Positions 1 to 64,000 of a stretch of 64,000 bases of DNA are shown piece by piece. Location: the NCBI RefSeq assembly GCF_014108865.1, contig NZ_CP053928.1:1550001-1614000 (forward strand), given 5' to 3'. Both the position numbers and the translations under genes were made by a program. Under the pieces are notes generated by a model. It searched no databases and was not told the origin of the DNA. It saw only the letters and a program-made list of their open reading frames with translations. This DNA comes from Nocardioides sp. WS12. Lineage in GTDB: Bacteria > Actinomycetota > Actinomycetes > Propionibacteriales > Nocardioidaceae. Each line of letters opens with the position of its first letter. The first letter of the stretch is position 1.

Positions 1-711
1 CCGCCGAACATGGGCAAGCCGCTCGCTGACGGAGCCACGATCCCGGTCGACCGGACCACGCCCGCGCTCGACCTCGACGTGCTGCTCAACGGCTTCCGCC
101 CGCTCTTCCGCGGACTCGAGCCGACCGAGGTCAACGAGCTGGCCGAGAACCTGATCGCCACCCTCCAGGGCAGGGGCGGCACGGTCGAGTCGCTCCTCGC
201 GAAGACCTCGAGCCTCACCAACGGGCTGGCCGACGACAGTACGGCGATCACCTCGCTCATCGACAACCTCGACGTGCTGCTGGGCAGCCTGGACACCCGC
301 GATGTCCAGCTGCGCCAGACGATCGGCCAGTTCCAGGAGCTGGTGTCGGGACTGGCGAACGACAAGGACCCCATCGCAACGTCCGTCACCTCGATCAACC
401 GGATGGCCGCTGCCCTGGCTGACCTCTTCAACGACGGGCGCGAGCCCTTCAAGCAGACCGTGATCGCAGTCAAGGACCTGGCGAAGTTGCTGAACACGAA
501 CACGAAGACCCTGAACAAGGTGCTGGCCTCGTTGCCCGGTGCCTACCAGGTGCTGGACCGGATCGGCTCCCACGGCAACACCTTCAACTTCTACCTCTGC
601 GCGGTGCAGGTCGTGATCAGCGGACCGGGCGGCAAGCCCATCAAGACGCCCATGGTCCGCAGCCAGACCGAGAGGTGCCAGGACAATCCGGAGAGGAGGG
701 GCCAGCGATGA
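1..711 (+). CDS. mceB: Mce family protein, MceB-like, 5' end outside window
   Basis: C-terminal part of an MCE-family subunit of a Mce lipid importer; the reading frame is open from base 1, so the N-terminal anchor and most of the MCE domain lie upstream. The first visible residues (PPNMGKPLADGATIPVDRT) match the end of an MCE beta-barrel domain, followed by about 200 residues of helix-rich, Leu/Thr/Asp-rich sequence that in this family forms the periplasmic needle or tunnel. It ends in a Cys-containing tail (FYLCAVQ, ERCQDN). The stop overlaps the next start as ATGA. Position before a C-D-E(lipoprotein)-F series suggests MceB; the letter is assigned by order only. Confidence 0.88.
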   Translation, partial: PPNMGKPLADGATIPVDRTTPALDLDVLLNGFRPLFRGLEPTEVNELAENLIATLQGRGGTVESLLAKTSSLTNGLADDSTAITSLIDNLDVLLGSLDTRDVQLRQTIGQFQELVSGLANDKDPIATSVTSINRMAAALADLFNDGREPFKQTVIAVKDLAKLLNTNTKTLNKVLASLPGAYQVLDRIGSHGNTFNFYLCAVQVVISGPGGKPIKTPMVRSQTERCQDNPERRGQR

Positions 712-1739
712 AGATGTTCCGTGAACGCAACCCGTTGCCGCTGGGCCTGGTCGTCGTGGTGGGCCTGGTCATGACCCTGCTCCTCGTGCTCAACATCGAC
801 GGCGTCGTCGGCGCCTTCGGGCGCAAGTACAGCGTGATGCTGCCCGAAGCAGCAGGCATCAAGCAGGGCGACCCGGTCCGGGTCAGCGGCCTGACCGTCG
901 GTCGTGTCGGCGAGGTGAGCCTCGAGGGCGAGGGGGTCCTCGTCGAGTTCGGCCTCACCGAGACCGGTATCGAACTCGGCAAGGAGACGACGGCCGAAGT
1001 CAGCGTCGAAACCGTGCTCGGCGACAAGGCGCTCGTCCTCACCTCCCAGGGCGGCGGCACCCTCGCCGAAGGCGACCGGATCCCGATCGAGCGGGCGAGC
1101 GTCCCGTACGAGGTGACCGATGCACTCGCCGAGCTCCAGCAGGAGACCGAGGAGATCGACGTCGACAAGGTTGCGACAGCGCTCGAGACCGTGGCTGGAA
1201 CCCTCGAGGGCGCAACCCCCGAGCTCGGCAACGCGATCACCGGAATGAGCCGGCTGTCGCAGACGATCAGCAGTCGCGACGACTCGTTGCGCAGCCTGCT
1301 CGCCAACGCCGATCAGTTCAGCGACGTGCTCGCGGACCGCAGCGGCGACCTGACCGCGCTGATGAAGGACGGCAACGTGCTGTTCACCGAGCTCCTGAAG
1401 AGGCGCAACGACATCACGGCACTGCTCGAGAACCTGTCGGCGATGGCGATCGAGTTGCGCGGCCTCGTCGCGGACAACAAGGACACGATCGGACCCGCGC
1501 TCCAGGAGCTCAACACCGTGATCGGCACCCTGCAGCAGAACAAGACCAACATCAGCAAGACACTGACGGGGATGTCGGTCTACGCCACCGGCCTCGGCGA
1601 GGTCGTCTCCAGCGGCGAGTTCTTCTCGGCGTACCTCCAGAACCTGCTGCCCGGCAACATGCTCCAGCCCGGGATCTCGGAGCTGGGCCTGTCGGGTGTC
1701 GACCTGAGCGGACTGCTCGGAGGAGGTACCACCCCATGA
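708..1739 (+). CDS. mceC: Mce family protein, MceC-like
   Basis: Membrane-anchored MCE subunit of about 343 residues. The ATG at 708 is chosen over an in-frame start at 675 because GAGAGGAGGGG lies just upstream and because it gives the ATGA overlap typical of this operon. It has an N-terminal membrane anchor (about residues 10-31), an MCE domain (about 38-115, with GDPVRVSGLTVGRVGEV) and a long helical region with repeated (L/I)xxL patterns to the end. It probably forms one of six chains of the hetero-hexameric Mce tunnel that carries lipids between the outer layer and the YrbE permease. Coupled by 4-base overlaps to the genes on both sides. Confidence 0.9.
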   Translation: MKMFRERNPLPLGLVVVVGLVMTLLLVLNIDGVVGAFGRKYSVMLPEAAGIKQGDPVRVSGLTVGRVGEVSLEGEGVLVEFGLTETGIELGKETTAEVSVETVLGDKALVLTSQGGGTLAEGDRIPIERASVPYEVTDALAELQQETEEIDVDKVATALETVAGTLEGATPELGNAITGMSRLSQTISSRDDSLRSLLANADQFSDVLADRSGDLTALMKDGNVLFTELLKRRNDITALLENLSAMAIELRGLVADNKDTIGPALQELNTVIGTLQQNKTNISKTLTGMSVYATGLGEVVSSGEFFSAYLQNLLPGNMLQPGISELGLSGVDLSGLLGGGTTP

Positions 1740-2878
1740 GCACGATCAAGAAGATCCTCGCCACCCCGCGTCTGCGCCTGCTTCTCGCGCTCGCCCTGGT
1801 CGCCGTCGCCGTCCTCACGGTCGGCTTCCGCGACAAGGGGAGCACCGACCTGGTCGCATGGTTCCCGAGCACCGACGGCATCTACGCCGGTGACGAGGTG
1901 CGGGTGCTGGGTGTCCCGGTCGGCAAGATCGACAGCATCGACCCCGACGGCACCAAGGTGCGGGTGGCCTTCCACGTGAACTCCGACATCAAGATCCCCA
2001 AGGACGCCAAGGCGGTCATCGTTGCGCCGTCACTGGTCAGCAGTCGCTACCTCCAGCTCACCCCTCGGTACGACGGCGGGCCGGTCATGGCGGACGGCTC
2101 GACCATCGAGCTCGCCGACACGGCCGTGCCGGTCGAGTGGGACGACATCAAGGAGCAGCTCAACGGCCTCGCTGAAGCGCTCGGTCCGCGCGGAGCGAAC
2201 AAGAACGGCGCTCTCTCGGACCTGGTCGACGCGGGTTCGACAGCGCTCGACGGTCAGGGAGCCACCATCAACCAGACGATCGCCGACCTCTCCAATGCAG
2301 TCGGGGTGCTCGACAGCGGCGGGGACGACGCGTTCTCGGTCGTGCGCAACCTGCAGGTGTTCGTCGCCGCCCTTGCCCAGAGCGACGGGCAGATGAAGAG
2401 GTTCATCCAGAACCTCGACGCCGTCTCGGCGGTGCTGGTCGACGACAAGCGCATGGTGCGCAGCGCGCTGCGCAATCTCAGCGCTGCGGTCGGCGACGTG
2501 GAAGGCTTCATCAAGGACAACCGTGCCGGACTGAACACCGCCGTCACCCGGCTGTCCGACATCGTCCAGGTCGTCAACAAGCAGCAGGGCGACCTCGCGC
2601 AGATCCTGCACGTCGCGCCGAACGCGCTTGAGAACCTGACCGAGTCGTACCACGAGAACCAGAACGCGGTCGGGGTCAACCTCAACTCCGCCAACATCTT
2701 CTCGCCCGGATCGCTGATCTGTGGCGCGATCGGGGGCGCGGCGGGCACGGACGAGGCAGGCACCGAGAAACTCTGCAACGACCTGCTCGGGAACCTGCTC
2801 GGACAGGTCGTCGACAACCCTCAGTCCCAGGAGTTGCTCGACGCCCTCCTGCTGCTGATCGCCGGGGCCGGCTCATGA
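1736..2878 (+). CDS. mceD: Mce family protein, MceD-like
   Basis: MCE subunit of 380 residues. N-terminal anchor at about 13-31, MCE domain at about 38-112 (GDEVRVLGVPVGKID, then SSRYLQLTPRYDGG), then coiled or helical repeats, and a hydrophobic C-terminus (LLDALLLLIAGAGS). The start overlaps the previous stop (ATGA), and AGGAGG lies upstream. Lipid-import role is inferred from family and operon. No unusual features; substrate cannot be read from sequence. Confidence 0.9.
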   Translation: MSTIKKILATPRLRLLLALALVAVAVLTVGFRDKGSTDLVAWFPSTDGIYAGDEVRVLGVPVGKIDSIDPDGTKVRVAFHVNSDIKIPKDAKAVIVAPSLVSSRYLQLTPRYDGGPVMADGSTIELADTAVPVEWDDIKEQLNGLAEALGPRGANKNGALSDLVDAGSTALDGQGATINQTIADLSNAVGVLDSGGDDAFSVVRNLQVFVAALAQSDGQMKRFIQNLDAVSAVLVDDKRMVRSALRNLSAAVGDVEGFIKDNRAGLNTAVTRLSDIVQVVNKQQGDLAQILHVAPNALENLTESYHENQNAVGVNLNSANIFSPGSLICGAIGGAAGTDEAGTEKLCNDLLGNLLGQVVDNPQSQELLDALLLLIAGAGS

Positions 2879-4122
2879 GGTCCGCCACCATGCGTCGCTT
2901 CGGGCTGGCCTGCGTGCTCGCCCTGGTCGTGCTGCTCTCGGGGTGCCGCTTCGACGGCATCGACTCGATGGTCCTGCCGGGCGCCAAGGGGAACGGTGAG
3001 GACGCCGTCAAGCTCACCGTCGAACTCCCCGACGTCGGCACCCTGAACGTCAACGCCGACGTCAAGGTCGACGACATCGCCGTCGGGACGGTCACCGACG
3101 TGCGGGTCGAGAACTGGCACGCCGTCGCCGAGCTCACCCTGGAGCCCGACGTCGACCTGCCCGCCAACGCGGTCGCCAAGGTGGGCGTCAACACGCTTCT
3201 CGGTGCCGCCTACGTCGAACTCGTGGCGCCGGCAAAGCCTGAGGGGACGCTGGCCAGCGGCGACCGGATCCCGCTGGAGCGCGGCCGCGCCTACCCCTCG
3301 ACCGAACAAGTGCTGTCCGCAGCGTCCCTCGCCCTCAACGGCGGCGGCCTGGAGCAGATCGCGACGATCACCACCGAGCTCAACCAGGTGCTCGGTGGCA
3401 ATGACCGGGCCGTGGCCAGCCTGCTGCCCCGGCTCGACTCCTTCGTCGGGGCACTCGACAGCCAGCGCGAGGAGATCCTCGGCGCGGTTCGGGACATGGC
3501 TCGGCTGTCCCAGCGGTTCGCGAAGAACCGCGGCGTCCTGACCACCGCCCTCGACGAGATCGGACCCGCCCTCGAGGCACTGGCGAAGAACCGTCCCGAC
3601 CTCACCAAGGCGCTGACCTCCCTGACCCGCCTCAGCGACGTCGCGACGCCGCTCGTCGGCAGGGTCAAGGACGACCTGATCGCCGGCCTCAAGGACCTGG
3701 TTCCGGTGCTGGAGGCCGTGACCGCCGCCGGCGACTCCGCCGTGTCGGCGCTCGGTTTCGCGGTGACCTTCCCGTTTGCTCCCGAGACCGTCCAGAACGC
3801 CTGCCGCGGGTCCTACTGCAACCTCACCCTGATGCTCGACCTGACCAACTCGGCGCTCCTGAACGGCTTCATCCGTCCCGATGGCTCCATCGGGATCCCG
3901 GGGCTCCCCGGCCTGCCGGACCTCGGCAAGCTGCTCGGGGGCCTGTTGCCCGGTGTCACCGGACTGCTCAACGGACTCACGGGAGGTGCCCGCACCGACG
4001 GCTCGACTACGAAGTCCGGCGGGGCCGGTGGCGCGGGAACCGCGCAGAACCCGGGCAGCAGCCCCGACATCGCCGACACCCTCGAGGAACTCCTCGGCGG
4101 AATCCTGGGAGGCGGACGATGA
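2875..4122 (+). CDS. mceE: Mce lipoprotein, MceE-like (LprK type)
   Basis: MCE subunit of 415 residues and the only visible one with a lipobox: the signal peptide ends LLSGC, giving lipidation at Cys24. MCE domain at about 43-120, helical region to about 330, then a Gly/Pro/Leu-rich segment (GLPGLPDLGKLLGG) and a Gly/Ser/Thr tail. In canonical actinobacterial mce operons the fifth MCE gene is this lipoprotein, which supports the B-to-F lettering here. It overlaps the genes on both sides by 4 bases. Contrast with the second mce operon in this window, where no subunit has a lipobox. Confidence 0.92.
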   Translation: MRSATMRRFGLACVLALVVLLSGCRFDGIDSMVLPGAKGNGEDAVKLTVELPDVGTLNVNADVKVDDIAVGTVTDVRVENWHAVAELTLEPDVDLPANAVAKVGVNTLLGAAYVELVAPAKPEGTLASGDRIPLERGRAYPSTEQVLSAASLALNGGGLEQIATITTELNQVLGGNDRAVASLLPRLDSFVGALDSQREEILGAVRDMARLSQRFAKNRGVLTTALDEIGPALEALAKNRPDLTKALTSLTRLSDVATPLVGRVKDDLIAGLKDLVPVLEAVTAAGDSAVSALGFAVTFPFAPETVQNACRGSYCNLTLMLDLTNSALLNGFIRPDGSIGIPGLPGLPDLGKLLGGLLPGVTGLLNGLTGGARTDGSTTKSGGAGGAGTAQNPGSSPDIADTLEELLGGILGGGR

Positions 4123-5285
4123 TCCTCAAGGGTGCAGCTCCGATCATCAGGAAGCAGCTGATCGCCTTCGGCATCGCGGCCGTCGTCGGCGCGGTCGTCC
4201 TCGCCGTCTCCTTCCTGCGCGTTCCCGAACAGCTCGGCATCGGCCGCCACACGGTGTCTGCCGAGTTCGCCCAGGCGGCCGGCCTGTACACCGGCGCCGA
4301 GGTGACCTACCTGGGCCACCCGGTCGGAAAGGTCGAGAAGCTGAACCTCGCCGGCGACCGGATGGTCGCCGAGTTCAGCCTCGTCAACGACGTCGACATC
4401 CCGGCCACGGTCACCGCGGAGATCCACAGCCGATCCGCCGTCGGGGAGCAGTACGTGTCCCTGGTCCCCGACCGCAATGAGGGCAAGGGTTCCTTGCTGG
4501 CCGATGGCGACGTGATCCCGCTCGACCGGACGTCGTACCCGGTGGAGATCGGGCCGGTGCTCGACAACGTCCAGGCCCTGGTGTCCAGCCTCGACGAGGA
4601 GAAGCTGTCGCTGCTCATCGACGAGAGCGGCCAGGCACTGTCCGGCCGGGCAGGCGACCTGCAGGCACTGCTGGACAGCGGATCGAACCTGATCGAGACG
4701 GCCGACGCGAACTTCCGACCGACGGCCGACCTACTGCGGGACCTCGGACCGGTCCTGGGCACCATCAACGGGGAGCGCGAGGGCATCGCCCGGCTGACCA
4801 GGAACCTCGACCAGGTCACGGCGGAGCTGCGTGCCGGCGATGCCGACCTGCGCAAGCTCCTGGCGGACGGGCCGGCCTTCACGACCGAGACGATCGGCCT
4901 GATCGACGACCTCTCGATCTCGCTGCCGACCTTGTTGCAGCGGACCAACCCCGTCCTCGGGACGTTGCGCACCTACAACGGCCACCTCGCGCAGATCCTG
5001 TCCGACTACCCGCTCGCGGTCGCGACGGTGCAGTCCGTGACCTTGCCTGCGCTCAGCAGCCACGCCGTGCGACTGACCCTGGCCAACGCCGACAAGCCTC
5101 CCGTGTGTGTGAAGGGGTTCGTCCCTGCCGGGAAGTGGGCGTCCCCGTTCGACGACTCACCGCGGACGACCCCGCTGTCCTACTGCAAGTTGCCGTCCAA
5201 CGATCCGCGCGGTGTGCGCGGAGCCCGCAACATCCCGTGTCCGGCCGACCCCGGACGCCGCGAAGGCGATGCGACGAGGTGCTGA
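4119..5285 (+). CDS. mceF: Mce family protein, MceF-like
   Basis: Last MCE subunit of the first operon, 388 residues. Anchor at about 15-33, MCE domain at about 44-120 (GAEVTYLGHPVGKVEKL, EQYVSLVPD), helical domain to about 310, then a Cys-containing C-terminal extension (PVCVKGF, SYCKL, IPCPADP, final C). Four cysteines in the tail could form disulfides outside the membrane; this is inference. ATGA overlap with MceE, and the next gene starts 19 bases after the stop. Confidence 0.9.
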   Translation: MILKGAAPIIRKQLIAFGIAAVVGAVVLAVSFLRVPEQLGIGRHTVSAEFAQAAGLYTGAEVTYLGHPVGKVEKLNLAGDRMVAEFSLVNDVDIPATVTAEIHSRSAVGEQYVSLVPDRNEGKGSLLADGDVIPLDRTSYPVEIGPVLDNVQALVSSLDEEKLSLLIDESGQALSGRAGDLQALLDSGSNLIETADANFRPTADLLRDLGPVLGTINGEREGIARLTRNLDQVTAELRAGDADLRKLLADGPAFTTETIGLIDDLSISLPTLLQRTNPVLGTLRTYNGHLAQILSDYPLAVATVQSVTLPALSSHAVRLTLANADKPPVCVKGFVPAGKWASPFDDSPRTTPLSYCKLPSNDPRGVRGARNIPCPADPGRREGDATRC

Positions 5286-5304
5286 ACCGAACCGAGGAGA
5301 ACTC

Positions 5305-6087
5305 ATGACGCTCACCGACGCTTCCCGCGCGCCAGCAGACCAGGCACAGGTCCACGGGGACTACGTGACGCTGCGGGTCGCCCTGCTGCTCGTTGGCAGC
5401 TATGTCGTGTTCGGCCTGCTCGGCTTCGCCGTGTTTGCGGGCTTCTGGCCTCCGCCGGGCGAGGACTGGACAGCCAACGAGATTCACGCCTACTTCGTGG
5501 AGCACAAGACCGGGCTGACCCTCGGCATGGTGATGATGGCGTTCGCGGGTCCCTTCTACGTCACGTGGAGCGTGGCGATCTCGAAGGTGATCGGCCGGAT
5601 CGAGGGACCGATGGGTCCCCTGGCCGGCATCCAGGTGATCGGCGGACTCCTGACCGGGCTGGTCACGTTCGTCCCGGCGACGATCTGGATCACGGCGGCG
5701 TTCCGGGTCGAGGAACGCTCGCCCGAGATGGTGCAGACGCTCTACGACTTCGGCTGGATGTTCTTCGACACCACCTTCGTCTGCTCCGCGCTGCAGAGCG
5801 TGGCGATCGGTGTCGCGATCCTGCGCGACCGCCGGGTGGTGACCCTCTACCCGCGCTGGTTCGCCTACGTCTCGTTCTTCACCGCGTTCTGCTACGTCCC
5901 ATTGACGGTGATGCCGTTCGTGAAGACCGGGCTGTTTGCGTGGCACGGCGGCATCAGCTTCTGGGTCGTCTTCGTCGAGTTCTTCGTGTTCACCGCGCTC
6001 GGCACCTGGCTGACCTGGAAGGCGCTGAGCCAGCTCGAGCGGGACGATCTCGCGGCGGTCACGGAGACGACGGCGCTGCGGTCCTGA
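5305..6087 (+). CDS. multi-pass membrane protein of unknown function
   Basis: About 260 residues with five hydrophobic segments (roughly 24-47, 72-95, 106-130, 150-175 and 190-240). I do not recognise a named family. It is clearly paralogous to the protein at 6953-7675: both share a P(R)WF-Y-F-AFC-P-FKTG-FAW-G-SFW pattern in the C-terminal half and RIEG in the middle. The ATG at 5305 is chosen for the GAGGAGAAC ribosome site. It follows mceF by 19 bases, so it is probably cotranscribed and may be an accessory factor of the Mce importer (inference). Its 3' end overlaps the convergent hydrolase by 29 bases. Confidence 0.82.
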   Translation: MTLTDASRAPADQAQVHGDYVTLRVALLLVGSYVVFGLLGFAVFAGFWPPPGEDWTANEIHAYFVEHKTGLTLGMVMMAFAGPFYVTWSVAISKVIGRIEGPMGPLAGIQVIGGLLTGLVTFVPATIWITAAFRVEERSPEMVQTLYDFGWMFFDTTFVCSALQSVAIGVAILRDRRVVTLYPRWFAYVSFFTAFCYVPLTVMPFVKTGLFAWHGGISFWVVFVEFFVFTALGTWLTWKALSQLERDDLAAVTETTALRS

Positions 6088-6877
6088 CCCGGTTCGCGAT
6101 CAGCTCGGCCACCAGGCCCGGATCGTCGAGCATCGGCAGGTGGCCGACGTCGGGTACGTCGACCTCGTCGACGCGCAGGTGCCGGAATCCGTCGCGCGCC
6201 CAGTCCCCCGAGAGCACCCGGTCGTCACCGGACCACGCGATCGTGGTCGGCGCGCCGACACGGAGGATCGCGGTGAGCTGCCGTGCTTCGGCGTGGCCGA
6301 TCGCGGCCCGCAATGCCTGACAGTCGGCCAGGTCCTGCACGAACCTGACGGTGTCCGCCACCGTGACGGCGGGCGGGTCGTGGACGACGGGCGCCAGGAC
6401 GGCACGTCGTACCCGGGCCGCCCGGAGGAAGCGTGGGGTGCGCTCGAGTCGACGGGCCACGCGGTGCCCGAGCACGAACCGCGAGACCACGAGCTTCTCG
6501 CCGACCGAGCCGGGACGCCAGCCGCCGGCCGGGGCGAGGCAGAGCACGCTCAGTGCGCGGCCACGTTCGGCGAGGCGCAGGGCGAGCCAGCCGCCGAGCG
6601 AGTTGCCGACCACGTGGATCCGGTCGATGCTGAGCTGGTCGAGCTGGCGCTCGAGGTCGTCGACCATCTGCTCGGGAGCGGAGTTCGCAGCGTCCCGGCT
6701 CAGCCGGGTACCGCCGCGATGGCCGGCAACCACGGGCGCCACCGCCGTCAGGTGCGGGGGGAGCGCCGCCTCGACCTCGCGCCAGACCCAGGGTCCGCAG
6801 CCCATGCCGTGCAGGAGGAGCACCCGGTCGGGTGCGTCCTGTCGGCGGCCGGGACCGCGAGAGGGTTGCTCGATCAC
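6059..6877 (-). CDS. alpha/beta-fold hydrolase
   Basis: 272 residues (GTG start). Alpha/beta hydrolase fold with the oxyanion region LLLHGMGCGPW (about 20-30), nucleophile elbow GNSLGG (Ser93), a likely acid in SGDDRV and the catalytic His in VGHLPMLDDP near the C-terminus. Esterase, lipase or C-C hydrolase activity is possible; the substrate is not readable. It lies opposite to its neighbours and its promoter region is shared with the membrane-protein/NorE operon starting at 6953. The palindrome TTTAGACTAAA sits 11 bases upstream of the start, so the hydrolase may be repressed through it. No convincing ribosome site was seen; a leaderless message is possible. Confidence 0.85.
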   Translation of the reverse strand: MIEQPSRGPGRRQDAPDRVLLLHGMGCGPWVWREVEAALPPHLTAVAPVVAGHRGGTRLSRDAANSAPEQMVDDLERQLDQLSIDRIHVVGNSLGGWLALRLAERGRALSVLCLAPAGGWRPGSVGEKLVVSRFVLGHRVARRLERTPRFLRAARVRRAVLAPVVHDPPAVTVADTVRFVQDLADCQALRAAIGHAEARQLTAILRVGAPTTIAWSGDDRVLSGDWARDGFRHLRVDEVDVPDVGHLPMLDDPGLVAELIANRVRTAAPSSP

Positions 6878-6887
6878 AAGAATCTAC

Positions 6888-6898
6888 TTTAGACTAAA
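6888..6898. promoter_or_regulatory. palindrome TTTAGACTAAA, candidate operator
   Basis: Perfect 5-1-5 inverted repeat in the AT-rich intergenic region between the divergent hydrolase (start 6877) and membrane-protein gene (start 6953). Related 11-mers occur at 33222 and 33361, giving the common form TYTAR-n-YTARA. Probably a repressor site; the regulator is unknown. Confidence 0.5.
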
Positions 6899-6952
6899 TT
6901 TTATTGGGTCAACGAATGTTGTGACCCGGACAACGAAGTCAAGGAGCAAGCC

Positions 6953-7675
6953 ATGATGTCGCGGCCCGTCCAGATCGCCTGCGCCTGCAGCGGATTCATG
7001 CTTGTCGTGCTCCTGTTCGGGGGACTGATCGCCTCGGGATGGATGCCGCCGCCGTCGCCGTCCGACACCGCCGACGAGGTGGCCCGGCAGATCGCCGATG
7101 ACTACAACGGCATCCGGCTCGGCGCGGTCCTGATGCTCTTCGGTGCCGGCTTCACCGTGCCGATGGGCGCGCTCATCGCGGCCCACATCAAGCGGATCGA
7201 GGGCGACTTCTCACCCCTGGCCTACATCCAGATCATCGGATCCGCAGGCGGTCTCTTCGCGATCTCGATGCCGGTGCTGATCTTCGGCGCTGCCGCGTTC
7301 CGCCCGGACCGCGATCCCGACCTGCTCCGGATGCTGATCGACCTGGCCTGGGTGCCCTTCATCATGAATGGCCCGCCGGCCATCCTGCAGTGCGTCTCCT
7401 GGGGTGTTGCGATCCTCTCTGACAAGCGCGAGAACCCGCCGTTCCCGCGCTGGTTCGGCTACTTCAACTTCTGGGCCGCGTTCTGCTTCCTGCCGGCGTT
7501 CCTGCTGCTCTTCTTCAAGACCGGGCCCTTCGCCTGGAACGGCCTGCTGTCCTTCTGGCTGGCGGCAGCACTGTTCGGCGGCTGGTTCCTCGTGGGCTCC
7601 GTGATGCTGTTGCGCGCCGTGCCGCCGGTCGATGCCGCGCAGGAGCGTGCACCCGAGTCCCTGGTCGCCTCGTGA
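6953..7675 (+). CDS. multi-pass membrane protein, paralogue of 5305-6087
   Basis: 240 residues, five predicted membrane segments, preceded by an AAGGAG site 7 bases from the ATG. It shares with the 5305 protein the motifs WxPPP after helix 1, KRIEG in the centre and PRWF-Y-F-AFC-P-FKTGPFAW-G-SFW toward the C-terminus. Function unknown. It opens a three-gene operon with NorE-like (4-base GTGA overlap) and NorF-like genes, so it may be a membrane partner of an oxidase-like complex or of lipid transport; neither can be chosen from sequence alone. Confidence 0.82.
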   Translation: MMSRPVQIACACSGFMLVVLLFGGLIASGWMPPPSPSDTADEVARQIADDYNGIRLGAVLMLFGAGFTVPMGALIAAHIKRIEGDFSPLAYIQIIGSAGGLFAISMPVLIFGAAAFRPDRDPDLLRMLIDLAWVPFIMNGPPAILQCVSWGVAILSDKRENPPFPRWFGYFNFWAAFCFLPAFLLLFFKTGPFAWNGLLSFWLAAALFGGWFLVGSVMLLRAVPPVDAAQERAPESLVAS

Positions 7676-8298
7676 CGGTCGGGACCGTACCTGCCGAGGA
7701 GCTGCCGACGGACATCGATCCCGCCGCGGCGCCGGAGTCCGGTCGTCCGAAGAGGATTCCGGGCGAGGAGGGGCTCTGGGTCTTCATCCTCGGCGACATG
7801 GCGGTCTTCGCCCTGTTCTTCGGGACCATCCTCGTCACCCGCGGCGAGGACCCTGGCATGTTCGCCGCGGCGCAGCACGAGTTGCATCCCGTGTTCGGCA
7901 TCATCAACACCGCCCTGCTGCTGACGGGATCCCTCTTCGTCATCCGCGGACTGCGTCGCCTCGGCGACGGTACGGCGGCATCAAGCCGCTTGTTCGCGCT
8001 GACCCTCGTGTGCGCGCTGGGCTTCGCCGCCATCAAGGCGACGGAGTACACGCTGCTCGTCCAGGAGGGTTACTCCGGCGGCAGCAACGACTTCTTCATG
8101 TACTACTTCGTCTTCACTGGCATCCACCTGGCGCACCTGGTGATCGGCGCGATCATCATGATCTTCATGGTCCGCACGGCCCGCCGGGTCCAGGTGAGCG
8201 CGGGGCAGCGCAAGTTCGCCGAGTGCGGCGCCATCTACTGGCACATGGTCGACCTCTTGTGGCTGGTCCTGTTCCCCCTGCTCTACCTGATCCGGTGA
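7672..8298 (+). CDS. heme-copper oxidase subunit III family protein (NorE-like)
   Basis: 208 residues, GTG start overlapping the previous stop. Cytochrome c oxidase subunit III fold with five helices: EEGLWVFILGDMAVFALFF near residue 35, FTGIHLAHLVIG around 145, and YWHMVDLLWLVLFPLLYLI at the C-terminus, which is the NorE/COX3 signature. The 5-helix length fits NorE-type proteins rather than full 7-helix COX3. No catalytic subunit I or II gene is in this window, so it is an orphan accessory subunit here. The next gene encodes the usual small partner. Confidence 0.85.
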   Translation: MTVGTVPAEELPTDIDPAAAPESGRPKRIPGEEGLWVFILGDMAVFALFFGTILVTRGEDPGMFAAAQHELHPVFGIINTALLLTGSLFVIRGLRRLGDGTAASSRLFALTLVCALGFAAIKATEYTLLVQEGYSGGSNDFFMYYFVFTGIHLAHLVIGAIIMIFMVRTARRVQVSAGQRKFAECGAIYWHMVDLLWLVLFPLLYLIR

Positions 8299-8308
8299 GG
8301 TGACTGCC

Positions 8309-8578
8309 ATGCTCGCGCGACTCTTCAGCGACCGTCAGACCAACGTGTGGATGGTCCTGGTTGCGGCCACGGTTCTCACTGCGGTGGTCGGCCTCGAACA
8401 GCACGGCGGCTCTGCCGCCATCGGCCTGCTCCTCCTGGGTATCGCCTTCATCAAGATCCGCCTGGTTGCCCTGCACTTCATGGAGATCCGCGAAGCGCCG
8501 CTGCCGCTGCGGCTGCTCGTCGAGGCTTACGTCGGGGTCACCTTCGTGGTGCTCGTCGTGATCTACGTCGTCGCCTGA
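8309..8578 (+). CDS. cytochrome c oxidase subunit IV family protein (NorF-like)
   Basis: Small hydrophobic protein of 89 residues with three helices and the motif (G)IAFIKIRLVALHFMEIREAP, typical of prokaryotic COX4/NorF proteins. The ATG at 8309 is chosen over an in-frame GTG at 8300 because GGTGAGG lies 8 bases upstream of it. It lies 10 bases after the NorE-like stop, so the pair is cotranscribed. It presumably stabilises or modulates a nitric oxide reductase or oxidase complex encoded elsewhere (inference). Confidence 0.82.
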   Translation: MLARLFSDRQTNVWMVLVAATVLTAVVGLEQHGGSAAIGLLLLGIAFIKIRLVALHFMEIREAPLPLRLLVEAYVGVTFVVLVVIYVVA

Positions 8579-8595
8579 GGCGGCAACTCCGCTGA

Positions 8596-8609
8596 TACGT
8601 ACGTACGTA
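8596..8609. promoter_or_regulatory. TACGTACGTACGTA self-complementary run
   Basis: 14-base perfect palindrome made of TACG steps, about 70 bases upstream of the acyl-CoA-synthetase-like gene (GTG 8680). The TACGTA core recurs in the long inverted repeat at 12093-12116 upstream of the LuxR-type regulator, suggesting a shared operator. Confidence 0.4.
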
Positions 8610-8679
8610 GGTATTCGCCCCGATCCTTCGGCACCCGGGTAGCCGGGAACATCTGCAGTGGTCAGGAGGGTGAGAATTC

Positions 8680-9645
8680 GTGAGTATCAGTGAAGCCGGC
8701 GTCGCGGCACTCCGCGGCTGCGCGCTGCTGTCCAGCGACAGTGCGCCCGGGCTCGACCACGTCACCCTGGCGGGGCGGTCGATGCTCCTCGCCTCGCTGT
8801 TCGCCGGTCACGACCTCCAGCGAGGCGACGTGGTCGCGCTGCTGTCCGAGCACTCGACCGGCGTCTACGAGTTCCTCGTCGGCGTACGTCGGGCCGGGCT
8901 GGTGCTGATGGTGCTGGATCCGGCGCACACGCTCGAGCAGATGGCCTTCGCCATCAACACCAGTGGAGCGCTGGTCGTCGTGGCATCGACCGGACAGCAG
9001 CGCACCGCACAGGCGCTGGTTTCGCTGACGCCGTACATCCGGGCCCGCTACGGGCTCGACGCCGAGTTCCCGAACCACCGGAGCCTGCCGCTGGCTCGCA
9101 GTGCCGCACCGGTCCGGGTGGTCGATGCCACACCGTCCGGGACGCTGCACCACGTGATCGGCCCGTCCCGCCGTCCGGTGGAGGTGCGGCTGCCCGATCC
9201 GCTCGCGGACGAGCAGGGCCGGGCGAACGGCCGCGAACTCTTCGGTGACGTCGAGATCGGCTCCGGCACCGTGCTCGTCGGCGCGGCTCCCGTGTTGTCG
9301 GCGGTGGCCGCACAACTCGGGGCAGCTGTCCTGGCCAGCGGGGGAGGTGTCGCGGTCCCGCGCCGTCCCACGGGCGTCGAGGTGCTCCGGACTGCGTTTG
9401 CGGTCGATGCGACGGTCCTGCACCTGACCAGCGAGGCAGCCATCGAGATCATCGGGCTGGGTGCCGAGCGGGTACTGCGGTTGTCGCCGCCCGATCTGGC
9501 CCTGGTCGTGGTCGATGGGGCGGGGTGCGCAGCTCCGGTGCGGCGGGCCCTCGGCGACCTGTGGGGGGCCCTGGTCCGGGTGGTGGAGCCGGGCTACCTT
9601 CAGCTGGAGGAGTCCGACTGCTCGGTCACCCAGGCGGAGATCTGA
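8680..9645 (+). CDS. degenerate AMP-dependent acyl-CoA synthetase-like protein
   Basis: 321 residues, GTG start with a CAGGAGGG site. The N-terminal half resembles the start of acyl-CoA synthetases (GDVVALLSEHSTGVYEFLVG, then a GLVLMVLDPAHTLEQ segment). A later stretch follows the family layout where TVLHLTSEAAI and LALVVVDGAGC replace the usual substrate-pocket and GGAPL segments. The P-loop-like TSGTTGxPK motif, the YGxTE motif and the whole C-terminal subdomain with the catalytic Lys are missing. It is therefore unlikely to adenylate acids; it may bind a ligand or be a decaying gene. The 3' end overlaps the convergent LuxR gene by 46 bases. Confidence 0.65.
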   Translation: MSISEAGVAALRGCALLSSDSAPGLDHVTLAGRSMLLASLFAGHDLQRGDVVALLSEHSTGVYEFLVGVRRAGLVLMVLDPAHTLEQMAFAINTSGALVVVASTGQQRTAQALVSLTPYIRARYGLDAEFPNHRSLPLARSAAPVRVVDATPSGTLHHVIGPSRRPVEVRLPDPLADEQGRANGRELFGDVEIGSGTVLVGAAPVLSAVAAQLGAAVLASGGGVAVPRRPTGVEVLRTAFAVDATVLHLTSEAAIEIIGLGAERVLRLSPPDLALVVVDGAGCAAPVRRALGDLWGALVRVVEPGYLQLEESDCSVTQAEI

Positions 9646-11933
9646 CCGCGGTTGGTGAAGCCGAGCTTCGTCAGGATGTGCTCGACGTGGGTCTCGGCAG
9701 TCCGCTTGGAGATCACGAGCGTGCTCGCGATGTCCTTGTTCGTCGCACCGGTGGCCACGAGTTCGGCAATCTGCCGCTCACGCGGGGTCAGCGCGCCCGA
9801 TGGTCCGGGCCGGCGCGTACGACGCGGGGCACCGGCGGCCTTGCGCGGCGCGGTCGGGGTCGACTCCTCCAGCGCGAGGTCGATGGCAGCATCGGGCGTC
9901 AGGGCGCGACCGCGGTCAAACGCCTCTTCGTAGACGGCGGGGTCGAGTAGTGATCGGGCGGTGGTCTCGCACTGGACGTGCAGGGCATGCAGCCCCGGCA
10001 GCGCTGCCGTGGACGTCTCGATGCGTGACCAGATCGCGTCGGCCGCGCCCAGGAGTTCTGCGGCTCGCTCCGGCAGGTCCTCGGCACAGGCGTAGGCGAC
10101 CGCTTCGACGGAGGTCCCGATCCCGAGGTTGTCGCGGGTCGAGCGCTTCATCTGGAGGCTCGCGCGCTGGGCGGCGTTGCCTTCGTCGGTGCGCCCGGCC
10201 ACGACCAGGGCCATCCCGATGATCCACAGCGAGTAGGACCGGTACCAGAGTTCGCCCGCCGGCTCGGTCAGGGCGAGGCAGCGCTCGTGCGCGGCGAGGG
10301 CGGCGCCGAGGTCGCCGCGGATCACGTGGTTCAGCGCCGAGAGGGCCAGGGTGTGCGCCTCCTGGCCGACGTCCTCGTACTTCTGGAAGCCGAGGATGGC
10401 GTCGTCGAAGAGCCGTGCTGCATCGTCGACCTCGCCGGTGAACATCGCCACGAACGCCGTTGCCTGGGTCAGCAGGATGTCGGTGTGCCCGCCGAATTCC
10501 TGCGCGATGCTGCGGCCTTCCTCGAGCAGCGCGCCGGCGCGATCCAGGTCTCCCTGCATGGCGGCGAACCATGCGGCGGCGCGCAGCGCCCGGGCCCGGA
10601 TCTCCGTGCGGTCGGTGTCCTGGGCGAAGAGCCGGTCGAACCAGACGCGACTGTCGCGATAGACGCCGTCCGCCTCGCCGTACTCCAGCAGGCAGGCGCC
10701 GATCTCCAGCCCGGGTTGGGCCTCACCGGGGGCGACAGTGGAGAACTCGATCGCCGCGGTGAGGTTGGGACGCTCCCGCCGCAGCCGCTCGAGGTGGCCC
10801 ACCTGTGCGGCGCTCGGCCACTCGGCGGCGACCTTGCGGGCGTACGCGGTGTACCAGTCCCGGTGCCGGCGTCGCCAGTGCGGGAGTTCGTCGTGGGCCT
10901 CGAGTTGGGTGATGCCGCGGTGCCGGATCGGCGGCAGCATCCGGAAGGTGGTGCGGTCGGAGCCGGCTAGGGGGATCACGATGGACTTGTCGACCAGGTC
11001 GAGGAGGACGTCGTCGAAGGACTCATCGATCGGTGCGCACACCTCGCGTGCGGCGTCGATCCCGAACCCGTCGGCGAACACCGACAGCCGGGCCCACAAC
11101 TCCTTCTCGGTGGCCGTGCAGAGGTCGAAGCTCCACTCGATGCACGCCGCCATGGTGCGCTGGCGCTGCGGTGCGGTGCGGCTGCCGCGGCTGAGCAGTT
11201 CCCAATGTTCGGTGAGGTTGCGCTCCATCTCCTGGGGCGTCATGGCGCGCAGCCGCCCGGCGGCCAGTTCGATGGCCAGCGGGATGCCTTCGAGCCGCGC
11301 CACGATGGTGGCGATGGCGTCACGGTTCTCCGGCGTGACCTCCATGTCGGGGACGAGCGCCCGCGCCCGTTCGAGGAACAGTTCGACGGCCTCGTAGCCC
11401 TGGAGGGGGGACCCGTCGCCGCGTCGTGGCGCGCTCAGTGGCTGCACGGCGTGGATCGCCTCGCCCTGGATGCGCAGGGGTTCGCGGCTGGTGGCGAGGA
11501 TCCGCAGGTCCGGGCAGGTGCGGAGCAGCGTGTCGGCGAGGATCGCCACCGCATCGACGACGTGCTCACAGTTGTCCAGGAGGAGCAGGGTCGAGCGGCC
11601 CTTGAGGTACTCGACGGTGACCGCGGCGGCCGCGCGGGTCGAGCGCCCTTCCAGGCCCAGCGCTGCGGCGATCGTGTTGGCGAGGAGTTCGGGCTCGGTC
11701 AGTGAAGCGAGTGGGATGAACACCACGCCGTCCTTGAAGGCGCGGCGCACTTCGGAGGCGACCTTGAGAGCCAACCGTGTCTTGCCGATGCCGCCGAATC
11801 CGGTCAGCGTCACCAGTCGACTGCCGGCCAGCAATTCACGAAGGTCGGTGCGCTCGGCGCGGCGGCCCACGAAGGAGGTCACCTCGACCGGCAGCTGGCT
11901 GGTCTCCGAACCGAGGTCCGTCGCCGAGGTCAT
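9600..11933 (-). CDS. ATPase-containing LuxR-family transcriptional regulator
   Basis: About 777 residues. The ATG at 11933 is preferred over a TTG at 11984 because GAGGGTGAG lies 7 bases upstream. Domains: NB-ARC/AAA-like ATPase with Walker A GFGGIGKT (about 45-52) and Walker B LLLLDNCEH (Asp120), a winged-helix-like and TPR-like helical sensor region (about 330-690), and a C-terminal LuxR HTH (about 713-777, LTPRERQIAELVATG, then KRTAETHVEHIL). This is the large signal-transduction ATPase type related to MalT/AfsR-like and guanylate-cyclase-linked regulators. It is divergent from the SCP2-like gene and mce operon, with a strong inverted repeat in between, and convergent with the acyl-CoA-synthetase-like gene. 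Confidence 0.9.
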   Translation of the reverse strand: MTSATDLGSETSQLPVEVTSFVGRRAERTDLRELLAGSRLVTLTGFGGIGKTRLALKVASEVRRAFKDGVVFIPLASLTEPELLANTIAAALGLEGRSTRAAAAVTVEYLKGRSTLLLLDNCEHVVDAVAILADTLLRTCPDLRILATSREPLRIQGEAIHAVQPLSAPRRGDGSPLQGYEAVELFLERARALVPDMEVTPENRDAIATIVARLEGIPLAIELAAGRLRAMTPQEMERNLTEHWELLSRGSRTAPQRQRTMAACIEWSFDLCTATEKELWARLSVFADGFGIDAAREVCAPIDESFDDVLLDLVDKSIVIPLAGSDRTTFRMLPPIRHRGITQLEAHDELPHWRRRHRDWYTAYARKVAAEWPSAAQVGHLERLRRERPNLTAAIEFSTVAPGEAQPGLEIGACLLEYGEADGVYRDSRVWFDRLFAQDTDRTEIRARALRAAAWFAAMQGDLDRAGALLEEGRSIAQEFGGHTDILLTQATAFVAMFTGEVDDAARLFDDAILGFQKYEDVGQEAHTLALSALNHVIRGDLGAALAAHERCLALTEPAGELWYRSYSLWIIGMALVVAGRTDEGNAAQRASLQMKRSTRDNLGIGTSVEAVAYACAEDLPERAAELLGAADAIWSRIETSTAALPGLHALHVQCETTARSLLDPAVYEEAFDRGRALTPDAAIDLALEESTPTAPRKAAGAPRRTRRPGPSGALTPRERQIAELVATGATNKDIASTLVISKRTAETHVEHILTKLGFTNRGQISAWVTEQSDSSS

Positions 11934-12092
11934 CTGTGCACTCACCCTCGTTCGCCTGGCCGATGTGTTCCCTCGATCAGACAACGACGCACGCCTGCTG
12001 GCGTGACGGACCTGTGTGACCGGGATCTCTCACGATATCGCGGGCCGCCCCGCCCTTCGTCTGCCTCACCGGGCACGAACGTGTGACGGCGT

Positions 12093-12116
12093 ACATACGT
12101 ATCGAAATACGTATGT
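12093..12116. promoter_or_regulatory. perfect inverted repeat, arms ACATACGTAT / ATACGTATGT
   Basis: Two 10-base arms separated by CGAA, in the 264-base divergent region between the LuxR-type regulator (start 11933) and the SCP2-like gene (start 12198). The same region has a tandem GCCCACTCG duplication at about 12123-12141. Most simply an operator for a dimeric regulator; the arms share TACGTA with the palindrome at 8596. Confidence 0.55.
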
Positions 12117-12197
12117 GACCGGGCCCACTCGGCCCACTCGGCGACGCAATCTTGGACCGTCGAGCAGCCCTGCTCGCCGGAGACCCGGAGGTCAGCC

Positions 12198-12566
12198 ATG
12201 TTGGTCACCTGTACGGACGAGGACGTTCAGTACGTCGGAGACACGATCCAGGGAGCACTTCGCGCCCCGGCGTACGCCGCGAGCCATCAGGGCAACGGCC
12301 GGCGGCTCCGCCTCGGCCTGATCGATCCGGACTGTGTGCTGCTGGTCGACTGCGGCAGCGGCGAGGTGCGTCCGGTCCATCGCGGGGAGGCGGGCGTGAC
12401 CGGCGTCGTCGCGATGGCGGCCGACACTGCGGTTGGGGTGTGCCGTGGCCAGATCGACCTCGCCGCAGCCCTCGCTGCCGGAGACATCGTCGTTGATGGC
12501 GAGGGAGTTGTCCTGCTGGAACTGTTCGCCGGCATCACCGAGCGCGAGCTGGTCGCGACGGGTTGA
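12198..12566 (+). CDS. small SCP2-like sterol-carrier domain protein (tentative)
   Basis: 122 residues, ATG with a CGGAGGT site. The C-terminal half (VVAMAADTAVGVCRGQIDLA, then AAGDIVVDGEGVVLLEL) follows the pattern of SCP-2 sterol-transfer domains, where a hydrophobic patch is followed by a GxxxxxG step and a final helix. The N-terminal half shows nothing recognisable. It lies 86 bases before yrbEA in the same direction. A lipid- or sterol-binding helper for the Mce importer is the natural inference; the fold assignment itself is weak. Confidence 0.6.
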   Translation: MLVTCTDEDVQYVGDTIQGALRAPAYAASHQGNGRRLRLGLIDPDCVLLVDCGSGEVRPVHRGEAGVTGVVAMAADTAVGVCRGQIDLAAALAAGDIVVDGEGVVLLELFAGITERELVATG

Positions 12567-12595
12567 TCTACGTCACGTTTCTAATGTATCTTCGA

Positions 12596-12613
12596 TTTTA
12601 AGACCTATTAAAA
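12596..12613 (+). promoter_or_regulatory. AT-rich promoter region of the second mce operon, TTTTAA-n6-TTAAAA
   Basis: The 86 bases between 12566 and 12653 are strikingly AT-rich and contain inverted arms TTTTAA (12596-12601) and TTAAAA (12608-12613) about 40 bases before the yrbEA start. Likely promoter or operator of the long operon; the ribosome site TAAGGAG follows at about 12640. Confidence 0.45.
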
Positions 12614-12652
12614 ACTGCCTGCCCTTGTCGGTGGAGCACTAAGGAGTAGTCG

Positions 12653-13537
12653 GTGAGCCAGCACCTGGAGGCTGAGGCACCCGCGTACGACGGGCCGCCG
12701 ATCGAGCCCGACGGCCCCTACGGGAGCAAGCTCTCGCAGGTCGTGGCCAACGTGCCCGGTCCGATCCGCTCGGTGACCTCGGAAGCCGGCGGCATGACCC
12801 TGCTGCTCGGCAAGGTGATGTGGAGCGCGATCCGCCACCCGCGCGGATACTGGAACGACGTGCTCGACGAGATGCACTTCACCATCAAGCGCTCCTGGCT
12901 CTCGATCTCGATCGCGCTCTTCGGGTTCCTGCTCGCCCTGTCGGTCCCGTCGATGCAGTTCGTCAACCTTGCCGGTGTCGGCGAGCTCTACGGCCCGCTG
13001 CTCCTCGTGCAGTCCACCCGCACGTTCACCGTGTGGGTCGCGACGCTCCTGGTCGCCGGCGTCATCGGCGCAGCGCTGACCGCCGAACTCGGCTCGCGCA
13101 AGGTGCGCGAGGAGCTCGACGCCATGGAGGTCATGGGCATCGACCCGATCCGGACGCTGGTGCTTCCGCGCATGGTGTCGATCACCCTGATCACCACCCT
13201 GCTGGCCATCCCGGCCGAGATCATCACCGTGCTGTCGTCGCAGTTCGGGTCCTGGTTCATTGGCGGCATCCCGAAGTCCGACTTCTACGGCGCCTTCCTG
13301 TGGTCGACGCTGAGCACGGTCGAACTCGTCGCGCTGATGTTCAACTGCTTCCTCGCCGGCCTGCTCATCGGAGCGGTCTGCTGCTACAAGGGCCTCGCCG
13401 CCCAGGGCGGCGCGATGGGCCTCGGAAAGGCCGTCAACCAGGCCGTCGTGATCGCCTTCCTGGCGCTCTTCATCATGCAGCTCGGCTACAACGCCGTGAT
13501 TCTCGGCTTCTTCCCGGGTCTGGGGGCCTTCCGATGA
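12653..13537 (+). CDS. yrbEA: YrbE/MlaE-family ABC permease (YrbEA)
   Basis: 294 residues, GTG start with an AAGGAG site. MlaE-type permease with an N-terminal amphipathic region, five to six membrane segments and the conserved coupling motif EELDAMEVMGIDPIRTLVLP in the cytoplasmic loop. It forms with YrbEB the membrane core of a Mce importer, energised by the ATPase at 14484. First gene of an operon running to 26570; the stop overlaps the yrbEB start (ATGA). Confidence 0.95.
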   Translation: MSQHLEAEAPAYDGPPIEPDGPYGSKLSQVVANVPGPIRSVTSEAGGMTLLLGKVMWSAIRHPRGYWNDVLDEMHFTIKRSWLSISIALFGFLLALSVPSMQFVNLAGVGELYGPLLLVQSTRTFTVWVATLLVAGVIGAALTAELGSRKVREELDAMEVMGIDPIRTLVLPRMVSITLITTLLAIPAEIITVLSSQFGSWFIGGIPKSDFYGAFLWSTLSTVELVALMFNCFLAGLLIGAVCCYKGLAAQGGAMGLGKAVNQAVVIAFLALFIMQLGYNAVILGFFPGLGAFR

Positions 13538-14409
13538 CCGACACCGTCGACCACGCCATCAACAGCGAGCAGGGCCCGGGGCGGCGCTCGACGCGCTCCG
13601 AGCGGACTGCCCTGCGCCTCGCTGAGTCGAGCAGGTTGCGCGGCCCCGTCGAGGACGCCGGTTCGCTGATCGCCTTCGCCATCCAGGTGGTCAAGGAACT
13701 GCCTGTCTGCGTGCGGCTCTACCCCGGCGAGATCCTGCGCCAGTGCGCCTCCCTGATCCGGTCCAACGCACTGGTCATCCTCTTCATGCTCTTCATGCTC
13801 GGCGCCCTCCTCGGCATCACCGGCACGTTCCTCTTCGAGGGCATCGGCCTCGAGAGCTACGTCGCCGCGATCCCCGCCGTGCCGCTGATGCGTGGGGTGG
13901 TGGAGATCGTGTTCGGCTGGGTGCTCGCGGCGAAGTACGGCTGCGGCATCGTCGCCGAGCTCGGTGCGATGCGGATCAGCGAAGAGATCGACGCGATGGA
14001 CGTCATGGGCGTCCGGTCGCTGCCGTGGCTCGTCGGATGCCGGGTGATCGCCAGCATCATCGTGCTCCCGGCCTTGTTCATCACCTCGCTCGGCGTCTTC
14101 TTCGTCGCCAGCAAGTTGTTCTTCGTCGACTTGCTCAGCTCGGTCTCCAGCGGTGGCTTCACCTACGTGCTGTTCCTGCTGCAGAGCCCGCGTGACTTCT
14201 TCATCGCAGTGCTGTGGGGAACGGTCACCGGGTTCGTCATCACTGTCGTGGCCTGCTACTACGGCTACAACGCCTCCGGCGGCCCCGTTGGGGTGGGCCG
14301 CGCCACGGCCCAGGGCATGTTGGTCAACCTCGTCCTGATCAGCGTGATCGCCATGATCATGGCCCAGGTCTTCTACGCCAACGTGCTCACCGAGGCCTTC
14401 GGCACCTGA
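13534..14409 (+). CDS. yrbEB: YrbE/MlaE-family ABC permease (YrbEB)
   Basis: 291 residues from the ATG at 13534, which overlaps the YrbEA stop; longer in-frame extensions would run through yrbEA and are not real. MlaE fold with the coupling motif EEIDAMDVMGV and several membrane helices (for example ALVILFMLFMLGALLGITG). Pairs with YrbEA to form the permease. The N-terminal 40 residues are polar and basic (RRSTRSERTALRLAE). Followed 74 bases later by the ATPase gene. Confidence 0.95.
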   Translation: MTDTVDHAINSEQGPGRRSTRSERTALRLAESSRLRGPVEDAGSLIAFAIQVVKELPVCVRLYPGEILRQCASLIRSNALVILFMLFMLGALLGITGTFLFEGIGLESYVAAIPAVPLMRGVVEIVFGWVLAAKYGCGIVAELGAMRISEEIDAMDVMGVRSLPWLVGCRVIASIIVLPALFITSLGVFFVASKLFFVDLLSSVSSGGFTYVLFLLQSPRDFFIAVLWGTVTGFVITVVACYYGYNASGGPVGVGRATAQGMLVNLVLISVIAMIMAQVFYANVLTEAFGT

Positions 14410-14483
14410 CGCCGCGCCCTTTGGTGCCGTCGCGCCGACCTCCCTCTTGCTCCCACTGCATCCGACGTACTCCAGGAGATTCC

Positions 14484-15290
14484 ATGACCGCCGTGCTTCC
14501 GCTCAACGACCGGGTCGCCCACGTCGACTCGGCCGCCGAGCACACCATCGAGATCCGCGACGTGTACAAGAGCTTCGGCTCGTCCCACATCCTCAACGGG
14601 TTGTCGATGGACTTCAAGGATGATGCGATCACCACGGTCCTCGGCCCGTCCGGTACGGGCAAGAGCGTGCTCCTCAAGCACATCGTGGGCCTGCTGGAGC
14701 CCGATGCCGGACAGGTCAAGGTCTTTGGCACCGACATCTGGCGGACCTCGGAGGAGGACCGCTTCGAACTCCGCAAGCGGTTCGGCGTCCTGTTCCAGGA
14801 CGGCGCCCTGTTCGGGTCGATGAACCTGTACGACAACGTCGCCTTCCCGTTGCGCCGGCACACCGAGAAGTCGGAGCGCGAGATCCGCGACATCGTCATG
14901 TCCAACCTGGTTGAGGTCGGGCTGGAGAAGGCCATCGACAAGGCACCGAACGAGATCTCCGGCGGCATGCGCAAGCGCGCCGGCTTCGCGCGCGCCCTGG
15001 TCCTCAAGCCGGACGTGGTGCTGTTCGACGAACCCGACTCGGGCCTCGACCCGGTGCGCACCAAGCTCCTGTCCCAGCTGATCGCGAAGGTGCACGCCGA
15101 GCACGGCGGCACCTACATCGTCATCACCCACGACATCCCGACGGCTCGAGAGGTGAGCGACTACGTCGCGGTCATCTGGAAGGGCAAGATCGTGCACTAC
15201 GGCGACGCCGACGGCGCCTTCAACTCAGGTGACCCCTTCGTCCGCCAGTTCCTGGCCGGCGCCGCTGACGGCCCCCTGGGGATGGACTGA
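14484..15290 (+). CDS. mceG: Mce ABC transporter ATP-binding protein (MceG/MlaF-like)
   Basis: 268 residues from the ATG at 14484 (AGGAG upstream). Complete ABC ATPase: Walker A GPSGTGKS (54-61), Q-loop Gln105, MlaF-type signature ISGGMRKR (158-165), Walker B DVVLFDEP (177-184) and switch His215. It energises YrbE-driven lipid import. In mycobacteria mceG is unlinked from mce operons; here it sits between yrbEB and the first MCE gene, as in some streptomycete-type loci, and it may also serve the mce operon at the start of the window. Confidence 0.95.
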   Translation: MTAVLPLNDRVAHVDSAAEHTIEIRDVYKSFGSSHILNGLSMDFKDDAITTVLGPSGTGKSVLLKHIVGLLEPDAGQVKVFGTDIWRTSEEDRFELRKRFGVLFQDGALFGSMNLYDNVAFPLRRHTEKSEREIRDIVMSNLVEVGLEKAIDKAPNEISGGMRKRAGFARALVLKPDVVLFDEPDSGLDPVRTKLLSQLIAKVHAEHGGTYIVITHDIPTAREVSDYVAVIWKGKIVHYGDADGAFNSGDPFVRQFLAGAADGPLGMD

Positions 15291-15293
15291 CCT

Positions 15294-16544
15294 GTGCCTT
15301 CTTCTGCTGTGTTCAACAATCTCCGGCCCTGGGTCGTCGGCGGTGCGGTTGCCGTCGTCGCCGTGGTCGGCATCAAGACCGTCTCGGGCGAGGATCCCTA
15401 CCAGCTCGACGTCGTGACACCGGCCGCTGACGGCCTGGTGACGGGCAGCGAGGTCCGGATCGGCGGCCAGGACATCGGTCAGGTCAAGGAGATCAAGGTC
15501 GAGGGCAACCAGGCCCGCCTGGTCCTCGAGCTCGATCCCGACAGCGCCCCGTTGCACGCCGGAACGACCGTCAACGTGCGGTGGAACTCCGTCGTCGGTC
15601 GCCGGTACGTCGACGTCCTGCCCGGCCCGCAGAGCAACCCCGAGCTGCCGGAGGGCAAGCTGCTCAAGGCCGACACCGAACGCGTCGAACTGGACGACAT
15701 CGTCAAGGCACTCGACGAACCCACCCGCGCGAAGGTCAAGAAGCTCGTGGGGCACCTGGACACCACGCTCAACCGCAACGACACCGACATCAACGCCACC
15801 CTGGCGGAGGCCGGGCCGTTTGTGGAGGGGCTCGGCGAGATCCTCGAAGGTGTCGGCAAGGACGGCGACGCCATCTCGGCGCTGGTCACCAACCTCCACC
15901 AGGTCACGCAGGCGTTGTCGTCGCGGGACGCCGATGTCGCCGGAACGGTGCGCGACCTCCGCGCGCTGGTCGCGGTCGCCGTACGACAGGCAGGACAGGT
16001 GCGGACCGCGCTCGACGAGGTCCCGGCCACCCTGCGTTCGGCCGAGAAGTTCTTCGGCAAGGTGCCCGGAGCGGTTGACGAGACCGTCCCGCTGCTCGAG
16101 GACCTCCAGCCGGCCATTGCCCACCTGCCGTCGGTCGCCAAGCGTCTGGACCCCGTGCTCCGTGACCTCCGTCCGGTGGTGGCCGAGCTGCGGCCGACCC
16201 TGAACGCGGCCGACGAACTGCTCCAGCAGACGCCGGGGCTGTTGTCGATCGCCACCCAGACCGTCCCGGACCTGGAGACGGCGCTCACCCAGTTGCAGCC
16301 CGCCGTCAGCTTCTTGCGGCCGTACACCCCCGAGATCGTGGGCTTCCTGACCAACTGGGCTTCGCTGTTCTCCGCGAAGAACGGCGCCGGCCACTTCGGC
16401 CGCGCGCTCATCCCGGCGTCGGTCAGCTCGTTCAACAGCAACCCGGGAATCCTGCCCCCCTTCATGTTCCAGGCCAAGGAGCCCGAGCCGGGCTCGCTCA
16501 TCGAGCAGCCGTGGACCGATGCGAACGGAGATGGCGTCCGATGA
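15294..16544 (+). CDS. Mce family protein, first of six (MceA position)
   Basis: 416 residues, GTG start 3 bases after the ATPase stop. N-terminal anchor about 11-28, MCE domain about 36-115 (GSEVRIGGQDIGQVKEI, VGRRYVDVLPG), then a long helical region with repeated L-P and coiled patterns to about 350, and an acidic tail ending DANGDGVR. No lipobox. Predicted subunit of the tunnel docking on YrbEA/B. Confidence 0.92.
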   Translation: MPSSAVFNNLRPWVVGGAVAVVAVVGIKTVSGEDPYQLDVVTPAADGLVTGSEVRIGGQDIGQVKEIKVEGNQARLVLELDPDSAPLHAGTTVNVRWNSVVGRRYVDVLPGPQSNPELPEGKLLKADTERVELDDIVKALDEPTRAKVKKLVGHLDTTLNRNDTDINATLAEAGPFVEGLGEILEGVGKDGDAISALVTNLHQVTQALSSRDADVAGTVRDLRALVAVAVRQAGQVRTALDEVPATLRSAEKFFGKVPGAVDETVPLLEDLQPAIAHLPSVAKRLDPVLRDLRPVVAELRPTLNAADELLQQTPGLLSIATQTVPDLETALTQLQPAVSFLRPYTPEIVGFLTNWASLFSAKNGAGHFGRALIPASVSSFNSNPGILPPFMFQAKEPEPGSLIEQPWTDANGDGVR

Positions 16545-17965
16545 GTGCCTCGAACCTGTTCCGGCGCAGCGCCGTCGGCCTGACGGCCGTCGCTGTCGTC
16601 GCCGTCGGCGTCGTCGTAACCGGAGGTGACGACGACACCAACCAGATCACCACGACCATCGCTGATGCCGGCCAGTTGGAGAACGGCGCCGAAGTCCGCT
16701 CGGCCGGCGTGCGCATCGGTCAGGTCTCCGGCATCCAGTTGGTCGGGAAGAAGGCCCAATTGACCCTCGAGGTCAACGACGGTGTCCTCCCGCTCCACGA
16801 CGACGCGACGCTGACGATGCGACCGGTCAACGTGCTCGGAGAGAACTACATCGACCTCGATGCGGGCTCCGACAAGGCGGCCTTCACCGACTCCACGGTG
16901 ATCCCCGAGGAGCGGACATCGACGGCCGTCACCCTGCAGGACGTGTTGAACACCTTCGAGGACCCCACCGCAGCAGGACTCGCCTCGCTCGTCACGACCC
17001 TCGGCGAGGGCCTCGATGACAACGGCGCCGAGCTGGCCAAGGCGCTGAAGGTGCTCGCGCCGGCCATGCAGGACACCGGCAGGGTCGGGGCCATCCTGTC
17101 CGAGCAGAACGAGGTGCTCGCCAGCCTGGTCAAGGCCACTGACCCGGTCACCGCCGCGCTGGCCGCGGACGGCGGCAAGACCCTCGACTCGCTCGTCGAG
17201 TCGACGCGCGACACGTTGGCCGCGCTCGGGAACCAGCAGGTGGCGCTCGAGGCGACCCTTCGGGAACTGCCGGGAACCCTGCTCTCCGCTCAGCGCACCC
17301 TCGCCCGGTTCGGTGCGACGGCGCGGGCTGGAACACCCACGCTGAAGGCCCTGCGACCGCTGACGGGCGATCTCGACGACGTCGTGAAGGAGTTGCGCAA
17401 CTTTGCCGACTCCGCCGACCCGGCGCTCGCCTCCCTCAAGCCCGTGCTCGACGAGGCCGATCGGCTGCTCGATGCCGCGGCCCCGGTGGTGGCGACGCTG
17501 CGCCAGACCGGACCGGACCTGGCGTCGACGGCAGCGTCCCTCAAGCCGGTCAGCCGGGCGCTGCTCGACAACCACCTCCAGGACGTCATGGACTTCGTGC
17601 GCAAGTGGGCGCTGAGCACCAACGGCCGCGATGGGTTGTCCCACTACTTCCGCGGTGTCGTCTACGTGACGCCGTCGACGCTGAGCCAGTTGGCGGAGTC
17701 GCTCGTCCCTGTCGGCGCTCTGCCGAAGGGCCAGACGCCCGCCGCGAAGGGCAACAAGGCGCCGAATGTGTTGCCCGGCCTTCCGGACCTCGGCAAGACG
17801 GTGGACGGACTGCTGGACGGCCTCGGCGGCAGCCTTCTCGGCCTGCTCGGCAAGCAGCCACCGAAGGCCTCGAGGACCTCGGCCACCGACCCGACCAGCG
17901 CCCTTGGCCTCACCGCTCTGCAGGAACAGAACCTGCTCGGCCAGCTCCTGGGAGGAAACAAGTGA
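16541..17965 (+). CDS. Mce family protein, second of six (MceB position)
   Basis: 474 residues from the ATG at 16541 (ATGA overlap). Anchor at 9-27 followed by GGDDD, MCE domain at about 33-112 (GAEVRSAGVRIGQVSGI, GENYIDLDAG), helical domain to about 370, then a Pro/Leu/Gly segment (LPGLPDLGKTVDGLL) and a polar tail. Longer than usual for a MceB protein because of the C-terminal extension, which resembles the MceE tail of the first operon although no lipobox is present. Confidence 0.92.
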   Translation: MSASNLFRRSAVGLTAVAVVAVGVVVTGGDDDTNQITTTIADAGQLENGAEVRSAGVRIGQVSGIQLVGKKAQLTLEVNDGVLPLHDDATLTMRPVNVLGENYIDLDAGSDKAAFTDSTVIPEERTSTAVTLQDVLNTFEDPTAAGLASLVTTLGEGLDDNGAELAKALKVLAPAMQDTGRVGAILSEQNEVLASLVKATDPVTAALAADGGKTLDSLVESTRDTLAALGNQQVALEATLRELPGTLLSAQRTLARFGATARAGTPTLKALRPLTGDLDDVVKELRNFADSADPALASLKPVLDEADRLLDAAAPVVATLRQTGPDLASTAASLKPVSRALLDNHLQDVMDFVRKWALSTNGRDGLSHYFRGVVYVTPSTLSQLAESLVPVGALPKGQTPAAKGNKAPNVLPGLPDLGKTVDGLLDGLGGSLLGLLGKQPPKASRTSATDPTSALGLTALQEQNLLGQLLGGNK

Positions 17966-19245
17966 GCAACCGTCCCGTCCACCGCGATGTCGCCCGCAAG
18001 GTCGTCGTCGGCGTGGCCATGATCCTCGCCCTCGTCGTGGTCGGGTGGATCGGCGGCATCGTCCAGACCGGCGGCGCTCTCCCGGGCAAGCGCTACACCG
18101 AGGTGAAGGCACAGTTCGAGAGCGTCGGCATCCTCAAGACCGGCAAGGACGTCAAGCAGGACGGCTTGCGTGTCGGCACCGTCAGCAAGATCGAGTACGT
18201 CGACGGCGTGGCCGAAGTGACGCTGCGACTCGACGGCAAGGTCGACGTCTACCAGGACGCCACCGCCTTCGTGGGTAACACCTCGGCGCTCGGCAAGAAG
18301 TACCTCGGCTTCGACCCGGGCACGCCCCAGGCCGGGGAACTCGGCGAGCAAGTGATCGCTCTCGAGGCCACCAAGAGCTCCACCTCCCTTGAGGACGTGC
18401 TCTCGGCCCTCGACCCGAAAACCCGTGCCTCGCTGCAGAAGGCTGTGGGGGAGCTCGCTGTGGGCACGACCGGTCACGGCGAGGACCTGAACGCAGTCCT
18501 GGCCGCTGCGCCCCACCTGCTCAAGGACCTCGAGACCGTGATGGAGGCTGCTGGGAGCGACCAGACCGACATTGCTGGCCTGCTGATCAGTGCGGACCGC
18601 CTGGTCAACCGGTTCAACGGACGCACCGATGAGATCAAGGGTCTGGTCGAGAACGCTGACCGGACCGTGCAGGCGCTGGGTGTCGACAACGGCAAGCCGC
18701 TCGAGGAGACGATCGCCAGGCTCCCGGCCGCACTCACGACGGTCGAGACGGCGCTGGACGACCTCTACGCACCGCTCGGAGACGCCGAGGTTGCCCTGAG
18801 GGATCTCGAGCCCGGCGCCCGCGCGCTGGGTGGTGCCACCCCCGACCTTCGCGCCTTCCTCCGGGATTCGCCGGACACCCTCGACAAGGTCCCCGGCGTG
18901 GCCAAGGCCGCTGACCCGGCCCTGTCGTCGTTGACGGAGACCCTGGTGGACGCCCGGCCGTTGCTCGACCCCCTGAAGTCCTCGGTCAACAGCCTGGAGC
19001 ACCTGCTGTACCGCTTCGTGCCGTACACGAACGACGCTGCGCGGTTCTTCGCCCAGAACGATCTCCTCGAGGGAATCCTGGACGGCGACCCGAACCAGCA
19101 CTACTTCGCCGCGCAGTTGACCGGCGTCGGCCTGTTCAGCGTCGCCGGCCTGTCGGACCCGCTCTACCGGTCCGAGCCCTATCCCTGCCCCGGCACGTCC
19201 TACAACCACGCCACGGTCACCGACTGCAGCGGAGGAGCCAACTGA
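17962..19245 (+). CDS. Mce family protein, third of six (MceC position)
   Basis: 427 residues from the GTG at 17962 (GGAGGAAACA site, GTGA overlap). Anchor about 14-34, MCE domain about 45-125 (GKDVKQDGLRVGTVSKIEY, GKKYLGFDPG), helical domain to about 345, then a conserved-looking tail with YRFVPYTNDAARFFAQN and two cysteines (PYPCPG, TDCSGG). No lipobox. The next start overlaps its stop by one base. Confidence 0.92.
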   Translation: MSNRPVHRDVARKVVVGVAMILALVVVGWIGGIVQTGGALPGKRYTEVKAQFESVGILKTGKDVKQDGLRVGTVSKIEYVDGVAEVTLRLDGKVDVYQDATAFVGNTSALGKKYLGFDPGTPQAGELGEQVIALEATKSSTSLEDVLSALDPKTRASLQKAVGELAVGTTGHGEDLNAVLAAAPHLLKDLETVMEAAGSDQTDIAGLLISADRLVNRFNGRTDEIKGLVENADRTVQALGVDNGKPLEETIARLPAALTTVETALDDLYAPLGDAEVALRDLEPGARALGGATPDLRAFLRDSPDTLDKVPGVAKAADPALSSLTETLVDARPLLDPLKSSVNSLEHLLYRFVPYTNDAARFFAQNDLLEGILDGDPNQHYFAAQLTGVGLFSVAGLSDPLYRSEPYPCPGTSYNHATVTDCSGGAN

Positions 19246-20639
19246 TGTCCAGGCGTCATCCAGCACCCGAGCTCGGAGCGGGCGCAGCGGCCAAGGCTGC
19301 GTACGCGAAGGGCCGCAACTTCAGGCTGGGAGTGCAGTTCTACGTGCTGCTGGTCCTGGTGCTGGGCCTGCTCGCGGCCAAGGCCGAGATCACGTCGTAC
19401 TTCGCGGGCGGCCGCGAAATCTCGGCCGAGTTCGCCGACAGCTACAAGCTGCGGGCCCACGACTCGACGGTCAAGATCGCTGGCCTCACGGTCGGCACCG
19501 TCACCGACATCAACCGCACCGACGAGGGCACCGTCATCGTGAAGATGAAGGTCGAGGAGAAGGCTCTGGAGACGGTGGGTTCCCAGCCGATCGCCCGGAT
19601 CGAGCCGCGCACCTTGCTCGGCGGTCGGTACGCCGTCGAACTGAATGCTGGAGGCCCCGAGGGCAACTTCGATGGCGAGATCCCCCTGGCCCGCACCTCC
19701 GCGCCGGTGGAGCTGGACCGGATCGCCGAGGCGCTGCCCGCCACGGCGCGCGAAGCCCTGCAGGGGTTGAGCGGTTCTGCGGCAGCCACGCTGGAGCAGA
19801 GCGACGACGAGCTCAACGCCCTGCTCGAGACCGCGCCCGATGTCCTCGACCCCGGTGCGGACGTGGTGAAGGCGGCCCGCGGGACGCGGCCGGACGCGGA
19901 TCTGCCGGCCCTGGTGGCGGACCTCAACACGACGGCCGACGTGTTGACGCGGCGCGACGGACAGCTCAAGGACATCGCGCGCAACCTCAACGTCGCGAGT
20001 GGCGTCCTCGCGGAGCGGCGGGGCGAGCTCTCCGAGACGCTGGCCAACCTGCCGGCAACGATCCACCAGACCCGACTGGGCCTCACCGGCCTGAGCAACA
20101 CGGTGACGGAGCTCGAGAGCACTGCGGCCGACCTGCGGCCCTCCGCCCCCGAGATCGCGAACCTGATCGAGGAACTGGATCCGCTGTTGAAGGACGCCGG
20201 ACCGCTGATGGCCGACCTCAAACCCCTGCTGCGTGACGCGCGTCCCGCGGTGCAGGACCTGGTCCCGACGGCCACCCGCGCGACCGGAGTCCTGAAGAAC
20301 CTGCATGGCCCCGTCCTCGACCGGGTCAACGGACCCGTGTCGAAGTTCGTGCTCAGCCCGTGGAAGGGCGAGGGCAAGTACGAAGGAGGTGGCGGCGGCT
20401 ACCTCGCTGACCACAAGTTCTACGAGGAGCTGGCCTACATGGCAACCAACGTCGACCGCGCGTCGATGTCCCAGGACCAGCGTGGTTCCACGCTGGCGTT
20501 CCAGGCGGGCGTCGGTCTGAACTCGCTCTCGGGGCTCCCCTTCGACCTGGACAGCCTGGTCACGCTGGCGCTGGACCAGGCAGGCATCACCGGCGCGCTG
20601 CGCTCGTCGGTCTTCGAGAACCTGGGGCTCGTGCCGTGA
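19245..20639 (+). CDS. Mce family protein, fourth of six (MceD position)
   Basis: 464 residues, ATG sharing one base with the previous stop, GGAGGAG site upstream. A polar 28-residue N-terminus, anchor about 29-46, MCE domain about 55-132 (DSTVKIAGLTVGTVTDINR, GGRYAVELNAGG), then helical repeats and a C-terminal region with a Gly-rich patch (KYEGGGGGYLADHKF). Predicted subunit of the same lipid tunnel. Confidence 0.92.
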   Translation: MSRRHPAPELGAGAAAKAAYAKGRNFRLGVQFYVLLVLVLGLLAAKAEITSYFAGGREISAEFADSYKLRAHDSTVKIAGLTVGTVTDINRTDEGTVIVKMKVEEKALETVGSQPIARIEPRTLLGGRYAVELNAGGPEGNFDGEIPLARTSAPVELDRIAEALPATAREALQGLSGSAAATLEQSDDELNALLETAPDVLDPGADVVKAARGTRPDADLPALVADLNTTADVLTRRDGQLKDIARNLNVASGVLAERRGELSETLANLPATIHQTRLGLTGLSNTVTELESTAADLRPSAPEIANLIEELDPLLKDAGPLMADLKPLLRDARPAVQDLVPTATRATGVLKNLHGPVLDRVNGPVSKFVLSPWKGEGKYEGGGGGYLADHKFYEELAYMATNVDRASMSQDQRGSTLAFQAGVGLNSLSGLPFDLDSLVTLALDQAGITGALRSSVFENLGLVP

Positions 20640-21856
20640 TGAAGTTCGAGACCGCTGTCGAGCGGATGAAGAACACGCCCGGCCTGGGCCGCGACGTCGT
20701 ACTGCTCGTGTCGCTGTTGGTGGCCGGAGTGGTCGTGATGACCTACATCTTCGGGCAGTACAAGGTCATCAAGCCGTGGGACGACACCTACAAGTTCGCG
20801 GCCGAGTTCGACGAGGCACCCGCGATCCAGCTGGCCAGCCGCCAAGAGGTTCGGATCGCCGGCGTCACCGTCGGCCGGGTCACCGACGCTGCGCCGACCA
20901 ACGGTGGCAACGCGCGGCTGACCTTCACTCTGGACGAGGGCCACGAGGTCTACCGGAACGCGAAGCTCGTGCTGCGCTCGAAGACACCGCTCAACGTCAT
21001 GTACGTGATGCTCGACCCGGGCGATCCGTCAGCGGGCAAGCTGTCCGACGGCGGCGTGATCCCGGTGTCGCAGACCCAGCGGGTCGTGCAGCCCTACGAA
21101 CTTCTGGACGAACTCGATGACCGGGCACGGGCCGCCCTGACCGATCTGGTCACCCAGGCCGACGTCGCTCTGGCATCGGCCCCGACCGATCTGGCCCCGG
21201 GCCTCAAGGCCACGGACAAGGCGGCCGTCAACTTCACGGGAGTCGTCGAGGCGCTGCAGACGCGTCGGGCGAACCTGAGTCACCTCGTCACGTCCGTGGC
21301 CCAGATCGCGACAGCCGCCGGCGAGGACGACAAGCGGCTCGATGAACTGGTGATTGCGCTTCAGGACACGCTCGCCGTGGTCAGCGCCCGGGACGCCGAA
21401 CTCAGCACCTCGCTGGCCCGTCTGCCCGGTGTCACCAGCACTCTGCGCAACGCGATGTCCGACGCGAAGAAGCTCACCGACGAGCTCAGCCCGGTGCTGC
21501 GCAAGTTGCACGACTCGGCTGAGGAACTGCCCGGCACGATCAAGGACCTGTCGAAGACGGTCAGCAATGCCCGGGACCTGGTTGCCAAGGCCGGCCCCGT
21601 CGTCCGTGAGGCGCGACCAGTCGTCGCCGACCTGCGACCGCTCACCCGCAATCTCAACTCGGCTCTGGCCGACCTGAGCCCGGTCGTGGCCAACCTGCCG
21701 CAGGCCACCCAGCGCCTTGTGCCGTGGCTCGATGACCTCGGTGGCTTCGTCTACAACACGTCCTCCTCCTTCAGCCTCGGTGACGTCAACGGTGGCCTCG
21801 GCCGCGCCAACGTCGTCGTGAAGGTCACCGATCCCACCGGAGGTGGTCTGTCGTGA
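20636..21856 (+). CDS. Mce family protein, fifth of six (MceE position, no lipobox)
   Basis: 406 residues; GTG at 20636 overlaps the previous stop, and an ATG follows directly. Anchor about 20-40 (VVLLVSLLVAGVVVMTYIFG), MCE domain about 50-130 (RQEVRIAGVTVGRVTDA, LNVMYVMLDPGD), helical domain to about 375. The fifth MCE gene is normally a lipoprotein; here the N-terminus has no Cys at all, so it is an ordinary signal anchor. Confidence 0.9.
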   Translation: MMKFETAVERMKNTPGLGRDVVLLVSLLVAGVVVMTYIFGQYKVIKPWDDTYKFAAEFDEAPAIQLASRQEVRIAGVTVGRVTDAAPTNGGNARLTFTLDEGHEVYRNAKLVLRSKTPLNVMYVMLDPGDPSAGKLSDGGVIPVSQTQRVVQPYELLDELDDRARAALTDLVTQADVALASAPTDLAPGLKATDKAAVNFTGVVEALQTRRANLSHLVTSVAQIATAAGEDDKRLDELVIALQDTLAVVSARDAELSTSLARLPGVTSTLRNAMSDAKKLTDELSPVLRKLHDSAEELPGTIKDLSKTVSNARDLVAKAGPVVREARPVVADLRPLTRNLNSALADLSPVVANLPQATQRLVPWLDDLGGFVYNTSSSFSLGDVNGGLGRANVVVKVTDPTGGGLS

Positions 21857-23187
21857 GCCCCAGTGCAGCAGTGAAGAGCGGCCTCGGAGCCGTCGCCACG
21901 GACCCGCGTCTTCGCACGGTCGTCCTGTTCACCCTCGCCTGTGCCGTCGGCTTCGGCTTCCTCTGGGTCAAGGCCGGTGGGCAGATCCCGATCGTCGCCG
22001 ATCGTGGTGGCTACGAGATCACGTTCCAGTCGCAGGACATCAAGAACCTCAAGGAGTTCGGTGAGGTCCGCATCGCCGGCGTTCGCGTCGGGCGGGTCGA
22101 GTCGACCGAGCACGAGGGCGACACCGTCAAGGTCACGATCAGCGTCGAGGAGCAGGCCGCGCCACTGCACGAGGGCGCCAACGTCCGGATCGGTGTGAAG
22201 TCGCTGGTCGGTTCCTCGTTCGTGGAGGTGATCGACGGTGACGGTTCCGAACTCGAGGACCAGACCGTTCTCGACCGTGCCGCAGTCACACCTTCGGTCG
22301 ACGTCGACGAACTGCTCGACACGCTCGACGAGCCCACCCGGGCGCACCTGAGCAGTGCCGTCCAGGCGCTCGACACAGCCACCCGCGGACGTGGCGCCGA
22401 CCTTGACGGGTTGATGACCGGGCTCGGACACGTCGGGACCGAGGGCAGCACCGTGCTCGACGCCCTCGCCAAGCAGAGCGACGACCTCCAGAAGCTCAGC
22501 GTCGAGGCACGGCTCCTCCTTGATGCCCTTGATTCCGGCCAGGGCCAGATCGTGGGCCTGGTCAGCGATGCTCAGGAACTCACCCAGGTCACCGCCGACA
22601 ACCAGGTCAAGATCGAGGAGACGGTCCGGCTCTTGCCGTCGGTCGTCGCGAACGTCGACACTGCGGCCGGCAAGCTCAGCGAGCTCAGCGTCCCGCTGAC
22701 CCCGATCGCCGCCGATCTTCGTGCCGCGTCGCCGTACCTGTCGCGGGCACTGACCAACCTGCGCCCGGTCTCCCGCGACCTGCGTGCCCTGCTGCCGGAC
22801 CTGGACGGTGTCCTCGCTTCGGCGCCGGCCACGCTCACCAAGGTCAAGCCCTTCGGGACGACCGTGCAGGACCTGGTGCCCGATGCCCAGAAGACGCTGG
22901 CCGATGTCCAGCCGATGCTGAGCTACCTGGCGCCGTACGGCCTCGACCTGGGGGCCTTGTTCGCCAGCTTCGGCGGATCCTTCGACGTCCGCGCCGAGGA
23001 CGGCATCATCCCGATCCGTCTGACCGCCACCGCTGAAGGCCCGGGAACGGTGCGCGGAAACCCGCTCAAGATCGTCTCGAGCGAGACCGGTGGCCTGATG
23101 TGGAACAACCCGTACCCGCTGCCGGGCAACGTCGACGAGCCCCGGCCGTTCGGCAAGGGTGACTACCCGCGGGTCGAGAAGCGCTGA
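21853..23187 (+). CDS. Mce family protein, sixth of six (MceF position)
   Basis: 444 residues, GTG overlapping the previous stop, GGAGGT upstream. Anchor about 22-38, MCE domain about 45-130 (FGEVRIAGVRVGRVEST, GSSFVEVIDGDG), helical domain to about 360, then a tail ending in a conserved-looking WNNPYPLPGN segment and RVEKR. No lipobox. The transporter gene starts 3 bases after the stop. Confidence 0.92.
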   Translation: MSPSAAVKSGLGAVATDPRLRTVVLFTLACAVGFGFLWVKAGGQIPIVADRGGYEITFQSQDIKNLKEFGEVRIAGVRVGRVESTEHEGDTVKVTISVEEQAAPLHEGANVRIGVKSLVGSSFVEVIDGDGSELEDQTVLDRAAVTPSVDVDELLDTLDEPTRAHLSSAVQALDTATRGRGADLDGLMTGLGHVGTEGSTVLDALAKQSDDLQKLSVEARLLLDALDSGQGQIVGLVSDAQELTQVTADNQVKIEETVRLLPSVVANVDTAAGKLSELSVPLTPIAADLRAASPYLSRALTNLRPVSRDLRALLPDLDGVLASAPATLTKVKPFGTTVQDLVPDAQKTLADVQPMLSYLAPYGLDLGALFASFGGSFDVRAEDGIIPIRLTATAEGPGTVRGNPLKIVSSETGGLMWNNPYPLPGNVDEPRPFGKGDYPRVEKR

Positions 23188-23190
23188 GCC

Positions 23191-25485
23191 GTGCTGGAGC
23201 GAAGCGGTGACACCGGATCCCGGCAGCGTCGTCAGTGGGCGGCGTTGCTGGGGGCGGTCGCCCTCGGCGCGGTGATCGTGCTCGGCCTGTTGCGGGTCGA
23301 GATCGACACCAGCACCTCTTCGTTCCTGCCCGCGGGGGACCCGGTCGAGAAGGCGCTCGCCGCCAAGTCCGACGACTTCGGGGGCGATCCCGTCATCGTC
23401 ATCCTGGAGACCAGCGAGCCCCGCGCCCTCTTCAACGACCCGGAGGCGCTGGTGCACCTGGTCGGCCTCGAGGGCCAACTGGCCAACCTGCCGGACGTCG
23501 CCGCGGTCTATGGCCCGGGCACCGTGCTGAACCAGACCGCCGGGGCGGCGCAGGACATGCTCGCCCAGATCTCCGGTCGACGCGACGGCTACCGCCAGGA
23601 AGTCATGGCGACGGCCCGCGAGCGCGGGATCCCCGAGAGCAAGGTCAAGGAACTGGGCGAGGCCGCGCTGGCCCGCTTCGACGAACGCTACGGCGCCCTG
23701 ATGGTGCAGGGTTTGCCGGCCGGCCTGCCGACGCTGAAGAACCCGCGGTTCGTACAGACCGTCCTCTTCGAGGAGGAGAACCTCGACGTCCGGCCACAGT
23801 GGCGCTACCTGTTGCCGTCCGCGAACAGCGTCACCGTCCTGGTGCGCCCCCGGGCCGGTCTGGACGCCGACGGGACCGCGCGGCTGGTCGACGGCGTGCG
23901 GTCGGCCGTCAAGGACGTCGAAATCGAGCTCAGCCGGAGCACCGTGACCGGCGCTCCCGTGGTCGCCGCGGGCCTGGCCGACCGCGGACGGGCCGAGCTC
24001 CCCGTGCTGGGTGCCGTGGCCGTCGGTGCCGTCGGCCTCATCTTCCTGGTGGTGGGCTGGACCTCCCGGCGCCGTTCGCGCCTCCGGCCCACCGCTGCGG
24101 CCCTCGTTGGTACGGCGGCCACCCTGTCCGGCTTCGGATGGGCCGGCCAGCCGCTTTCGCTCGGCGTGGTGGCGTTCCTGCCGATCCTGCTCGGCATCGG
24201 CAGCGACTTCCCGCTCTATCTCTCACGGGGCAAGTCCAATCGGGCCGTCCTGATCACGGCGCTGGCCGCCATGCTCGGCTTCGGTTCGCTGGCCCTGTCG
24301 CCGCTCCCGTTCGTCCGGGAACTGGGCATCGCCCTGGCAGTGGGCATCCTGCTCACGGTGGCGACGGCCCTCGCAGTCCGCTGGCACTTCGGTCCGGTCC
24401 CGGATCCCGCACCGTCGAAGGTCGTGTCCGTTGACCGTCCCGGCTTCGCCTGGCCGCGAGCCGGCCTGGGCCGCGTCATCGTGACGGCGTTCCTCGTGGG
24501 CAGCGCCGGCCTCGGCTGGGTCGCCCTGTCGGGTCTCGCCGTCGAGGCCCAGCCCGACGAACTGGCCGCCGGGCTCCCCGAACTCGACGACGCCCAGTAC
24601 GCCGAGGACCTGCTCGGGTCGGCGGGGGAGGTGAGCCTCGTGATCAGGGCCGACGACGTCACCTCGCCGGAGGTCCTGGCCTGGAGCCAGCAGGCCCAGA
24701 CCCGGATCGTCACGGAACTTGGTGACCGCGTGCACCCGGTCCTCAGCGTCGCGGACCTGCTCCGCTTCCTCGGCGCCGAACCCACGGCGGACCAGATCAA
24801 GGCAGCCGTGGCCGTGATGCCGCGCTACCTGTCGTCGGCGGTGCTCCGCTCCGACCGCGCCGAGGGCGTCGTGGTGCTGGCCGTCGAGTTCGACGACGTG
24901 GCCGAACTCGGAGATCTCCTCGACGACCTGGACCGCGCGGTCGGCACTCCGCCCGACGGGGTCGAGGTCGACACCGTCGGTCTCCCGGTGTCCGCTGCCC
25001 GCGGCCTCGAGCTGGTCGGCGAGGGACGGTTGTGGATCAACCTCGCGGGCATCGGCCTCGCCGGCGCTGCGATCTGGATCGGACTCCGGTCCCGCGACGA
25101 TGCCCTCCGGGCCGTGCTGACGGTCGTTGTCTCGACCGGATGGGTCGCACTCCTGGCGGCCGCGACCACCGGCTCCCTCAACCCGCTCACCATCGCGCTC
25201 GGTTCGCTGGTGACGGCCACTGGTTGCGAGTTCTCGGTGATGTTGCGGCGTGGAGCCGATCTGCGTGCCGTCGGAACCGCGGCCCTGGCCGGGACCACCG
25301 GCTACCTGGTGCTCGCACTCTCGGAGCTGGCCGTCCTGCGCGACTTCGGGCTCCTGCTTGCCGGTGGTGTGGTGTGTTCCTTCGTGGCCGCGCTGGTGGT
25401 CGACCGGGTGGTCCTGCCGGAGACCCGCGAAGACACCGTCCCGGTCGTCGTACCCGAGAATGAACTGGTGGTGGTGTCGTCGTGA
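23191..25485 (+). CDS. MMPL/RND-family transporter
   Basis: 764 residues, GTG start. RND-like architecture in two repeats: helix 1 (about 17-37), a large extracytoplasmic loop to about 265, then a bundle of helices (about 270-395), helix 7 (about 425-450), a second loop, and a second helix bundle (about 610-745). Motifs such as LPILLGIGSDFPLYL and GSLVTATGCEFSVML occupy the places of the proton-relay helices, with Asp in the first and Glu in the second. Related to MmpL/HpnN lipid exporters. It sits directly after six MCE genes, so it probably moves lipid to or from the Mce system; direction is unknown. Confidence 0.88.
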   Translation: MLERSGDTGSRQRRQWAALLGAVALGAVIVLGLLRVEIDTSTSSFLPAGDPVEKALAAKSDDFGGDPVIVILETSEPRALFNDPEALVHLVGLEGQLANLPDVAAVYGPGTVLNQTAGAAQDMLAQISGRRDGYRQEVMATARERGIPESKVKELGEAALARFDERYGALMVQGLPAGLPTLKNPRFVQTVLFEEENLDVRPQWRYLLPSANSVTVLVRPRAGLDADGTARLVDGVRSAVKDVEIELSRSTVTGAPVVAAGLADRGRAELPVLGAVAVGAVGLIFLVVGWTSRRRSRLRPTAAALVGTAATLSGFGWAGQPLSLGVVAFLPILLGIGSDFPLYLSRGKSNRAVLITALAAMLGFGSLALSPLPFVRELGIALAVGILLTVATALAVRWHFGPVPDPAPSKVVSVDRPGFAWPRAGLGRVIVTAFLVGSAGLGWVALSGLAVEAQPDELAAGLPELDDAQYAEDLLGSAGEVSLVIRADDVTSPEVLAWSQQAQTRIVTELGDRVHPVLSVADLLRFLGAEPTADQIKAAVAVMPRYLSSAVLRSDRAEGVVVLAVEFDDVAELGDLLDDLDRAVGTPPDGVEVDTVGLPVSAARGLELVGEGRLWINLAGIGLAGAAIWIGLRSRDDALRAVLTVVVSTGWVALLAAATTGSLNPLTIALGSLVTATGCEFSVMLRRGADLRAVGTAALAGTTGYLVLALSELAVLRDFGLLLAGGVVCSFVAALVVDRVVLPETREDTVPVVVPENELVVVSS

Positions 25486-26570
25486 TCGACAAGCTCAAGC
25501 AGGTGCTCAGCACCCCTCGCGGCCGGCTGGTCGCAGGCATCCTGGTCGTTGCCCTGGCCGGGGCTGGAGTCGCCTTCGGGGTGACGCGGGCCGACGACCT
25601 GCCCGAGGACGCTGCGTTCCGCTACGGCGACCGCGTGGTCACCACGACCCAGCTCGACGACCGCCTCGAGGTCCTCGAGGCGTTGTACGGCGTCAAGCGC
25701 CCCGACGACGCGGACAAGAAGGACGACTTCAACCGCGACTCAGCGAAGTCGATGGTCGTGAGCCTGGTGCTCGCCGACGCGGCGGCGAAGCGTGACATCG
25801 TGATCTCGGACAAGGAAGCGCAGACCGAGCTCGACAAGCTCATCGACCAGCAGCTCACCGGCGGGCGCGACGCGTTCGTCGAGTTCCTCTCGACCAGCGG
25901 GATCTCCGAGCGCGACGTGCTCGACGAGATCCGGGCACAGCTGGCCACCTCCCGCCTCGTCGACGAGGTCACCGCTGACGTCCCCGAGGCGACCGAGGCC
26001 GAGGCGCAGAAGAAGTACGACGACAACGAGGGCGACATGGTCACCCCTGAAGGTCGCCAGCTCGTCAACGTCGTCGTCGAGACCCGCGCCGACGCGGACC
26101 GCGTGGCCCGCCTGGCCGGCAAGTCCGGCAAGCTCAGCACCCTCGCCGCGACCTGGTCGCTCGACGGCAGCACCAAGGACGATGGGGGTCGACTCGGCCT
26201 CGTCACCGCCGACCAGTTGGAGGACGGCTACGGGAAGATCGCCTTCTCCGCGGCGGCTGGGGAGATCTTCGGCCCGGTGAAGACCAGCTACGGCTGGAAC
26301 GTCGGCCAGGTCGTGGAAGTCGTGAAGGCTCGGCCAGTGAGCTTCACGGATGTGAAGGCCGAGATCATCGACCGCCTCTCGGCCGAGGCGCGCCTGAAGG
26401 TATGGCGGGACTTCCTCGCCAAGGAACTGAAGGGCGCCGACGTCGAGTACGCCGACGGGTACCTCCCGGACGACCCGACGGCGCCGCCCGCGAACTCCAC
26501 CCCGACCCCTGCTGCAGACCCGCCTGCTTCCGGGGCCCCGGCAACCGAGACGCCCGCACCGACGGAGTGA
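25482..26570 (+). CDS. membrane-anchored parvulin-type peptidyl-prolyl isomerase (SurA/PpiC-like)
   Basis: 362 residues, GTG overlapping the MMPL stop (GTGA). Anchor about 18-35, a SurA_N-like helical chaperone region about 55-180 (DRVVTTTQLDDRLEVLE, SDKEAQTELDKLI), a PpiC rotamase-like domain about 185-290 (EGRQLVNVVVETRADADRVA, DDGGRLGLVTADQLEDGYG, FGPVKTSYGWNVGQV), and a Pro/Thr/Ala-rich tail from about 333. Likely an extracytoplasmic foldase for the Mce or MMPL proteins made from the same message. Last gene of the operon; the convergent TetR gene stops on the adjacent base. Confidence 0.85.
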   Translation: MIDKLKQVLSTPRGRLVAGILVVALAGAGVAFGVTRADDLPEDAAFRYGDRVVTTTQLDDRLEVLEALYGVKRPDDADKKDDFNRDSAKSMVVSLVLADAAAKRDIVISDKEAQTELDKLIDQQLTGGRDAFVEFLSTSGISERDVLDEIRAQLATSRLVDEVTADVPEATEAEAQKKYDDNEGDMVTPEGRQLVNVVVETRADADRVARLAGKSGKLSTLAATWSLDGSTKDDGGRLGLVTADQLEDGYGKIAFSAAAGEIFGPVKTSYGWNVGQVVEVVKARPVSFTDVKAEIIDRLSAEARLKVWRDFLAKELKGADVEYADGYLPDDPTAPPANSTPTPAADPPASGAPATETPAPTE

Positions 26571-27194
26571 TCAGCCGCCCAGCCCGTGCCGGAGCAGGTG
26601 CCGGGTCTGGGCGACGACCTTCGCGACCGAGGAGCGGCCGGGCGCCCACCAGTCCATGGCGCTGTTGAGGGCACCGATCGCCAGATGCCTCGCGATGGCG
26701 AGGTCGACCGTTGTGTCCAGCAGACCGGCCTTCTGTGCCTCGCGCAATTGGGTGGCCCACAGGCGCTGGTAGCGCTGCATCACCGCGACGTGGCGCAGCT
26801 CGATCCCGTCGGGGAACTGCTCCGCGTTGCGGAGCACCGCGCGTGCGTAGTCGGGTGCCGTCATCGTGAAGCGGATGTGGGCTTCGGCGAGGGCATCGAT
26901 GTGATCGAGCGGGCTCGCGTCGGCCGGGAGTGCTGCGATCGCTTCGTTGACCTGGTCGATCAGAGTGTTCGCCCCCGCGGCAGCGACCTCCTCGATGAGG
27001 TCCTCCCGGCTGGCGAAGTAGTAGTAGATCGCCGGGGCCTGGATGTCCGCCTCGCGGGCGACGTCGGTCAACTTGGTGCCGGAGTACCCCTCGCGGGCGA
27101 GAACACGGGCCGCGGCGTCGAGCACCCGGGCCCGGGTCGCCTCGGACTTCGCCGTCGATGTCCGATCAGCTCGTCCGCCACCCTTGCCCGCCAT
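26571..27194 (-). CDS. TetR-family regulator
   Basis: 207 residues. N-terminal HTH about 20-65 (RVLDAAARVLAREGYSGTKL, then IQAPAIYYYFASREDLIEEV) and a TetR C-terminal ligand domain ending in an MDWWAPG motif also seen in the double TetR at 28222 (EWWHPG), so these regulators are close relatives. It is the last gene of a minus-strand set with the AveC-like gene 30 bases upstream. Ligand probably an acyl-CoA or lipid (inference from context). Confidence 0.9.
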   Translation of the reverse strand: MAGKGGGRADRTSTAKSEATRARVLDAAARVLAREGYSGTKLTDVAREADIQAPAIYYYFASREDLIEEVAAAGANTLIDQVNEAIAALPADASPLDHIDALAEAHIRFTMTAPDYARAVLRNAEQFPDGIELRHVAVMQRYQRLWATQLREAQKAGLLDTTVDLAIARHLAIGALNSAMDWWAPGRSSVAKVVAQTRHLLRHGLGG

Positions 27195-27224
27195 GCCCGA
27201 AGTCTAGGGACGCCGGACAGGCGG

Positions 27225-28220
27225 CTACGGGAGGGTCAGCCCGGCCGGCGCGAGATAGCTGGGCAGGTCGGCGAACGAGTCGCCGGTGAGGCTGATCCAG
27301 TTGAACGGCAGGTGGTAGCACATCATCAGCACGACGGCACAGAAGCCGATCGCGGCGAACGTGCGTACGGCGAGGCGGTACGACGACGGGATCGTCAGCA
27401 CGCCGCGCTCGATGACCGACAGTCCGTCAGCGTCCCAGTCCGCCGACCAGCGTGCGTACGTGAAACACATGGCCACGCAGGCGACGAGGAAGGTCTCGTA
27501 GAGCGGGAACTGGTGCTGCTCGCCGTCCCACAGGGTCAGGGGGCCACTGGTCTGGACGAAGGAGTAGGCCTCGGTGGTGCGGATGATGACGTTCTCGACG
27601 ACGAAGTCGAAGACGAGGTCGCCGACGAACAGGATGGCCAGGATGCTCTGGGTGGACAGTCCGGGCCACCGGGCACGGATGCGGCGTGCCGCCATCGTGT
27701 TCACGAAGCCGAGGGCCGCGCAGAAGTAGATGTACATCGGCAGGCCCCAGAGCAGCGACTCTGCATAGTGACTGGGCACCGCGTCGTTGTGGAAGGGCAG
27801 TGAAGACGACCAGGCGCCGAGGTTGACCGAGTGGGAGTTGAAGGCGAAGAGGAAGGACTGGGTGTTGAGCCAGCAGTCCATGACGAATCCGGTGATGCCG
27901 CCGAGCAGCAGCAGGGCGTCGAGGGTGACCTTCTTGTCGCGTCGCCATGGCTTCCAGGCCAGGAAGTAGACGGCGATGGCCAACACGCCGGTGCTGATGA
28001 CCTCGACGATGCGCAGTCCGATCAGCTTGCCGGCGTCCATCTGGTCCGGTCCGCGGACCTCGGGCGCCCCGAAGTCGTCGCCGGTGACCCAGCCGTAGAG
28101 GGTCACGATCGACACGATCGTCCAGACGACGCCGATGGCCGCCCACATCAGGACTGGCTTGCTTGCCGGACGGGTGGTCGGTGCCGCGGCGTCGGTGCCG
28201 AGCGCGGTCAGCTGAGCCAT
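27225..28220 (-). CDS. AveC-like (spirocyclase family) membrane protein
   Basis: 331 residues with about seven hydrophobic segments and no signal peptide. Resembles the AveC family, whose founding member shapes the spiroketal of avermectin, but many actinobacterial members lie in lipid or steroid loci with unknown roles. Visible pattern: HYAESLLWGLPMYIYF, then FVGDLVFDFVVENVIIRTTEAYSF and a later FPLYE. AAGGAG lies 6 bases before the ATG. The start lies one base from the stop of the double TetR gene, so translation is probably coupled. Confidence 0.75.
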   Translation of the reverse strand: MAQLTALGTDAAAPTTRPASKPVLMWAAIGVVWTIVSIVTLYGWVTGDDFGAPEVRGPDQMDAGKLIGLRIVEVISTGVLAIAVYFLAWKPWRRDKKVTLDALLLLGGITGFVMDCWLNTQSFLFAFNSHSVNLGAWSSSLPFHNDAVPSHYAESLLWGLPMYIYFCAALGFVNTMAARRIRARWPGLSTQSILAILFVGDLVFDFVVENVIIRTTEAYSFVQTSGPLTLWDGEQHQFPLYETFLVACVAMCFTYARWSADWDADGLSVIERGVLTIPSSYRLAVRTFAAIGFCAVVLMMCYHLPFNWISLTGDSFADLPSYLAPAGLTLP

Positions 28221-28221
28221 G

Positions 28222-29505
28222 TCAGTCTCCTTGGTGTGCTGCGGTGGTCACGGGAGGGAACAGCCCGGCGCCGAACAGGCGGTGGGCGGCGCCGACGATC
28301 TGGTCCACGGGTACGCCGGGGTGCCACCACTCCGGGACCCAGTTCAGGGCCCCGAGCACGAGCATCCGGGTGATCGACGGGTCGAGGCCGGCGCGGAGCA
28401 GGCCTGCACTCGCTGCGTCCTCGAGCGGGGCGTGCCAGAGGGCGTGCAGACGGTCGCCCTCGACCTGGAGCGCAGCGCGCACGGGCGGGGGCACCTGTCC
28501 CACGTTGCGGGTGAGGGCGGTGGCGAAGTCGCTGAGCTCGAGCTCCACGCGCAGGTAGGCCTCGGTGAGGGCGGCGACGTGGTGCCGGGGGTCGGCGTTC
28601 GCCGGGAGGGCGTCGACGGCGGCGCGCATGTGGTTCCCGACGGCGCGCTGGCCCCGGGAGAGCACCTCGGTGATGAGGGCGTCGCGCGAAGCGAAGTAGT
28701 GGTAGATCGCCGGCGCCTGCACGTTGGCTCGCTCGGCGATCTCCGACAGGTGGCACTTCGAGTAGCCGCGGGCGCGAAGCGTGGCCGCCGTCGCCGCCAT
28801 GATCCGGTCGCGGGTCTCGGGGGAGGCCGGGGGCGTCGGGGGTACGGCGAGAGGGACCGGCGTCGCGGCGGCGCCGGCACCGCCGAGCAGGCCGTGCCGC
28901 ACCAGCAGGCTGGCGTGGTCGATGACCGTCTGGAGGTCGCCGCGGTCGGCGCGCCACCACTCCGCCGTCCCGTTGAGGGCGCCGATCATGAGCATCACAC
29001 CGAGACGACGGTCGGTGTCGGGAGCGAGGCCGCGCTCCTTCGCTGCGGCGTCGACCAGGTCGAGCCACAGTCGGCGGTAGGCGCGGAACTCCTGGCGCTG
29101 CCGCTCGCGGATCTCGGGCGTCACCTGTCCGGCGTTGCGGATCGAGGCCTGCGTGTAGTCGGAGATCTCCAGCTCGTAGCGGAGGTGGACCTCGACGGCC
29201 AGCAGCAGGCGGTCGACCGCGGGCACGTCTTCACCGGCGTCGAGGAGGGTCTCCTCGACGTGGCGGCGCAGCCGCGACATGCCGAACCAGAGCACCTCCT
29301 CGACCAGCACCTCGCGAGACGCGAAGTAGTAGTAGATCGCGGCGGGTCGCACGTCCGCGGCCTTCGCGACGTCCGAGATCCGGAGGCCGCCGTACCCCTT
29401 CTCGGCGAGCAGTTTCGCCGCGGCGTCGAGGATCCGGGTGGCAGTGCCGCCGGGGCGCTGCGGGGCCGGTGCCCTGTCGCCACGCTCGCGGACGGCGGCC
29501 GTCAC
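28222..29505 (-). CDS. tandem double TetR-family regulator
   Basis: 427 residues from the GTG at 29505 (GGAGAAG upstream; a longer frame to 29595 would invade the divergent gene). It contains two complete TetR units joined by a Pro/Ala-rich linker (about 205-220). Unit 1: HTH about 25-70 (RILDAAAKLLAEKGYGGLRI, AAIYYYFASREVLVEEVLW). Unit 2: HTH about 225-270 (RIMAATAATLRARGYSKCHL, AIYHYFASRDALITEVLS). Each unit has its own helical C-domain ending EWWxxxxxD/P. TetR proteins normally dimerise from one-unit chains; this is a covalent dimer or a two-ligand sensor. Upstream partner of the AveC-like gene. Confidence 0.9.
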   Translation of the reverse strand: MTAAVRERGDRAPAPQRPGGTATRILDAAAKLLAEKGYGGLRISDVAKAADVRPAAIYYYFASREVLVEEVLWFGMSRLRRHVEETLLDAGEDVPAVDRLLLAVEVHLRYELEISDYTQASIRNAGQVTPEIRERQRQEFRAYRRLWLDLVDAAAKERGLAPDTDRRLGVMLMIGALNGTAEWWRADRGDLQTVIDHASLLVRHGLLGGAGAAATPVPLAVPPTPPASPETRDRIMAATAATLRARGYSKCHLSEIAERANVQAPAIYHYFASRDALITEVLSRGQRAVGNHMRAAVDALPANADPRHHVAALTEAYLRVELELSDFATALTRNVGQVPPPVRAALQVEGDRLHALWHAPLEDAASAGLLRAGLDPSITRMLVLGALNWVPEWWHPGVPVDQIVGAAHRLFGAGLFPPVTTAAHQGD

Positions 29506-29570
29506 GGCGCTTCTCCGACCTGGTCGTACACGGTGTTCGATTTCCGGTCGCAGGTCGGTAGGGTTCCCGC

Positions 29571-30188
29571 ATGGCGCGCGCGATGGAGAAGGCAAACCCG
29601 CTGCAGCCCACCCGGGAGAAGCGGCGGCTGGTTCTGGCTCGTCACTTCATCGGCGTGGTCGCACCGCTGCTCGAAGCGGGGGAGCAGTACTCCGACCTCA
29701 GCGTCGAGCGACTGATCACGGCCGTCGGGGTGTCCCGCTCGACGTTCTACTCGTACTTCTCCGACAAGGCAGCCCTGCTGGCAGCCATGGCCGAGGACGT
29801 CACGATCGACCTGACCGAGGCCGGGGCGCCGTGGTTCGAGCTCGGCGTGCCGGACTCGCAGAAGGCGGTGCGTGATGCGCTCCGGCCGCTGTTCGTGACC
29901 TACCGCGAGCACCGCCAGATCCTGCGCTCGATCACCGACGCGGCGTCGTACGACCCCGGTATTCGCGAGCTGCACTCGGCGCTCGTGGCGCGGGCCACGG
30001 CCGGACTCACGGCCCACCTGCGGGCCCTTGACCGCGGGGACCTCGACGCGGATCGCACGGGGCAGTGGCTGGTCTGGATGCTCGAGCGCGGGCTCTACCA
30101 CCTGGTCGCCGACGCGAGTGCCGACGAGAGCGAGCGGCAGCTCGAGGCCGTCGCGAACCTCATGTGGAGCGCCCTCTACGCCGAATGA
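29571..30188 (+). CDS. TetR-family regulator
   Basis: 205 residues, divergent from the double TetR with a 65-base gap. HTH about 22-68 (LEAGEQYSDLSVERLITAVG, VSRSTFYSYFSDKAALLAAM), then a TetR C-terminal domain. Compared with its neighbours the recognition helix is of the STFYSYF type, so it belongs to a different subfamily. In the shared promoter region the arms CCGACCTG (29515) and CAGGTCGG (29551) form an inverted repeat with a 28-base gap. An ATG at 29583 is an alternative start. Confidence 0.88.
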   Translation: MARAMEKANPLQPTREKRRLVLARHFIGVVAPLLEAGEQYSDLSVERLITAVGVSRSTFYSYFSDKAALLAAMAEDVTIDLTEAGAPWFELGVPDSQKAVRDALRPLFVTYREHRQILRSITDAASYDPGIRELHSALVARATAGLTAHLRALDRGDLDADRTGQWLVWMLERGLYHLVADASADESERQLEAVANLMWSALYAE

Positions 30189-30199
30189 CGAACGACCCC

Positions 30200-30225
30200 C
30201 GGCCCGCCGCTGGTGCGACGGGCCG
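30200..30225. terminator. hairpin between convergent genes
   Basis: Inverted arms CGGCCCG and CGGGCCG with a 12-base loop lie in the 55 bases between the TetR gene (stop 30188) and the convergent membrane-protein gene (stop 30244). There is no clear T-run; a bidirectional terminator is the likely role. Confidence 0.4.
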
Positions 30226-30243
30226 AGGGACCGGGCGCGTTGG

Positions 30244-31278
30244 TCAGACACCGACCTTCTCGGGCGGCGTGCTGTCCGGTGCCGAGGTGGCGGCGCGCTC
30301 GACCCATCGGACCGGCGGCCACTCCGAGGAGGGCGGCTCGACGTCGGAGTTCCAGCCGATGCTCTCGATGTAGCGGTGGCGTGCTGCCGGGGTCATGAAC
30401 CGCGACTTGAACAGACCCCAGAAGGTCCAGTTCAGGCTCGACTCGGTGCAGACCAGGTCACCCAGTTTGCTGATCCAGAAGACGGCGAGGAACAGCGAAC
30501 CCGAACCGATGACCCACTGGAGCCAGACCGGGATGTCCGCGTTGATCGCGAGGAAGACCGGGAAGCCCGTGCCGAACTCGGCAGCGGTCGTGGCGATGAT
30601 GCCGATCGGGACGACCCAGAACATCTTGAGGCCCTTGCCCTGGACCCGCGGCCACACGTAGTGCAGCACGACGGCGATCGAGCAGATGGCGGCGCCGTTG
30701 ATGAAGGACCAGTAGAACGGGAACTTGTAGAACTCGAACGGCTGCTGGCCGTAGTACTCGTAGACACCCATGATCACGCCGGGGTGCTCCATGATCGCGT
30801 CACTGATGCCGACGGCCGCGAACATGAGGAAGAAGGCGCGCTTGTTGATGCCCTTCTGGATGACCGACCAGATCCAGTACGCCTCGAGGCCCATGAAGAG
30901 GGCGTAACAGGGTGGGATCAGCAGCGGCACCGGGATGCCGAAGTTGGTGAACGCCGGGCCGTGGAGGTTCTCCGACCAGCGCAGGTGGCCGACCAGGTCG
31001 AGCATCGGCTCGCCGAGCGAGGTGCCGAGGCCGGCGAGCAGCATCAGCCAGGGGAGCGGGTCCTTGTGCTTGAACAGTCGGATCGAGGCCCACGGAACCG
31101 CCAGGACGACAACGAGGAGGCCTGCCCAGAAGAGGAAGAACCAGGCGTCGAAGTCGCTGGCAATGATCGGGGACGGGTGGGGGAGCAGGTTCCCGTAGCC
31201 GTCGATGGGGGAGTAACCGGGCTCGAAGCCCGGCGGTACGGGGACCGGATCGGTGATGTTGTCGGTGCCGAAGAGCAT
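30244..31278 (-). CDS. multi-pass membrane protein, AveC-like in layout
   Basis: 344 residues with about seven membrane segments after a Pro-rich N-terminus (PVPVPPGFEPGYSPIDG). I do not recognise a firm family. Its central part (GISDAIMEHPGVIMGVYEYYG, then FEFYKFPFYW) parallels the AveC-like protein at 27225 (acid-xxx-Glu, then Tyr-x-Tyr, then FPxY), so the two may be distant relatives acting on the same lipid. AAGGA site upstream. An imperfect inverted repeat at 31321-31349 precedes it by about 43 bases. Confidence 0.75.
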   Translation of the reverse strand: MLFGTDNITDPVPVPPGFEPGYSPIDGYGNLLPHPSPIIASDFDAWFFLFWAGLLVVVLAVPWASIRLFKHKDPLPWLMLLAGLGTSLGEPMLDLVGHLRWSENLHGPAFTNFGIPVPLLIPPCYALFMGLEAYWIWSVIQKGINKRAFFLMFAAVGISDAIMEHPGVIMGVYEYYGQQPFEFYKFPFYWSFINGAAICSIAVVLHYVWPRVQGKGLKMFWVVPIGIIATTAAEFGTGFPVFLAINADIPVWLQWVIGSGSLFLAVFWISKLGDLVCTESSLNWTFWGLFKSRFMTPAARHRYIESIGWNSDVEPPSSEWPPVRWVERAATSAPDSTPPEKVGV

Positions 31279-31320
31279 CGTGTGCGTCCTTCATGATTGT
31301 GGCCGACGAAGGCGAATCGA

Positions 31321-31349
31321 ACAGTATGTACAGGAATCGTACAGTCTGT
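31321..31349. promoter_or_regulatory. imperfect inverted repeat ACAGTATGTAC-n7-GTACAGTCTGT
   Basis: Arms of 11 bases match at 9 positions. It lies in the 196-base AT-rich region between the membrane-protein gene start (31278) and the end of the FAD oxidoreductase gene (31475), the only place a promoter for the former can be. Candidate TetR operator. Confidence 0.45.
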
Positions 31350-31401
31350 TTGATTTTAAGGCCAGATAAATTAATGATGAGTTTTCTGGCCGGAAACGAA
31401 G

Positions 31402-31437
31402 CCGGCCCGGAGCTGCCGTGAGGCAGCGCCGGGCCGG
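31402..31437 (-). terminator. strong hairpin after the FAD oxidoreductase gene
   Basis: Outer stem CCGGCCCGG / CCGGGCCGG and inner stem GCTGCC-GTGA-GGCAGC form one extended hairpin 38 bases past the stop of the minus-strand gene at 31475, followed on that strand by CTTCGTTT. Good Rho-independent terminator candidate. Confidence 0.7.
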
Positions 31438-31474
31438 TTGTGGTCGAGGGCGGGCCAGCGCGCTCGACGGGTCC

Positions 31475-33178
31475 TCAGCGGCCCGGGAAGGGGTCGTTCT
31501 GGCCGGAGGTGTAGTCGTCGCCCTTGCTGGTACGACGGTCCTGGGCGAGCTTGGACTTGAGTTGGCCGATCCGGCCGCCCTTGTCCTCCATGCCGAACTG
31601 CTTGAGCATGGTGCGCGCTGCGTTCTGGCCGGGCATGCCGCTGATGCCGGCGACAGGGTGGGTGCCGGACCCGGTGAGGAAGAGACCGTCGACGGGGGTC
31701 TTGTAGCCCGCCAGGCCGGCGACGGGCTTGTTCGGTCCGAAGCGGCTCAGGGTGGGGTCGACGTGGTAGACCGAGCCGTCGATGGCCCAGAACCTCTCCT
31801 CGATGTCGGGCATGACCAGCGGTCGTACGGCGACCTGCATCTCGTCGACGCCCTTGTAGTACTCGTCGGCGTCGCGGATGACGGAGTCGGTGATCTGCTT
31901 GCGAGCCACGTCCCAGCCGTCCTCGGGGATCGAGGGCGCGAGGCCGGACCAGAACCAGAAGAGGTCCTTGCCTTCGGGGGACATGGAGGGGTCGAAGGCG
32001 TTGGTGACCTGCGCGAGGCCGGGGATGGCGTCGGGGACCTGGCCTCGCACGCACGCGCGCGCAGCGGCCAGGGCCTGCTCGTAGGTGTGGTAGCAGTTGC
32101 AGGCGATCCGCAGGTCGATGCCGTCGCCGCGCCACTTCTCGTGCTTGCTCATGTCGATCTTGCCGGACAGGGCGACGTTGACCTTGAGGTCGGAGATGCC
32201 GCGCTTCTTGGTGGGGATGTGGTCCGCGGCGTTCTGGATCTTGGGGGCGAGGACGCCACGCGGAAGCAGTCGCGTCAGCGTGGTCTTGGGGCTGCAGGCG
32301 GTCAGGACGGCGCGCTTGGCCTTGATCTCGACGCCGCCGGCGATCCGGACGCCGACCGCGCGGTTGTTGGTCACGAGGATCTCCTCGACGGGGGAGGACG
32401 TGATCACGTCGCCGCCGTTGTCGCGGATCACCTTGATGAGTGCCTTGGGCAGCGAGCCGGTGCCGCCATGGAACATCGCGACGCCGTACTTGCTCAGCAC
32501 ACCGAGGTAGATCAGCGACCAGCCTGACAGGTCGGCGTCGAACGGCATGAAGGGCAGTGAGGTGAGCAGGGGAGCCCGGATCATGTCGTGCTCGAAGGAC
32601 TCCTCGATGGCCTCGGCCTGTGAGGAGGTCATCCAGCGGCCCAGTGCCGCCATCTGCTTGCGGTTCTTCACCAGGCCCTTGGCGGACTTCAGGACCTTCG
32701 TGATCTCGGGCTTGGTGGGGCTGGTCTGCATCATGGGCAGGCCGAGCTCCACGGCCGCGTCGATGACTTCGTAGAGCTCGAGCAGGGCCCGGGCGTCCTT
32801 CTTGGAGAAGTACTCGAGTTCGGCGGCGGTCTTGCGCGGGTCGCGCCACAGGCCCAGCGAGGAGCCGTCGGCGGCGAGCTGGAAGTGGGCCGGGTCGATC
32901 ACCGTCTGGCGCAGGCCGTAGCGCGAGGAGAGCTCGAGGTCGCGGTCGATCGTGGTGGTCCGGAACAGCGAGGCCTGGATCGAGGCCTCGTTCATCATGT
33001 ATTCCGGTGCCTCGGGGAACGGGTTCGTCGACGTCATGCCGCCGGCAGTGGGCGAGGCTTCGACGACGAGGACGTCGAGTCCGGCCTTGGCCAGGTAGGC
33101 GGCGGCGACGAGGCCGTTGTGGCCGGAGCCGACGACAACGACGTCGGCCTCGCGGGGGGTCTGATCGGTCTGCGGCAT
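31475..33178 (-). CDS. NAD(P)/FAD-dependent oxidoreductase, CrtI/PYROXD2-like
   Basis: 567 residues. N-terminal dinucleotide-binding motif VVVGSGHNGLVAAAYLAKAG (about 14-33) followed by the second-strand acidic motif and GGM. A C-terminal FAD-contacting segment (VDGLFLTGSGTHPVAGISG, about 510) has the carotenoid-desaturase/PYROXD2 pattern. About 500-570 residues is normal for this family. The family oxidises isoprenoid or lipid-like polyenes; the substrate here is unknown. It is monocistronic, divergent from the WS/DGAT operon, with TCTAGATTAGA 44 bases upstream and a strong terminator downstream. Confidence 0.88.
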   Translation of the reverse strand: MPQTDQTPREADVVVVGSGHNGLVAAAYLAKAGLDVLVVEASPTAGGMTSTNPFPEAPEYMMNEASIQASLFRTTTIDRDLELSSRYGLRQTVIDPAHFQLAADGSSLGLWRDPRKTAAELEYFSKKDARALLELYEVIDAAVELGLPMMQTSPTKPEITKVLKSAKGLVKNRKQMAALGRWMTSSQAEAIEESFEHDMIRAPLLTSLPFMPFDADLSGWSLIYLGVLSKYGVAMFHGGTGSLPKALIKVIRDNGGDVITSSPVEEILVTNNRAVGVRIAGGVEIKAKRAVLTACSPKTTLTRLLPRGVLAPKIQNAADHIPTKKRGISDLKVNVALSGKIDMSKHEKWRGDGIDLRIACNCYHTYEQALAAARACVRGQVPDAIPGLAQVTNAFDPSMSPEGKDLFWFWSGLAPSIPEDGWDVARKQITDSVIRDADEYYKGVDEMQVAVRPLVMPDIEERFWAIDGSVYHVDPTLSRFGPNKPVAGLAGYKTPVDGLFLTGSGTHPVAGISGMPGQNAARTMLKQFGMEDKGGRIGQLKSKLAQDRRTSKGDDYTSGQNDPFPGR

Positions 33179-33221
33179 GTCGGGCTTCCTCGGTGCAGGG
33201 AGGGTGGATCGTATTTTCTAT

Positions 33222-33232
33222 TCTAGATTAGA
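33222..33232. promoter_or_regulatory. TCTAGATTAGA, candidate operator
   Basis: Near-perfect 11-base palindrome embedded in a longer symmetric TCTA-n-TCTAGA-n-TAGA run (33217-33232), 44 bases upstream of the FAD oxidoreductase start. Same form as the sites at 6888 and 33361. Confidence 0.45.
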
Positions 33233-33360
33233 GAAAGATTGCGGAAACCGCCACCTCGAATTTATGACTCTCTAGAATTTGAACCCCGGAGGACCCCGTT
33301 CGTCAAGGGCTGCGAGGGTGCGTCCTGTGGTGTCCGGGAACACCTTGCCGGGTCAGATTT

Positions 33361-33371
33361 TCTAAGTTAGA
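33361..33371. promoter_or_regulatory. TCTAAGTTAGA, candidate operator
   Basis: Perfect 5-1-5 inverted repeat 58 bases before the WS/DGAT start at 33429, in the 250-base AT-rich divergent region that also holds the 33222 site. Suggests joint control of the two transcription units. Confidence 0.5.
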
Positions 33372-33428
33372 TTCAAAGGCGAGCGAGGGCGGGGGTCCCT
33401 CGTCATGGGGTACGCCGGAGGTCATCGA

Positions 33429-34781
33429 ATGAACAACATCGCCCTGGGTGATGCCATGTTCCTGCTGGGCGAGGCGGCAGGTCGCCCGGCGCAGGTCATC
33501 ACGCTCCAGCTCTACCGGCCTCCGGTCGACGCGGACCCGCAGGAGTGGGTGAGCAGCTACTTCCAGCAACTGCTCGCCAGTGACAACCTGAAGCCGGTGT
33601 TCACGCGGCGCCCGGCTCGGCGGTTGATCTCGCCCTCCACGCTGCGCTGGATCGACGACGAACCCGTCGAACTCGACCACCATGTGCGGCACTCTGCCCT
33701 CCCCGGCCACGGTCGGGTGCGCGAACTGCTCGAAGCGGTGTCCGTGCAGCACGGGGTGCAGTTGGACCGCCGACGCCCGCTGTGGGAGTTCCACGTCTTC
33801 GAGGGCCTCGAGGGTGGCCGCTTCGCCACGGCGTTCAAGACCCATCACGCGATCGCTGACGGGATGTCGCTGGCCAAGCACGTCCTGGGCGCGCTGACGC
33901 CCGATCCTGATGCCCGTGGCTGCCTGCCTCCCTGGGCTGCTGGGCCGGCAAGGCCGCGTCGGCCCCAGATCGCCAGCGGCGGCGTGAGTCTCGCGCCGGT
34001 CCTGCGCGGAGCGACCGCTGTGCGCTCGCTGATCGAGATGGGGCGCGACGAGAGTGCGACGATCCCGTTCGAGGCACCGCCGTCGCCGTTGAACGTCAAG
34101 GTCGGCGGAGCCCGCCGCTTCGCAGGTGACCAGTGGCCGCTCGAGCGCCTGAAGGCCGTGGCGAACGCCGTCGGCGGCACCGTCAACGACGTCGGGCTGG
34201 CCATGGCCGGCGGTGCCCTCCGGTCCTATCTCGACGAGATCGGCGGCCTTCCGGACCGCTCGCTGATTGCGATGGTGCCGGTGTCCGTGCGCCGCGAGGG
34301 TGACGGTTTCGCCGACGGCGAGGGGAACGCGTTCGGCGCGATGCTCTGCGACCTGGGCACCAACCACGAAGACCCCGTCGCGCGCGTCGACTCGATCCGC
34401 GCGCAGACCCGAGCAGCGAAGGAACGCTTCGCGAAGATGTCGGCGGCCGAGGTCCTCGCGGTCAGCAAGCTGATCATGGGCGGCGCGATCGTGTCGTCGC
34501 TGACCGGCATCACGGCGCTGCCGCGGCATCCGTTCAACCTGATCATCTCGAACGTGCCGGCTCCCAATCAGCCGCTCTACTACAACGGTGCTCAAATGAC
34601 CGACATCTACCCGGTCTCGATGATCTCCGAGGCGCAGGCCATGAACATCACCTTGACCCGCTACGACAACCAGATGACCTTCGGCATCGTGGGAGACCGC
34701 AAGGCGCTGCCGCACCTCCAGCGGATGCTGATCCACCTCGACGGTGCCCTGGAGGCACTGGAGAAGGCCGTCGCGGGGTGA
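33429..34781 (+). CDS. wax ester synthase/diacylglycerol acyltransferase (WS/DGAT)
   Basis: 450 residues from the ATG at 33429, chosen over an upstream ATG at 33405 because GGAGGT sits 8 bases before it. Acyl-CoA:alcohol or diacylglycerol O-acyltransferase of the Tgs type: catalytic HHAIADG at 139-145 (HHxxxDG), the PLW motif at 117-119, and the C-terminal NVPAPNQPLYY motif of the ND-type second domain near residue 375. Makes storage triacylglycerol or wax ester on lipid-droplet membranes. First gene of a three-gene operon. Confidence 0.93.
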   Translation: MNNIALGDAMFLLGEAAGRPAQVITLQLYRPPVDADPQEWVSSYFQQLLASDNLKPVFTRRPARRLISPSTLRWIDDEPVELDHHVRHSALPGHGRVRELLEAVSVQHGVQLDRRRPLWEFHVFEGLEGGRFATAFKTHHAIADGMSLAKHVLGALTPDPDARGCLPPWAAGPARPRRPQIASGGVSLAPVLRGATAVRSLIEMGRDESATIPFEAPPSPLNVKVGGARRFAGDQWPLERLKAVANAVGGTVNDVGLAMAGGALRSYLDEIGGLPDRSLIAMVPVSVRREGDGFADGEGNAFGAMLCDLGTNHEDPVARVDSIRAQTRAAKERFAKMSAAEVLAVSKLIMGGAIVSSLTGITALPRHPFNLIISNVPAPNQPLYYNGAQMTDIYPVSMISEAQAMNITLTRYDNQMTFGIVGDRKALPHLQRMLIHLDGALEALEKAVAG

Positions 34782-34784
34782 CCG

Positions 34785-35435
34785 ATGGCCGCCGCCGATG
34801 ACCTGCGCCCGCTGGTTGATGCCTCCACGGCTCTGCTCCGCGCGACCGCGAACTTCGCGGGCGAGGGGAGTCGACGACTCCTCGGCGTCTCGGCGCGCCC
34901 CGTCGCGGCTGAGTTGGGGAGGGTTGCGCCGGTACGAGCGTCGGCGCGCCGGCTCGGCGTACTGCTGGATCAGGCGCTGAGCCAGTCGACCGCCGAGGCG
35001 GAGGACGCCCTGCTCGACGCGTTGGTCCGGGGCCTGGTCCCTGACGAAGCCAGGATCATCGCGGCCCTCGCTGCACGCGAGTGGAGTCCGCTGGTCCATG
35101 TCGAAGCACGCCGTGACGGCGAAGAACACCTGGGCCTGCGCAACGCTTCGCTGATCGGTCGACAGGCCGGCATCGCCTTGGTCCGTCGTACGCCGACCTA
35201 TGTGACCCGACTGCTCGCCAGCGGCCTGGTGGCAGCAACCCCTGAGCGGGAGAACCGCGGTCAGGAGTACGAGGTGCTCCTCGCCGAGCCCGACGTCCTC
35301 GACGCGATCCGGGCCGCCGGTCGCGGTCCGCTGGGACCCCGGATCCGCAGGGGTGGGCTCGAGCTGTCCGAGCTCGGCCGGGAACTGTGGGCTGCTCGGC
35401 AGGTTGCGCCGCGGGCCGTGGAGCGGTCGGGGTGA
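34785..35435 (+). CDS. uncharacterised helix-rich protein
   Basis: 216 residues, ATG 3 bases after the WS/DGAT stop. No signal peptide or membrane segment. The middle (DEARIIAALAAREWSPLVHV, about 86-105) is followed by a region that reads like a winged-helix (NASLIGRQAGIALVRRTPTY, then RLLASGLVAATPE). A distant link to DUF4393/Abi-alpha proteins is possible but weak. Tight coupling to WS/DGAT and DUF445 genes suggests a role in lipid storage or the membrane; no function is assigned. Confidence 0.7.
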   Translation: MAAADDLRPLVDASTALLRATANFAGEGSRRLLGVSARPVAAELGRVAPVRASARRLGVLLDQALSQSTAEAEDALLDALVRGLVPDEARIIAALAAREWSPLVHVEARRDGEEHLGLRNASLIGRQAGIALVRRTPTYVTRLLASGLVAATPERENRGQEYEVLLAEPDVLDAIRAAGRGPLGPRIRRGGLELSELGRELWAARQVAPRAVERSG

Positions 35436-36694
35436 GAGCGCACCTGATTGCGGCGGTCCAGACCTGGCCCGAGATCCGCGCGGACGTTGCCGAGTACTGG
35501 TACATCTACGCGTCGATGCCGCTGATCGCGGCGCTGATCGGGTACGTCACCAAGATCGTTGCGATCGAGATGCTCTACCGGCCGATGAAGTTCGTCGGCA
35601 TCGGGCCGTTCGGGTGGCAGGGGCTGGTGCCGCGGAGGGCCGGCAAGGTCGCTGCCGTCACCATCCGCCTGCTCACCGAGAACCTGTTGCGCGCCGAGGA
35701 CCTGCTTGCGCGGTTCGACGGCGCCGATGCGGTGAACGAACTCCGCGTGCCGCTGGCGCGCGCAGTGGACGAGGTCGCCCGGGAGGTCGTCGACCAGATC
35801 ACGCCCGGCGGCTGGGATGCCCTGCCCGACCCGGTTCGCCGCCTGGTGCGCGCCCGGGTCCAGCAACAGGCGCCCGGGATCGTCGACCGACTGATTGCGG
35901 AGATCCGCGGCGACGTCGACCAGTTCATCGACCTGCACTACCTCACCGTCACCACGCTGGTGCAGCACAAGCACCGCCTCAACGACATGATGCGCCAGAC
36001 CGCCGGCAGTTCGATGCTGTTCCTGCGGCGTACCGGGGTGATCTTCGGATTCGGGATCGGCCTGGTCCAGACGGTGGCCTGGGCCTACTGGCACAACGTC
36101 TGGATCATGCCCATCTTCGGCCTGATCACCGGTTTCCTCAGTGACTGGATCGCGCTCACCCTGCTGTTCCGGCCGAGCGAACCGCGCCGGATCCTCGGGA
36201 AGCGGATGCACGGCGTCCTGCATGCCAGCCGCGACCAGATCACTCGCGACTATGCACGCATCATGGCTGCCGACCTGTTCCAGCCGGCCGCTCTCCTGGA
36301 GTCCGTGTTGACAGGTCCCGGCGCTGACCGGTTGTTCGTGATGGTCCAGCGCGAAGTCGACGACGTGGTGGCGCGATCCCTCGGTCCGGCCAAGTCACTG
36401 GTGGCCGTCGGGATCGGCACCGAGCGCTACGACCAGATGAAGGCCACCGTCGTACGACGGGTGCTGACCCTGTTGCCCGAGATGCCCGAGGTCGAGGACT
36501 ACGCCGCCCGGGTGCTCGATGTCGAGAACGTGTTGGCCGAGAAGATGGCGCAACTGACGACCGAGCAGTTCGAGGGCATCATGCGCCCGATCTTCAAGGA
36601 TGACGAGTGGCTGATGATCAGTGTCGGGGCGCTGCTCGGGTTCCTGGTCGGCGAGCTCCAGGTTGAACTCGTCACCCACCTTGGTGGGGCGTGA
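35432..36694 (+). CDS. DUF445 family membrane protein
   Basis: About 420 residues from the GTG at 35432, which overlaps the previous stop (GTGA). DUF445 layout: an N-terminal helix (about 22-42) with GYVTKIVAIEMLYRPMKF, a long amphipathic region, a central membrane pair (about 195-235, GLITGFLSDWIALTLLFRP), a second repeat of the LYRP/LFRP motif, and a C-terminal helix (ISVGALLGFLVGELQ). Function of the family is unknown; members sit in the inner membrane. Convergent with the acyl-CoA dehydrogenase gene, 3 bases apart. Confidence 0.85.
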   Translation: MRAHLIAAVQTWPEIRADVAEYWYIYASMPLIAALIGYVTKIVAIEMLYRPMKFVGIGPFGWQGLVPRRAGKVAAVTIRLLTENLLRAEDLLARFDGADAVNELRVPLARAVDEVAREVVDQITPGGWDALPDPVRRLVRARVQQQAPGIVDRLIAEIRGDVDQFIDLHYLTVTTLVQHKHRLNDMMRQTAGSSMLFLRRTGVIFGFGIGLVQTVAWAYWHNVWIMPIFGLITGFLSDWIALTLLFRPSEPRRILGKRMHGVLHASRDQITRDYARIMAADLFQPAALLESVLTGPGADRLFVMVQREVDDVVARSLGPAKSLVAVGIGTERYDQMKATVVRRVLTLLPEMPEVEDYAARVLDVENVLAEKMAQLTTEQFEGIMRPIFKDDEWLMISVGALLGFLVGELQVELVTHLGGA

Positions 36695-36697
36695 TCT

Positions 36698-37921
36698 TCA
36701 GCCGGTGATGTCGCGCCCGATCAGGCGTCGGGCGACGATCCACTGCTGGAGCTCGTTGGCACCCTCGAAGATCTCGAGGATCTTGGAGTCGCGGTACATC
36801 TCCTCGAGGCGCACCGACTCTCCGCTCTCGGAGACCTTGCGGGCAAAGCCGAGCGCGCCGTGGATCTGGATCGCGTCGCGGACCATGTCGACGGCGAGCT
36901 TCGTGCCGTAGGCCTTGGCCATGGCGGCCTCGGGTTCGGCGGTGGCGTCGCCGGTGTCCAGCAGGTACGCCGCCTTCTGGTAGAGGCTGCGGGCGCATTC
37001 GAGCTCGGTCGCGCGCTGGGCGAGGGTGAACTGCCAGTGCTGCATCGCGCCCAGGGGCTTGCCGAAGACCTCGCGGGTCTGCAGCCGATGGACGGCAAGG
37101 TCGAGGGCGGCCTGGGCCACGCCGACACCGGCGGCGCCGATGCCGATGCGGCCGCGGACCAGTGCGGAGAGCGCGACGCCCATGCCGCGCCCCGGTTCGC
37201 CGAGCACGTGCGTCCGTGGCACGAAGACGTCCTCGAGCACGATGTCCGCGGTGATCTGGCCGCGGTGGCCCATCTTCAGGTCCGGCTCCCCGATCCGCAC
37301 GCCGGGCGCCGTCAGGTCGATCAACAGCATCGTGGCGCGGTTGCCGTCATGTCCGTCGCGCACGAGCATCGAGACCCAGCCGGCGACCACACTGTTGGTG
37401 ATCCAGCGCTTGCGGCCGTTGACGATCCAGCCGCCATCGGCCTCGATGGCGACGGTGCCGAGGCGCTCGGCGGTGAGGTCGGAACTGGTCGCGGGCTCGG
37501 TGGTGGCGAACGCGAACGCCGTCTCGCCGGACACCAGTTCAGGGATCAACTGGGCACGCACCTCGGGAGTCGCGACCGTGAGCGTCTGGGGTACGAGGAT
37601 GCACTGGCCGTCGTACACGCCGGCGATGGAGGAGGACTCGTAGGCGATCTCCTCGGCGGCGGTGCAGGTTGCCAGCATCGGGAACTCGAGGCCGGGGCCG
37701 TACGGCTTCTCGAAGGGGAGCGCGAAGACCCCTTCGGACGCAAGGCCGCGGAACGCGGGCCAGGCGAAGCTGTCGCGCGATTCCTCACGTTCGCCGATTT
37801 CGCGAGCGACCGGGGCGAGGTGTCGGGCGACGGCGTTCCGGACCTGGGTCCGCACCTTCCGGGTCTCCTCAGGCAGCCACACGTCGTGCGACATGCGGTC
37901 CTGGGTGCGGGCGACGCTCAT
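36698..37921 (-). CDS. acyl-CoA dehydrogenase (FadE-like)
   Basis: 407 residues from the ATG at 37921 (GGAGT upstream). All three ACAD domains are present: N-terminal helical domain, middle beta domain with FAFATTEPATSSDL and RWITNS flavin-contact motifs, and C-terminal helical domain with the IHGALGFA flavin/adenine segment. The catalytic Glu is at the usual place, IFEGANELQ (Glu386). First oxidation step of beta-oxidation of an acyl-CoA. Divergent from a TetR gene with a pair of identical-form 20-base sites between. Confidence 0.92.
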   Translation of the reverse strand: MSVARTQDRMSHDVWLPEETRKVRTQVRNAVARHLAPVAREIGEREESRDSFAWPAFRGLASEGVFALPFEKPYGPGLEFPMLATCTAAEEIAYESSSIAGVYDGQCILVPQTLTVATPEVRAQLIPELVSGETAFAFATTEPATSSDLTAERLGTVAIEADGGWIVNGRKRWITNSVVAGWVSMLVRDGHDGNRATMLLIDLTAPGVRIGEPDLKMGHRGQITADIVLEDVFVPRTHVLGEPGRGMGVALSALVRGRIGIGAAGVGVAQAALDLAVHRLQTREVFGKPLGAMQHWQFTLAQRATELECARSLYQKAAYLLDTGDATAEPEAAMAKAYGTKLAVDMVRDAIQIHGALGFARKVSESGESVRLEEMYRDSKILEIFEGANELQQWIVARRLIGRDITG

Positions 37922-37934
37922 GAAGACTCCTTGA

Positions 37935-37954
37935 AATCGGACAACTGTACGATT
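37935..37954. promoter_or_regulatory. 20-base operator copy 1, AATCGGACAACTGTACGATT
   Basis: First of two sites of the form AATCGGACAnnnGTnnGATT between the divergent ACAD (start 37921) and TetR (start 37997) genes. Ends are inverted (AATCG/CGATT), as expected for a dimer of dimers. Confidence 0.6.
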
Positions 37955-37961
37955 CCAGCAT

Positions 37962-37981
37962 AATCGGACATGCGTCAGATT
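37962..37981. promoter_or_regulatory. 20-base operator copy 2, AATCGGACATGCGTCAGATT
   Basis: Second copy, 27 bases from the first, ending 15 bases before the TetR start. Sharing of 15 of 20 positions with copy 1 supports a real TetR binding pair controlling both genes. Confidence 0.6.
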
Positions 37982-37996
37982 CGCTAGGGTTTGGGT

Positions 37997-38605
37997 GTGA
38001 CCGTTTCCGAGACCAAGGCCGAGCGCACCCGCCAGCGGATCCTGGCTGCGGCGGCGCACGAGTTCGCACTGCACGGGTACGGCGGCGCGAGCCTGCGGCG
38101 GATTGCTGACGCCGCCGACCTGAAGGTGGGCAGCCTGGCCTTCCATTTCGCGACGAAGGACGACCTCGTTGCGGCCGTTCTGCGGGACGGAGTGGACTCG
38201 GCGCGGGAGGCCCTGGCGGCGGCCATGGCGAACGTTCCCGCTGACGCCTTGCCTGTCGACCGCCTGCGGGCGGCACTGCGCGGCCACCTCGATGCACTGC
38301 ATGCCAGTGACGACAGGGCGTCGTCGGTGGTCCGGATGGTCGAGACCATCCCGGCGCACCTGCGTGCCGACCATGTCCGGCACGAACGCAGGTTCGGCAA
38401 GGTCTGGCTCGACGTGCTCGCCCGCGGTCAGGTCGACGGCGTCGTACGCGACGACGTGGATCTCCGGGTCCTGCGGGACCTCGTCGTGGGCGCACTCAAC
38501 AGCACGTCGACCACCTCCCCCGCGGCCACGCCCGACAGGGCGGCCGTGGTCGAGACGCTGATCGTTCTCGTCAGTCCAGCAGGACCGAGCGCGCCAGCTT
38601 CTTGA
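37997..38605 (+). CDS. TetR-family regulator of the adjacent acyl-CoA dehydrogenase
   Basis: 202 residues from the GTG at 37997 (a TTG at 37991 is possible). HTH about 12-57 (RQRILAAAAHEFALHGYGGA, then VGSLAFHFATKDDLVAAVL). Divergent arrangement with fadE and the two 20-base sites in between point to autoregulation and repression of fadE. No good ribosome site, so possibly leaderless. The 3' end overlaps the convergent TetR gene by 35 bases. Confidence 0.88.
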   Translation: MTVSETKAERTRQRILAAAAHEFALHGYGGASLRRIADAADLKVGSLAFHFATKDDLVAAVLRDGVDSAREALAAAMANVPADALPVDRLRAALRGHLDALHASDDRASSVVRMVETIPAHLRADHVRHERRFGKVWLDVLARGQVDGVVRDDVDLRVLRDLVVGALNSTSTTSPAATPDRAAVVETLIVLVSPAGPSAPAS

Positions 38606-39212
38606 GCCGTTCGATGTGGCGTCGGGTCGGCTCCTCGCGGGGATCGAATGCCGTGGTCAACGCCATGCCGCGCAGGCTCGTGAACAGGATCTCGCGCAGG
38701 TCATCGAAGTCCGCGTGAGTGGTGAGGTCCGGCCCGAAGAACGCGTCCAGTCCGGGGCGGATCACTCGAGCCAGATCGCGCTCGCCCGGCAGTAGCGCTG
38801 CCCGGAGGTCATCGTTGTGGCGCGCCGCGATCCACAGTTCGGTGGCGGCCCAGAAGTAGCCCTGGGTGAACGTCAGAGCCATCGCCTCGATGGCGGCGTC
38901 GATCCGTTCGGCGGGGTCCGCCGGCCAGATCTGGTCTGCGCCCATCTCGGCGACGCGCGCGCTCGCCAGGTGGTGTGCGGCCGCGGTCAGGAGGGTGTCG
39001 CGGGACGGGAAGTGGTGCAGCAACCGACCGCGCGTGACGCCGGCCTGCTCCTGGATGCGCAGGGTCGTCGCGCCGCCGTACCCGTCTTCGAGGAGGACCT
39101 CGACGGCTGCGTCAAGGATCCGGCGCTGGACGTCAACCGTGCGGGACTGCACGGCGCGCTTGATCGGCGGGCGCTTGCCGGACGCGCGTTCCGGGGACGA
39201 CGTACCGGGCAT
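38571..39212 (-). CDS. TetR-family regulator of the thiolase operon
   Basis: 213 residues with a basic N-terminus (SGKRPPIKRAVQSRTVDVQ). HTH about 30-75 (RRILDAAVEVLLEDGYGGAT, then VTRGRLLHHFPSRDTLLTAA) and a helical ligand domain. Divergent from the thiolase-SDR-ACAD-LLM operon; an 11-base perfect inverted repeat lies between the two starts. Probably represses that operon and itself until a CoA-linked intermediate binds (inference). Confidence 0.9.
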   Translation of the reverse strand: MPGTSSPERASGKRPPIKRAVQSRTVDVQRRILDAAVEVLLEDGYGGATTLRIQEQAGVTRGRLLHHFPSRDTLLTAAAHHLASARVAEMGADQIWPADPAERIDAAIEAMALTFTQGYFWAATELWIAARHNDDLRAALLPGERDLARVIRPGLDAFFGPDLTTHADFDDLREILFTSLRGMALTTAFDPREEPTRRHIERLKKLARSVLLD

Positions 39213-39265
39213 CGGTGCTGGTCCCTTCTCGTGGATGACATCGCAGCGGCGACAGGCTACAGTGC

Positions 39266-39293
39266 ATTAACCAGTCAAGACTGACTGGTTAAT
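39266..39293. promoter_or_regulatory. operator: arms ATTAACCAGTC / GACTGGTTAAT, 6-base spacer
   Basis: Perfect 11-base inverted repeat (39266-39276 and 39283-39293) in the 106-base region between the TetR start (39212) and thiolase start (39319). The spacing places it over the likely thiolase promoter. Confidence 0.75.
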
Positions 39294-39318
39294 CAGAACA
39301 TAACTTATGGAGGTCCGC

Positions 39319-40512
39319 GTGCCCACTCCCGTCATCGTCGACGTCGTCCGTCTCGCATCCGGCAAGGGCAAGATGGGCGGTGCCCTCTCCGGCACCCATC
39401 CGACCTCGATGCTGGTCCACGTCCTGAAGGCGATCGTCGAGCGCAATGGCCTCGACCCCGCCCTCGTGGACGATGTGATCACCGGTTGCGTCATGCAGGG
39501 TGGCGAGCAGGCGCTCAACATCGGGCGGACTGCGGTCCTCGGTGCCGGGTTCCCTGAGTCGGTGCCGGCGACGACGATCGACCGAGCGTGCGGGTCCAGC
39601 CAGCAGGCGGTCCACTTCGCCGCGCAGGGTGTGGCCGCGGGTGCCTACGACATCGTGATTGCTGCGGGCGTCGAGTCGATGAGCCGGGTCCCGATGGGCA
39701 GCACCACGCAGGGCAAGGACACCTTCGGTCCCGAGGTGGCCGCGCGCTACCCCGACGGTCTGGTCAACCAGGGGGTGTCGGCCGAGCTCGTAGCCCGCGA
39801 CTGGAAGTTCGACCGTGCGGCGCTGGATGAGTACTCCGCCACTTCGCACCGCCGTGCGGCTGAGGCGATCGCCTCGGGCTTCTTCGACAAGGAGATCGTG
39901 CCGATCACGGTGACCGATGCCGAGGGCAACGCCGTCGAGCACAAGGTCGACGAGACCGTGCGTGCGACCACGACGGCCGAGGGCCTAGGTGGCCTCAAGC
40001 CGGCGTTCCGCTCTGATGAGTACGCCGCCCGGTTCCCCGACGTCGAATGGGCGATCCACCCGGGCAACTCCTCGCCCTTCACCGACGGTGCCTCGGCTGC
40101 GCTGATCATGAGCGAGGAGATGGCCAGCAAGCTCGGCCTCACCCCGCGCGCCCGCTTCGTGTCGTACGCCGTCGTGGGTTCCGACCCGCTCATGATGCTC
40201 ACCGGGCCCATCGCGGCCACGCAGAAGGCGCTCGCCAAGGCCGGTCTGAGTATCGATGACATCGACGCCTACGAGGTCAACGAGGCCTTTGCGTCCGTGC
40301 CGCTCGCCTGGGCGCACGACCTCGGCGCCGACCCGGCGAAGCTCAACCCCCGCGGCGGTGCGATCGCCCTGGGCCATGCGCTCGGCTCGTCCGGCACCCG
40401 CCTGCTCGCGACGCTGGTCAACCACCTCGAGGCGACCGGCGGCCGCTACGGCATCCAGACCATGTGCGAGGCCCAGGGCATGGCCAACGCCACCATCATC
40501 GAACGAATCTGA
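39319..40512 (+). CDS. thiolase (acetyl-CoA acyltransferase)
   Basis: 397 residues from the GTG at 39319, chosen because GGAGGT precedes it closely, whereas the ATG at 39307 has no site. Type II thiolase with nucleophile Cys91 (DRACGSSQQ), His353 (GHALGSSGTR) and the second Cys383 (MCEAQGMANATI; most members have CxGxG here, so the Glu-Ala pair is slightly unusual). Final thiolytic step of beta-oxidation. First gene of an operon with SDR, ACAD and LLM oxidoreductase; substrate likely a branched or steroid side-chain acyl-CoA (inference). Confidence 0.92.
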   Translation: MPTPVIVDVVRLASGKGKMGGALSGTHPTSMLVHVLKAIVERNGLDPALVDDVITGCVMQGGEQALNIGRTAVLGAGFPESVPATTIDRACGSSQQAVHFAAQGVAAGAYDIVIAAGVESMSRVPMGSTTQGKDTFGPEVAARYPDGLVNQGVSAELVARDWKFDRAALDEYSATSHRRAAEAIASGFFDKEIVPITVTDAEGNAVEHKVDETVRATTTAEGLGGLKPAFRSDEYAARFPDVEWAIHPGNSSPFTDGASAALIMSEEMASKLGLTPRARFVSYAVVGSDPLMMLTGPIAATQKALAKAGLSIDDIDAYEVNEAFASVPLAWAHDLGADPAKLNPRGGAIALGHALGSSGTRLLATLVNHLEATGGRYGIQTMCEAQGMANATIIERI

Positions 40513-40521
40513 GGACTCACC

Positions 40522-41286
40522 ATGCAGATCAACAACAACGTCGCCCTCGTCACCGGTGGCGCTTCAGGTCTGGGCCGCGCCACCGTCGAAGCCCTGCTCG
40601 CCAAGGGCGGCAAGGCCGTCATCCTCGACCTGCCCGGTGGTCCGGGTGAGATCGCCGCGAAGGAGCTCGGCGACGCCGTCCGCTTCGTTCCCGGCGACGT
40701 GCGAAGCGAGGACGACGTGCTGGCCGCGATCGCCGCTGCCTCCGAACTCGGCGAGCTGCGTGTGGTCGTGAACTGCGCCGGCACTGGTGATGCGATCAAG
40801 ACCGTCGGGAAGGGCAACACCCCTTACCCCTACGACAAGTTCCAGCGGATCATCGAGATCAACCTGATCGGCAGCTTCAATGTCATCCGCCTCGCCGCCG
40901 CGCACATTGCGGGCCTCGACCTGCAGGGCGAAGAGCGGGGCGTCATCATCAACACGGCTTCCGTCGCGGCCTTCGACGGCCAGATCGGCCAGGCCGCCTA
41001 CGCCGCATCGAAGGGTGGCGTGGTCGGCATGACGTTGCCGATCGCCCGTGACCTGTCGACGATCGGCATCCGTGTGGTCACGATCGCGCCGGGCCTGTTC
41101 GACACCCCGCTGCTCGCCTCGCTGCCCGAGGAAGCGCGGAAGTCGCTTGGCCAGCAGGTCCCGCACCCCTCGCGTCTCGGCGACCCCAAGGAGTACGGCG
41201 CCCTGGCCGCCCACGTGGTCGAGAACCCGATGCTCAACGGCGAGACCATCCGTCTCGACGGCGCCATCCGGATGGCTCCGCGATGA
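40522..41286 (+). CDS. SDR-family 3-hydroxyacyl-CoA dehydrogenase-like (HSD17B10 type)
   Basis: 254 residues. Classical [11 protein letters not shown] at 11-18, NCAG at 84-87, catalytic Ser147, Tyr160 and Lys164 (YAASK). The Asp after strand 2 (ILDLPGG) predicts NAD use. The C-terminal pattern ([20 protein letters not shown]) is that of type-2 3-hydroxyacyl-CoA dehydrogenases, fitting the third step of the beta-oxidation cycle. It starts 9 bases after the thiolase stop and overlaps the next gene (ATGA). Confidence 0.92.
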
Positions 41287-42479
41287 GCGTCGCCCACTCA
41301 CTCAACTTGCGCAGCGGGTTCTACGACGTCGACCACGACGACTACCGGGCTTCGGTGCGGGAGTTCGTCCGGCGTGAAGTCGAGCCGCACTACCTCGAGT
41401 GGGAAGAAGCCCGCCTCGTCCCGCGCAGTGCGTGGCAGGCCGCCGGCAAGAACGGCATCCTGGGCCTCGCCGTCCCGGAGCAGTACGGCGGCGGGGGAGT
41501 GTCGGACTTCCGGTTCCCCATGATCGTGGCCGAGGAGCTCTCGGCGGTGGGCGCGACGTCGTACCTCCTCAGCCTGCGGCTGCAGGACGACATCGTGCTG
41601 CCCTACCTGGTCGACCTGTGCACCGAGGAACAGAAGCAGCGCTGGCTCCCGGGCGCGGTGTCGGGCGAGCTCGTCCTCGCGATCGCCATGACTGAGCCCG
41701 GCGCAGGCAGTGACCTGCAGGGGATCCGCTCGACGGCCGTCCGTGACGGCGATGGCTGGATCCTCAACGGTGCCAAGACGTTCATCACCAACGGCATCAA
41801 TGCCGACCTGGTCATCGTCTTTGCACGCACCGACCCTGATGCCGGCTCACGTGGGTTCAGCCTGTTCGTCGTCGAGCGCGCCGACCCGGGCTTCTCGCGC
41901 GGCCGCAAGCTCGACAAGGTCGGCATCCCCGGGCAGGACACCGCCGAGCTCGTCTTCGAGGACGTGCGGGTGGGTCCGGAGAATGTGCTCGGTGAGATCG
42001 GCGAAGGTCTGATCTACCTGATGCAGCGCCTGCCCAAGGAGCGACTTTCCCTGGCTGTCCAGGCGTTGGCCGCGTCGGAGGCTGCCGTGAAGTGGACCCA
42101 GGACTACGTCTTCGAGCGCACGGCGTTCGGCAAGCGGATCGGCGACCAGCAGGCCACCCGGTTCGAGTTGGCTGATCTGGAGACCGAGGTCGAGATCACC
42201 CGCGCCTACGTCCAGAACGCTGCGCTCGCGCTCACCGAAGGCACGCTCACCGCTGCGGAGGCATCCAAGGCGAAGCTCTGGGCGACCGAGATGCAGGTCC
42301 GGGTCACGAGCCGCTGCCTGCAGTTGTTCGGTGGCTACGGCTACATGAACGAGTACCCGATCGCCCGCGCCTTCCGGGACTCCCGGGTTCAGACGATCTA
42401 CGGCGGTACCAGCCAGATCATGAAGGAAATCATCGGCCGCGACATCGCCGGCCGCTACCCGAAGGAGGCCGGCCGATGA
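41283..42479 (+). CDS. acyl-CoA dehydrogenase, LCAD/IVD-type active site
   Basis: 398 residues, ATGA overlap with the SDR stop. Full ACAD fold with [12 protein letters not shown] and KTFITNG flavin-contact motifs and the [14 protein letters not shown] segment. At the usual catalytic position the sequence is IYGGTSQIM, with Gly instead of Glu. The base is instead Glu253 in LPKERLS, the helix-G position used by long-chain and isovaleryl-CoA dehydrogenases. This suggests a branched or long-chain substrate. Part of the thiolase operon. Confidence 0.92.
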
Positions 42480-43546
42480 AGCTGGGCATGATCATCGACT
42501 ACACCGGCAGCTTCGACGAGAGCGTCGAACTCATCCAGGCCTACGAGCAGGTCGGCCTGGAGATGGTGGCGATTCCGGAGGCCTACTCCTTCGACGCCGT
42601 CAGCCAGCTCGGCTACGTGGCAGCGAAGACCGACAAGGTCGAGTTGATGTCGGCCATCCTGCAGGTCTACTCGCGCACGCCCGCTCTGACCGCGATGACC
42701 GCGGCAGGGCTCGACTTCGTCTCGGGCGGACGGTTCACCTTGGGCCTCGGTGCCAGCGGTCCCCAGGTCGTGGAGGGCTTCCACGGGATCAAGTACGACG
42801 CCCCGCTCGGCCGGACCCGCGAAGCGGTCGAGATCTGCCGCCAGGTCTGGCGCCGCGAGCCGCTCGACCACGACGGCAAGTACTACCGGATGCCGCTGAC
42901 CAAGGAGCACGGTGGTTCGGGTCTGGGCAAGCCGCTCAAGCTGATCAACCACCCGCTGCGCGCGGACATCCCGGTGTCGATTGCCGCACTGGGCTTGAAG
43001 AACGTCGAGCTGGTAGCGGAGATCTCCCAGGGCTGGCAGCCGCTGTTCTTCCACCCGCTCAAGGCTCAGCAGGCATGGGGCGAGTCCCTGGCTGCCGGCT
43101 TCGCGAGGCGCGACCCCGCCCTCGGTGAGCTCGACATCCAGCTCCAGGTCAGCTTCCACGTCGGCGAGCCACCGCCCGAGGTCGTTGCCACGGTGCGCAA
43201 CCAGTTGGCGCTCTACATCGGCGGCATGGGAGCGCGCGACAAGAACTTCTACAACCAGCTCGCCTGCCGCTATGGCTACGAGGACGAGGCGAAGGACATC
43301 CAGGACCTCTACCTCTCCGGTGACAAGGCCGGGGCTGCGGCCGCCGTACCGCAGGATCTGGTGGAGGCCGTGACCTTGATGGGTGACGAGGACTCGCTGC
43401 GTCGCCAGCTCGCGGAGTTCCACGACGCCGGGGTGAGGACGTTGCTGGTCAACCCGATGGCAGCGACGCCGGCCGACCGGGTCGAGCACGTCAGTCGGCT
43501 TGCCGGTCTGCTCGCTGAGCAGCGCATGTCGGCGTCAGTTGAATGA
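42476..43546 (+). CDS. LLM-class F420-dependent oxidoreductase
   Basis: 356 residues, ATGA overlap with the ACAD gene. Luciferase-like TIM barrel: start [20 protein letters not shown], core VSGGRFTLGLGASGPQVVEG and the conserved GRTREAVEICRQVWR segment. Members next to FadE/thiolase genes in actinobacteria usually use F420 rather than FMN. The specific redox step in the degradation route is unknown. Last gene of the operon. Confidence 0.88.
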   Translation: MKLGMIIDYTGSFDESVELIQAYEQVGLEMVAIPEAYSFDAVSQLGYVAAKTDKVELMSAILQVYSRTPALTAMTAAGLDFVSGGRFTLGLGASGPQVVEGFHGIKYDAPLGRTREAVEICRQVWRREPLDHDGKYYRMPLTKEHGGSGLGKPLKLINHPLRADIPVSIAALGLKNVELVAEISQGWQPLFFHPLKAQQAWGESLAAGFARRDPALGELDIQLQVSFHVGEPPPEVVATVRNQLALYIGGMGARDKNFYNQLACRYGYEDEAKDIQDLYLSGDKAGAAAAVPQDLVEAVTLMGDEDSLRRQLAEFHDAGVRTLLVNPMAATPADRVEHVSRLAGLLAEQRMSASVE

Positions 43547-43708
43547 TCACGCCAGAGACCGTTCTTGCCGTTGGCGGCACCGGGATCCTGTCGGAACGCT
43601 TACCCCCGGCGTACCCCGCGGGCGCAATCTGTGCGGTTCCATGCGTTGATTTGCGCCAGTTCTAGGCGTGAATCCCGCGCGCGAAGGCCGAGGAAGCCAT
43701 TCGCAATG

Positions 43709-43744
<36 letters not shown>

Positions 43745-43795
43745 TGTGATGAGTCGAGACATAGGTGACACCTGAGTCGCGACAAGAGTGACAAG

Positions 43796-44071
43796 TCAGA
43801 GAGCTCCCGGCCATCGGCCGGGGGCTCTTTGCGTGTTGCGCCAGTAGTTCTTGTCGGGCTCGACGTGGTGGGTGGACAGGATTTCGCCGGTGGTGAACTG
43901 GATGACGGTCACGGTGGTGTCGTCGGCGATGGCGAGGATCTGTAGTCCTTGGTGGGCGTAGCCGACGCCGAGGTGGTGCATCGTCCGGCGCGGCGGAAAC
44001 AGACATTCACCGTCGGCGCGCTGGTGTTCGATTCGGTCGGGTGGCGGCACGAACCGGAGTCCACGGACCAC
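43796..44071 (-). pseudogene. C-terminal remnant of IS481-family transposase
   Basis: 91 residues. The stretch TMHHLGVGYAHQGLQIL, then VTVIQFTTGEILSTHHVEPD and KNYW matches the beta-barrel C-terminal domain of IS481-type transposases (pattern RLHHIGxGRAH, then TGELLR and DPxRDYQ). The DDE catalytic domain (more than 200 residues) is absent, so it is non-functional. Confidence 0.6.
43801..43827 (+). terminator. hairpin GAGCTCCCGGCC-ATC-GGCCGGGGGCTC followed by TTT
   Basis: 12-base stem with one G-T wobble, tight 3-base loop and a short T-run on the plus strand. It would stop transcription coming from the LLM operon or from the RNA fragment. It also overlaps the last codons of the transposase remnant. 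Confidence 0.6.
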
Positions 44072-44117
44072 CGAAAGTCGGAGATCATGAACTGGGGGCG
44101 GGGCAATCAGTCTCGGC

Positions 44118-45650
44118 TCACGTGTGGTGGCCAGGTTTGCGCTCGTCGCCCGAGGTGGGTGTGGCGATCGGCGTGGGTTCGGTGCGGCCGCGCACGACGA
44201 CGGGCTCGAGTTGCGTCCAGTACGCAGCCTCGTCTCCGGCCGCGTCGAGTAGGTCGCCTCGCGCGAGCACGAGCAAGGGCACGTCCTTGGCGAGGTCGGT
44301 CAGTCGGGCTGCCTCGTTGATCGGGTCGCCGATGACGGTGTATTCGTAGCGTTCGGCCGCGCCGACATTCCCGGCCACCGCAGGGCCGGCGGACACGCCG
44401 ATGCCCGCCCGCAGTTCGGGGACCTCGGCGCGAAGTCGCTCGCCCATCACTCGCGCGGCTGTCAGCAGAGACTGTTCAAGGCCTTCCGCGGGGGTAGGCG
44501 CTCCCCAGACCGCCAGGGCGGCGTCGCCCTCGAACTTGTTGATGAGGCCGCCATGGGTGTGCACCACGTCGATCACCACGGCGAAGAACTGGTTGAGCAG
44601 CGCGACGACCTCTTCGGGTGGGCGGTTGGTCGCCATCGTCGTCGATCCGATGATGTCGACGAAGAGGGCACCGACGTTGCGGACCTCGCCGCCGAGCCGG
44701 ACGCCGTTCTCGAGGGCAGCCCTGGCGACGTCGGGTCCGACGTGTCGGCCGAACAGGTCGCGGATCTGCTCCCGTTCGCGTAGCCCGTGCACCATCTCGT
44801 TGAAGCCTGCCTGGAGGACGCCGACCTCGGTGCCGTCGTAGATCGGAACCTCCGTCGACAGGTGTCCTCGCTGTACGGCGTACACCGCCTTGCGGAGCGC
44901 CTTGATGGGGTCCGAACTGGCCTTGGCGGCCATCCAGATGGTGAAGCCTCCCAGGACGAACGCGATGCCGCCGAGAACCAGCACAGTCACGGCCAGCTGC
45001 TCGACGGTGGTGGTCCCGCTCAGGCCGAGCGCGGTGATGGCGGACAGGCACATGCCGAGGATGAGCGTGCCCGAACCCAGCAGCCAGGCGAGGAAGGTGC
45101 GTGCGCCGACGCGCATCCCCACGCGGCGGGGCACTCCGCTGGCGAGGGCCCGGCGGGCGAAGGGCCGCGTGAGTCGTTCGGTCACCAGATAGCTCAGCGA
45201 GCTGGTGAGCATCCCCGCCATCGAGACGCTGATTCCGACGAGCACGCCGAGCGTGATGTCGTAGCGCGCGTTGAACGCAGCGAAGACGAGGGCTGCGATC
45301 AGCCACAGGCTGCCCTGGATGCGGAAGACACGCTGGGGGAGTGTGAGGACGGCCCGACGCTCGGCGTCCGTCGGTTCCCGGTGCTCGTAGAACCAGCGCA
45401 TCGACTTGCGGTTCAGCGAGAGTCCTCGCCACACACCGAAGGCGATGGCGACGGTCACGTAGCCGACCGTGAGCCAGAGGTTCGCGATCTTCACGGCATC
45501 TTCGTGCCGAATCGTCGGGAGCGGTACGACGAACGACGCGATCGGCAAGATGGCGCACGCGCCGCCAATGTTGATGACCACGATGCTGGAGACCGTGGCC
45601 GCGCGCAGCCACCACGCACCGACTCGCCCCATCCGCCTTCGCCGCGTCAT
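44118..45650 (-). CDS. membrane-bound class III adenylate cyclase with HAMP domain
   Basis: About 510 residues from the ATG at 45650; longer frames reach into the palindromic promoter. Six membrane helices (about 15-235), a HAMP linker (about 240-295) and a C-terminal cyclase domain. Metal-binding Asp332 (FVDIIGS) and Asp376 (EGD), substrate-selecting Lys372 (NKFEGD) and the GDPINEAARL motif are all present, so cAMP production is expected. The layout is like the Rv1318c/Rv3645 group of M. tuberculosis. Monocistronic and adjacent to the integration scar. Confidence 0.9.
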   Translation of the reverse strand: MTRRRRMGRVGAWWLRAATVSSIVVINIGGACAILPIASFVVPLPTIRHEDAVKIANLWLTVGYVTVAIAFGVWRGLSLNRKSMRWFYEHREPTDAERRAVLTLPQRVFRIQGSLWLIAALVFAAFNARYDITLGVLVGISVSMAGMLTSSLSYLVTERLTRPFARRALASGVPRRVGMRVGARTFLAWLLGSGTLILGMCLSAITALGLSGTTTVEQLAVTVLVLGGIAFVLGGFTIWMAAKASSDPIKALRKAVYAVQRGHLSTEVPIYDGTEVGVLQAGFNEMVHGLREREQIRDLFGRHVGPDVARAALENGVRLGGEVRNVGALFVDIIGSTTMATNRPPEEVVALLNQFFAVVIDVVHTHGGLINKFEGDAALAVWGAPTPAEGLEQSLLTAARVMGERLRAEVPELRAGIGVSAGPAVAGNVGAAERYEYTVIGDPINEAARLTDLAKDVPLLVLARGDLLDAAGDEAAYWTQLEPVVVRGRTEPTPIATPTSGDERKPGHHT

Positions 45651-45710
45651 GGGCGAACCGTGTTCATCGCGAGCCGGAACACGGTGCGATCGCGACGTAT
45701 CCCACCATGG

Positions 45711-45736
45711 TTTGAGTGTACGGTCGTACACTCAAA
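45711..45736. promoter_or_regulatory. perfect 12-base inverted repeat, 2-base spacer
   Basis: Left arm TTTGAGTGTACG (45711-45722), spacer GT, right arm its exact reverse complement (45725-45736). It lies 61 bases upstream of the adenylate cyclase start and just before a tiny plus-strand frame at 45747. The most symmetric site in the window; likely operator of the cyclase gene. Confidence 0.7.
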
Positions 45737-45769
45737 GGTGGAAATCATGGCACCCAACCGGTCGAGGTG

Positions 45770-45805
45770 CATCGCCATCGCCATCGCCATCGCCATCGCC
45801 ATCGC
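45770..45805 (+). repeat. six tandem CATCGC hexamers inside a 20-codon frame
   Basis: Uninterrupted CATCGC x6. The repeat lies in a short frame 45747-45809 (ATG, preceded by AGGTGG) that would encode MAPNRSRC followed by six Ile-Ala pairs. A leader peptide or hydrophobic microprotein is possible, but a slippage-generated repeat with no coding role is equally likely. It lies in the gap between the cyclase and pyruvate carboxylase genes. Confidence 0.6.
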
Positions 45806-45845
45806 CTGACCCGGCTCGGCTCGGCGTTGGCGAGTTCGTCGGGTG

Positions 45846-48800
45846 TCAGTCGAGCTCCATGACCAGATCGCCGCCGTCGACGGGTTGGGTGTCGGAGAAG
45901 GCCAGTCTCTTCACGGTTCCCGCGACCGGTGCGGTGATCGAGGCCTCCATCTTCATGGCTTCGATGGTGGCGACGACGTCGCCGGCCGCGACGGTGTCAC
46001 CGGCCGCGACGACAGGTGTGACCGCGCCCTGGAAGGGGGCGGCGACGTGGCCGGGCTTGGTGGGATCGGCCTTCTCTGCGCTGGCGACCTCGGCAGCGAC
46101 CGAGCGGTCGCGCACCGACATCGGTCGGAGTTGGCCGTTGATGGTGCACATGACGGTGCGGTAGCCGCGTTCGTCGGGCTCGCCGATCGCCTCGAGACCG
46201 AGGAGCAGTTTCACGCCCTCGGCGAGCGCGACCTCGTGTTCCTCGCCCTGGGTGAGGCCGTAGAGGTAGTCGCGGGTGGGCACCACGGACACGTCGCCGT
46301 ACGTCTGCCGAACGTCGTCGAAGGCCTTCGTGGGCGCGGGGAACAGCAGCTGGTTGAGGGTACGACGACGGTCGGTGGCGAGCGCGTCCTGCTGCTGGAA
46401 CGTGAGAGTCGGCTCGGTGGCCTGCCAGGTGCGTCCGGCCAGTGCCTTGGTGCGGAACGGTTCGGGCCAGCCTCCGGGCGGGTCGCCGAGTTCCCCGGAG
46501 AGGAACCCGATGACTGAATCGGGGATGTCGAACTTCCCGGGATCCTCCTCGAACGCCTCGGGGCTGGCGCCGACGGCGACCAGGTGCAGTGCGAGGTCGC
46601 CGATGACCTTGGACGACGGGGTGACCTTCGGGACGTTGCCGAGGATCCGGTTCGCGGCGGCGTACATGTCCTCGACCTGTTCGAACTTCTCACCGAGGCC
46701 CAGTGCGATGGCCTGTTGGCGCAGGTTGGAGAGCTGACCACCGGGGATCTCGTGGGTGTAGACGCGCCCGGTGGGCGACGGCAGGCCGGACTCGAACGGT
46801 GCGTAGAGGCGACGCGTCGCCTCCCAGTAGGGCTCGAGGGCGTTCACGTTCGCCAGGGACAGACCGGTCTCACGGTCCGAGTGGTCGGTGGTCGCGACCA
46901 GCGCGGGCTGCGAGGTGGTGCCCGACATGGAAGCGCACGCGGCATCGACCGCGTCGACCCCGGCATCGATCGCCGCGAGCAGGGTGGCGAGCTGGCCACC
47001 GGGTGTGTCGTGGGTGTGCAGGTGCACCGGCAGGTCGAACCGGTCGCGCAGTGCGGTGACCAGGGTCCGGGCAGCCGGGGCGCGCAGCAGGCCGGCCATG
47101 TCCTTGATCGCCAGCACGTGTGCGCCGGCGTCGACGATCTGCTCGGCCAGGCGCAGGTAGTAGTCGAGCGTGTAGAGCTTCTCGTCGGGTGAGGAGAGGT
47201 CGCCGGTGTAGCAGAGCGCGACCTCCGCGACCGTGGTTCCGGTCGCGCGGACGGCCTCGATCGCGGGCCGCATCTGGTCGACGTCGTTGAGGGCGTCGAA
47301 GATCCGGAACACGTCGATGCCGGTCTCGGCGGCCTCCTGCACGAAGGCCTGAGTGACGGCCTCCGGGTACGGCGTGTAGCCGACCGTGTTGCGGCCACGG
47401 AGCAGCATCTGCAGGCAGATGTTCGGCACCGCAGCGCGCAGGGAGGCCAGCCGCTCCCATGGGTCCTCGGCGAGGAAGCGCAGCGCGACGTCGTACGTCG
47501 CCCCGCCCCAGCACTCCAGTGACCACAGCTCGGGGGTGAGCCGGGCGACGTGGTCGGCCACGCCGAGCAGGTCGATGGTGCGGACCCTGGTCGCGAGCAG
47601 CGACTGGTGGGCGTCGCGGAAGGTGGTGTCGGTGACGGCGACACCCGTGCGGACGCGCAGGTCGCGGGCGAACTGCTCCGGCCCGACGGCGAGCAGCTGC
47701 TGACGCGAACCATCGGGCACCGGGACAGTGGTGTCCAGGACCGGCAGCTTCGACGCGGGGTCCACACTCACCCGGGCCGGGCCGTTGGGCTGGTTGACGG
47801 TGACGTCGGCGAGGAACGCCAGCAACTTGCTGCCGTGATCACCCGAGGACCTCGTGGCGAGCAACCACGGGTGCGTCTCGATGAAGGACGTCGTGACCCG
47901 CCCGGCCTCGAAGTCCGGGTCGCGCAACACCGCCTCCAGGAAGGCGATGTTGGTGGAGACCCCGCTGATCTTGAATTCCGCCAGCGCCCGCTGCGCCTTC
48001 TCCACAGCCTTGTCGAAGGTACGACCACGGCAGGTGAGTTTGGCGAGCATCGAGTCGAAGTGCGCCGAGACCTCGGCACCGGTGTACGTCGTACCGCCGT
48101 CGAGGCGGACGCCCGGACCGCCCGGCGATCGGTAGGTCGTGATCTTCCCGGTGTCGGGGCGGAACCCGTTGGCGGGATCTTCCGTCGTGATCCGGCACTG
48201 CAGGGCCGCACCCCGCAGGCGGATGGTGTCCTGCGCGAGGCCGAGGTCGGCGAGCGTCTCGCCGGCAGCGATCCGCAGCTGCGACTGGACCAGGTCGACG
48301 TCGGTGACCTCCTCGGTCACCGTGTGCTCGACCTGGATGCGGGGGTTCATCTCGATGAAGACGTAGTTGCCCTCGCGGTCCAGCAGGAACTCGACCGTGC
48401 CCGCGCAGGTGTAGCCGATCTCGCGGGCGAAACGGACGGCGTCGGCGCACATCCGGTCCCGGAGCTCGGGATCCAGGTTCGGTGCCGGGGCGATCTCGAC
48501 GACCTTCTGGTGGCGGCGCTGGACCGAGCAGTCCCGCTCGAAGAGGTGGATCACCTCGCCGGTGGCGTCGGCGAGGATCTGGACCTCGATGTGGCGCGGG
48601 TCGACGACCGCCTGCTCGATGAAGACCGTCGGGTCGCCGAACGCACCGTCGGCCTCGCGCATGCAGGTCTCGATGGCCTCGCGCAACTGGTCCCGGTCGT
48701 CGACCCGGCGCATGCCGCGCCCGCCACCGCCGGCGACGGCCTTCACGAACAATGGTGCCGGGATCGCCTCGGCAGCCGCGACCAGGGCCTCCACGTCGGT

Positions 48801-49214
48801 CGAGGGGTCGACGCTCCTCAGCGTGGGTACACCCGCCGCCCGGGCAGCTTCGATCGCCCGGGCCTTGTTGCCGGTCAGTTCCAGCACCGACGACGGAGGC
48901 CCGACGAACGTGATCCCCGCCGCGGTGCATGCCTCGGCCAGGGCGGGGTTCTCCGACAGGAATCCGTAGCCGGGATAGACCGCGTCGGCACCGCACGCGA
49001 CCGCAGCCGCGACGATCGCCTCGGGATCCAGGTACGCCCGGACCGGGTGACCGCGTTCCCCGATCTCGTACGCCTCGTCCGCCCGCAACCGGTGCTCGCT
49101 CCACCGGTCCTCGTGCGGAAACACGGCCACCGTGCGGGCGCCGATCTCGTTCGCTGCCCGGAAGGCCCGGATCGCGATCTCGCCACGATTGGCGACCAGC
49201 ACCTTGCTGAACAT
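45846..49214 (-). CDS. pyc: pyruvate carboxylase
   Basis: 1122 residues, the normal length for a single-chain pyruvate carboxylase. Biotin carboxylase domain about 1-450 (LVANRGEIAIRAFRAANE, GGGGRGMRRV ATP loop, FIEMNPRIQVEH), carboxyltransferase TIM barrel about 510-800 (TDTTFRDAHQSLLATR, metal-site HLHTHDT), and a biotinyl domain at the C-terminus with EAMKME (Lys1088). Converts pyruvate, bicarbonate and ATP to oxaloacetate. AGGAG site. It lies 31 bases after the PDH E2 gene on the same strand. Confidence 0.96.
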   Translation of the reverse strand: MFSKVLVANRGEIAIRAFRAANEIGARTVAVFPHEDRWSEHRLRADEAYEIGERGHPVRAYLDPEAIVAAAVACGADAVYPGYGFLSENPALAEACTAAGITFVGPPSSVLELTGNKARAIEAARAAGVPTLRSVDPSTDVEALVAAAEAIPAPLFVKAVAGGGGRGMRRVDDRDQLREAIETCMREADGAFGDPTVFIEQAVVDPRHIEVQILADATGEVIHLFERDCSVQRRHQKVVEIAPAPNLDPELRDRMCADAVRFAREIGYTCAGTVEFLLDREGNYVFIEMNPRIQVEHTVTEEVTDVDLVQSQLRIAAGETLADLGLAQDTIRLRGAALQCRITTEDPANGFRPDTGKITTYRSPGGPGVRLDGGTTYTGAEVSAHFDSMLAKLTCRGRTFDKAVEKAQRALAEFKISGVSTNIAFLEAVLRDPDFEAGRVTTSFIETHPWLLATRSSGDHGSKLLAFLADVTVNQPNGPARVSVDPASKLPVLDTTVPVPDGSRQQLLAVGPEQFARDLRVRTGVAVTDTTFRDAHQSLLATRVRTIDLLGVADHVARLTPELWSLECWGGATYDVALRFLAEDPWERLASLRAAVPNICLQMLLRGRNTVGYTPYPEAVTQAFVQEAAETGIDVFRIFDALNDVDQMRPAIEAVRATGTTVAEVALCYTGDLSSPDEKLYTLDYYLRLAEQIVDAGAHVLAIKDMAGLLRAPAARTLVTALRDRFDLPVHLHTHDTPGGQLATLLAAIDAGVDAVDAACASMSGTTSQPALVATTDHSDRETGLSLANVNALEPYWEATRRLYAPFESGLPSPTGRVYTHEIPGGQLSNLRQQAIALGLGEKFEQVEDMYAAANRILGNVPKVTPSSKVIGDLALHLVAVGASPEAFEEDPGKFDIPDSVIGFLSGELGDPPGGWPEPFRTKALAGRTWQATEPTLTFQQQDALATDRRRTLNQLLFPAPTKAFDDVRQTYGDVSVVPTRDYLYGLTQGEEHEVALAEGVKLLLGLEAIGEPDERGYRTVMCTINGQLRPMSVRDRSVAAEVASAEKADPTKPGHVAAPFQGAVTPVVAAGDTVAAGDVVATIEAMKMEASITAPVAGTVKRLAFSDTQPVDGGDLVMELD

Positions 49215-49245
49215 CGGAACTCCTGCGGGGGTCAGTCGACAAACC

Positions 49246-50523
49246 TCAGAGTGCGAGTCGTCGTACGTCGGCGGCCAGGTGGGCGAGGTGGGCGGTGAAG
49301 CGTGCGGCCAGGGCGCCGTCGATGACGCGGTGGTCGTAGGACAGGCACAGCGGGAGCATCAGCCGGGGGACGAAGGTCTCGCCGTTCCAAACCGGCGCCA
49401 TTGCCGAGCGTACGACTCCGAGGATAGCCACTTCGGGGGCATTGACGATGGGTGTGAAGGCAGTGCCGCCGATGCCACCGAGGCTGCTGATGGTGAAGGT
49501 CGCGCCCTGCATGTCGGTGGCGGTGAGCTTGCCTTCGCGGGCTCGGGCCGACAGCTCGCCGAGCTCGCGGCTGACTTCCAGCACGCCCTTGCGGTCGACG
49601 TCGCGCACGACGGGCACGACGAGGCCGTCGGGGGTGTCGACTGCGACGCCGAGGTGGACGTAGTCCTTGAGCACGAGCTCGTCGCCGGCCAGGGAGCTGT
49701 TGACCTCTGGGTACTTCCGCAGCGTTGCGGCCGCGGCCTTGAGCAGGAAGCTCAGCAACGTGACCCGGTAGCCCTCGGACTTCGCGGTGGCGTCCAGCTC
49801 CTTGCGGAAGGCGTCGAGCTCGGTGATGTCGGCCTCGTCGTTGTGGGTCACGTGCGGGACGTTGAGCCACGAACGGTGCAGGTGGGCACCGGACAGCTTC
49901 TTGATCCGCGAGACCGGCACCTTCCGGATCGGCCCGAACTTCGAGAAGTCGATCTCCGGAATGGGCGGGATGCCACTGGTGCCGGTGGCGCCCGCGGGCG
50001 CGATCGATCGCCCGTAGTGGGTGAGCAGGTCCTGCTTGGTCACCCGCTCCTGCGGACCGGTGCCGGCGACCGCGACGAGATCGACCTCGAGTTCTCGGGC
50101 CAGGCGGCGGACGAGGGGAGTGGCGCGCAATGTGTTGCTTGAAGGAGGTGTCGGGATTTCCGCGGCGGGTGTCGGTGCGGACGGCTCAGGGGCCGGGGGC
50201 GCCGCCGGTGTGGGAGCAGGGACGGGTTCCTCAGGAGCGGCAGCCGGCTCGGCGGCCTCCTCGACCAGCGGAGCCGTCGTGGCGATCGCGATCACGGTGC
50301 CCTTGCTGACGGTGTCACCGACCTGCACCGACATCGACACGATCGTGCCGCTGATCGGGGACGGCACCTCCATCGTGGCCTTGTCGGTTTCCAGCGCGAT
50401 CAGCGGATCCTCGGCCCGGACCACGCTGCCGGCGCTGACCAGGATCTCGATGACGGGTACGTCGGCGAAGTCGCCGATGTCGGGTACGCGAATCTCCACG
50501 GTGCTCTCCATCGTTCCAGCCAT
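49246..50523 (-). CDS. aceF: dihydrolipoamide acetyltransferase, pyruvate dehydrogenase E2
   Basis: 425 residues. One lipoyl domain at about 8-82 with Lys48 in ETDKATMEV, a Pro/Ala-rich linker (about 90-130), an E1/E3-binding domain (about 135-170, ATPLVRRLARELEVDL), and a catalytic acetyltransferase domain with DHRVIDG (His398, Asp402). It transfers acetyl from E1-bound lipoate to CoA. Starts 10 bases after the E1 stop. A single lipoyl domain is at the low end for AceF-type E2. No E3 gene is in the window. Confidence 0.92.
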   Translation of the reverse strand: MAGTMESTVEIRVPDIGDFADVPVIEILVSAGSVVRAEDPLIALETDKATMEVPSPISGTIVSMSVQVGDTVSKGTVIAIATTAPLVEEAAEPAAAPEEPVPAPTPAAPPAPEPSAPTPAAEIPTPPSSNTLRATPLVRRLARELEVDLVAVAGTGPQERVTKQDLLTHYGRSIAPAGATGTSGIPPIPEIDFSKFGPIRKVPVSRIKKLSGAHLHRSWLNVPHVTHNDEADITELDAFRKELDATAKSEGYRVTLLSFLLKAAAATLRKYPEVNSSLAGDELVLKDYVHLGVAVDTPDGLVVPVVRDVDRKGVLEVSRELGELSARAREGKLTATDMQGATFTISSLGGIGGTAFTPIVNAPEVAILGVVRSAMAPVWNGETFVPRLMLPLCLSYDHRVIDGALAARFTAHLAHLAADVRRLAL

Positions 50524-50533
50524 CAGTCTGTCC

Positions 50534-53191
<2,658 letters not shown>

Positions 53192-53251
53192 CCGCGTCTT
53201 CCGATCGGTGGTGATGGGCGTCACCAGCCTGCGGGACTCCTAGCAATGCGT

Positions 53252-53267
53252 CCAATGCCTAGATTGG
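53252..53267. promoter_or_regulatory. CCAAT-n6-ATTGG inverted repeat before aceE
   Basis: Short symmetric site in the gap between the LysR stop (53275) and aceE start (53191), about 60 bases upstream of the latter. A LysR-type binding site is plausible; evidence is only position and symmetry. Confidence 0.35.
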
Positions 53268-53274
53268 GCACAAC

Positions 53275-54171
53275 TCATGCGTCAGCGACATGGATCTTTC
53301 GACTGGTGCGGAGGGCGTGCTCGCGGAAGTGCTCGGAGGCTGGAGGCAGCCTGCGATCCCTGACCCACGCCAGCCCGATCTCGCGGGAGGCCCGCACGTC
53401 CGTGACGCGGAGCGAGGGCGCGAGAGGCGCGGCGCTGCCCCGCTGTTCGGGCAGCAGCGCCACGCCCAGGCCGGCGGAAACCAGGCCGCGCAGGGTCTCG
53501 ACCTCTTCGCCCTCGAACCCGATCCGCGGAGCGAAACCGACCTGCGCGCACAGTTCCTCGGTCACCGCGCGCAGGCTGAATCCGGGCTTGAGCAGGATGA
53601 ACTGCTCCTCAGCCATGTCGCCCAGCCGCGCCGTACGACGAGAGGCCAGCCGGTGGTCCGGTCCGACGACGAGCCGCAGCGGCTCGAGGAAGAGTCGGCG
53701 GCTGTCCAGGGCGCCTGCCGTGGGGCGGTCGCCGGTGACGGCGAGGTCAACGACACCGTTGAGGAGGTCATCGACCAGCCCGGCGTCGCCGTGCTGGCGC
53801 AGGTCGAAACGGACGTGTGGACGTTCGGTGCGGAACTCGCGGATCAACTCGGGAACCAGCCAGGTCCCCAGGGTGTGCAGGAAGGCCAGTGGGACGAAGC
53901 CGCCGTCGGGCGCGGTCGCGTCCTGGACCGATCGCACCCCGCGCTCGTACGCGTCGAGGGTGTCGCGAGCGTGCCGGACGAGCTCCCTCCCAGCCGGCGT
54001 CAGCACGAGCCCGCGACCCACGCGCTGGAACAGCGGCGTACCGACCTCGCGCTCCAAACGGGCCAGCGCTCGGGACACTGCCGGCTGCGTACGGTGGGCG
54101 AGCTCGGCGGTCTCCGTGACGGTGTGTCCGTCGGCGACGGCGAGGAATGCGCGAATGGTGTCCAGATCCAC
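53275..54171 (-). CDS. LysR-family transcriptional regulator
   Basis: 298 residues, GTG start. Winged HTH at about 1-60 (TIRAFLAVADGHTVTETAEL, then PAVSRALARLEREVGTPLFQ), then the two-lobed periplasmic-binding-like effector domain. Ordinary LysR length. It sits between the lipoate ligase and aceE genes, all on the minus strand, so it is a candidate regulator of pyruvate dehydrogenase; effector unknown. Confidence 0.92.
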   Translation of the reverse strand: MDLDTIRAFLAVADGHTVTETAELAHRTQPAVSRALARLEREVGTPLFQRVGRGLVLTPAGRELVRHARDTLDAYERGVRSVQDATAPDGGFVPLAFLHTLGTWLVPELIREFRTERPHVRFDLRQHGDAGLVDDLLNGVVDLAVTGDRPTAGALDSRRLFLEPLRLVVGPDHRLASRRTARLGDMAEEQFILLKPGFSLRAVTEELCAQVGFAPRIGFEGEEVETLRGLVSAGLGVALLPEQRGSAAPLAPSLRVTDVRASREIGLAWVRDRRLPPASEHFREHALRTSRKIHVADA

Positions 54172-54195
54172 TCGGCCATGCTGTCAGCGCATGGA

Positions 54196-54858
54196 TCAGG
54201 AGGCCAGCAGTTCGCTGATGATCGCGGCGCGCAGGTCGTCGAGTACCTCACCGACCCCGGTGGCGCGTCCCGCAAGGTCGGCGGCCGCCGTACGACGGTC
54301 CTCGGCGGACAGGTCGAGCAGGTCAAGTACGTCAGCCGGGTCCCAGCGGTCGTAGGCGATGCACTGGAAGCGCGCACCTGTGCGTGTCCGTCGCTGCGAA
54401 ATACCCACCACCTTGCGGTCCCCGATCAGCACCTCGCCCGGGCCGAGGGCCGCGAAGCAGACCAGCCGTCCCCACGGCGTCTGCTCCAGCCCGCCGCGGT
54501 AGAGCCGGGACTCCAGGCCGATTCCGTCGAGCGCTCGCTGCCAGGCCCCGCCCAGCCAGTACGTCGCCTCGCGGACGTCGTTGCTCCATCGGCGGTCATG
54601 GGTCGGCAGGACCACGTCCACCCACACGGACCGCGCCGGGTCGACGTACACCGCGCCCCCGCCACTGCGCCGACGTACGACGTCCACTCCCGCCGCGGCC
54701 GTCGCGTGCGCGTCAGCGACCGTATGGTCCTGGGCGCTGCCGAGCACCAGCGCCGACCGGGTCGGCTCGAACGACCACACCTCGCCCTCGGTGAGGTCCG
54801 GGGGAAAGGGGCGCCCGTGAAAGTCCCCGGCCGCGCCGGTGAGGTTGAGCAGTCGCAT
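54196..54858 (-). CDS. lplA: lipoate-protein ligase A family protein
   Basis: 220 residues from the ATG at 54858 (longer frames run into the divergent gene). BPL/LplA/LipB fold with the signature RRRSGGGAVYVDP (about 62-74) and a Lys in GDRKVVGISQRR for the lipoyl-adenylate. Shorter than E. coli LplA because the small C-terminal domain is absent, like LplA2/LipM-type proteins; so it could be a ligase or an octanoyltransferase. Its natural client here is Lys48 of the E2 encoded downstream. Confidence 0.85.
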   Translation of the reverse strand: MRLLNLTGAAGDFHGRPFPPDLTEGEVWSFEPTRSALVLGSAQDHTVADAHATAAAGVDVVRRRSGGGAVYVDPARSVWVDVVLPTHDRRWSNDVREATYWLGGAWQRALDGIGLESRLYRGGLEQTPWGRLVCFAALGPGEVLIGDRKVVGISQRRTRTGARFQCIAYDRWDPADVLDLLDLSAEDRRTAAADLAGRATGVGEVLDDLRAAIISELLAS

Positions 54859-55035
54859 GGGACAAGTGTTGCGCTTCTGCGAACAGCGCCGCTTCTCCCG
54901 TGCGCGAGGGCCAGTGGGGAGTGGGGCTTTCGAGGATCGGCTGCGGTGCCAGCAGGACCTCACGAGTTTGCGTGGCTGTCGCGCGGGAATGAACGTGCTT
55001 GTCGTGGCGGCCGCCCACGCGTGAGGAGAATCAGA

Positions 55036-55611
55036 ATGCTCGATCGCCGTCCCGGAGGAATCAGGAGCTCGCGCGTCGCCAGCAGGTTGCTCGCCCCGGT
55101 GGTGGGGGCGCTGGTCATCGTGCTGGTCACCGCCAGCGGTGCCTTCGCCTACTCCTACGCCAAGGCGGACCCCATCGGCGATGTGTATGTGAACGGCTCG
55201 GGGGTGACCGCCTACGAGAAGTACAGCGCCGACATCACCAAGGTGGTGACGTACTCCGATGCGACGTACCTCAATGTCAAGGTCTACGTCCGCAATCTCT
55301 ATCCCCGTGAGGGTCAACAGCTGGGGATTCACGTCGAGAACCTGCTGAACGGCAACTACAGCTCGCAGGGCGTGAAGGTCTATGCGCGCTATTACACAGA
55401 CGGTTCGAGTGTTGTCTCCTATTTCGACTACGTCACCGGATATGAGCGCACGTACACCGATGCACGAATCTCCCGCTCGGATTCCGGGAACTACACGTTG
55501 GTGCGCATTCCTCGGAGCCGCGTTTACTACACCCCGGACCGGACCTCTGTCTCCACCACCGTTTATCACACGGGCGGAAGCGTGACCGACCGCGTCGCCT
55601 ACAAGTACTGA
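55036..55611 (+). CDS. secreted protein of unknown function
   Basis: 191 residues from the ATG at 55036 (GAGGAGA site). Signal peptide: RRPGG basic start, hydrophobic LLAPVVGALVIVLVTASG, cleavage after AFA (about residue 38). The mature part is Tyr/Ser/Val/Thr-rich with alternating pattern (SYAKADPIGDVYVNGSG, then ADITKVVTYSDATYLNVKVY) and looks like an all-beta domain. No family recognised. It uses noticeably more AT-ending codons than its neighbours, so recent acquisition is possible. Confidence 0.75.
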   Translation: MLDRRPGGIRSSRVASRLLAPVVGALVIVLVTASGAFAYSYAKADPIGDVYVNGSGVTAYEKYSADITKVVTYSDATYLNVKVYVRNLYPREGQQLGIHVENLLNGNYSSQGVKVYARYYTDGSSVVSYFDYVTGYERTYTDARISRSDSGNYTLVRIPRSRVYYTPDRTSVSTTVYHTGGSVTDRVAYKY

Positions 55612-55666
55612 ACCCCGACTCCGGCCACGGCGGGATCTTCCCGGATGCGGAGCACCATCGCCGGGT

Positions 55667-57028
55667 TCAGACGACCTGGTCGTCAGGCCGCGTGCTGGTG
55701 AAAGCGCTGATCGGGGAGTAGGACCGTACGGGGTAGTGCACGCCCTTGCAGTGCACCTCGCCTCGGGGTTCACACGGCGCGTGGTCCCTCACCAGGTACC
55801 AACTGGCCTCGCTGATCAGGATCTGGCCCGGGTCGCAGGCGGCTTGAAGCCGCGCCGCGATGTTGGTGTGCATTCCGATCGCGGTGTAGGTCATCCGCCC
55901 GGCGGAACCAAAGCTGCCGACGCTGAGCATGCCGGTGTCGATGCCGATGCGGGTCTGCATCGGTTCGGCGATGCCGAGCCCCTGCCAGTGGCGGTTCAGG
56001 GAATCGAGTCGTGTGTGCATCGCGTGCGCGGCTCGGACTGCGCTCGCCACCTGCTGGTCGACGTCCATCTCGTCTGGAGCGCCGAAGAGCGCCATCAGGC
56101 CGTCGCCGGCGAACTCGTTCACTATTCCGCCGTGCTCATCGATCAACTGACTCATTGCTGTCATGTAGTCGTTGATCACCTGGGTGAGATCCTCGGGCTC
56201 GACGCGGTCTGCCAGAGCGGTGAACCCGACGAGGTCGGCGAACAGGACGGTGAGCCGCCTGCGCACCGGTACGTCGATCTCAGCAGTCTCACCACGGGCA
56301 ACGTGCTCGAAAACAGGACGGGGAACGTAGCGGCGGATCGTCTCGCGGGTGCTGCGCAGCTCTTGCTGCTGAGCGGCGATGATCTGGTCCTTCGAGAACG
56401 TCCGTCGATCGACGATCTCGGTGACGATGCAGACCAGGAGGCAGCCCAGGAAGGCGATCCATTGGGCTGCAGCGAAGGAGCTCGCCTCGACGGCGTTGAG
56501 CTCCCCGTCGTTGTAGGCCTCGAGCAGCTGGTAGGAACCGAAGGCGACGTAGGGAGTGATCGCGACCGTCGCGGCGCCGGGCGGATTGCGGAAGACGGCG
56601 AACCCGAAGAACATCACCACGATGAGGCCAGCGGTCATGACCCCGGCCCGCGACTGGCTCGCCTCGTCGGCCAGGGTGACCTCGGACAGCAACCAGACGA
56701 TGAGGAAGCCAGCCAGGCAGTTCGCTGCCGCCGAGAGGGGCGTCACCATTCTCTGCAGGGCCGGGTGGAAGGTCAGGCCGGTCAGCACGACCAGGAGCAC
56801 GATCCAGCCGACGACCCAGAAGGCAGCCTGGTCGGCCGCATCGGGATCGAGCACGACGACAGCCACCAGCAGCAGGACCCAGCTCGGCGTGGACCCGATG
56901 TAGCCGATGCGGGCGAAAGGCGTGGTGTAGCTGACTCGCCAGCGCTGGTAGTCCCGCTCGGTCTCGCGCTGCGCGAAACGTAGACCGAACAGGCGTGTCG
57001 AACGCGGTGTGTGCTGAGGCCAGATCAT
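55667..57028 (-). CDS. membrane-bound class III nucleotide cyclase, atypical substrate residue
   Basis: 453 residues, AGGAGT site. Six membrane helices (about 45-215), a short coiled linker (about 222-240) and a cyclase domain. Metal Asp265 (FADLVGF) and Asp309 (AGD) and the NxxxR pair (NIAAR) are present. The position that is Lys in adenylate cyclases is Glu305 (NEFAGD), and the usual GDxVN is GMHTN. Glu at this place is the guanylate-cyclase residue, so GTP use or altered specificity is possible. Divergent from a Crp/Fnr gene. Confidence 0.88.
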   Translation of the reverse strand: MIWPQHTPRSTRLFGLRFAQRETERDYQRWRVSYTTPFARIGYIGSTPSWVLLLVAVVVLDPDAADQAAFWVVGWIVLLVVLTGLTFHPALQRMVTPLSAAANCLAGFLIVWLLSEVTLADEASQSRAGVMTAGLIVVMFFGFAVFRNPPGAATVAITPYVAFGSYQLLEAYNDGELNAVEASSFAAAQWIAFLGCLLVCIVTEIVDRRTFSKDQIIAAQQQELRSTRETIRRYVPRPVFEHVARGETAEIDVPVRRRLTVLFADLVGFTALADRVEPEDLTQVINDYMTAMSQLIDEHGGIVNEFAGDGLMALFGAPDEMDVDQQVASAVRAAHAMHTRLDSLNRHWQGLGIAEPMQTRIGIDTGMLSVGSFGSAGRMTYTAIGMHTNIAARLQAACDPGQILISEASWYLVRDHAPCEPRGEVHCKGVHYPVRSYSPISAFTSTRPDDQVV

Positions 57029-57181
57029 CGGCCACTCCTGATGCCTTCGCCTGCGTCCCTCGTCCAGTCAAGTTAGTCAAGCGACGTTTCAGTGACCTGT
57101 CGACCAGAATGGAAATATCAAGCGGATCCGATAGCGAGCAGACCGATCGCGCCAGCACGCTGGGTGTGCTACCAACATGCG

Positions 57182-57844
57182 ATGGAGTGGCCGCTGCTGG
57201 GAGCTCTCGACGAGCGCGAGTGGATCGCTGTCCTCGCCGCGGCGAAGCGGCGCTCCTTCGCCAAGGGCGACATCGTCTTCAGCGAAGGGGACCTTGCCGA
57301 TTCGGTCCAGCTCGTGGCGAGTGGGCACCTCGCCGTTCAGGTCTCGACCCCGGACGGCGACCTGGCCACCCTGAGCGTCCTCGGGCCGGGGGCCTGGTTC
57401 GGAGAGCTGTCGCTGATGCCGGGCCAGATCCCCACGCCACGGTCCGCAAACGTCTTTGCCCTCGATCCGGCAGAGACCCTGGTCCTGACCCGCTCGGCGT
57501 TCCACATCCTCTGCGAGGAGCACCCGCGTATCGAGCGGTTGGTGATTGCCCTGATGGCCGCAAGAATTCGCGAGCTCGGCACCGACCTGCTGGAGGCCCG
57601 GTACGTCGGCCTGGACCGTCGGGTCTGCGCCACCCTTGATCGGCTGGCCAACATCTACGTGGCTGATGGAACGCGTACAGAAATACCCGTGACCCAGACC
57701 CAGTTGGCGGACCTTGTCGGCTGCGTCCGACCTCGGCTCAACGAGATTCTTCAACGGCTGGTGACGGACCGCGTCGTTGAGCTCGGTCGAGGCAAGCTCA
57801 CCATCGTGGATCGCCCGCGCCTGCTCCACCGGGACGATCCCTGA
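57182..57844 (+). CDS. Crp/Fnr-family transcriptional regulator
   Basis: About 220 residues from the ATG at 57182; the start is uncertain because no clear ribosome site is seen. N-terminal cNMP-binding domain with the phosphate cassette GELSL (74-78) and R87-S-A, and a C-terminal winged HTH (about 165-195, TQTQLADLVGCVRPRLNEIL). The cassette is complete, so it probably binds cAMP or cGMP, and the cyclase encoded divergently is the obvious source. Confidence 0.88.
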   Translation: MEWPLLGALDEREWIAVLAAAKRRSFAKGDIVFSEGDLADSVQLVASGHLAVQVSTPDGDLATLSVLGPGAWFGELSLMPGQIPTPRSANVFALDPAETLVLTRSAFHILCEEHPRIERLVIALMAARIRELGTDLLEARYVGLDRRVCATLDRLANIYVADGTRTEIPVTQTQLADLVGCVRPRLNEILQRLVTDRVVELGRGKLTIVDRPRLLHRDDP

Positions 57845-57974
57845 AAGCCGCCGAATGCGGTTCCTTCTTGTGTCACCGACGGAACAGACCGCCGAGGCCG
57901 ACCGAATCATGCTGAGCACATCGCAGCCCGAGGGCTGTGGCCCGGTCCGGTTCGGAACCAAGAGGAGTCCCACG

Positions 57975-58415
57975 ATGGTGAACCGCGGAATGAGCACTGG
58001 TGGCCCGCCCCCGCGCGGGAACGTGAAGCAGGAGATGAGGGACCTCGGATCGGTGCCGAGTTTTGCGGATGCGCCAGCCGCCACCCTGAAGGCAATGGTT
58101 CAAGCTGGCTACATCTTTCGGGTTCGGCCGCGGTGGACGCTGCTCGCCGAACGGACGGCTCCGGAACGGGCCTACATCCTGCTCGACGGCCTGGCTGACG
58201 TCCGCCGCGCCGGAGACGATCTCGGACCGTGTCGCCCAGGCGACATCCTGGGAGAGATCGGCATCCTCCAGCACCGTCTCCGGTCGGCGACCGTGGTGGC
58301 CAAGGACACCGTCCGCGTGCTGCATCTCAGTCGAGAGGTGTTCGAGAAACTGAACGACGAGCATCCCTACTTCCGCGATGTCGTCGGTGAGGGGATGCTG
58401 CGCAAGTTGCGCTGA
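57975..58415 (+). CDS. stand-alone cyclic nucleotide-binding domain protein
   Basis: 146 residues from the ATG at 57975 (AGAGGAG site). Almost the whole protein is one cNMP-binding domain: GEIGILQ (93-99) and Arg103-Ser-Ala, i.e. an intact phosphate-binding cassette. There is no HTH or enzyme domain, so it acts as a sensor, buffer or partner protein. The 130-base gap before it shows nothing notable. Codirectional with the Crp/Fnr gene. Confidence 0.82.
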   Translation: MVNRGMSTGGPPPRGNVKQEMRDLGSVPSFADAPAATLKAMVQAGYIFRVRPRWTLLAERTAPERAYILLDGLADVRRAGDDLGPCRPGDILGEIGILQHRLRSATVVAKDTVRVLHLSREVFEKLNDEHPYFRDVVGEGMLRKLR

Positions 58416-58416
58416 T

Positions 58417-59070
58417 TCAACCCAGCAGGTCCCGTACGCCGATGGCCGAGCCGGTCGTTGCTGCGTAGGACCGGTCGATGGCGATCAGCACGCGATCGAG
58501 GGCGACGGTGCGCTCCTTCGCTGTTGAGCCCTGCAAGGGGCCGTCAATGCTGATGACCGAGAAGCCGTGCACGGCGGACCAGCACGTGATCTCGGCGTCG
58601 ATCCGGGCTGCCGCCGTGAGGAAGCCGACGCCGACGAGGTCATCGAGCACTTCGCCGAGGAGTACGAGAGGGTCGCGCCCGGGGACGGCGATCGTCGACG
58701 AGACCGCCGACAGCGATGCACACGCCAGACGGAAGAGGCCCGGCTCGGTGATGGCGAAGTCGACGTAGCCGCGCCCTGTGGCGGCAAGGCGACGTCGGGC
58801 GCGCAGGACCGGGTCGCGCGTGCGCACCTGTGCCAGCCGGGCCTGCATGGAGTCGACGATCTTGCCCATGACCCTTCCTGCGACCTCGGCGACCAGGTCG
58901 TCCCGGTCAGCGAAGTGTCGGTAGGCGGCGTTGTGCGAGACGTGGACCCGTCGTGCCAGGTCCCGAAGTGCGAGCCCGTCGGGTCCGTTCTCGCGGACTG
59001 ACGTGACGGCCGCCTCGATGAGGGCCTCCCGCAGGTCGCCGTGGTGGTAGGGGGCGGTGGGCAGCGTCAC
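58417..59070 (-). CDS. TetR-family regulator of the adjacent MFS pump
   Basis: 217 residues from the GTG at 59070; an ATG at 59109 lies inside the operator and is rejected. HTH about 15-60 (REALIEAAVTSVRENGPDGL, then VSHNAAYRHFADRDDLVAEV) and a TetR C-terminal domain of the WHG type. Divergent from an MFS exporter with two palindromes between, the standard efflux repressor layout. Confidence 0.88.
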   Translation of the reverse strand: MTLPTAPYHHGDLREALIEAAVTSVRENGPDGLALRDLARRVHVSHNAAYRHFADRDDLVAEVAGRVMGKIVDSMQARLAQVRTRDPVLRARRRLAATGRGYVDFAITEPGLFRLACASLSAVSSTIAVPGRDPLVLLGEVLDDLVGVGFLTAAARIDAEITCWSAVHGFSVISIDGPLQGSTAKERTVALDRVLIAIDRSYAATTGSAIGVRDLLG

Positions 59071-59093
59071 AGGCCAATCCTGATTGCTCGATC

Positions 59094-59133
59094 TTGACAG
59101 TGTCAACATCCGACCGCCAAGGTCAATGTTGAC
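59094..59133. promoter_or_regulatory. paired operators TTGACA-G-TGTCAA and GTCAA-TG-TTGAC
   Basis: Two perfect palindromes with the same TTGAC half-sites (59094-59106 and 59122-59133) between the TetR (start 59070) and MFS (start 59157) genes. The TTGACA also could be a -35 element. Confidence 0.65.
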
Positions 59134-59156
59134 AACAGCAACTTAAGGAGCTGCCC

Positions 59157-60707
59157 GTGCCACGCAAGTCCCTGATTCTCTTCTCGGTGTGCCTTGCGAC
59201 GCTCACGATCAACATGAGCGCGATGATCGTGAACATCGCGCTGCCGACGTTGGCGGTCGAACTCGACGCCACGACGAAGGACCTGCTCTGGATCGTCGAC
59301 GGCTACAACCTGGCGTTCGCGGCCCTGGTCCTGGCCATGGGCAGCCTCTCGGACCGGTTCGGACGCCGTCCGGCCCTGATCATCGGCCTCGTGGGATTCG
59401 CTGCGAGCAACGGTGCTGCGGCGCTCGCGGACAGCAGCGGGTCGCTCATCGCGATCCGGTTCGTCATGGGCGCCTTCGCGGCTCTCATCTTCCCGACCAC
59501 CTTGTCGATCATCGCGAACACCTTCACCGAGCGGCGCGAGCGCGCCACCGCGCTGGGCGTGTGGGGAGCGGCCGTGGGGGTCGGAGTCGCGCTCGGCCCC
59601 GTGGGCGGCGGGTTCCTGGTGACCCACTTCAGCTGGCACAGCGTGTTCTGGGCGCTGGTGCCGGTCAGCCTCGCCGCAGCGGCTCTGGCCGTCGCGTTCG
59701 TGCCCGAGTCCCGCGACCCGTCCGTGCCACGGATCGACCGTCCCGGGTTCGTGATCTCGGTGGCGGCCGTCGGGAGCCTGACGTGGACGATCATCGAGGC
59801 GCCCGAGCACGGCTGGAGCAGTGGCCTGATCCTCACGGGCTTCGGAGTGGCGGCCGCGCTCGTCGGCCTGTTCGTGCTCGTCGAGCGAGCGGTCGCCGAG
59901 CCCATGATCGATGTGACCCTGTTCCTGGATCGGCGTTTCAGCGCGGCCTGCGGCGCGGTCACCATCGCCTTCTTCGCGCTCTTCGGCTTCATCTTCCTGA
60001 TCACGCAGTTCTTCCAGTTCGTGCGTGACTACTCCGCCCTCGACACGGGCCTGCGGTTCCTCCCGGTGGCCGGATCCATCGCCGTCGCGTCCCTGGTCGG
60101 CGGTCGGCTCGCTCCGCTGATCGGGACCAAGGCGGTCGTCGCCTCCGGGCTGGCCCTGCTGGGCTCCGCGTTCCTCTGGATCTCCGGTCTGACGGTCGAC
60201 GTCTCCTACGCCACGGTCGTCGTACCCCAGATGGTGATGCTGGGCCTGGGGATCGGCCTGGTCAGCACCGCGGCGACCGAGTCGATCATGCAGGTGCTGC
60301 CACCCTCGCGGGCCGGGGTCGGATCGGCCGTCAACGACGCCACGCGTGAGCTCGGTGGCACGCTCGGCGTCGCGGTCGTCGGCTCGTTGTTCGCGTCCGC
60401 CTACGCCGATGGGCTCCGACCGGCGCTCGAGGGGCGGGTGGATGCCACCCATGTCGAAAGGGCTCTCGAGTCGGTCGGCTACGCCGACGCGGTCGCAACG
60501 CGCGTGCCCGGCATCGCGAGCGCCGTCGACGCTGCGTTCCTCGATGGACTGGCGTTCGGCTGTGTCGTGGTGGGCATCCTCTGCATCGCGGGGGCAGTCG
60601 CGGCACTGGCAGCGCTGCCGGGACGGGGCTTCGTGCCGCCCGGCGGGTACGAGACGGACAAGGTCCCGGACGGGCTGGATGGTCGTAGTCTCGCGACATG
60701 GTCCTGA
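59157..60707 (+). CDS. MFS transporter, DHA2/EmrB-QacA type
   Basis: 516 residues, GTG with AAGGAG. Fourteen predicted helices, motif A LSDRFGRRPALI (about 63-74) after helix 2, and antiporter motif C in helix 5 (GVGVALGPVGGGFLV). Proton-driven export of drugs or lipophilic compounds. Controlled by the divergent TetR. The stop overlaps the next start by 10 bases. Confidence 0.92.
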   Translation: MPRKSLILFSVCLATLTINMSAMIVNIALPTLAVELDATTKDLLWIVDGYNLAFAALVLAMGSLSDRFGRRPALIIGLVGFAASNGAAALADSSGSLIAIRFVMGAFAALIFPTTLSIIANTFTERRERATALGVWGAAVGVGVALGPVGGGFLVTHFSWHSVFWALVPVSLAAAALAVAFVPESRDPSVPRIDRPGFVISVAAVGSLTWTIIEAPEHGWSSGLILTGFGVAAALVGLFVLVERAVAEPMIDVTLFLDRRFSAACGAVTIAFFALFGFIFLITQFFQFVRDYSALDTGLRFLPVAGSIAVASLVGGRLAPLIGTKAVVASGLALLGSAFLWISGLTVDVSYATVVVPQMVMLGLGIGLVSTAATESIMQVLPPSRAGVGSAVNDATRELGGTLGVAVVGSLFASAYADGLRPALEGRVDATHVERALESVGYADAVATRVPGIASAVDAAFLDGLAFGCVVVGILCIAGAVAALAALPGRGFVPPGGYETDKVPDGLDGRSLATWS

Positions 60708-61951
60708 ATACGGACGGGTCGGCCGGCGTTCCCGAGGCGCTGGTGTCTGAGCTGCGCCGTACCGCCACGGAGCTGCTGGGGAACGTGTCGACGCACGCCG
60801 ACGAGATGCTTGCGTACATCGTCGAACGGATCCCGGAGGCCAGTGCGGACGACGACCTCCGTGGTCTGACCCTCGGGTCGTGCTCATCGAACCTCGAGGC
60901 GGCGCTGTCGATGGTTCGCCATGGCATCGACGTGAGCGCCGCGACCGCGCCGGTCACCGCCCTCGAGCATGCGCGCGCGATGGCGGCCCGTGGCTACAGC
61001 GTCGATGTGATGCTGCGCTTCTACCGCGTCGGGCACAGCTATTTCAGCGAGCGCATCCTGGCGGCGATCTCCGACCTGGTGGTCGATCGGACCCTCGCCC
61101 TCGCGGTGGTCGCCGACCTGCAGCGCTACGCCTTCGCCTACACCGACCGCATCGCCAGCGAGGTCGCTGCCGAGTACGTCGCCGAGCTCGACCGCATGCA
61201 GAACCGCGCCCGCGCGGCCCGGACCGATGCGGTCCGCGCCCTGATCGCTGGCGACCAGCTCGACCTCGGGCACGCCGAACGCGCCTTGTCGCACCGGCTC
61301 ACCGGATGGCAGACCGCCTTCGTCTGCCGCGCCGAGCATGACGACTCCGACCTGGCGCGCGTGGGGGCGTTGGTCGGCGCCCACCTGGGTTCGACCCATC
61401 CGCTCCTCGTGCCGGACGGGGTCCGGGCGTTGTGGGGCTGGGTCTCCACGACGCACGCTCCCGCGGTGGCCGCGGCGGACCTCGTGCCCCTGGCCGACCA
61501 GGTCCCCGGGAAGGTCCGGATCTCCATCGGTACGCCGGCGCAGGGTCCAGGCGGCTTTCGTGACTCCCACGCCCAGGCCCAGCGGGGCGCCCGCATCGTC
61601 GAGCTCTCGGGCCGCGGAGATCCGGTGACGTCGTACGCCGACGTCGCACTCGTCGACGCGATGAGCGGGGACCTCGACATCGCCCGTGACTTCGTCGCGA
61701 ACGAACTGCGCGCACTGGCCGCCGTGGGGCCGCGCGAGGACGAGGAGCGGCGGGCCCTGCTGGCCGTGCTCGACGCACAAGGAGGGCTGGCGGCCGCCGC
61801 GGAGACGCTGGGGATTCACCGCAACACCGTGCTGCAACGCATGCGTCGGGCCGAGGAGCGTCGAGGGCGCCCTGCGACGGAGAGGGTCGCCGAACTTCAC
61901 GCCGCGCTACGGCTCGTTCACGTGCTCGGTCGGGTCGTACTCCCTCAGTAA
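60698..61951 (+). CDS. PucR/CdaR-family transcriptional regulator
   Basis: 417 residues. N-terminal helical sensor (about 1-170), a GGDEF-like degenerate PucR middle domain (about 180-330) and the C-terminal PucR HTH (about 355-400, LAAAAETLGIHRNTVLQRM). It overlaps the MFS gene by 10 bases and lies 101 bases before the desaturase fusion, so it could control either. Confidence 0.88.
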   Translation: MVLNTDGSAGVPEALVSELRRTATELLGNVSTHADEMLAYIVERIPEASADDDLRGLTLGSCSSNLEAALSMVRHGIDVSAATAPVTALEHARAMAARGYSVDVMLRFYRVGHSYFSERILAAISDLVVDRTLALAVVADLQRYAFAYTDRIASEVAAEYVAELDRMQNRARAARTDAVRALIAGDQLDLGHAERALSHRLTGWQTAFVCRAEHDDSDLARVGALVGAHLGSTHPLLVPDGVRALWGWVSTTHAPAVAAADLVPLADQVPGKVRISIGTPAQGPGGFRDSHAQAQRGARIVELSGRGDPVTSYADVALVDAMSGDLDIARDFVANELRALAAVGPREDEERRALLAVLDAQGGLAAAAETLGIHRNTVLQRMRRAEERRGRPATERVAELHAALRLVHVLGRVVLPQ

Positions 61952-61978
61952 TCCAGCTCAGCAATCCAGCCCCTGAGG

Positions 61979-61999
61979 CGATGTGCTGCGCGCACATCG
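61979..61999. promoter_or_regulatory. inverted repeat CGATGTGC-n5-GCACATCG before the desaturase gene
   Basis: Perfect 8-base arms centred about 64 bases upstream of the start at 62053 and 28 bases after the PucR stop. No T-run follows, so an operator is more likely than a terminator. Confidence 0.5.
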
Positions 62000-62052
62000 G
62001 CGTGGGCTCGGCACCACTGGCAGCGGGCACTCGCGGTTCATAGATTGCCGGC

Positions 62053-64000
62053 ATGTCAGCAACGACCGCGCAACCCGCACCCGCAGCGACTCGTCATGCG
62101 CTTCCCGACCCGGGCGAGCGGGTCCCGACGATCTCGTGGCCCGTGGTCGGCATCTTCTTCGGCGCCATCGCGACCTTCGTGTTCTCCACGTGGGCGGCGG
62201 TGACCGACACGCTGACGGCGCTGCTGACGGTGCCGCTCAGCGCAGCCGCGATCTTCGTGCTGTTCACGGTGCTGCACGACGCGGCGCACTACTCGGTGAG
62301 CACACATCGCTGGGTGAACGTGGCCTTCGGTCGGGTCGCGATGCTGTTCGTCTCGCCGCTGATCTCGTTCAAGTCGTTCGCGTTCATCCACATCGAGCAC
62401 CACCGCAACACCAATGACGGCGAGAACGACCCGGACCACTTCGTCAGCGGCGCTCCCGTGTGGCAGCTTCCGTTCCGCTTCCCGCTGATGGATTTCCCGT
62501 ACCTGGGATTCCTGGTGCGCAACGTGCGGCGCCGTCCGCTTGCCGAGGTTCTGGAGACCGCGTTCCTGATGGCGACCACGGTCGCGGTGATCGTCGCTTG
62601 CGCGCTCACTGGCCACCTGTGGATGTTTGCGGTGCTGTATCTGATCCCCGAGCGAATCGCCATGTTCGTCCTGGCCTGGTGGTTCGACTGGTTGCCGCAC
62701 CACGACCTCGAGGACACCCAGCAGGAGAACCGTTACCGCGCCACCCGCAACCGCGTGGGCTCCGAATGGGTTCTCACGCCGCTGCTCCTCTCGCAGAACT
62801 ATCACCTCGTCCATCACCTGCACCCGTCGATCCCGTTCCACCGGTACGTCGCGACCTGGCGGCGCAATGAAGAGGCCTACCTGGAGCGGGATGCCGCGAT
62901 CGGCACCGTCTTCGGCCAGCAGCTCGACGCCGACGAGTACCGCGACTGGAAGCGACTGAACGGCAAGCTGGCCCGACTCCTGCCCGTGCGGGTGCCGAAG
63001 CGATCTTCTGCCCACGCCGCGATGTTCCACCCGGTCCCGGTCGCCAGCGTTGACCGGTTGACCGATGACAGCGTGCTGATCCGTTTCGACGTTCCCGACG
63101 ACCTGTGTGAGGAGTTCGCTTTCGAGGCAGGTCAGCACGTCACCGTCCGCACCGACCTCGGCGGCCAGGGCGTACGGCGGAACTACTCCATCTGCTCGTC
63201 GGCCATCTCCGACCCCCTCGCCATCGCGGTCAAGCACATCCCCGGCGGTGCCTTCTCGACCTTTGCCATGGAGCAGCTCCGTGCTGGCGACACCCTCGAG
63301 TTGATGACACCCACCGGGTCGTTCGGCACGCCGCTCAGCCCGCTGGCCACGAAGAACTACGTGGCGGTGGTTGCCGGGAGCGGCATCACCCCCGCACTGT
63401 CGATCCTGCAGACGACCCTTGCCGTCGAGACCGAGAGCCGCTTCACCCTCGTCTACGGCAACCGGGACGCCGACAGCACCATGTTCCGCGAGGAGCTCGA
63501 GGTCATCGAAGCCCGCTACGCCGACCGGCTCGAGATCATCCACGTCCGCTCTCGCGACCCGCATCACCCCGAGCACCTCCGCGGTCGCATCGATCGCCCG
63601 AAGCTCGAGCAGCTGCTCGCCTCTGACCTGGCCGCACCGGTGGACGAGTGGTTCCTGTGTGGACCGGTCGAGATGGTGACCGACCTTCGCAACCTGCTCC
63701 TCGAGCGCGGCACCAAGCCGGACCGTGTCCACGTGGAGCTCTTCCATGGCTTCCAGAAGCCCAGGGTTGCCGACGGCTTCGCCCCGGCGAAGGTCACGGT
63801 CAGCCTGCGTGCCCAGCAGCACGAGGTCTCACTCGCCGCGGGCGACACCGTCCTGGAATCAGCGCTGAAGGCTGGCCTCGAGGCGCCGTACGCCTGCCTC
63901 GGTGGGGCGTGCGGCACCTGCAAGGCGAAGGTGCTCCTGGGCTCGGTCGCGATGGAACAGAACTTCGCGCTCTCGCCGGCCGTCGTGGAAGCCGGCTACG
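62053..64000 (+). CDS. fatty acid desaturase/hydroxylase fused to FNR-type reductase and [2Fe-2S] ferredoxin, 3' end outside window
   Basis: Open from the ATG at 62053 to the window end (at least 649 residues). Three modules. (1) About 25-300: membrane desaturase/hydroxylase with His boxes HDAAH (75-79), HIEHH (113-117) and HLVHH (251-255), which bind the di-iron centre. (2) About 330-565: ferredoxin-NADP reductase module, with RRNYSICSS for flavin and GSGITPALSIL plus LCGPVEMV for the nicotinamide. (3) About 575 onward: plant-type ferredoxin with C615, C620 and C623 (CLGGACGTC), the last Cys beyond the visible end or just before it. A self-sufficient electron chain for O2-dependent lipid desaturation or hydroxylation. 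In mycobacteria DesA3 and its Rv3230c reductase are separate proteins. No ribosome site seen. Confidence 0.92.
   Translation, partial: MSATTAQPAPAATRHALPDPGERVPTISWPVVGIFFGAIATFVFSTWAAVTDTLTALLTVPLSAAAIFVLFTVLHDAAHYSVSTHRWVNVAFGRVAMLFVSPLISFKSFAFIHIEHHRNTNDGENDPDHFVSGAPVWQLPFRFPLMDFPYLGFLVRNVRRRPLAEVLETAFLMATTVAVIVACALTGHLWMFAVLYLIPERIAMFVLAWWFDWLPHHDLEDTQQENRYRATRNRVGSEWVLTPLLLSQNYHLVHHLHPSIPFHRYVATWRRNEEAYLERDAAIGTVFGQQLDADEYRDWKRLNGKLARLLPVRVPKRSSAHAAMFHPVPVASVDRLTDDSVLIRFDVPDDLCEEFAFEAGQHVTVRTDLGGQGVRRNYSICSSAISDPLAIAVKHIPGGAFSTFAMEQLRAGDTLELMTPTGSFGTPLSPLATKNYVAVVAGSGITPALSILQTTLAVETESRFTLVYGNRDADSTMFREELEVIEARYADRLEIIHVRSRDPHHPEHLRGRIDRPKLEQLLASDLAAPVDEWFLCGPVEMVTDLRNLLLERGTKPDRVHVELFHGFQKPRVADGFAPAKVTVSLRAQQHEVSLAAGDTVLESALKAGLEAPYACLGGACGTCKAKVLLGSVAMEQNFALSPAVVEAGY

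What the first reader, a model, noticed from the sequence alone, without database searches (positions are those of the whole stretch)
62053..64000. Desaturase-reductase-ferredoxin three-module fusion
A three-His-box membrane enzyme is fused to its whole NAD(P)H electron chain in one polypeptide. Related mycobacterial systems use separate proteins. A self-sufficient lipid desaturase or hydroxylase is of mechanistic and practical interest.
Basis: seen in the sequence. Interest (0 to 1): 0.6.

Follow-up and report, generated by a model that had tools for sequence, protein, structure and literature searches.

The report
FdxB-type all-in-one membrane oxidase
A Nocardioides-like bacterium carries one gene that joins an oxygen-activating membrane enzyme to its own reductase and ferredoxin; this layout is already described for a tuberculosis protein of unknown function, but here it comes with its own regulator gene and a likely switch site, which makes its job testable.

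Summary
The fusion is real. The gene runs 62053-64059 (59 bases past the window; 668 aa, one frame): membrane di-iron domain (fatty-acid-desaturase superfamily), PaaE-like flavin reductase, plant-type [2Fe-2S] ferredoxin. It is no artefact: 79 of the 80 best relatives (of 275 found) have the parts in one frame. The architecture is not new: M. tuberculosis FdxB (Rv3554) is described with the same parts in the same order, function unknown; so the statement that mycobacteria use separate proteins is wrong for this family. New here: (1) three clades, two in this genome; (2) in the window's clade a PucR-type regulator gene lies nearby in 52 of 53 loci, and a perfect TGTGC-N5-GCACA palindrome precedes the enzyme gene in 52 of 53; its 17-base form occurs once in the own genome; (3) about half of 27 mycobacterial-clade loci lie beside steroid-ring (KstR2-type) genes, and 2 of 148 mycobacterium-like genomes have an unfused homologue beside such genes. 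A steroid role for the window's clade is only suggestive: strong raw co-occurrence, not significant in a low-powered tree-based test. Best reading: an inducible, self-sufficient membrane hydroxylase or desaturase with an unknown hydrophobic substrate.

The parts
62053..64000 (+). Fusion gene, 668 aa; continues to 64059 in the genome (last 59 bases, with the fourth ferredoxin cysteine, outside the window)
62221..62904 (+). Membrane di-iron (FA_desaturase, PF00487) domain, residues 57-284
   Evidence: model of this part aligns with FtAlkB and weakly with SCD1
62275..62289 (+). His box 1, H75xxxH79
   Evidence: invariant
62389..62403 (+). His box 2, H113xxHH117
   Evidence: invariant
62698..62703 (+). 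Further invariant His pair H216-H217 (possible iron ligands, inferred)
62803..62817 (+). His box 3, H251xxHH255
   Evidence: invariant
63034..63324 (+). FAD-binding domain (FAD_binding_6), residues 328-424
   Evidence: PaaE model 325-667
63370..63690 (+). NAD(P)H-binding domain (NAD_binding_1), residues 440-546
63814..64000 (+). Plant-type [2Fe-2S] ferredoxin domain (Fer2), residues 588-658; C615, C620, C623 inside the window, C653 outside
61981..61997 (.). Palindrome ATGTGC-TGCGC-GCACAT, likely operator (inferred); only exact copy of the 17-base pattern in the window and in the own genome
62041..62046 (+). Conserved -10-like hexamer (TAGATT here), ending 6 bases before the ATG: likely leaderless start (inferred)
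   Evidence: by eye from the alignment
60698..61951 (+). PucR/CdaR-type regulator (GGDEF_2 + HTH_30), gene immediately upstream
   Evidence: regulator cluster present in 52 of 53 clade-A loci; 49 matches within 400 bp of the enzyme frame, 47 of these upstream on the same strand
59157..60707 (+). DHA2-type MFS transporter, overlaps the regulator start by 10 bases; not a constant neighbour
   Evidence: its cluster is in 9 of 53 clade-A loci

Best explanation
The gene encodes a self-sufficient membrane di-iron oxidase of the FdxB type. Electrons would pass from NAD(P)H to FAD in the middle domain, to the C-terminal [2Fe-2S] cluster, and to the di-iron centre held by the His boxes, which activates O2 to oxidise a hydrophobic substrate in or near the membrane. 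Hydroxylation is judged more likely than desaturation. The gene is probably switched by the PucR-type regulator encoded just upstream, which would bind the palindrome at 61981-61997, about 64 bp before the ATG, and activate transcription when the substrate or a relative of it is present. Shown: domains, conserved ligand residues, the conserved regulator gene and palindrome, the distribution. Inferred: electron route, who binds the palindrome, activation, reaction type. Unknown: substrate; a steroid- or sterol-derived compound is the leading candidate, from the mycobacterial relatives.
For: Domains; invariant ligands; one-frame fusion in 79 of 80 relatives; reductase half aligns with the self-sufficient P450 structures 6kbh (Z 25.9) and 6laa (Z 25.1); the desaturase half aligns with FtAlkB 8f6t (Z 11.5, 231 aligned, rmsd 4.5). 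Regulator present in 52 of 53 clade-A loci; perfect palindrome in 52 of 53 and one mismatch in the other, none perfect in 1060 base-shuffled regions, at best 2 mismatches in the 28 loci L117-L144; exact 17-mer once in the own genome. Steroid lead: among 27 mycobacterial-clade loci an ipdC-like gene is in 15, the ipdA/echA20 cluster in 14, an ipdB-like gene in 13, and in L124 the gene order fits Rv3550-Rv3556c as given in passages of PMC6429209 and PMC5380842.
Against: No activity is shown for any member in what I saw. The whole-protein model is moderate (mean pLDDT 77.5, pTM 0.55); in both models the stretch around the third His box has low confidence (blocks of 37-55). For helical bundles the tool warns that Z under about 13 may mean only a common arrangement, and SCD1 scored only 6.4. 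The four tested mycobacterial neighbours (ipdA/echA20, ipdB, ipdC, Rv3555c-like) are in none of the 53 clade-A loci; a thiolase-type cluster is in 2. Fusion/IpdA co-occurrence (23 of 27 carriers, 57 of 364 others) was not significant on an rpoB tree (median p 0.625; clade A or B alone 1; reverse 0.25; few informative pairs). FdxB is tabulated as non-essential, once as partly required (PMC6469627). L107 has the palindrome but no regulator gene in the fetched DNA. NADH or NADPH preference was not resolved.
Confidence: 0.65

Rival explanations
1. A lipid or acyl-CoA desaturase in the strict sense (puts a C=C bond into membrane lipid).
For: PF00487 with three-box spacing; SCD1 is among the structural matches, though weak (Z 6.4).
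Against: Three other FA_desaturase genes beside reductase-like genes exist in this genome. The best curated models of the domain are hydroxylases (CrtR 128 bits, GntB 67 bits, both far below cut-off); a desaturase model (DesA) appears only weakly and only for relatives (18.5 bits for the paralogue; 19.9 for L124). A gene with its own regulator fits a catabolic or detoxifying role better than a housekeeping lipid role (inference).
Confidence: 0.2
2. A steroid or sterol-ring hydroxylase/desaturase in all three clades, acting beside the KstR2-type C/D-ring pathway.
For: About half of 27 mycobacterial-clade loci lie in that type of locus. In 2 of 148 genomes of a mycobacterium-like genus the match is an unfused homologue; in L166 it lies beside SDR, SDR, enoyl-CoA hydratase and CoA-transferase genes and is 52% identical to the window's desaturase half; in L167 SDR and enoyl-CoA hydratase genes were confirmed by Pfam. 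Raw co-occurrence with IpdA in the own order: 23 of 27 carriers, 57 of 364 others.
Against: Tree-based test not significant; none of the four tested neighbours near the clade-A loci; the pathway paper's main text has no hit for Rv3554, fdxB or desaturase (term search of PMC5380842).
Confidence: 0.3
3. A detoxification or stress enzyme for a xenobiotic or antibiotic, with the neighbouring DHA2 efflux pump as partner.
For: A drug-efflux-type MFS gene overlaps the regulator gene in the window. In M. tuberculosis, FdxB is reported in the cluster most upregulated by five drugs (PMC6469627, passage).
Against: The transporter cluster is in only 9 of 53 clade-A loci; the FdxB expression data concern another clade.
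Confidence: 0.15
4. Assembly or frameshift artefact joining separate genes.
For: One relative (L106) has the parts in different frames.
Against: 79 of 80 relatives fused in one frame; a fused paralogue on the same single contig.
Confidence: 0.01

Closest known systems
FdxB (Rv3554) of Mycobacterium tuberculosis
   Same: Same three parts in the same order: N-terminal fatty acid desaturase domain, ferredoxin reductase, C-terminal 2Fe-2S ferredoxin; function unknown (PMC9868604, passage). About half of the named mycobacterial relatives have the matching neighbourhood.
   Different: The window gene belongs to a separate clade, 58% identical to its match L062 in the mycobacterial clade, with a PucR-type regulator and palindrome and without the tested steroid-locus neighbours. 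The Rv3554 sequence itself was not fetched.
Ferredoxin-reductase-AlkB fusion (ferr_ferrR_AlkB)
   Same: Membrane di-iron hydroxylase with its whole electron chain in one polypeptide; reported active (PMC8918992, passages).
   Different: Electron partners N-terminal, and an AlkB-type hydroxylase; the window protein has NYHLVHHLHPS, not the LQRHSDHH motif found in two other proteins of this genome (that this is the AlkB motif is recalled).
Self-sufficient P450s of the CYP116B type
   Same: Catalytic domain, then flavin reductase, then [2Fe-2S] ferredoxin (order recalled); reductase/ferredoxin half aligns with 6laa, Z 25.1.
   Different: Haem catalytic domain instead of a membrane di-iron domain.
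Two-gene desaturase plus reductase systems (DesA3/Rv3230c type, recalled)
   Same: Same superfamily and similar reductase/ferredoxin proteins.
   Different: Separate genes; three desaturase genes beside reductase-like genes lie elsewhere in this genome.
PaaE, reductase of phenylacetyl-CoA epoxidase
   Same: The reductase plus ferredoxin half is closest to PaaE (TIGR02160, 387.9 bits).
   Different: Below the PaaE cut-off (420.8) and fused; on the tree the 17 stand-alone PaaE-like proteins form one side of a branch (support 99).

Membership tests
FdxB-type desaturase-reductase-ferredoxin fusion | Three domains in this order in one polypeptide | tested here: met
FdxB-type desaturase-reductase-ferredoxin fusion | Complete His boxes and [2Fe-2S] cysteines | tested here: met
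FdxB-type desaturase-reductase-ferredoxin fusion | Place in the KstR2-type steroid-ring locus (feature of FdxB and about half of the mycobacterial clade, not of the architecture) | tested here: not met
   four tested neighbours in none of 53 clade-A loci, own included; the gene is filed by architecture, not as the FdxB orthologue
FdxB-type desaturase-reductase-ferredoxin fusion | Direct sequence match to Rv3554 | not tested
   sequence not fetched; rests on the published domain order and on synteny of named mycobacterial relatives
AlkB alkane monooxygenase fusions | AlkB-type third His motif and Fd-FNR-AlkB order | tested here: not met
   published order from PMC8918992
Cytochrome b5-fused desaturases | b5 domain as electron donor | tested here: not met
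   Pfam lists only PF00487, FNR and Fer2 domains at E <= 0.001
CYP116B self-sufficient P450 | Haem P450 catalytic domain | tested here: not met
   N-terminal domain is PF00487
CrtR carotenoid hydroxylase | Score above the NF045688 cut-off (475) | tested here: not met
   128 bits
PaaE | Score above the TIGR02160 cut-off as a stand-alone subunit | tested here: not met
   387.9 against 420.8, and fused
Membrane di-iron fold (AlkB/SCD1-like) | Predicted fold matches solved members | tested here: inconclusive
   Z 11.5 to FtAlkB and 6.4 to SCD1, with low confidence around the third His box
Self-sufficient enzyme | Turnover with NAD(P)H alone | not testable with these tools
   needs a bench assay

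The most novel reading that the evidence does not exclude
The window's clade is a transferable two-gene induction package: a PucR-type sensor, one dedicated TGTGC-N5-GCACA operator and a one-chain membrane di-iron oxygenase, the non-haem membrane counterpart of CYP116B enzymes, spread among several actinobacterial families and attacking steroid- or sterol-derived rings. The mycobacterial FdxB clade would then be the same catalyst taken under steroid-pathway control.
Probability: 0.25. Interest if true: 0.65.

Novelty: new member of a known kind. Interest (0 to 1): 0.42.

Why it matters
A described but unexplained M. tuberculosis protein (FdxB) turns out to have a family in environmental actinomycetes, where in one clade nearly every gene comes with its own regulator gene and a conserved likely operator. 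That gives a way, outside the pathogen, to find the inducer and hence the substrate, and a one-polypeptide membrane oxygenase for biocatalysis. [quoted passage not shown]

Tried and rejected
Artefact or frameshift: rejected. Plasmid or virus origin: of 1465 plasmid records with a match none covers 80% of the protein; no viral contig matched the six exact-peptide patterns, which find close relatives only. Desaturase profile against sequences of solved structures: one hit, E 0.9, a ribosomal protein. Neighbourhood of the paralogue's clade B: no cluster other than the fusion in more than 4 of 11 loci; a distant PucR-type homologue (27-32%) is in 4 of these 11, not beside the own paralogue. Steroid link by co-occurrence: strong raw, not significant on the tree (90 genomes, namely 26 carriers and 64 of the 108 listed f1 non-carriers with a PaaE-type hit, drawn at random; carrier G105 left out because it is outside family f1; the tool notes that under 6 differing pairs cannot reach 0.05, so power is low).

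Literature: the listings showed no functional study of this fusion and nothing on its regulator. Limits: open-licence papers only; one search listed 15 of 252; of the 11 papers with 'Rv3554' I read passages in seven and only the listing of PMC10101118, PMC3577857, PMC5037696 and PMC6395927. Passages in PMC5405230 (listed among in vivo induced exported proteins, with a TM segment), PMC10468300 (a mutant fitness locus) and PMC7771538 (a cholesterol expression table) name fdxB without a function.

Row drops and choices: for the 62-row alignment A3, 70 of 80 genome contigs proteins passed a start-motif filter (left out: L067, L070, L074, L085, L087, L091, L095, L104, L106, L108); one short row and rows over 95% alike were removed and L123 was left out by hand. 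The 53-row alignment A4 was picked by hand from these plus the window. K-mer discovery used 43 of 53 clade-A regions; the palindrome count used all 53. The palindrome was found in these loci before it was counted in them, many are close relatives, and the shuffles keep base composition only; so the count shows conservation, not independent replication. The promoter comparison shows 17 and 11 regions that I chose. Neighbour genes were called by conservation between loci and single-linkage clusters, so unconserved genes are missed. The genus sample is unnamed (g43); that it is Mycobacterium-like rests on one member's place beside M. gordonae.

Full report
WHAT IS THERE. The window is C1:1550001-1614000 of a 5.17 Mb genome in one contig. 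The nearest named relative of the gene's desaturase part is in Nocardioides sp. Root682 (93%), so the organism is Nocardioides-like (inferred). The frame at 62053 runs off the window; with downstream DNA it is complete at 62053-64059, 668 aa. Pfam finds FA_desaturase, FAD_binding_6, NAD_binding_1 and Fer2 in that order, all above cut-off. NCBIfam gives PaaE for residues 325-667 (387.9 bits, cut-off 420.8) and, for the N-terminal part, carotenoid hydroxylase CrtR as best, far below its cut-off (128 of 475). The three His boxes and four ferredoxin cysteines are invariant in 14 rows that hold the window protein and in 62 relatives.

IT IS A FAMILY, NOT AN ACCIDENT. A scan of named genomes with the desaturase half alone kept the best 80 of 275 relatives; 79 of 80 have His boxes and ferredoxin in one frame, and L106 has them in different frames. 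They come from Nocardioides, Amycolatopsis, Saccharopolyspora, Nocardia, Rhodococcus, Williamsia, Mycobacterium and others. In 391 genomes of the order, 27 carry a full-length match: 14 of clade A (76-90% identity, and the own gene), 18 of clade B (45-51%), 5 of them both (counted; clades assigned by identity, and by the tree for those on it). The class sample has 7 of 394 and the phylum sample 1 of 396 (own) at E 1e-105 or better, a limit that can miss divergent fusions; the samples overlap. A tree of 121 fusion reductase halves and 17 stand-alone PaaE-like proteins separates clade A (window gene), a mainly mycobacterial clade and clade B (own paralogue), with the PaaE rows on one side of a branch (support 99, SH-aLRT, quick search, midpoint root for drawing only). 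One origin of the fusion is possible but not proved.

KNOWN ARCHITECTURE. PMC9868604 (passage) says that M. [quoted passage not shown] A review and a research paper call it only a ferredoxin-reductase fusion (PMC6469627, PMC6208970; passages). [quoted passage not shown] In L124 (M. asiaticum) the order is enoyl-CoA hydratase, CoA-transferase, a 248-aa gene, a nitronate-monooxygenase/FabK-like gene, the fusion, then on the other strand a 299-aa gene and a thiolase. This fits echA20-ipdA-ipdB-ipdC-fdxB-Rv3555c-fadA6 as put together from passages of PMC6429209 and PMC5380842. The main text of the latter has no hit for Rv3554, fdxB or desaturase. Of 27 mycobacterial-clade loci, 15 have the ipdC-like, 14 the ipdA/echA20 and 13 the ipdB-like cluster; contig ends and the 8 kb flank limit these counts. 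In a 148-genome sample of a mycobacterium-like genus, 22 matched at E 1e-105: 20 with full-length fusions and 2 with an unfused homologue of about 355 aa. In L166 Pfam finds SDR, SDR, enoyl-CoA hydratase and CoA-transferase genes beside it; in L167 SDR and enoyl-CoA hydratase were confirmed. The L166 homologue is 52% identical to the window's desaturase half.

THE REGULATOR AND THE PALINDROME. Among 53 clade-A loci (own L005 and L065-L116) a PucR/CdaR-type regulator cluster is present in 52 (missing L107, also by tblastn); 49 matches lie within 400 bp of the enzyme frame, 47 of them upstream on the same strand. The other clusters counted are rarer: SDR 8 of 53, MFS 9 of 53. Before the enzyme gene, 52 of 53 loci have a perfect TGTGC-N5-GCACA and one has a single mismatch; of 1060 base-shuffled regions none was perfect and 8 had one mismatch. 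In the 28 loci L117-L144 (the mycobacterial clade plus L133) the best was 2 mismatches. In the own genome the 17-base form occurs exactly once, at 61981-61997. With one mismatch allowed there are 4 places in all, against 6 for the reversed control pattern, so the three inexact places are background. In 17 Nocardioides-type regions that I chose, the palindrome is followed by a GGGC block and a TA-x-GTT-like hexamer a few bases before the ATG, as in a leaderless start; in 11 chosen Mycobacteriales regions a leader with a GGAGG-like stretch follows (interpretation mine). L107 keeps the palindrome without a regulator gene in the fetched DNA.

STRUCTURE. The whole-protein model (mean pLDDT 77.5, pTM 0.55) was made for the relative L065. 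Its reductase half aligns best with P450 reductase GcoB (5ogx, Z 27.0), and the reductase/ferredoxin part with self-sufficient P450s 6kbh (Z 25.9) and 6laa (Z 25.1). The window's desaturase half alone (mean pLDDT 71.8) aligns with chain K of the Orf2971-FtsHi complex (8xks, Z 16.9; identity of that chain not looked up), with FtAlkB (8f6t, Z 11.5) and with SCD1 (6wf2, Z 6.4); the tool warns that for helical bundles Z under about 13 may mean only a common arrangement. The stretch around the third His box has low confidence in both models, so the metal site is not modelled reliably.

STEROID HYPOTHESIS, BOTH SIDES. In the same 391 genomes an IpdA homologue (E 1e-60 or better) is in 23 of 27 fusion carriers and 57 of 364 others; within the genus, among listed genomes with a PaaE-type hit, in 19 of 20 and 34 of 83. 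On an rpoB tree of 90 of these genomes, independent pairs agreed in 2.5 and disagreed in 1.0 of 12 on average (median p 0.625; clades A and B alone, median p 1); the reverse test gave 3.7 and 0.5 of 13 (median p 0.25). So shared ancestry can explain the raw association, and the test has little power. None of the four tested neighbours is near a clade-A locus. PMC6469627 tabulates FdxB as non-essential, in one column as partly required, and places it in the cluster most upregulated by five drugs (passages), which speaks for a stress role as much as for steroids.

VERDICT. Added here: the family map, the regulator-palindrome package and a testable route to the substrate. Mechanism: self-sufficient membrane di-iron oxidation likely, hydroxylation over desaturation at roughly two to one (judgement), steroid-type substrate about 0.3.

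Noticed in passing
L166 6423-7487 and L167 5880-6938 (genomes G1171, G1225): Unfused homologue (about 355 aa) of the desaturase half beside steroid-ring-type genes (SDR, enoyl-CoA hydratase; CoA-transferase confirmed in L166), apparently at the other end of the locus from the fused gene.
   Followed up: partly
G000:C1:2081056-2082987 (L006 8039-9991): Second full-length fusion in the same genome (clade B), 47% identical, with no PucR-type hit in the fetched DNA and no palindrome match within one mismatch nearby.
   Followed up: partly
L145 3914-6055 and L146 5378-6859 (G000:C1 near 468 kb and 796 kb): Two FA_desaturase-family proteins with LQRHSDHHANP, AlkB-like by recall, in the same genome.
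   Followed up: no
L110 and L111: A contig binned as Maritimibacter (Roseobacteraceae MAG) carries a fusion that groups tightly with Mycobacterium sp. PO1 on the tree; mis-binning or recent transfer.
   Followed up: no
NZ_LT703509.1 and seven other plasmid records (M. intracellulare, one M. avium) of 33-40 kb: Gene annotated 'fatty acid desaturase', 41% identical to the window's desaturase half.
   Followed up: no
L106 (Saccharomonospora sp. CUA-673): The only one of 80 relatives with the parts in different frames; sequencing error or real break not decided.
   Followed up: no
L107 (Mycolicibacterium sp. P9-22): Perfect palindrome kept although no PucR-type gene is found in the fetched DNA.
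   Followed up: partly
L005 8385-10517, just past the window: MMPL-family protein (711 aa) with partial MmpL3 similarity, beside a second DHA2-type MFS gene.
   Followed up: no
window 55667-58415: By eye, a class-III cyclase-like protein next to two cyclic-nucleotide-type regulator frames; not analysed.
   Followed up: no
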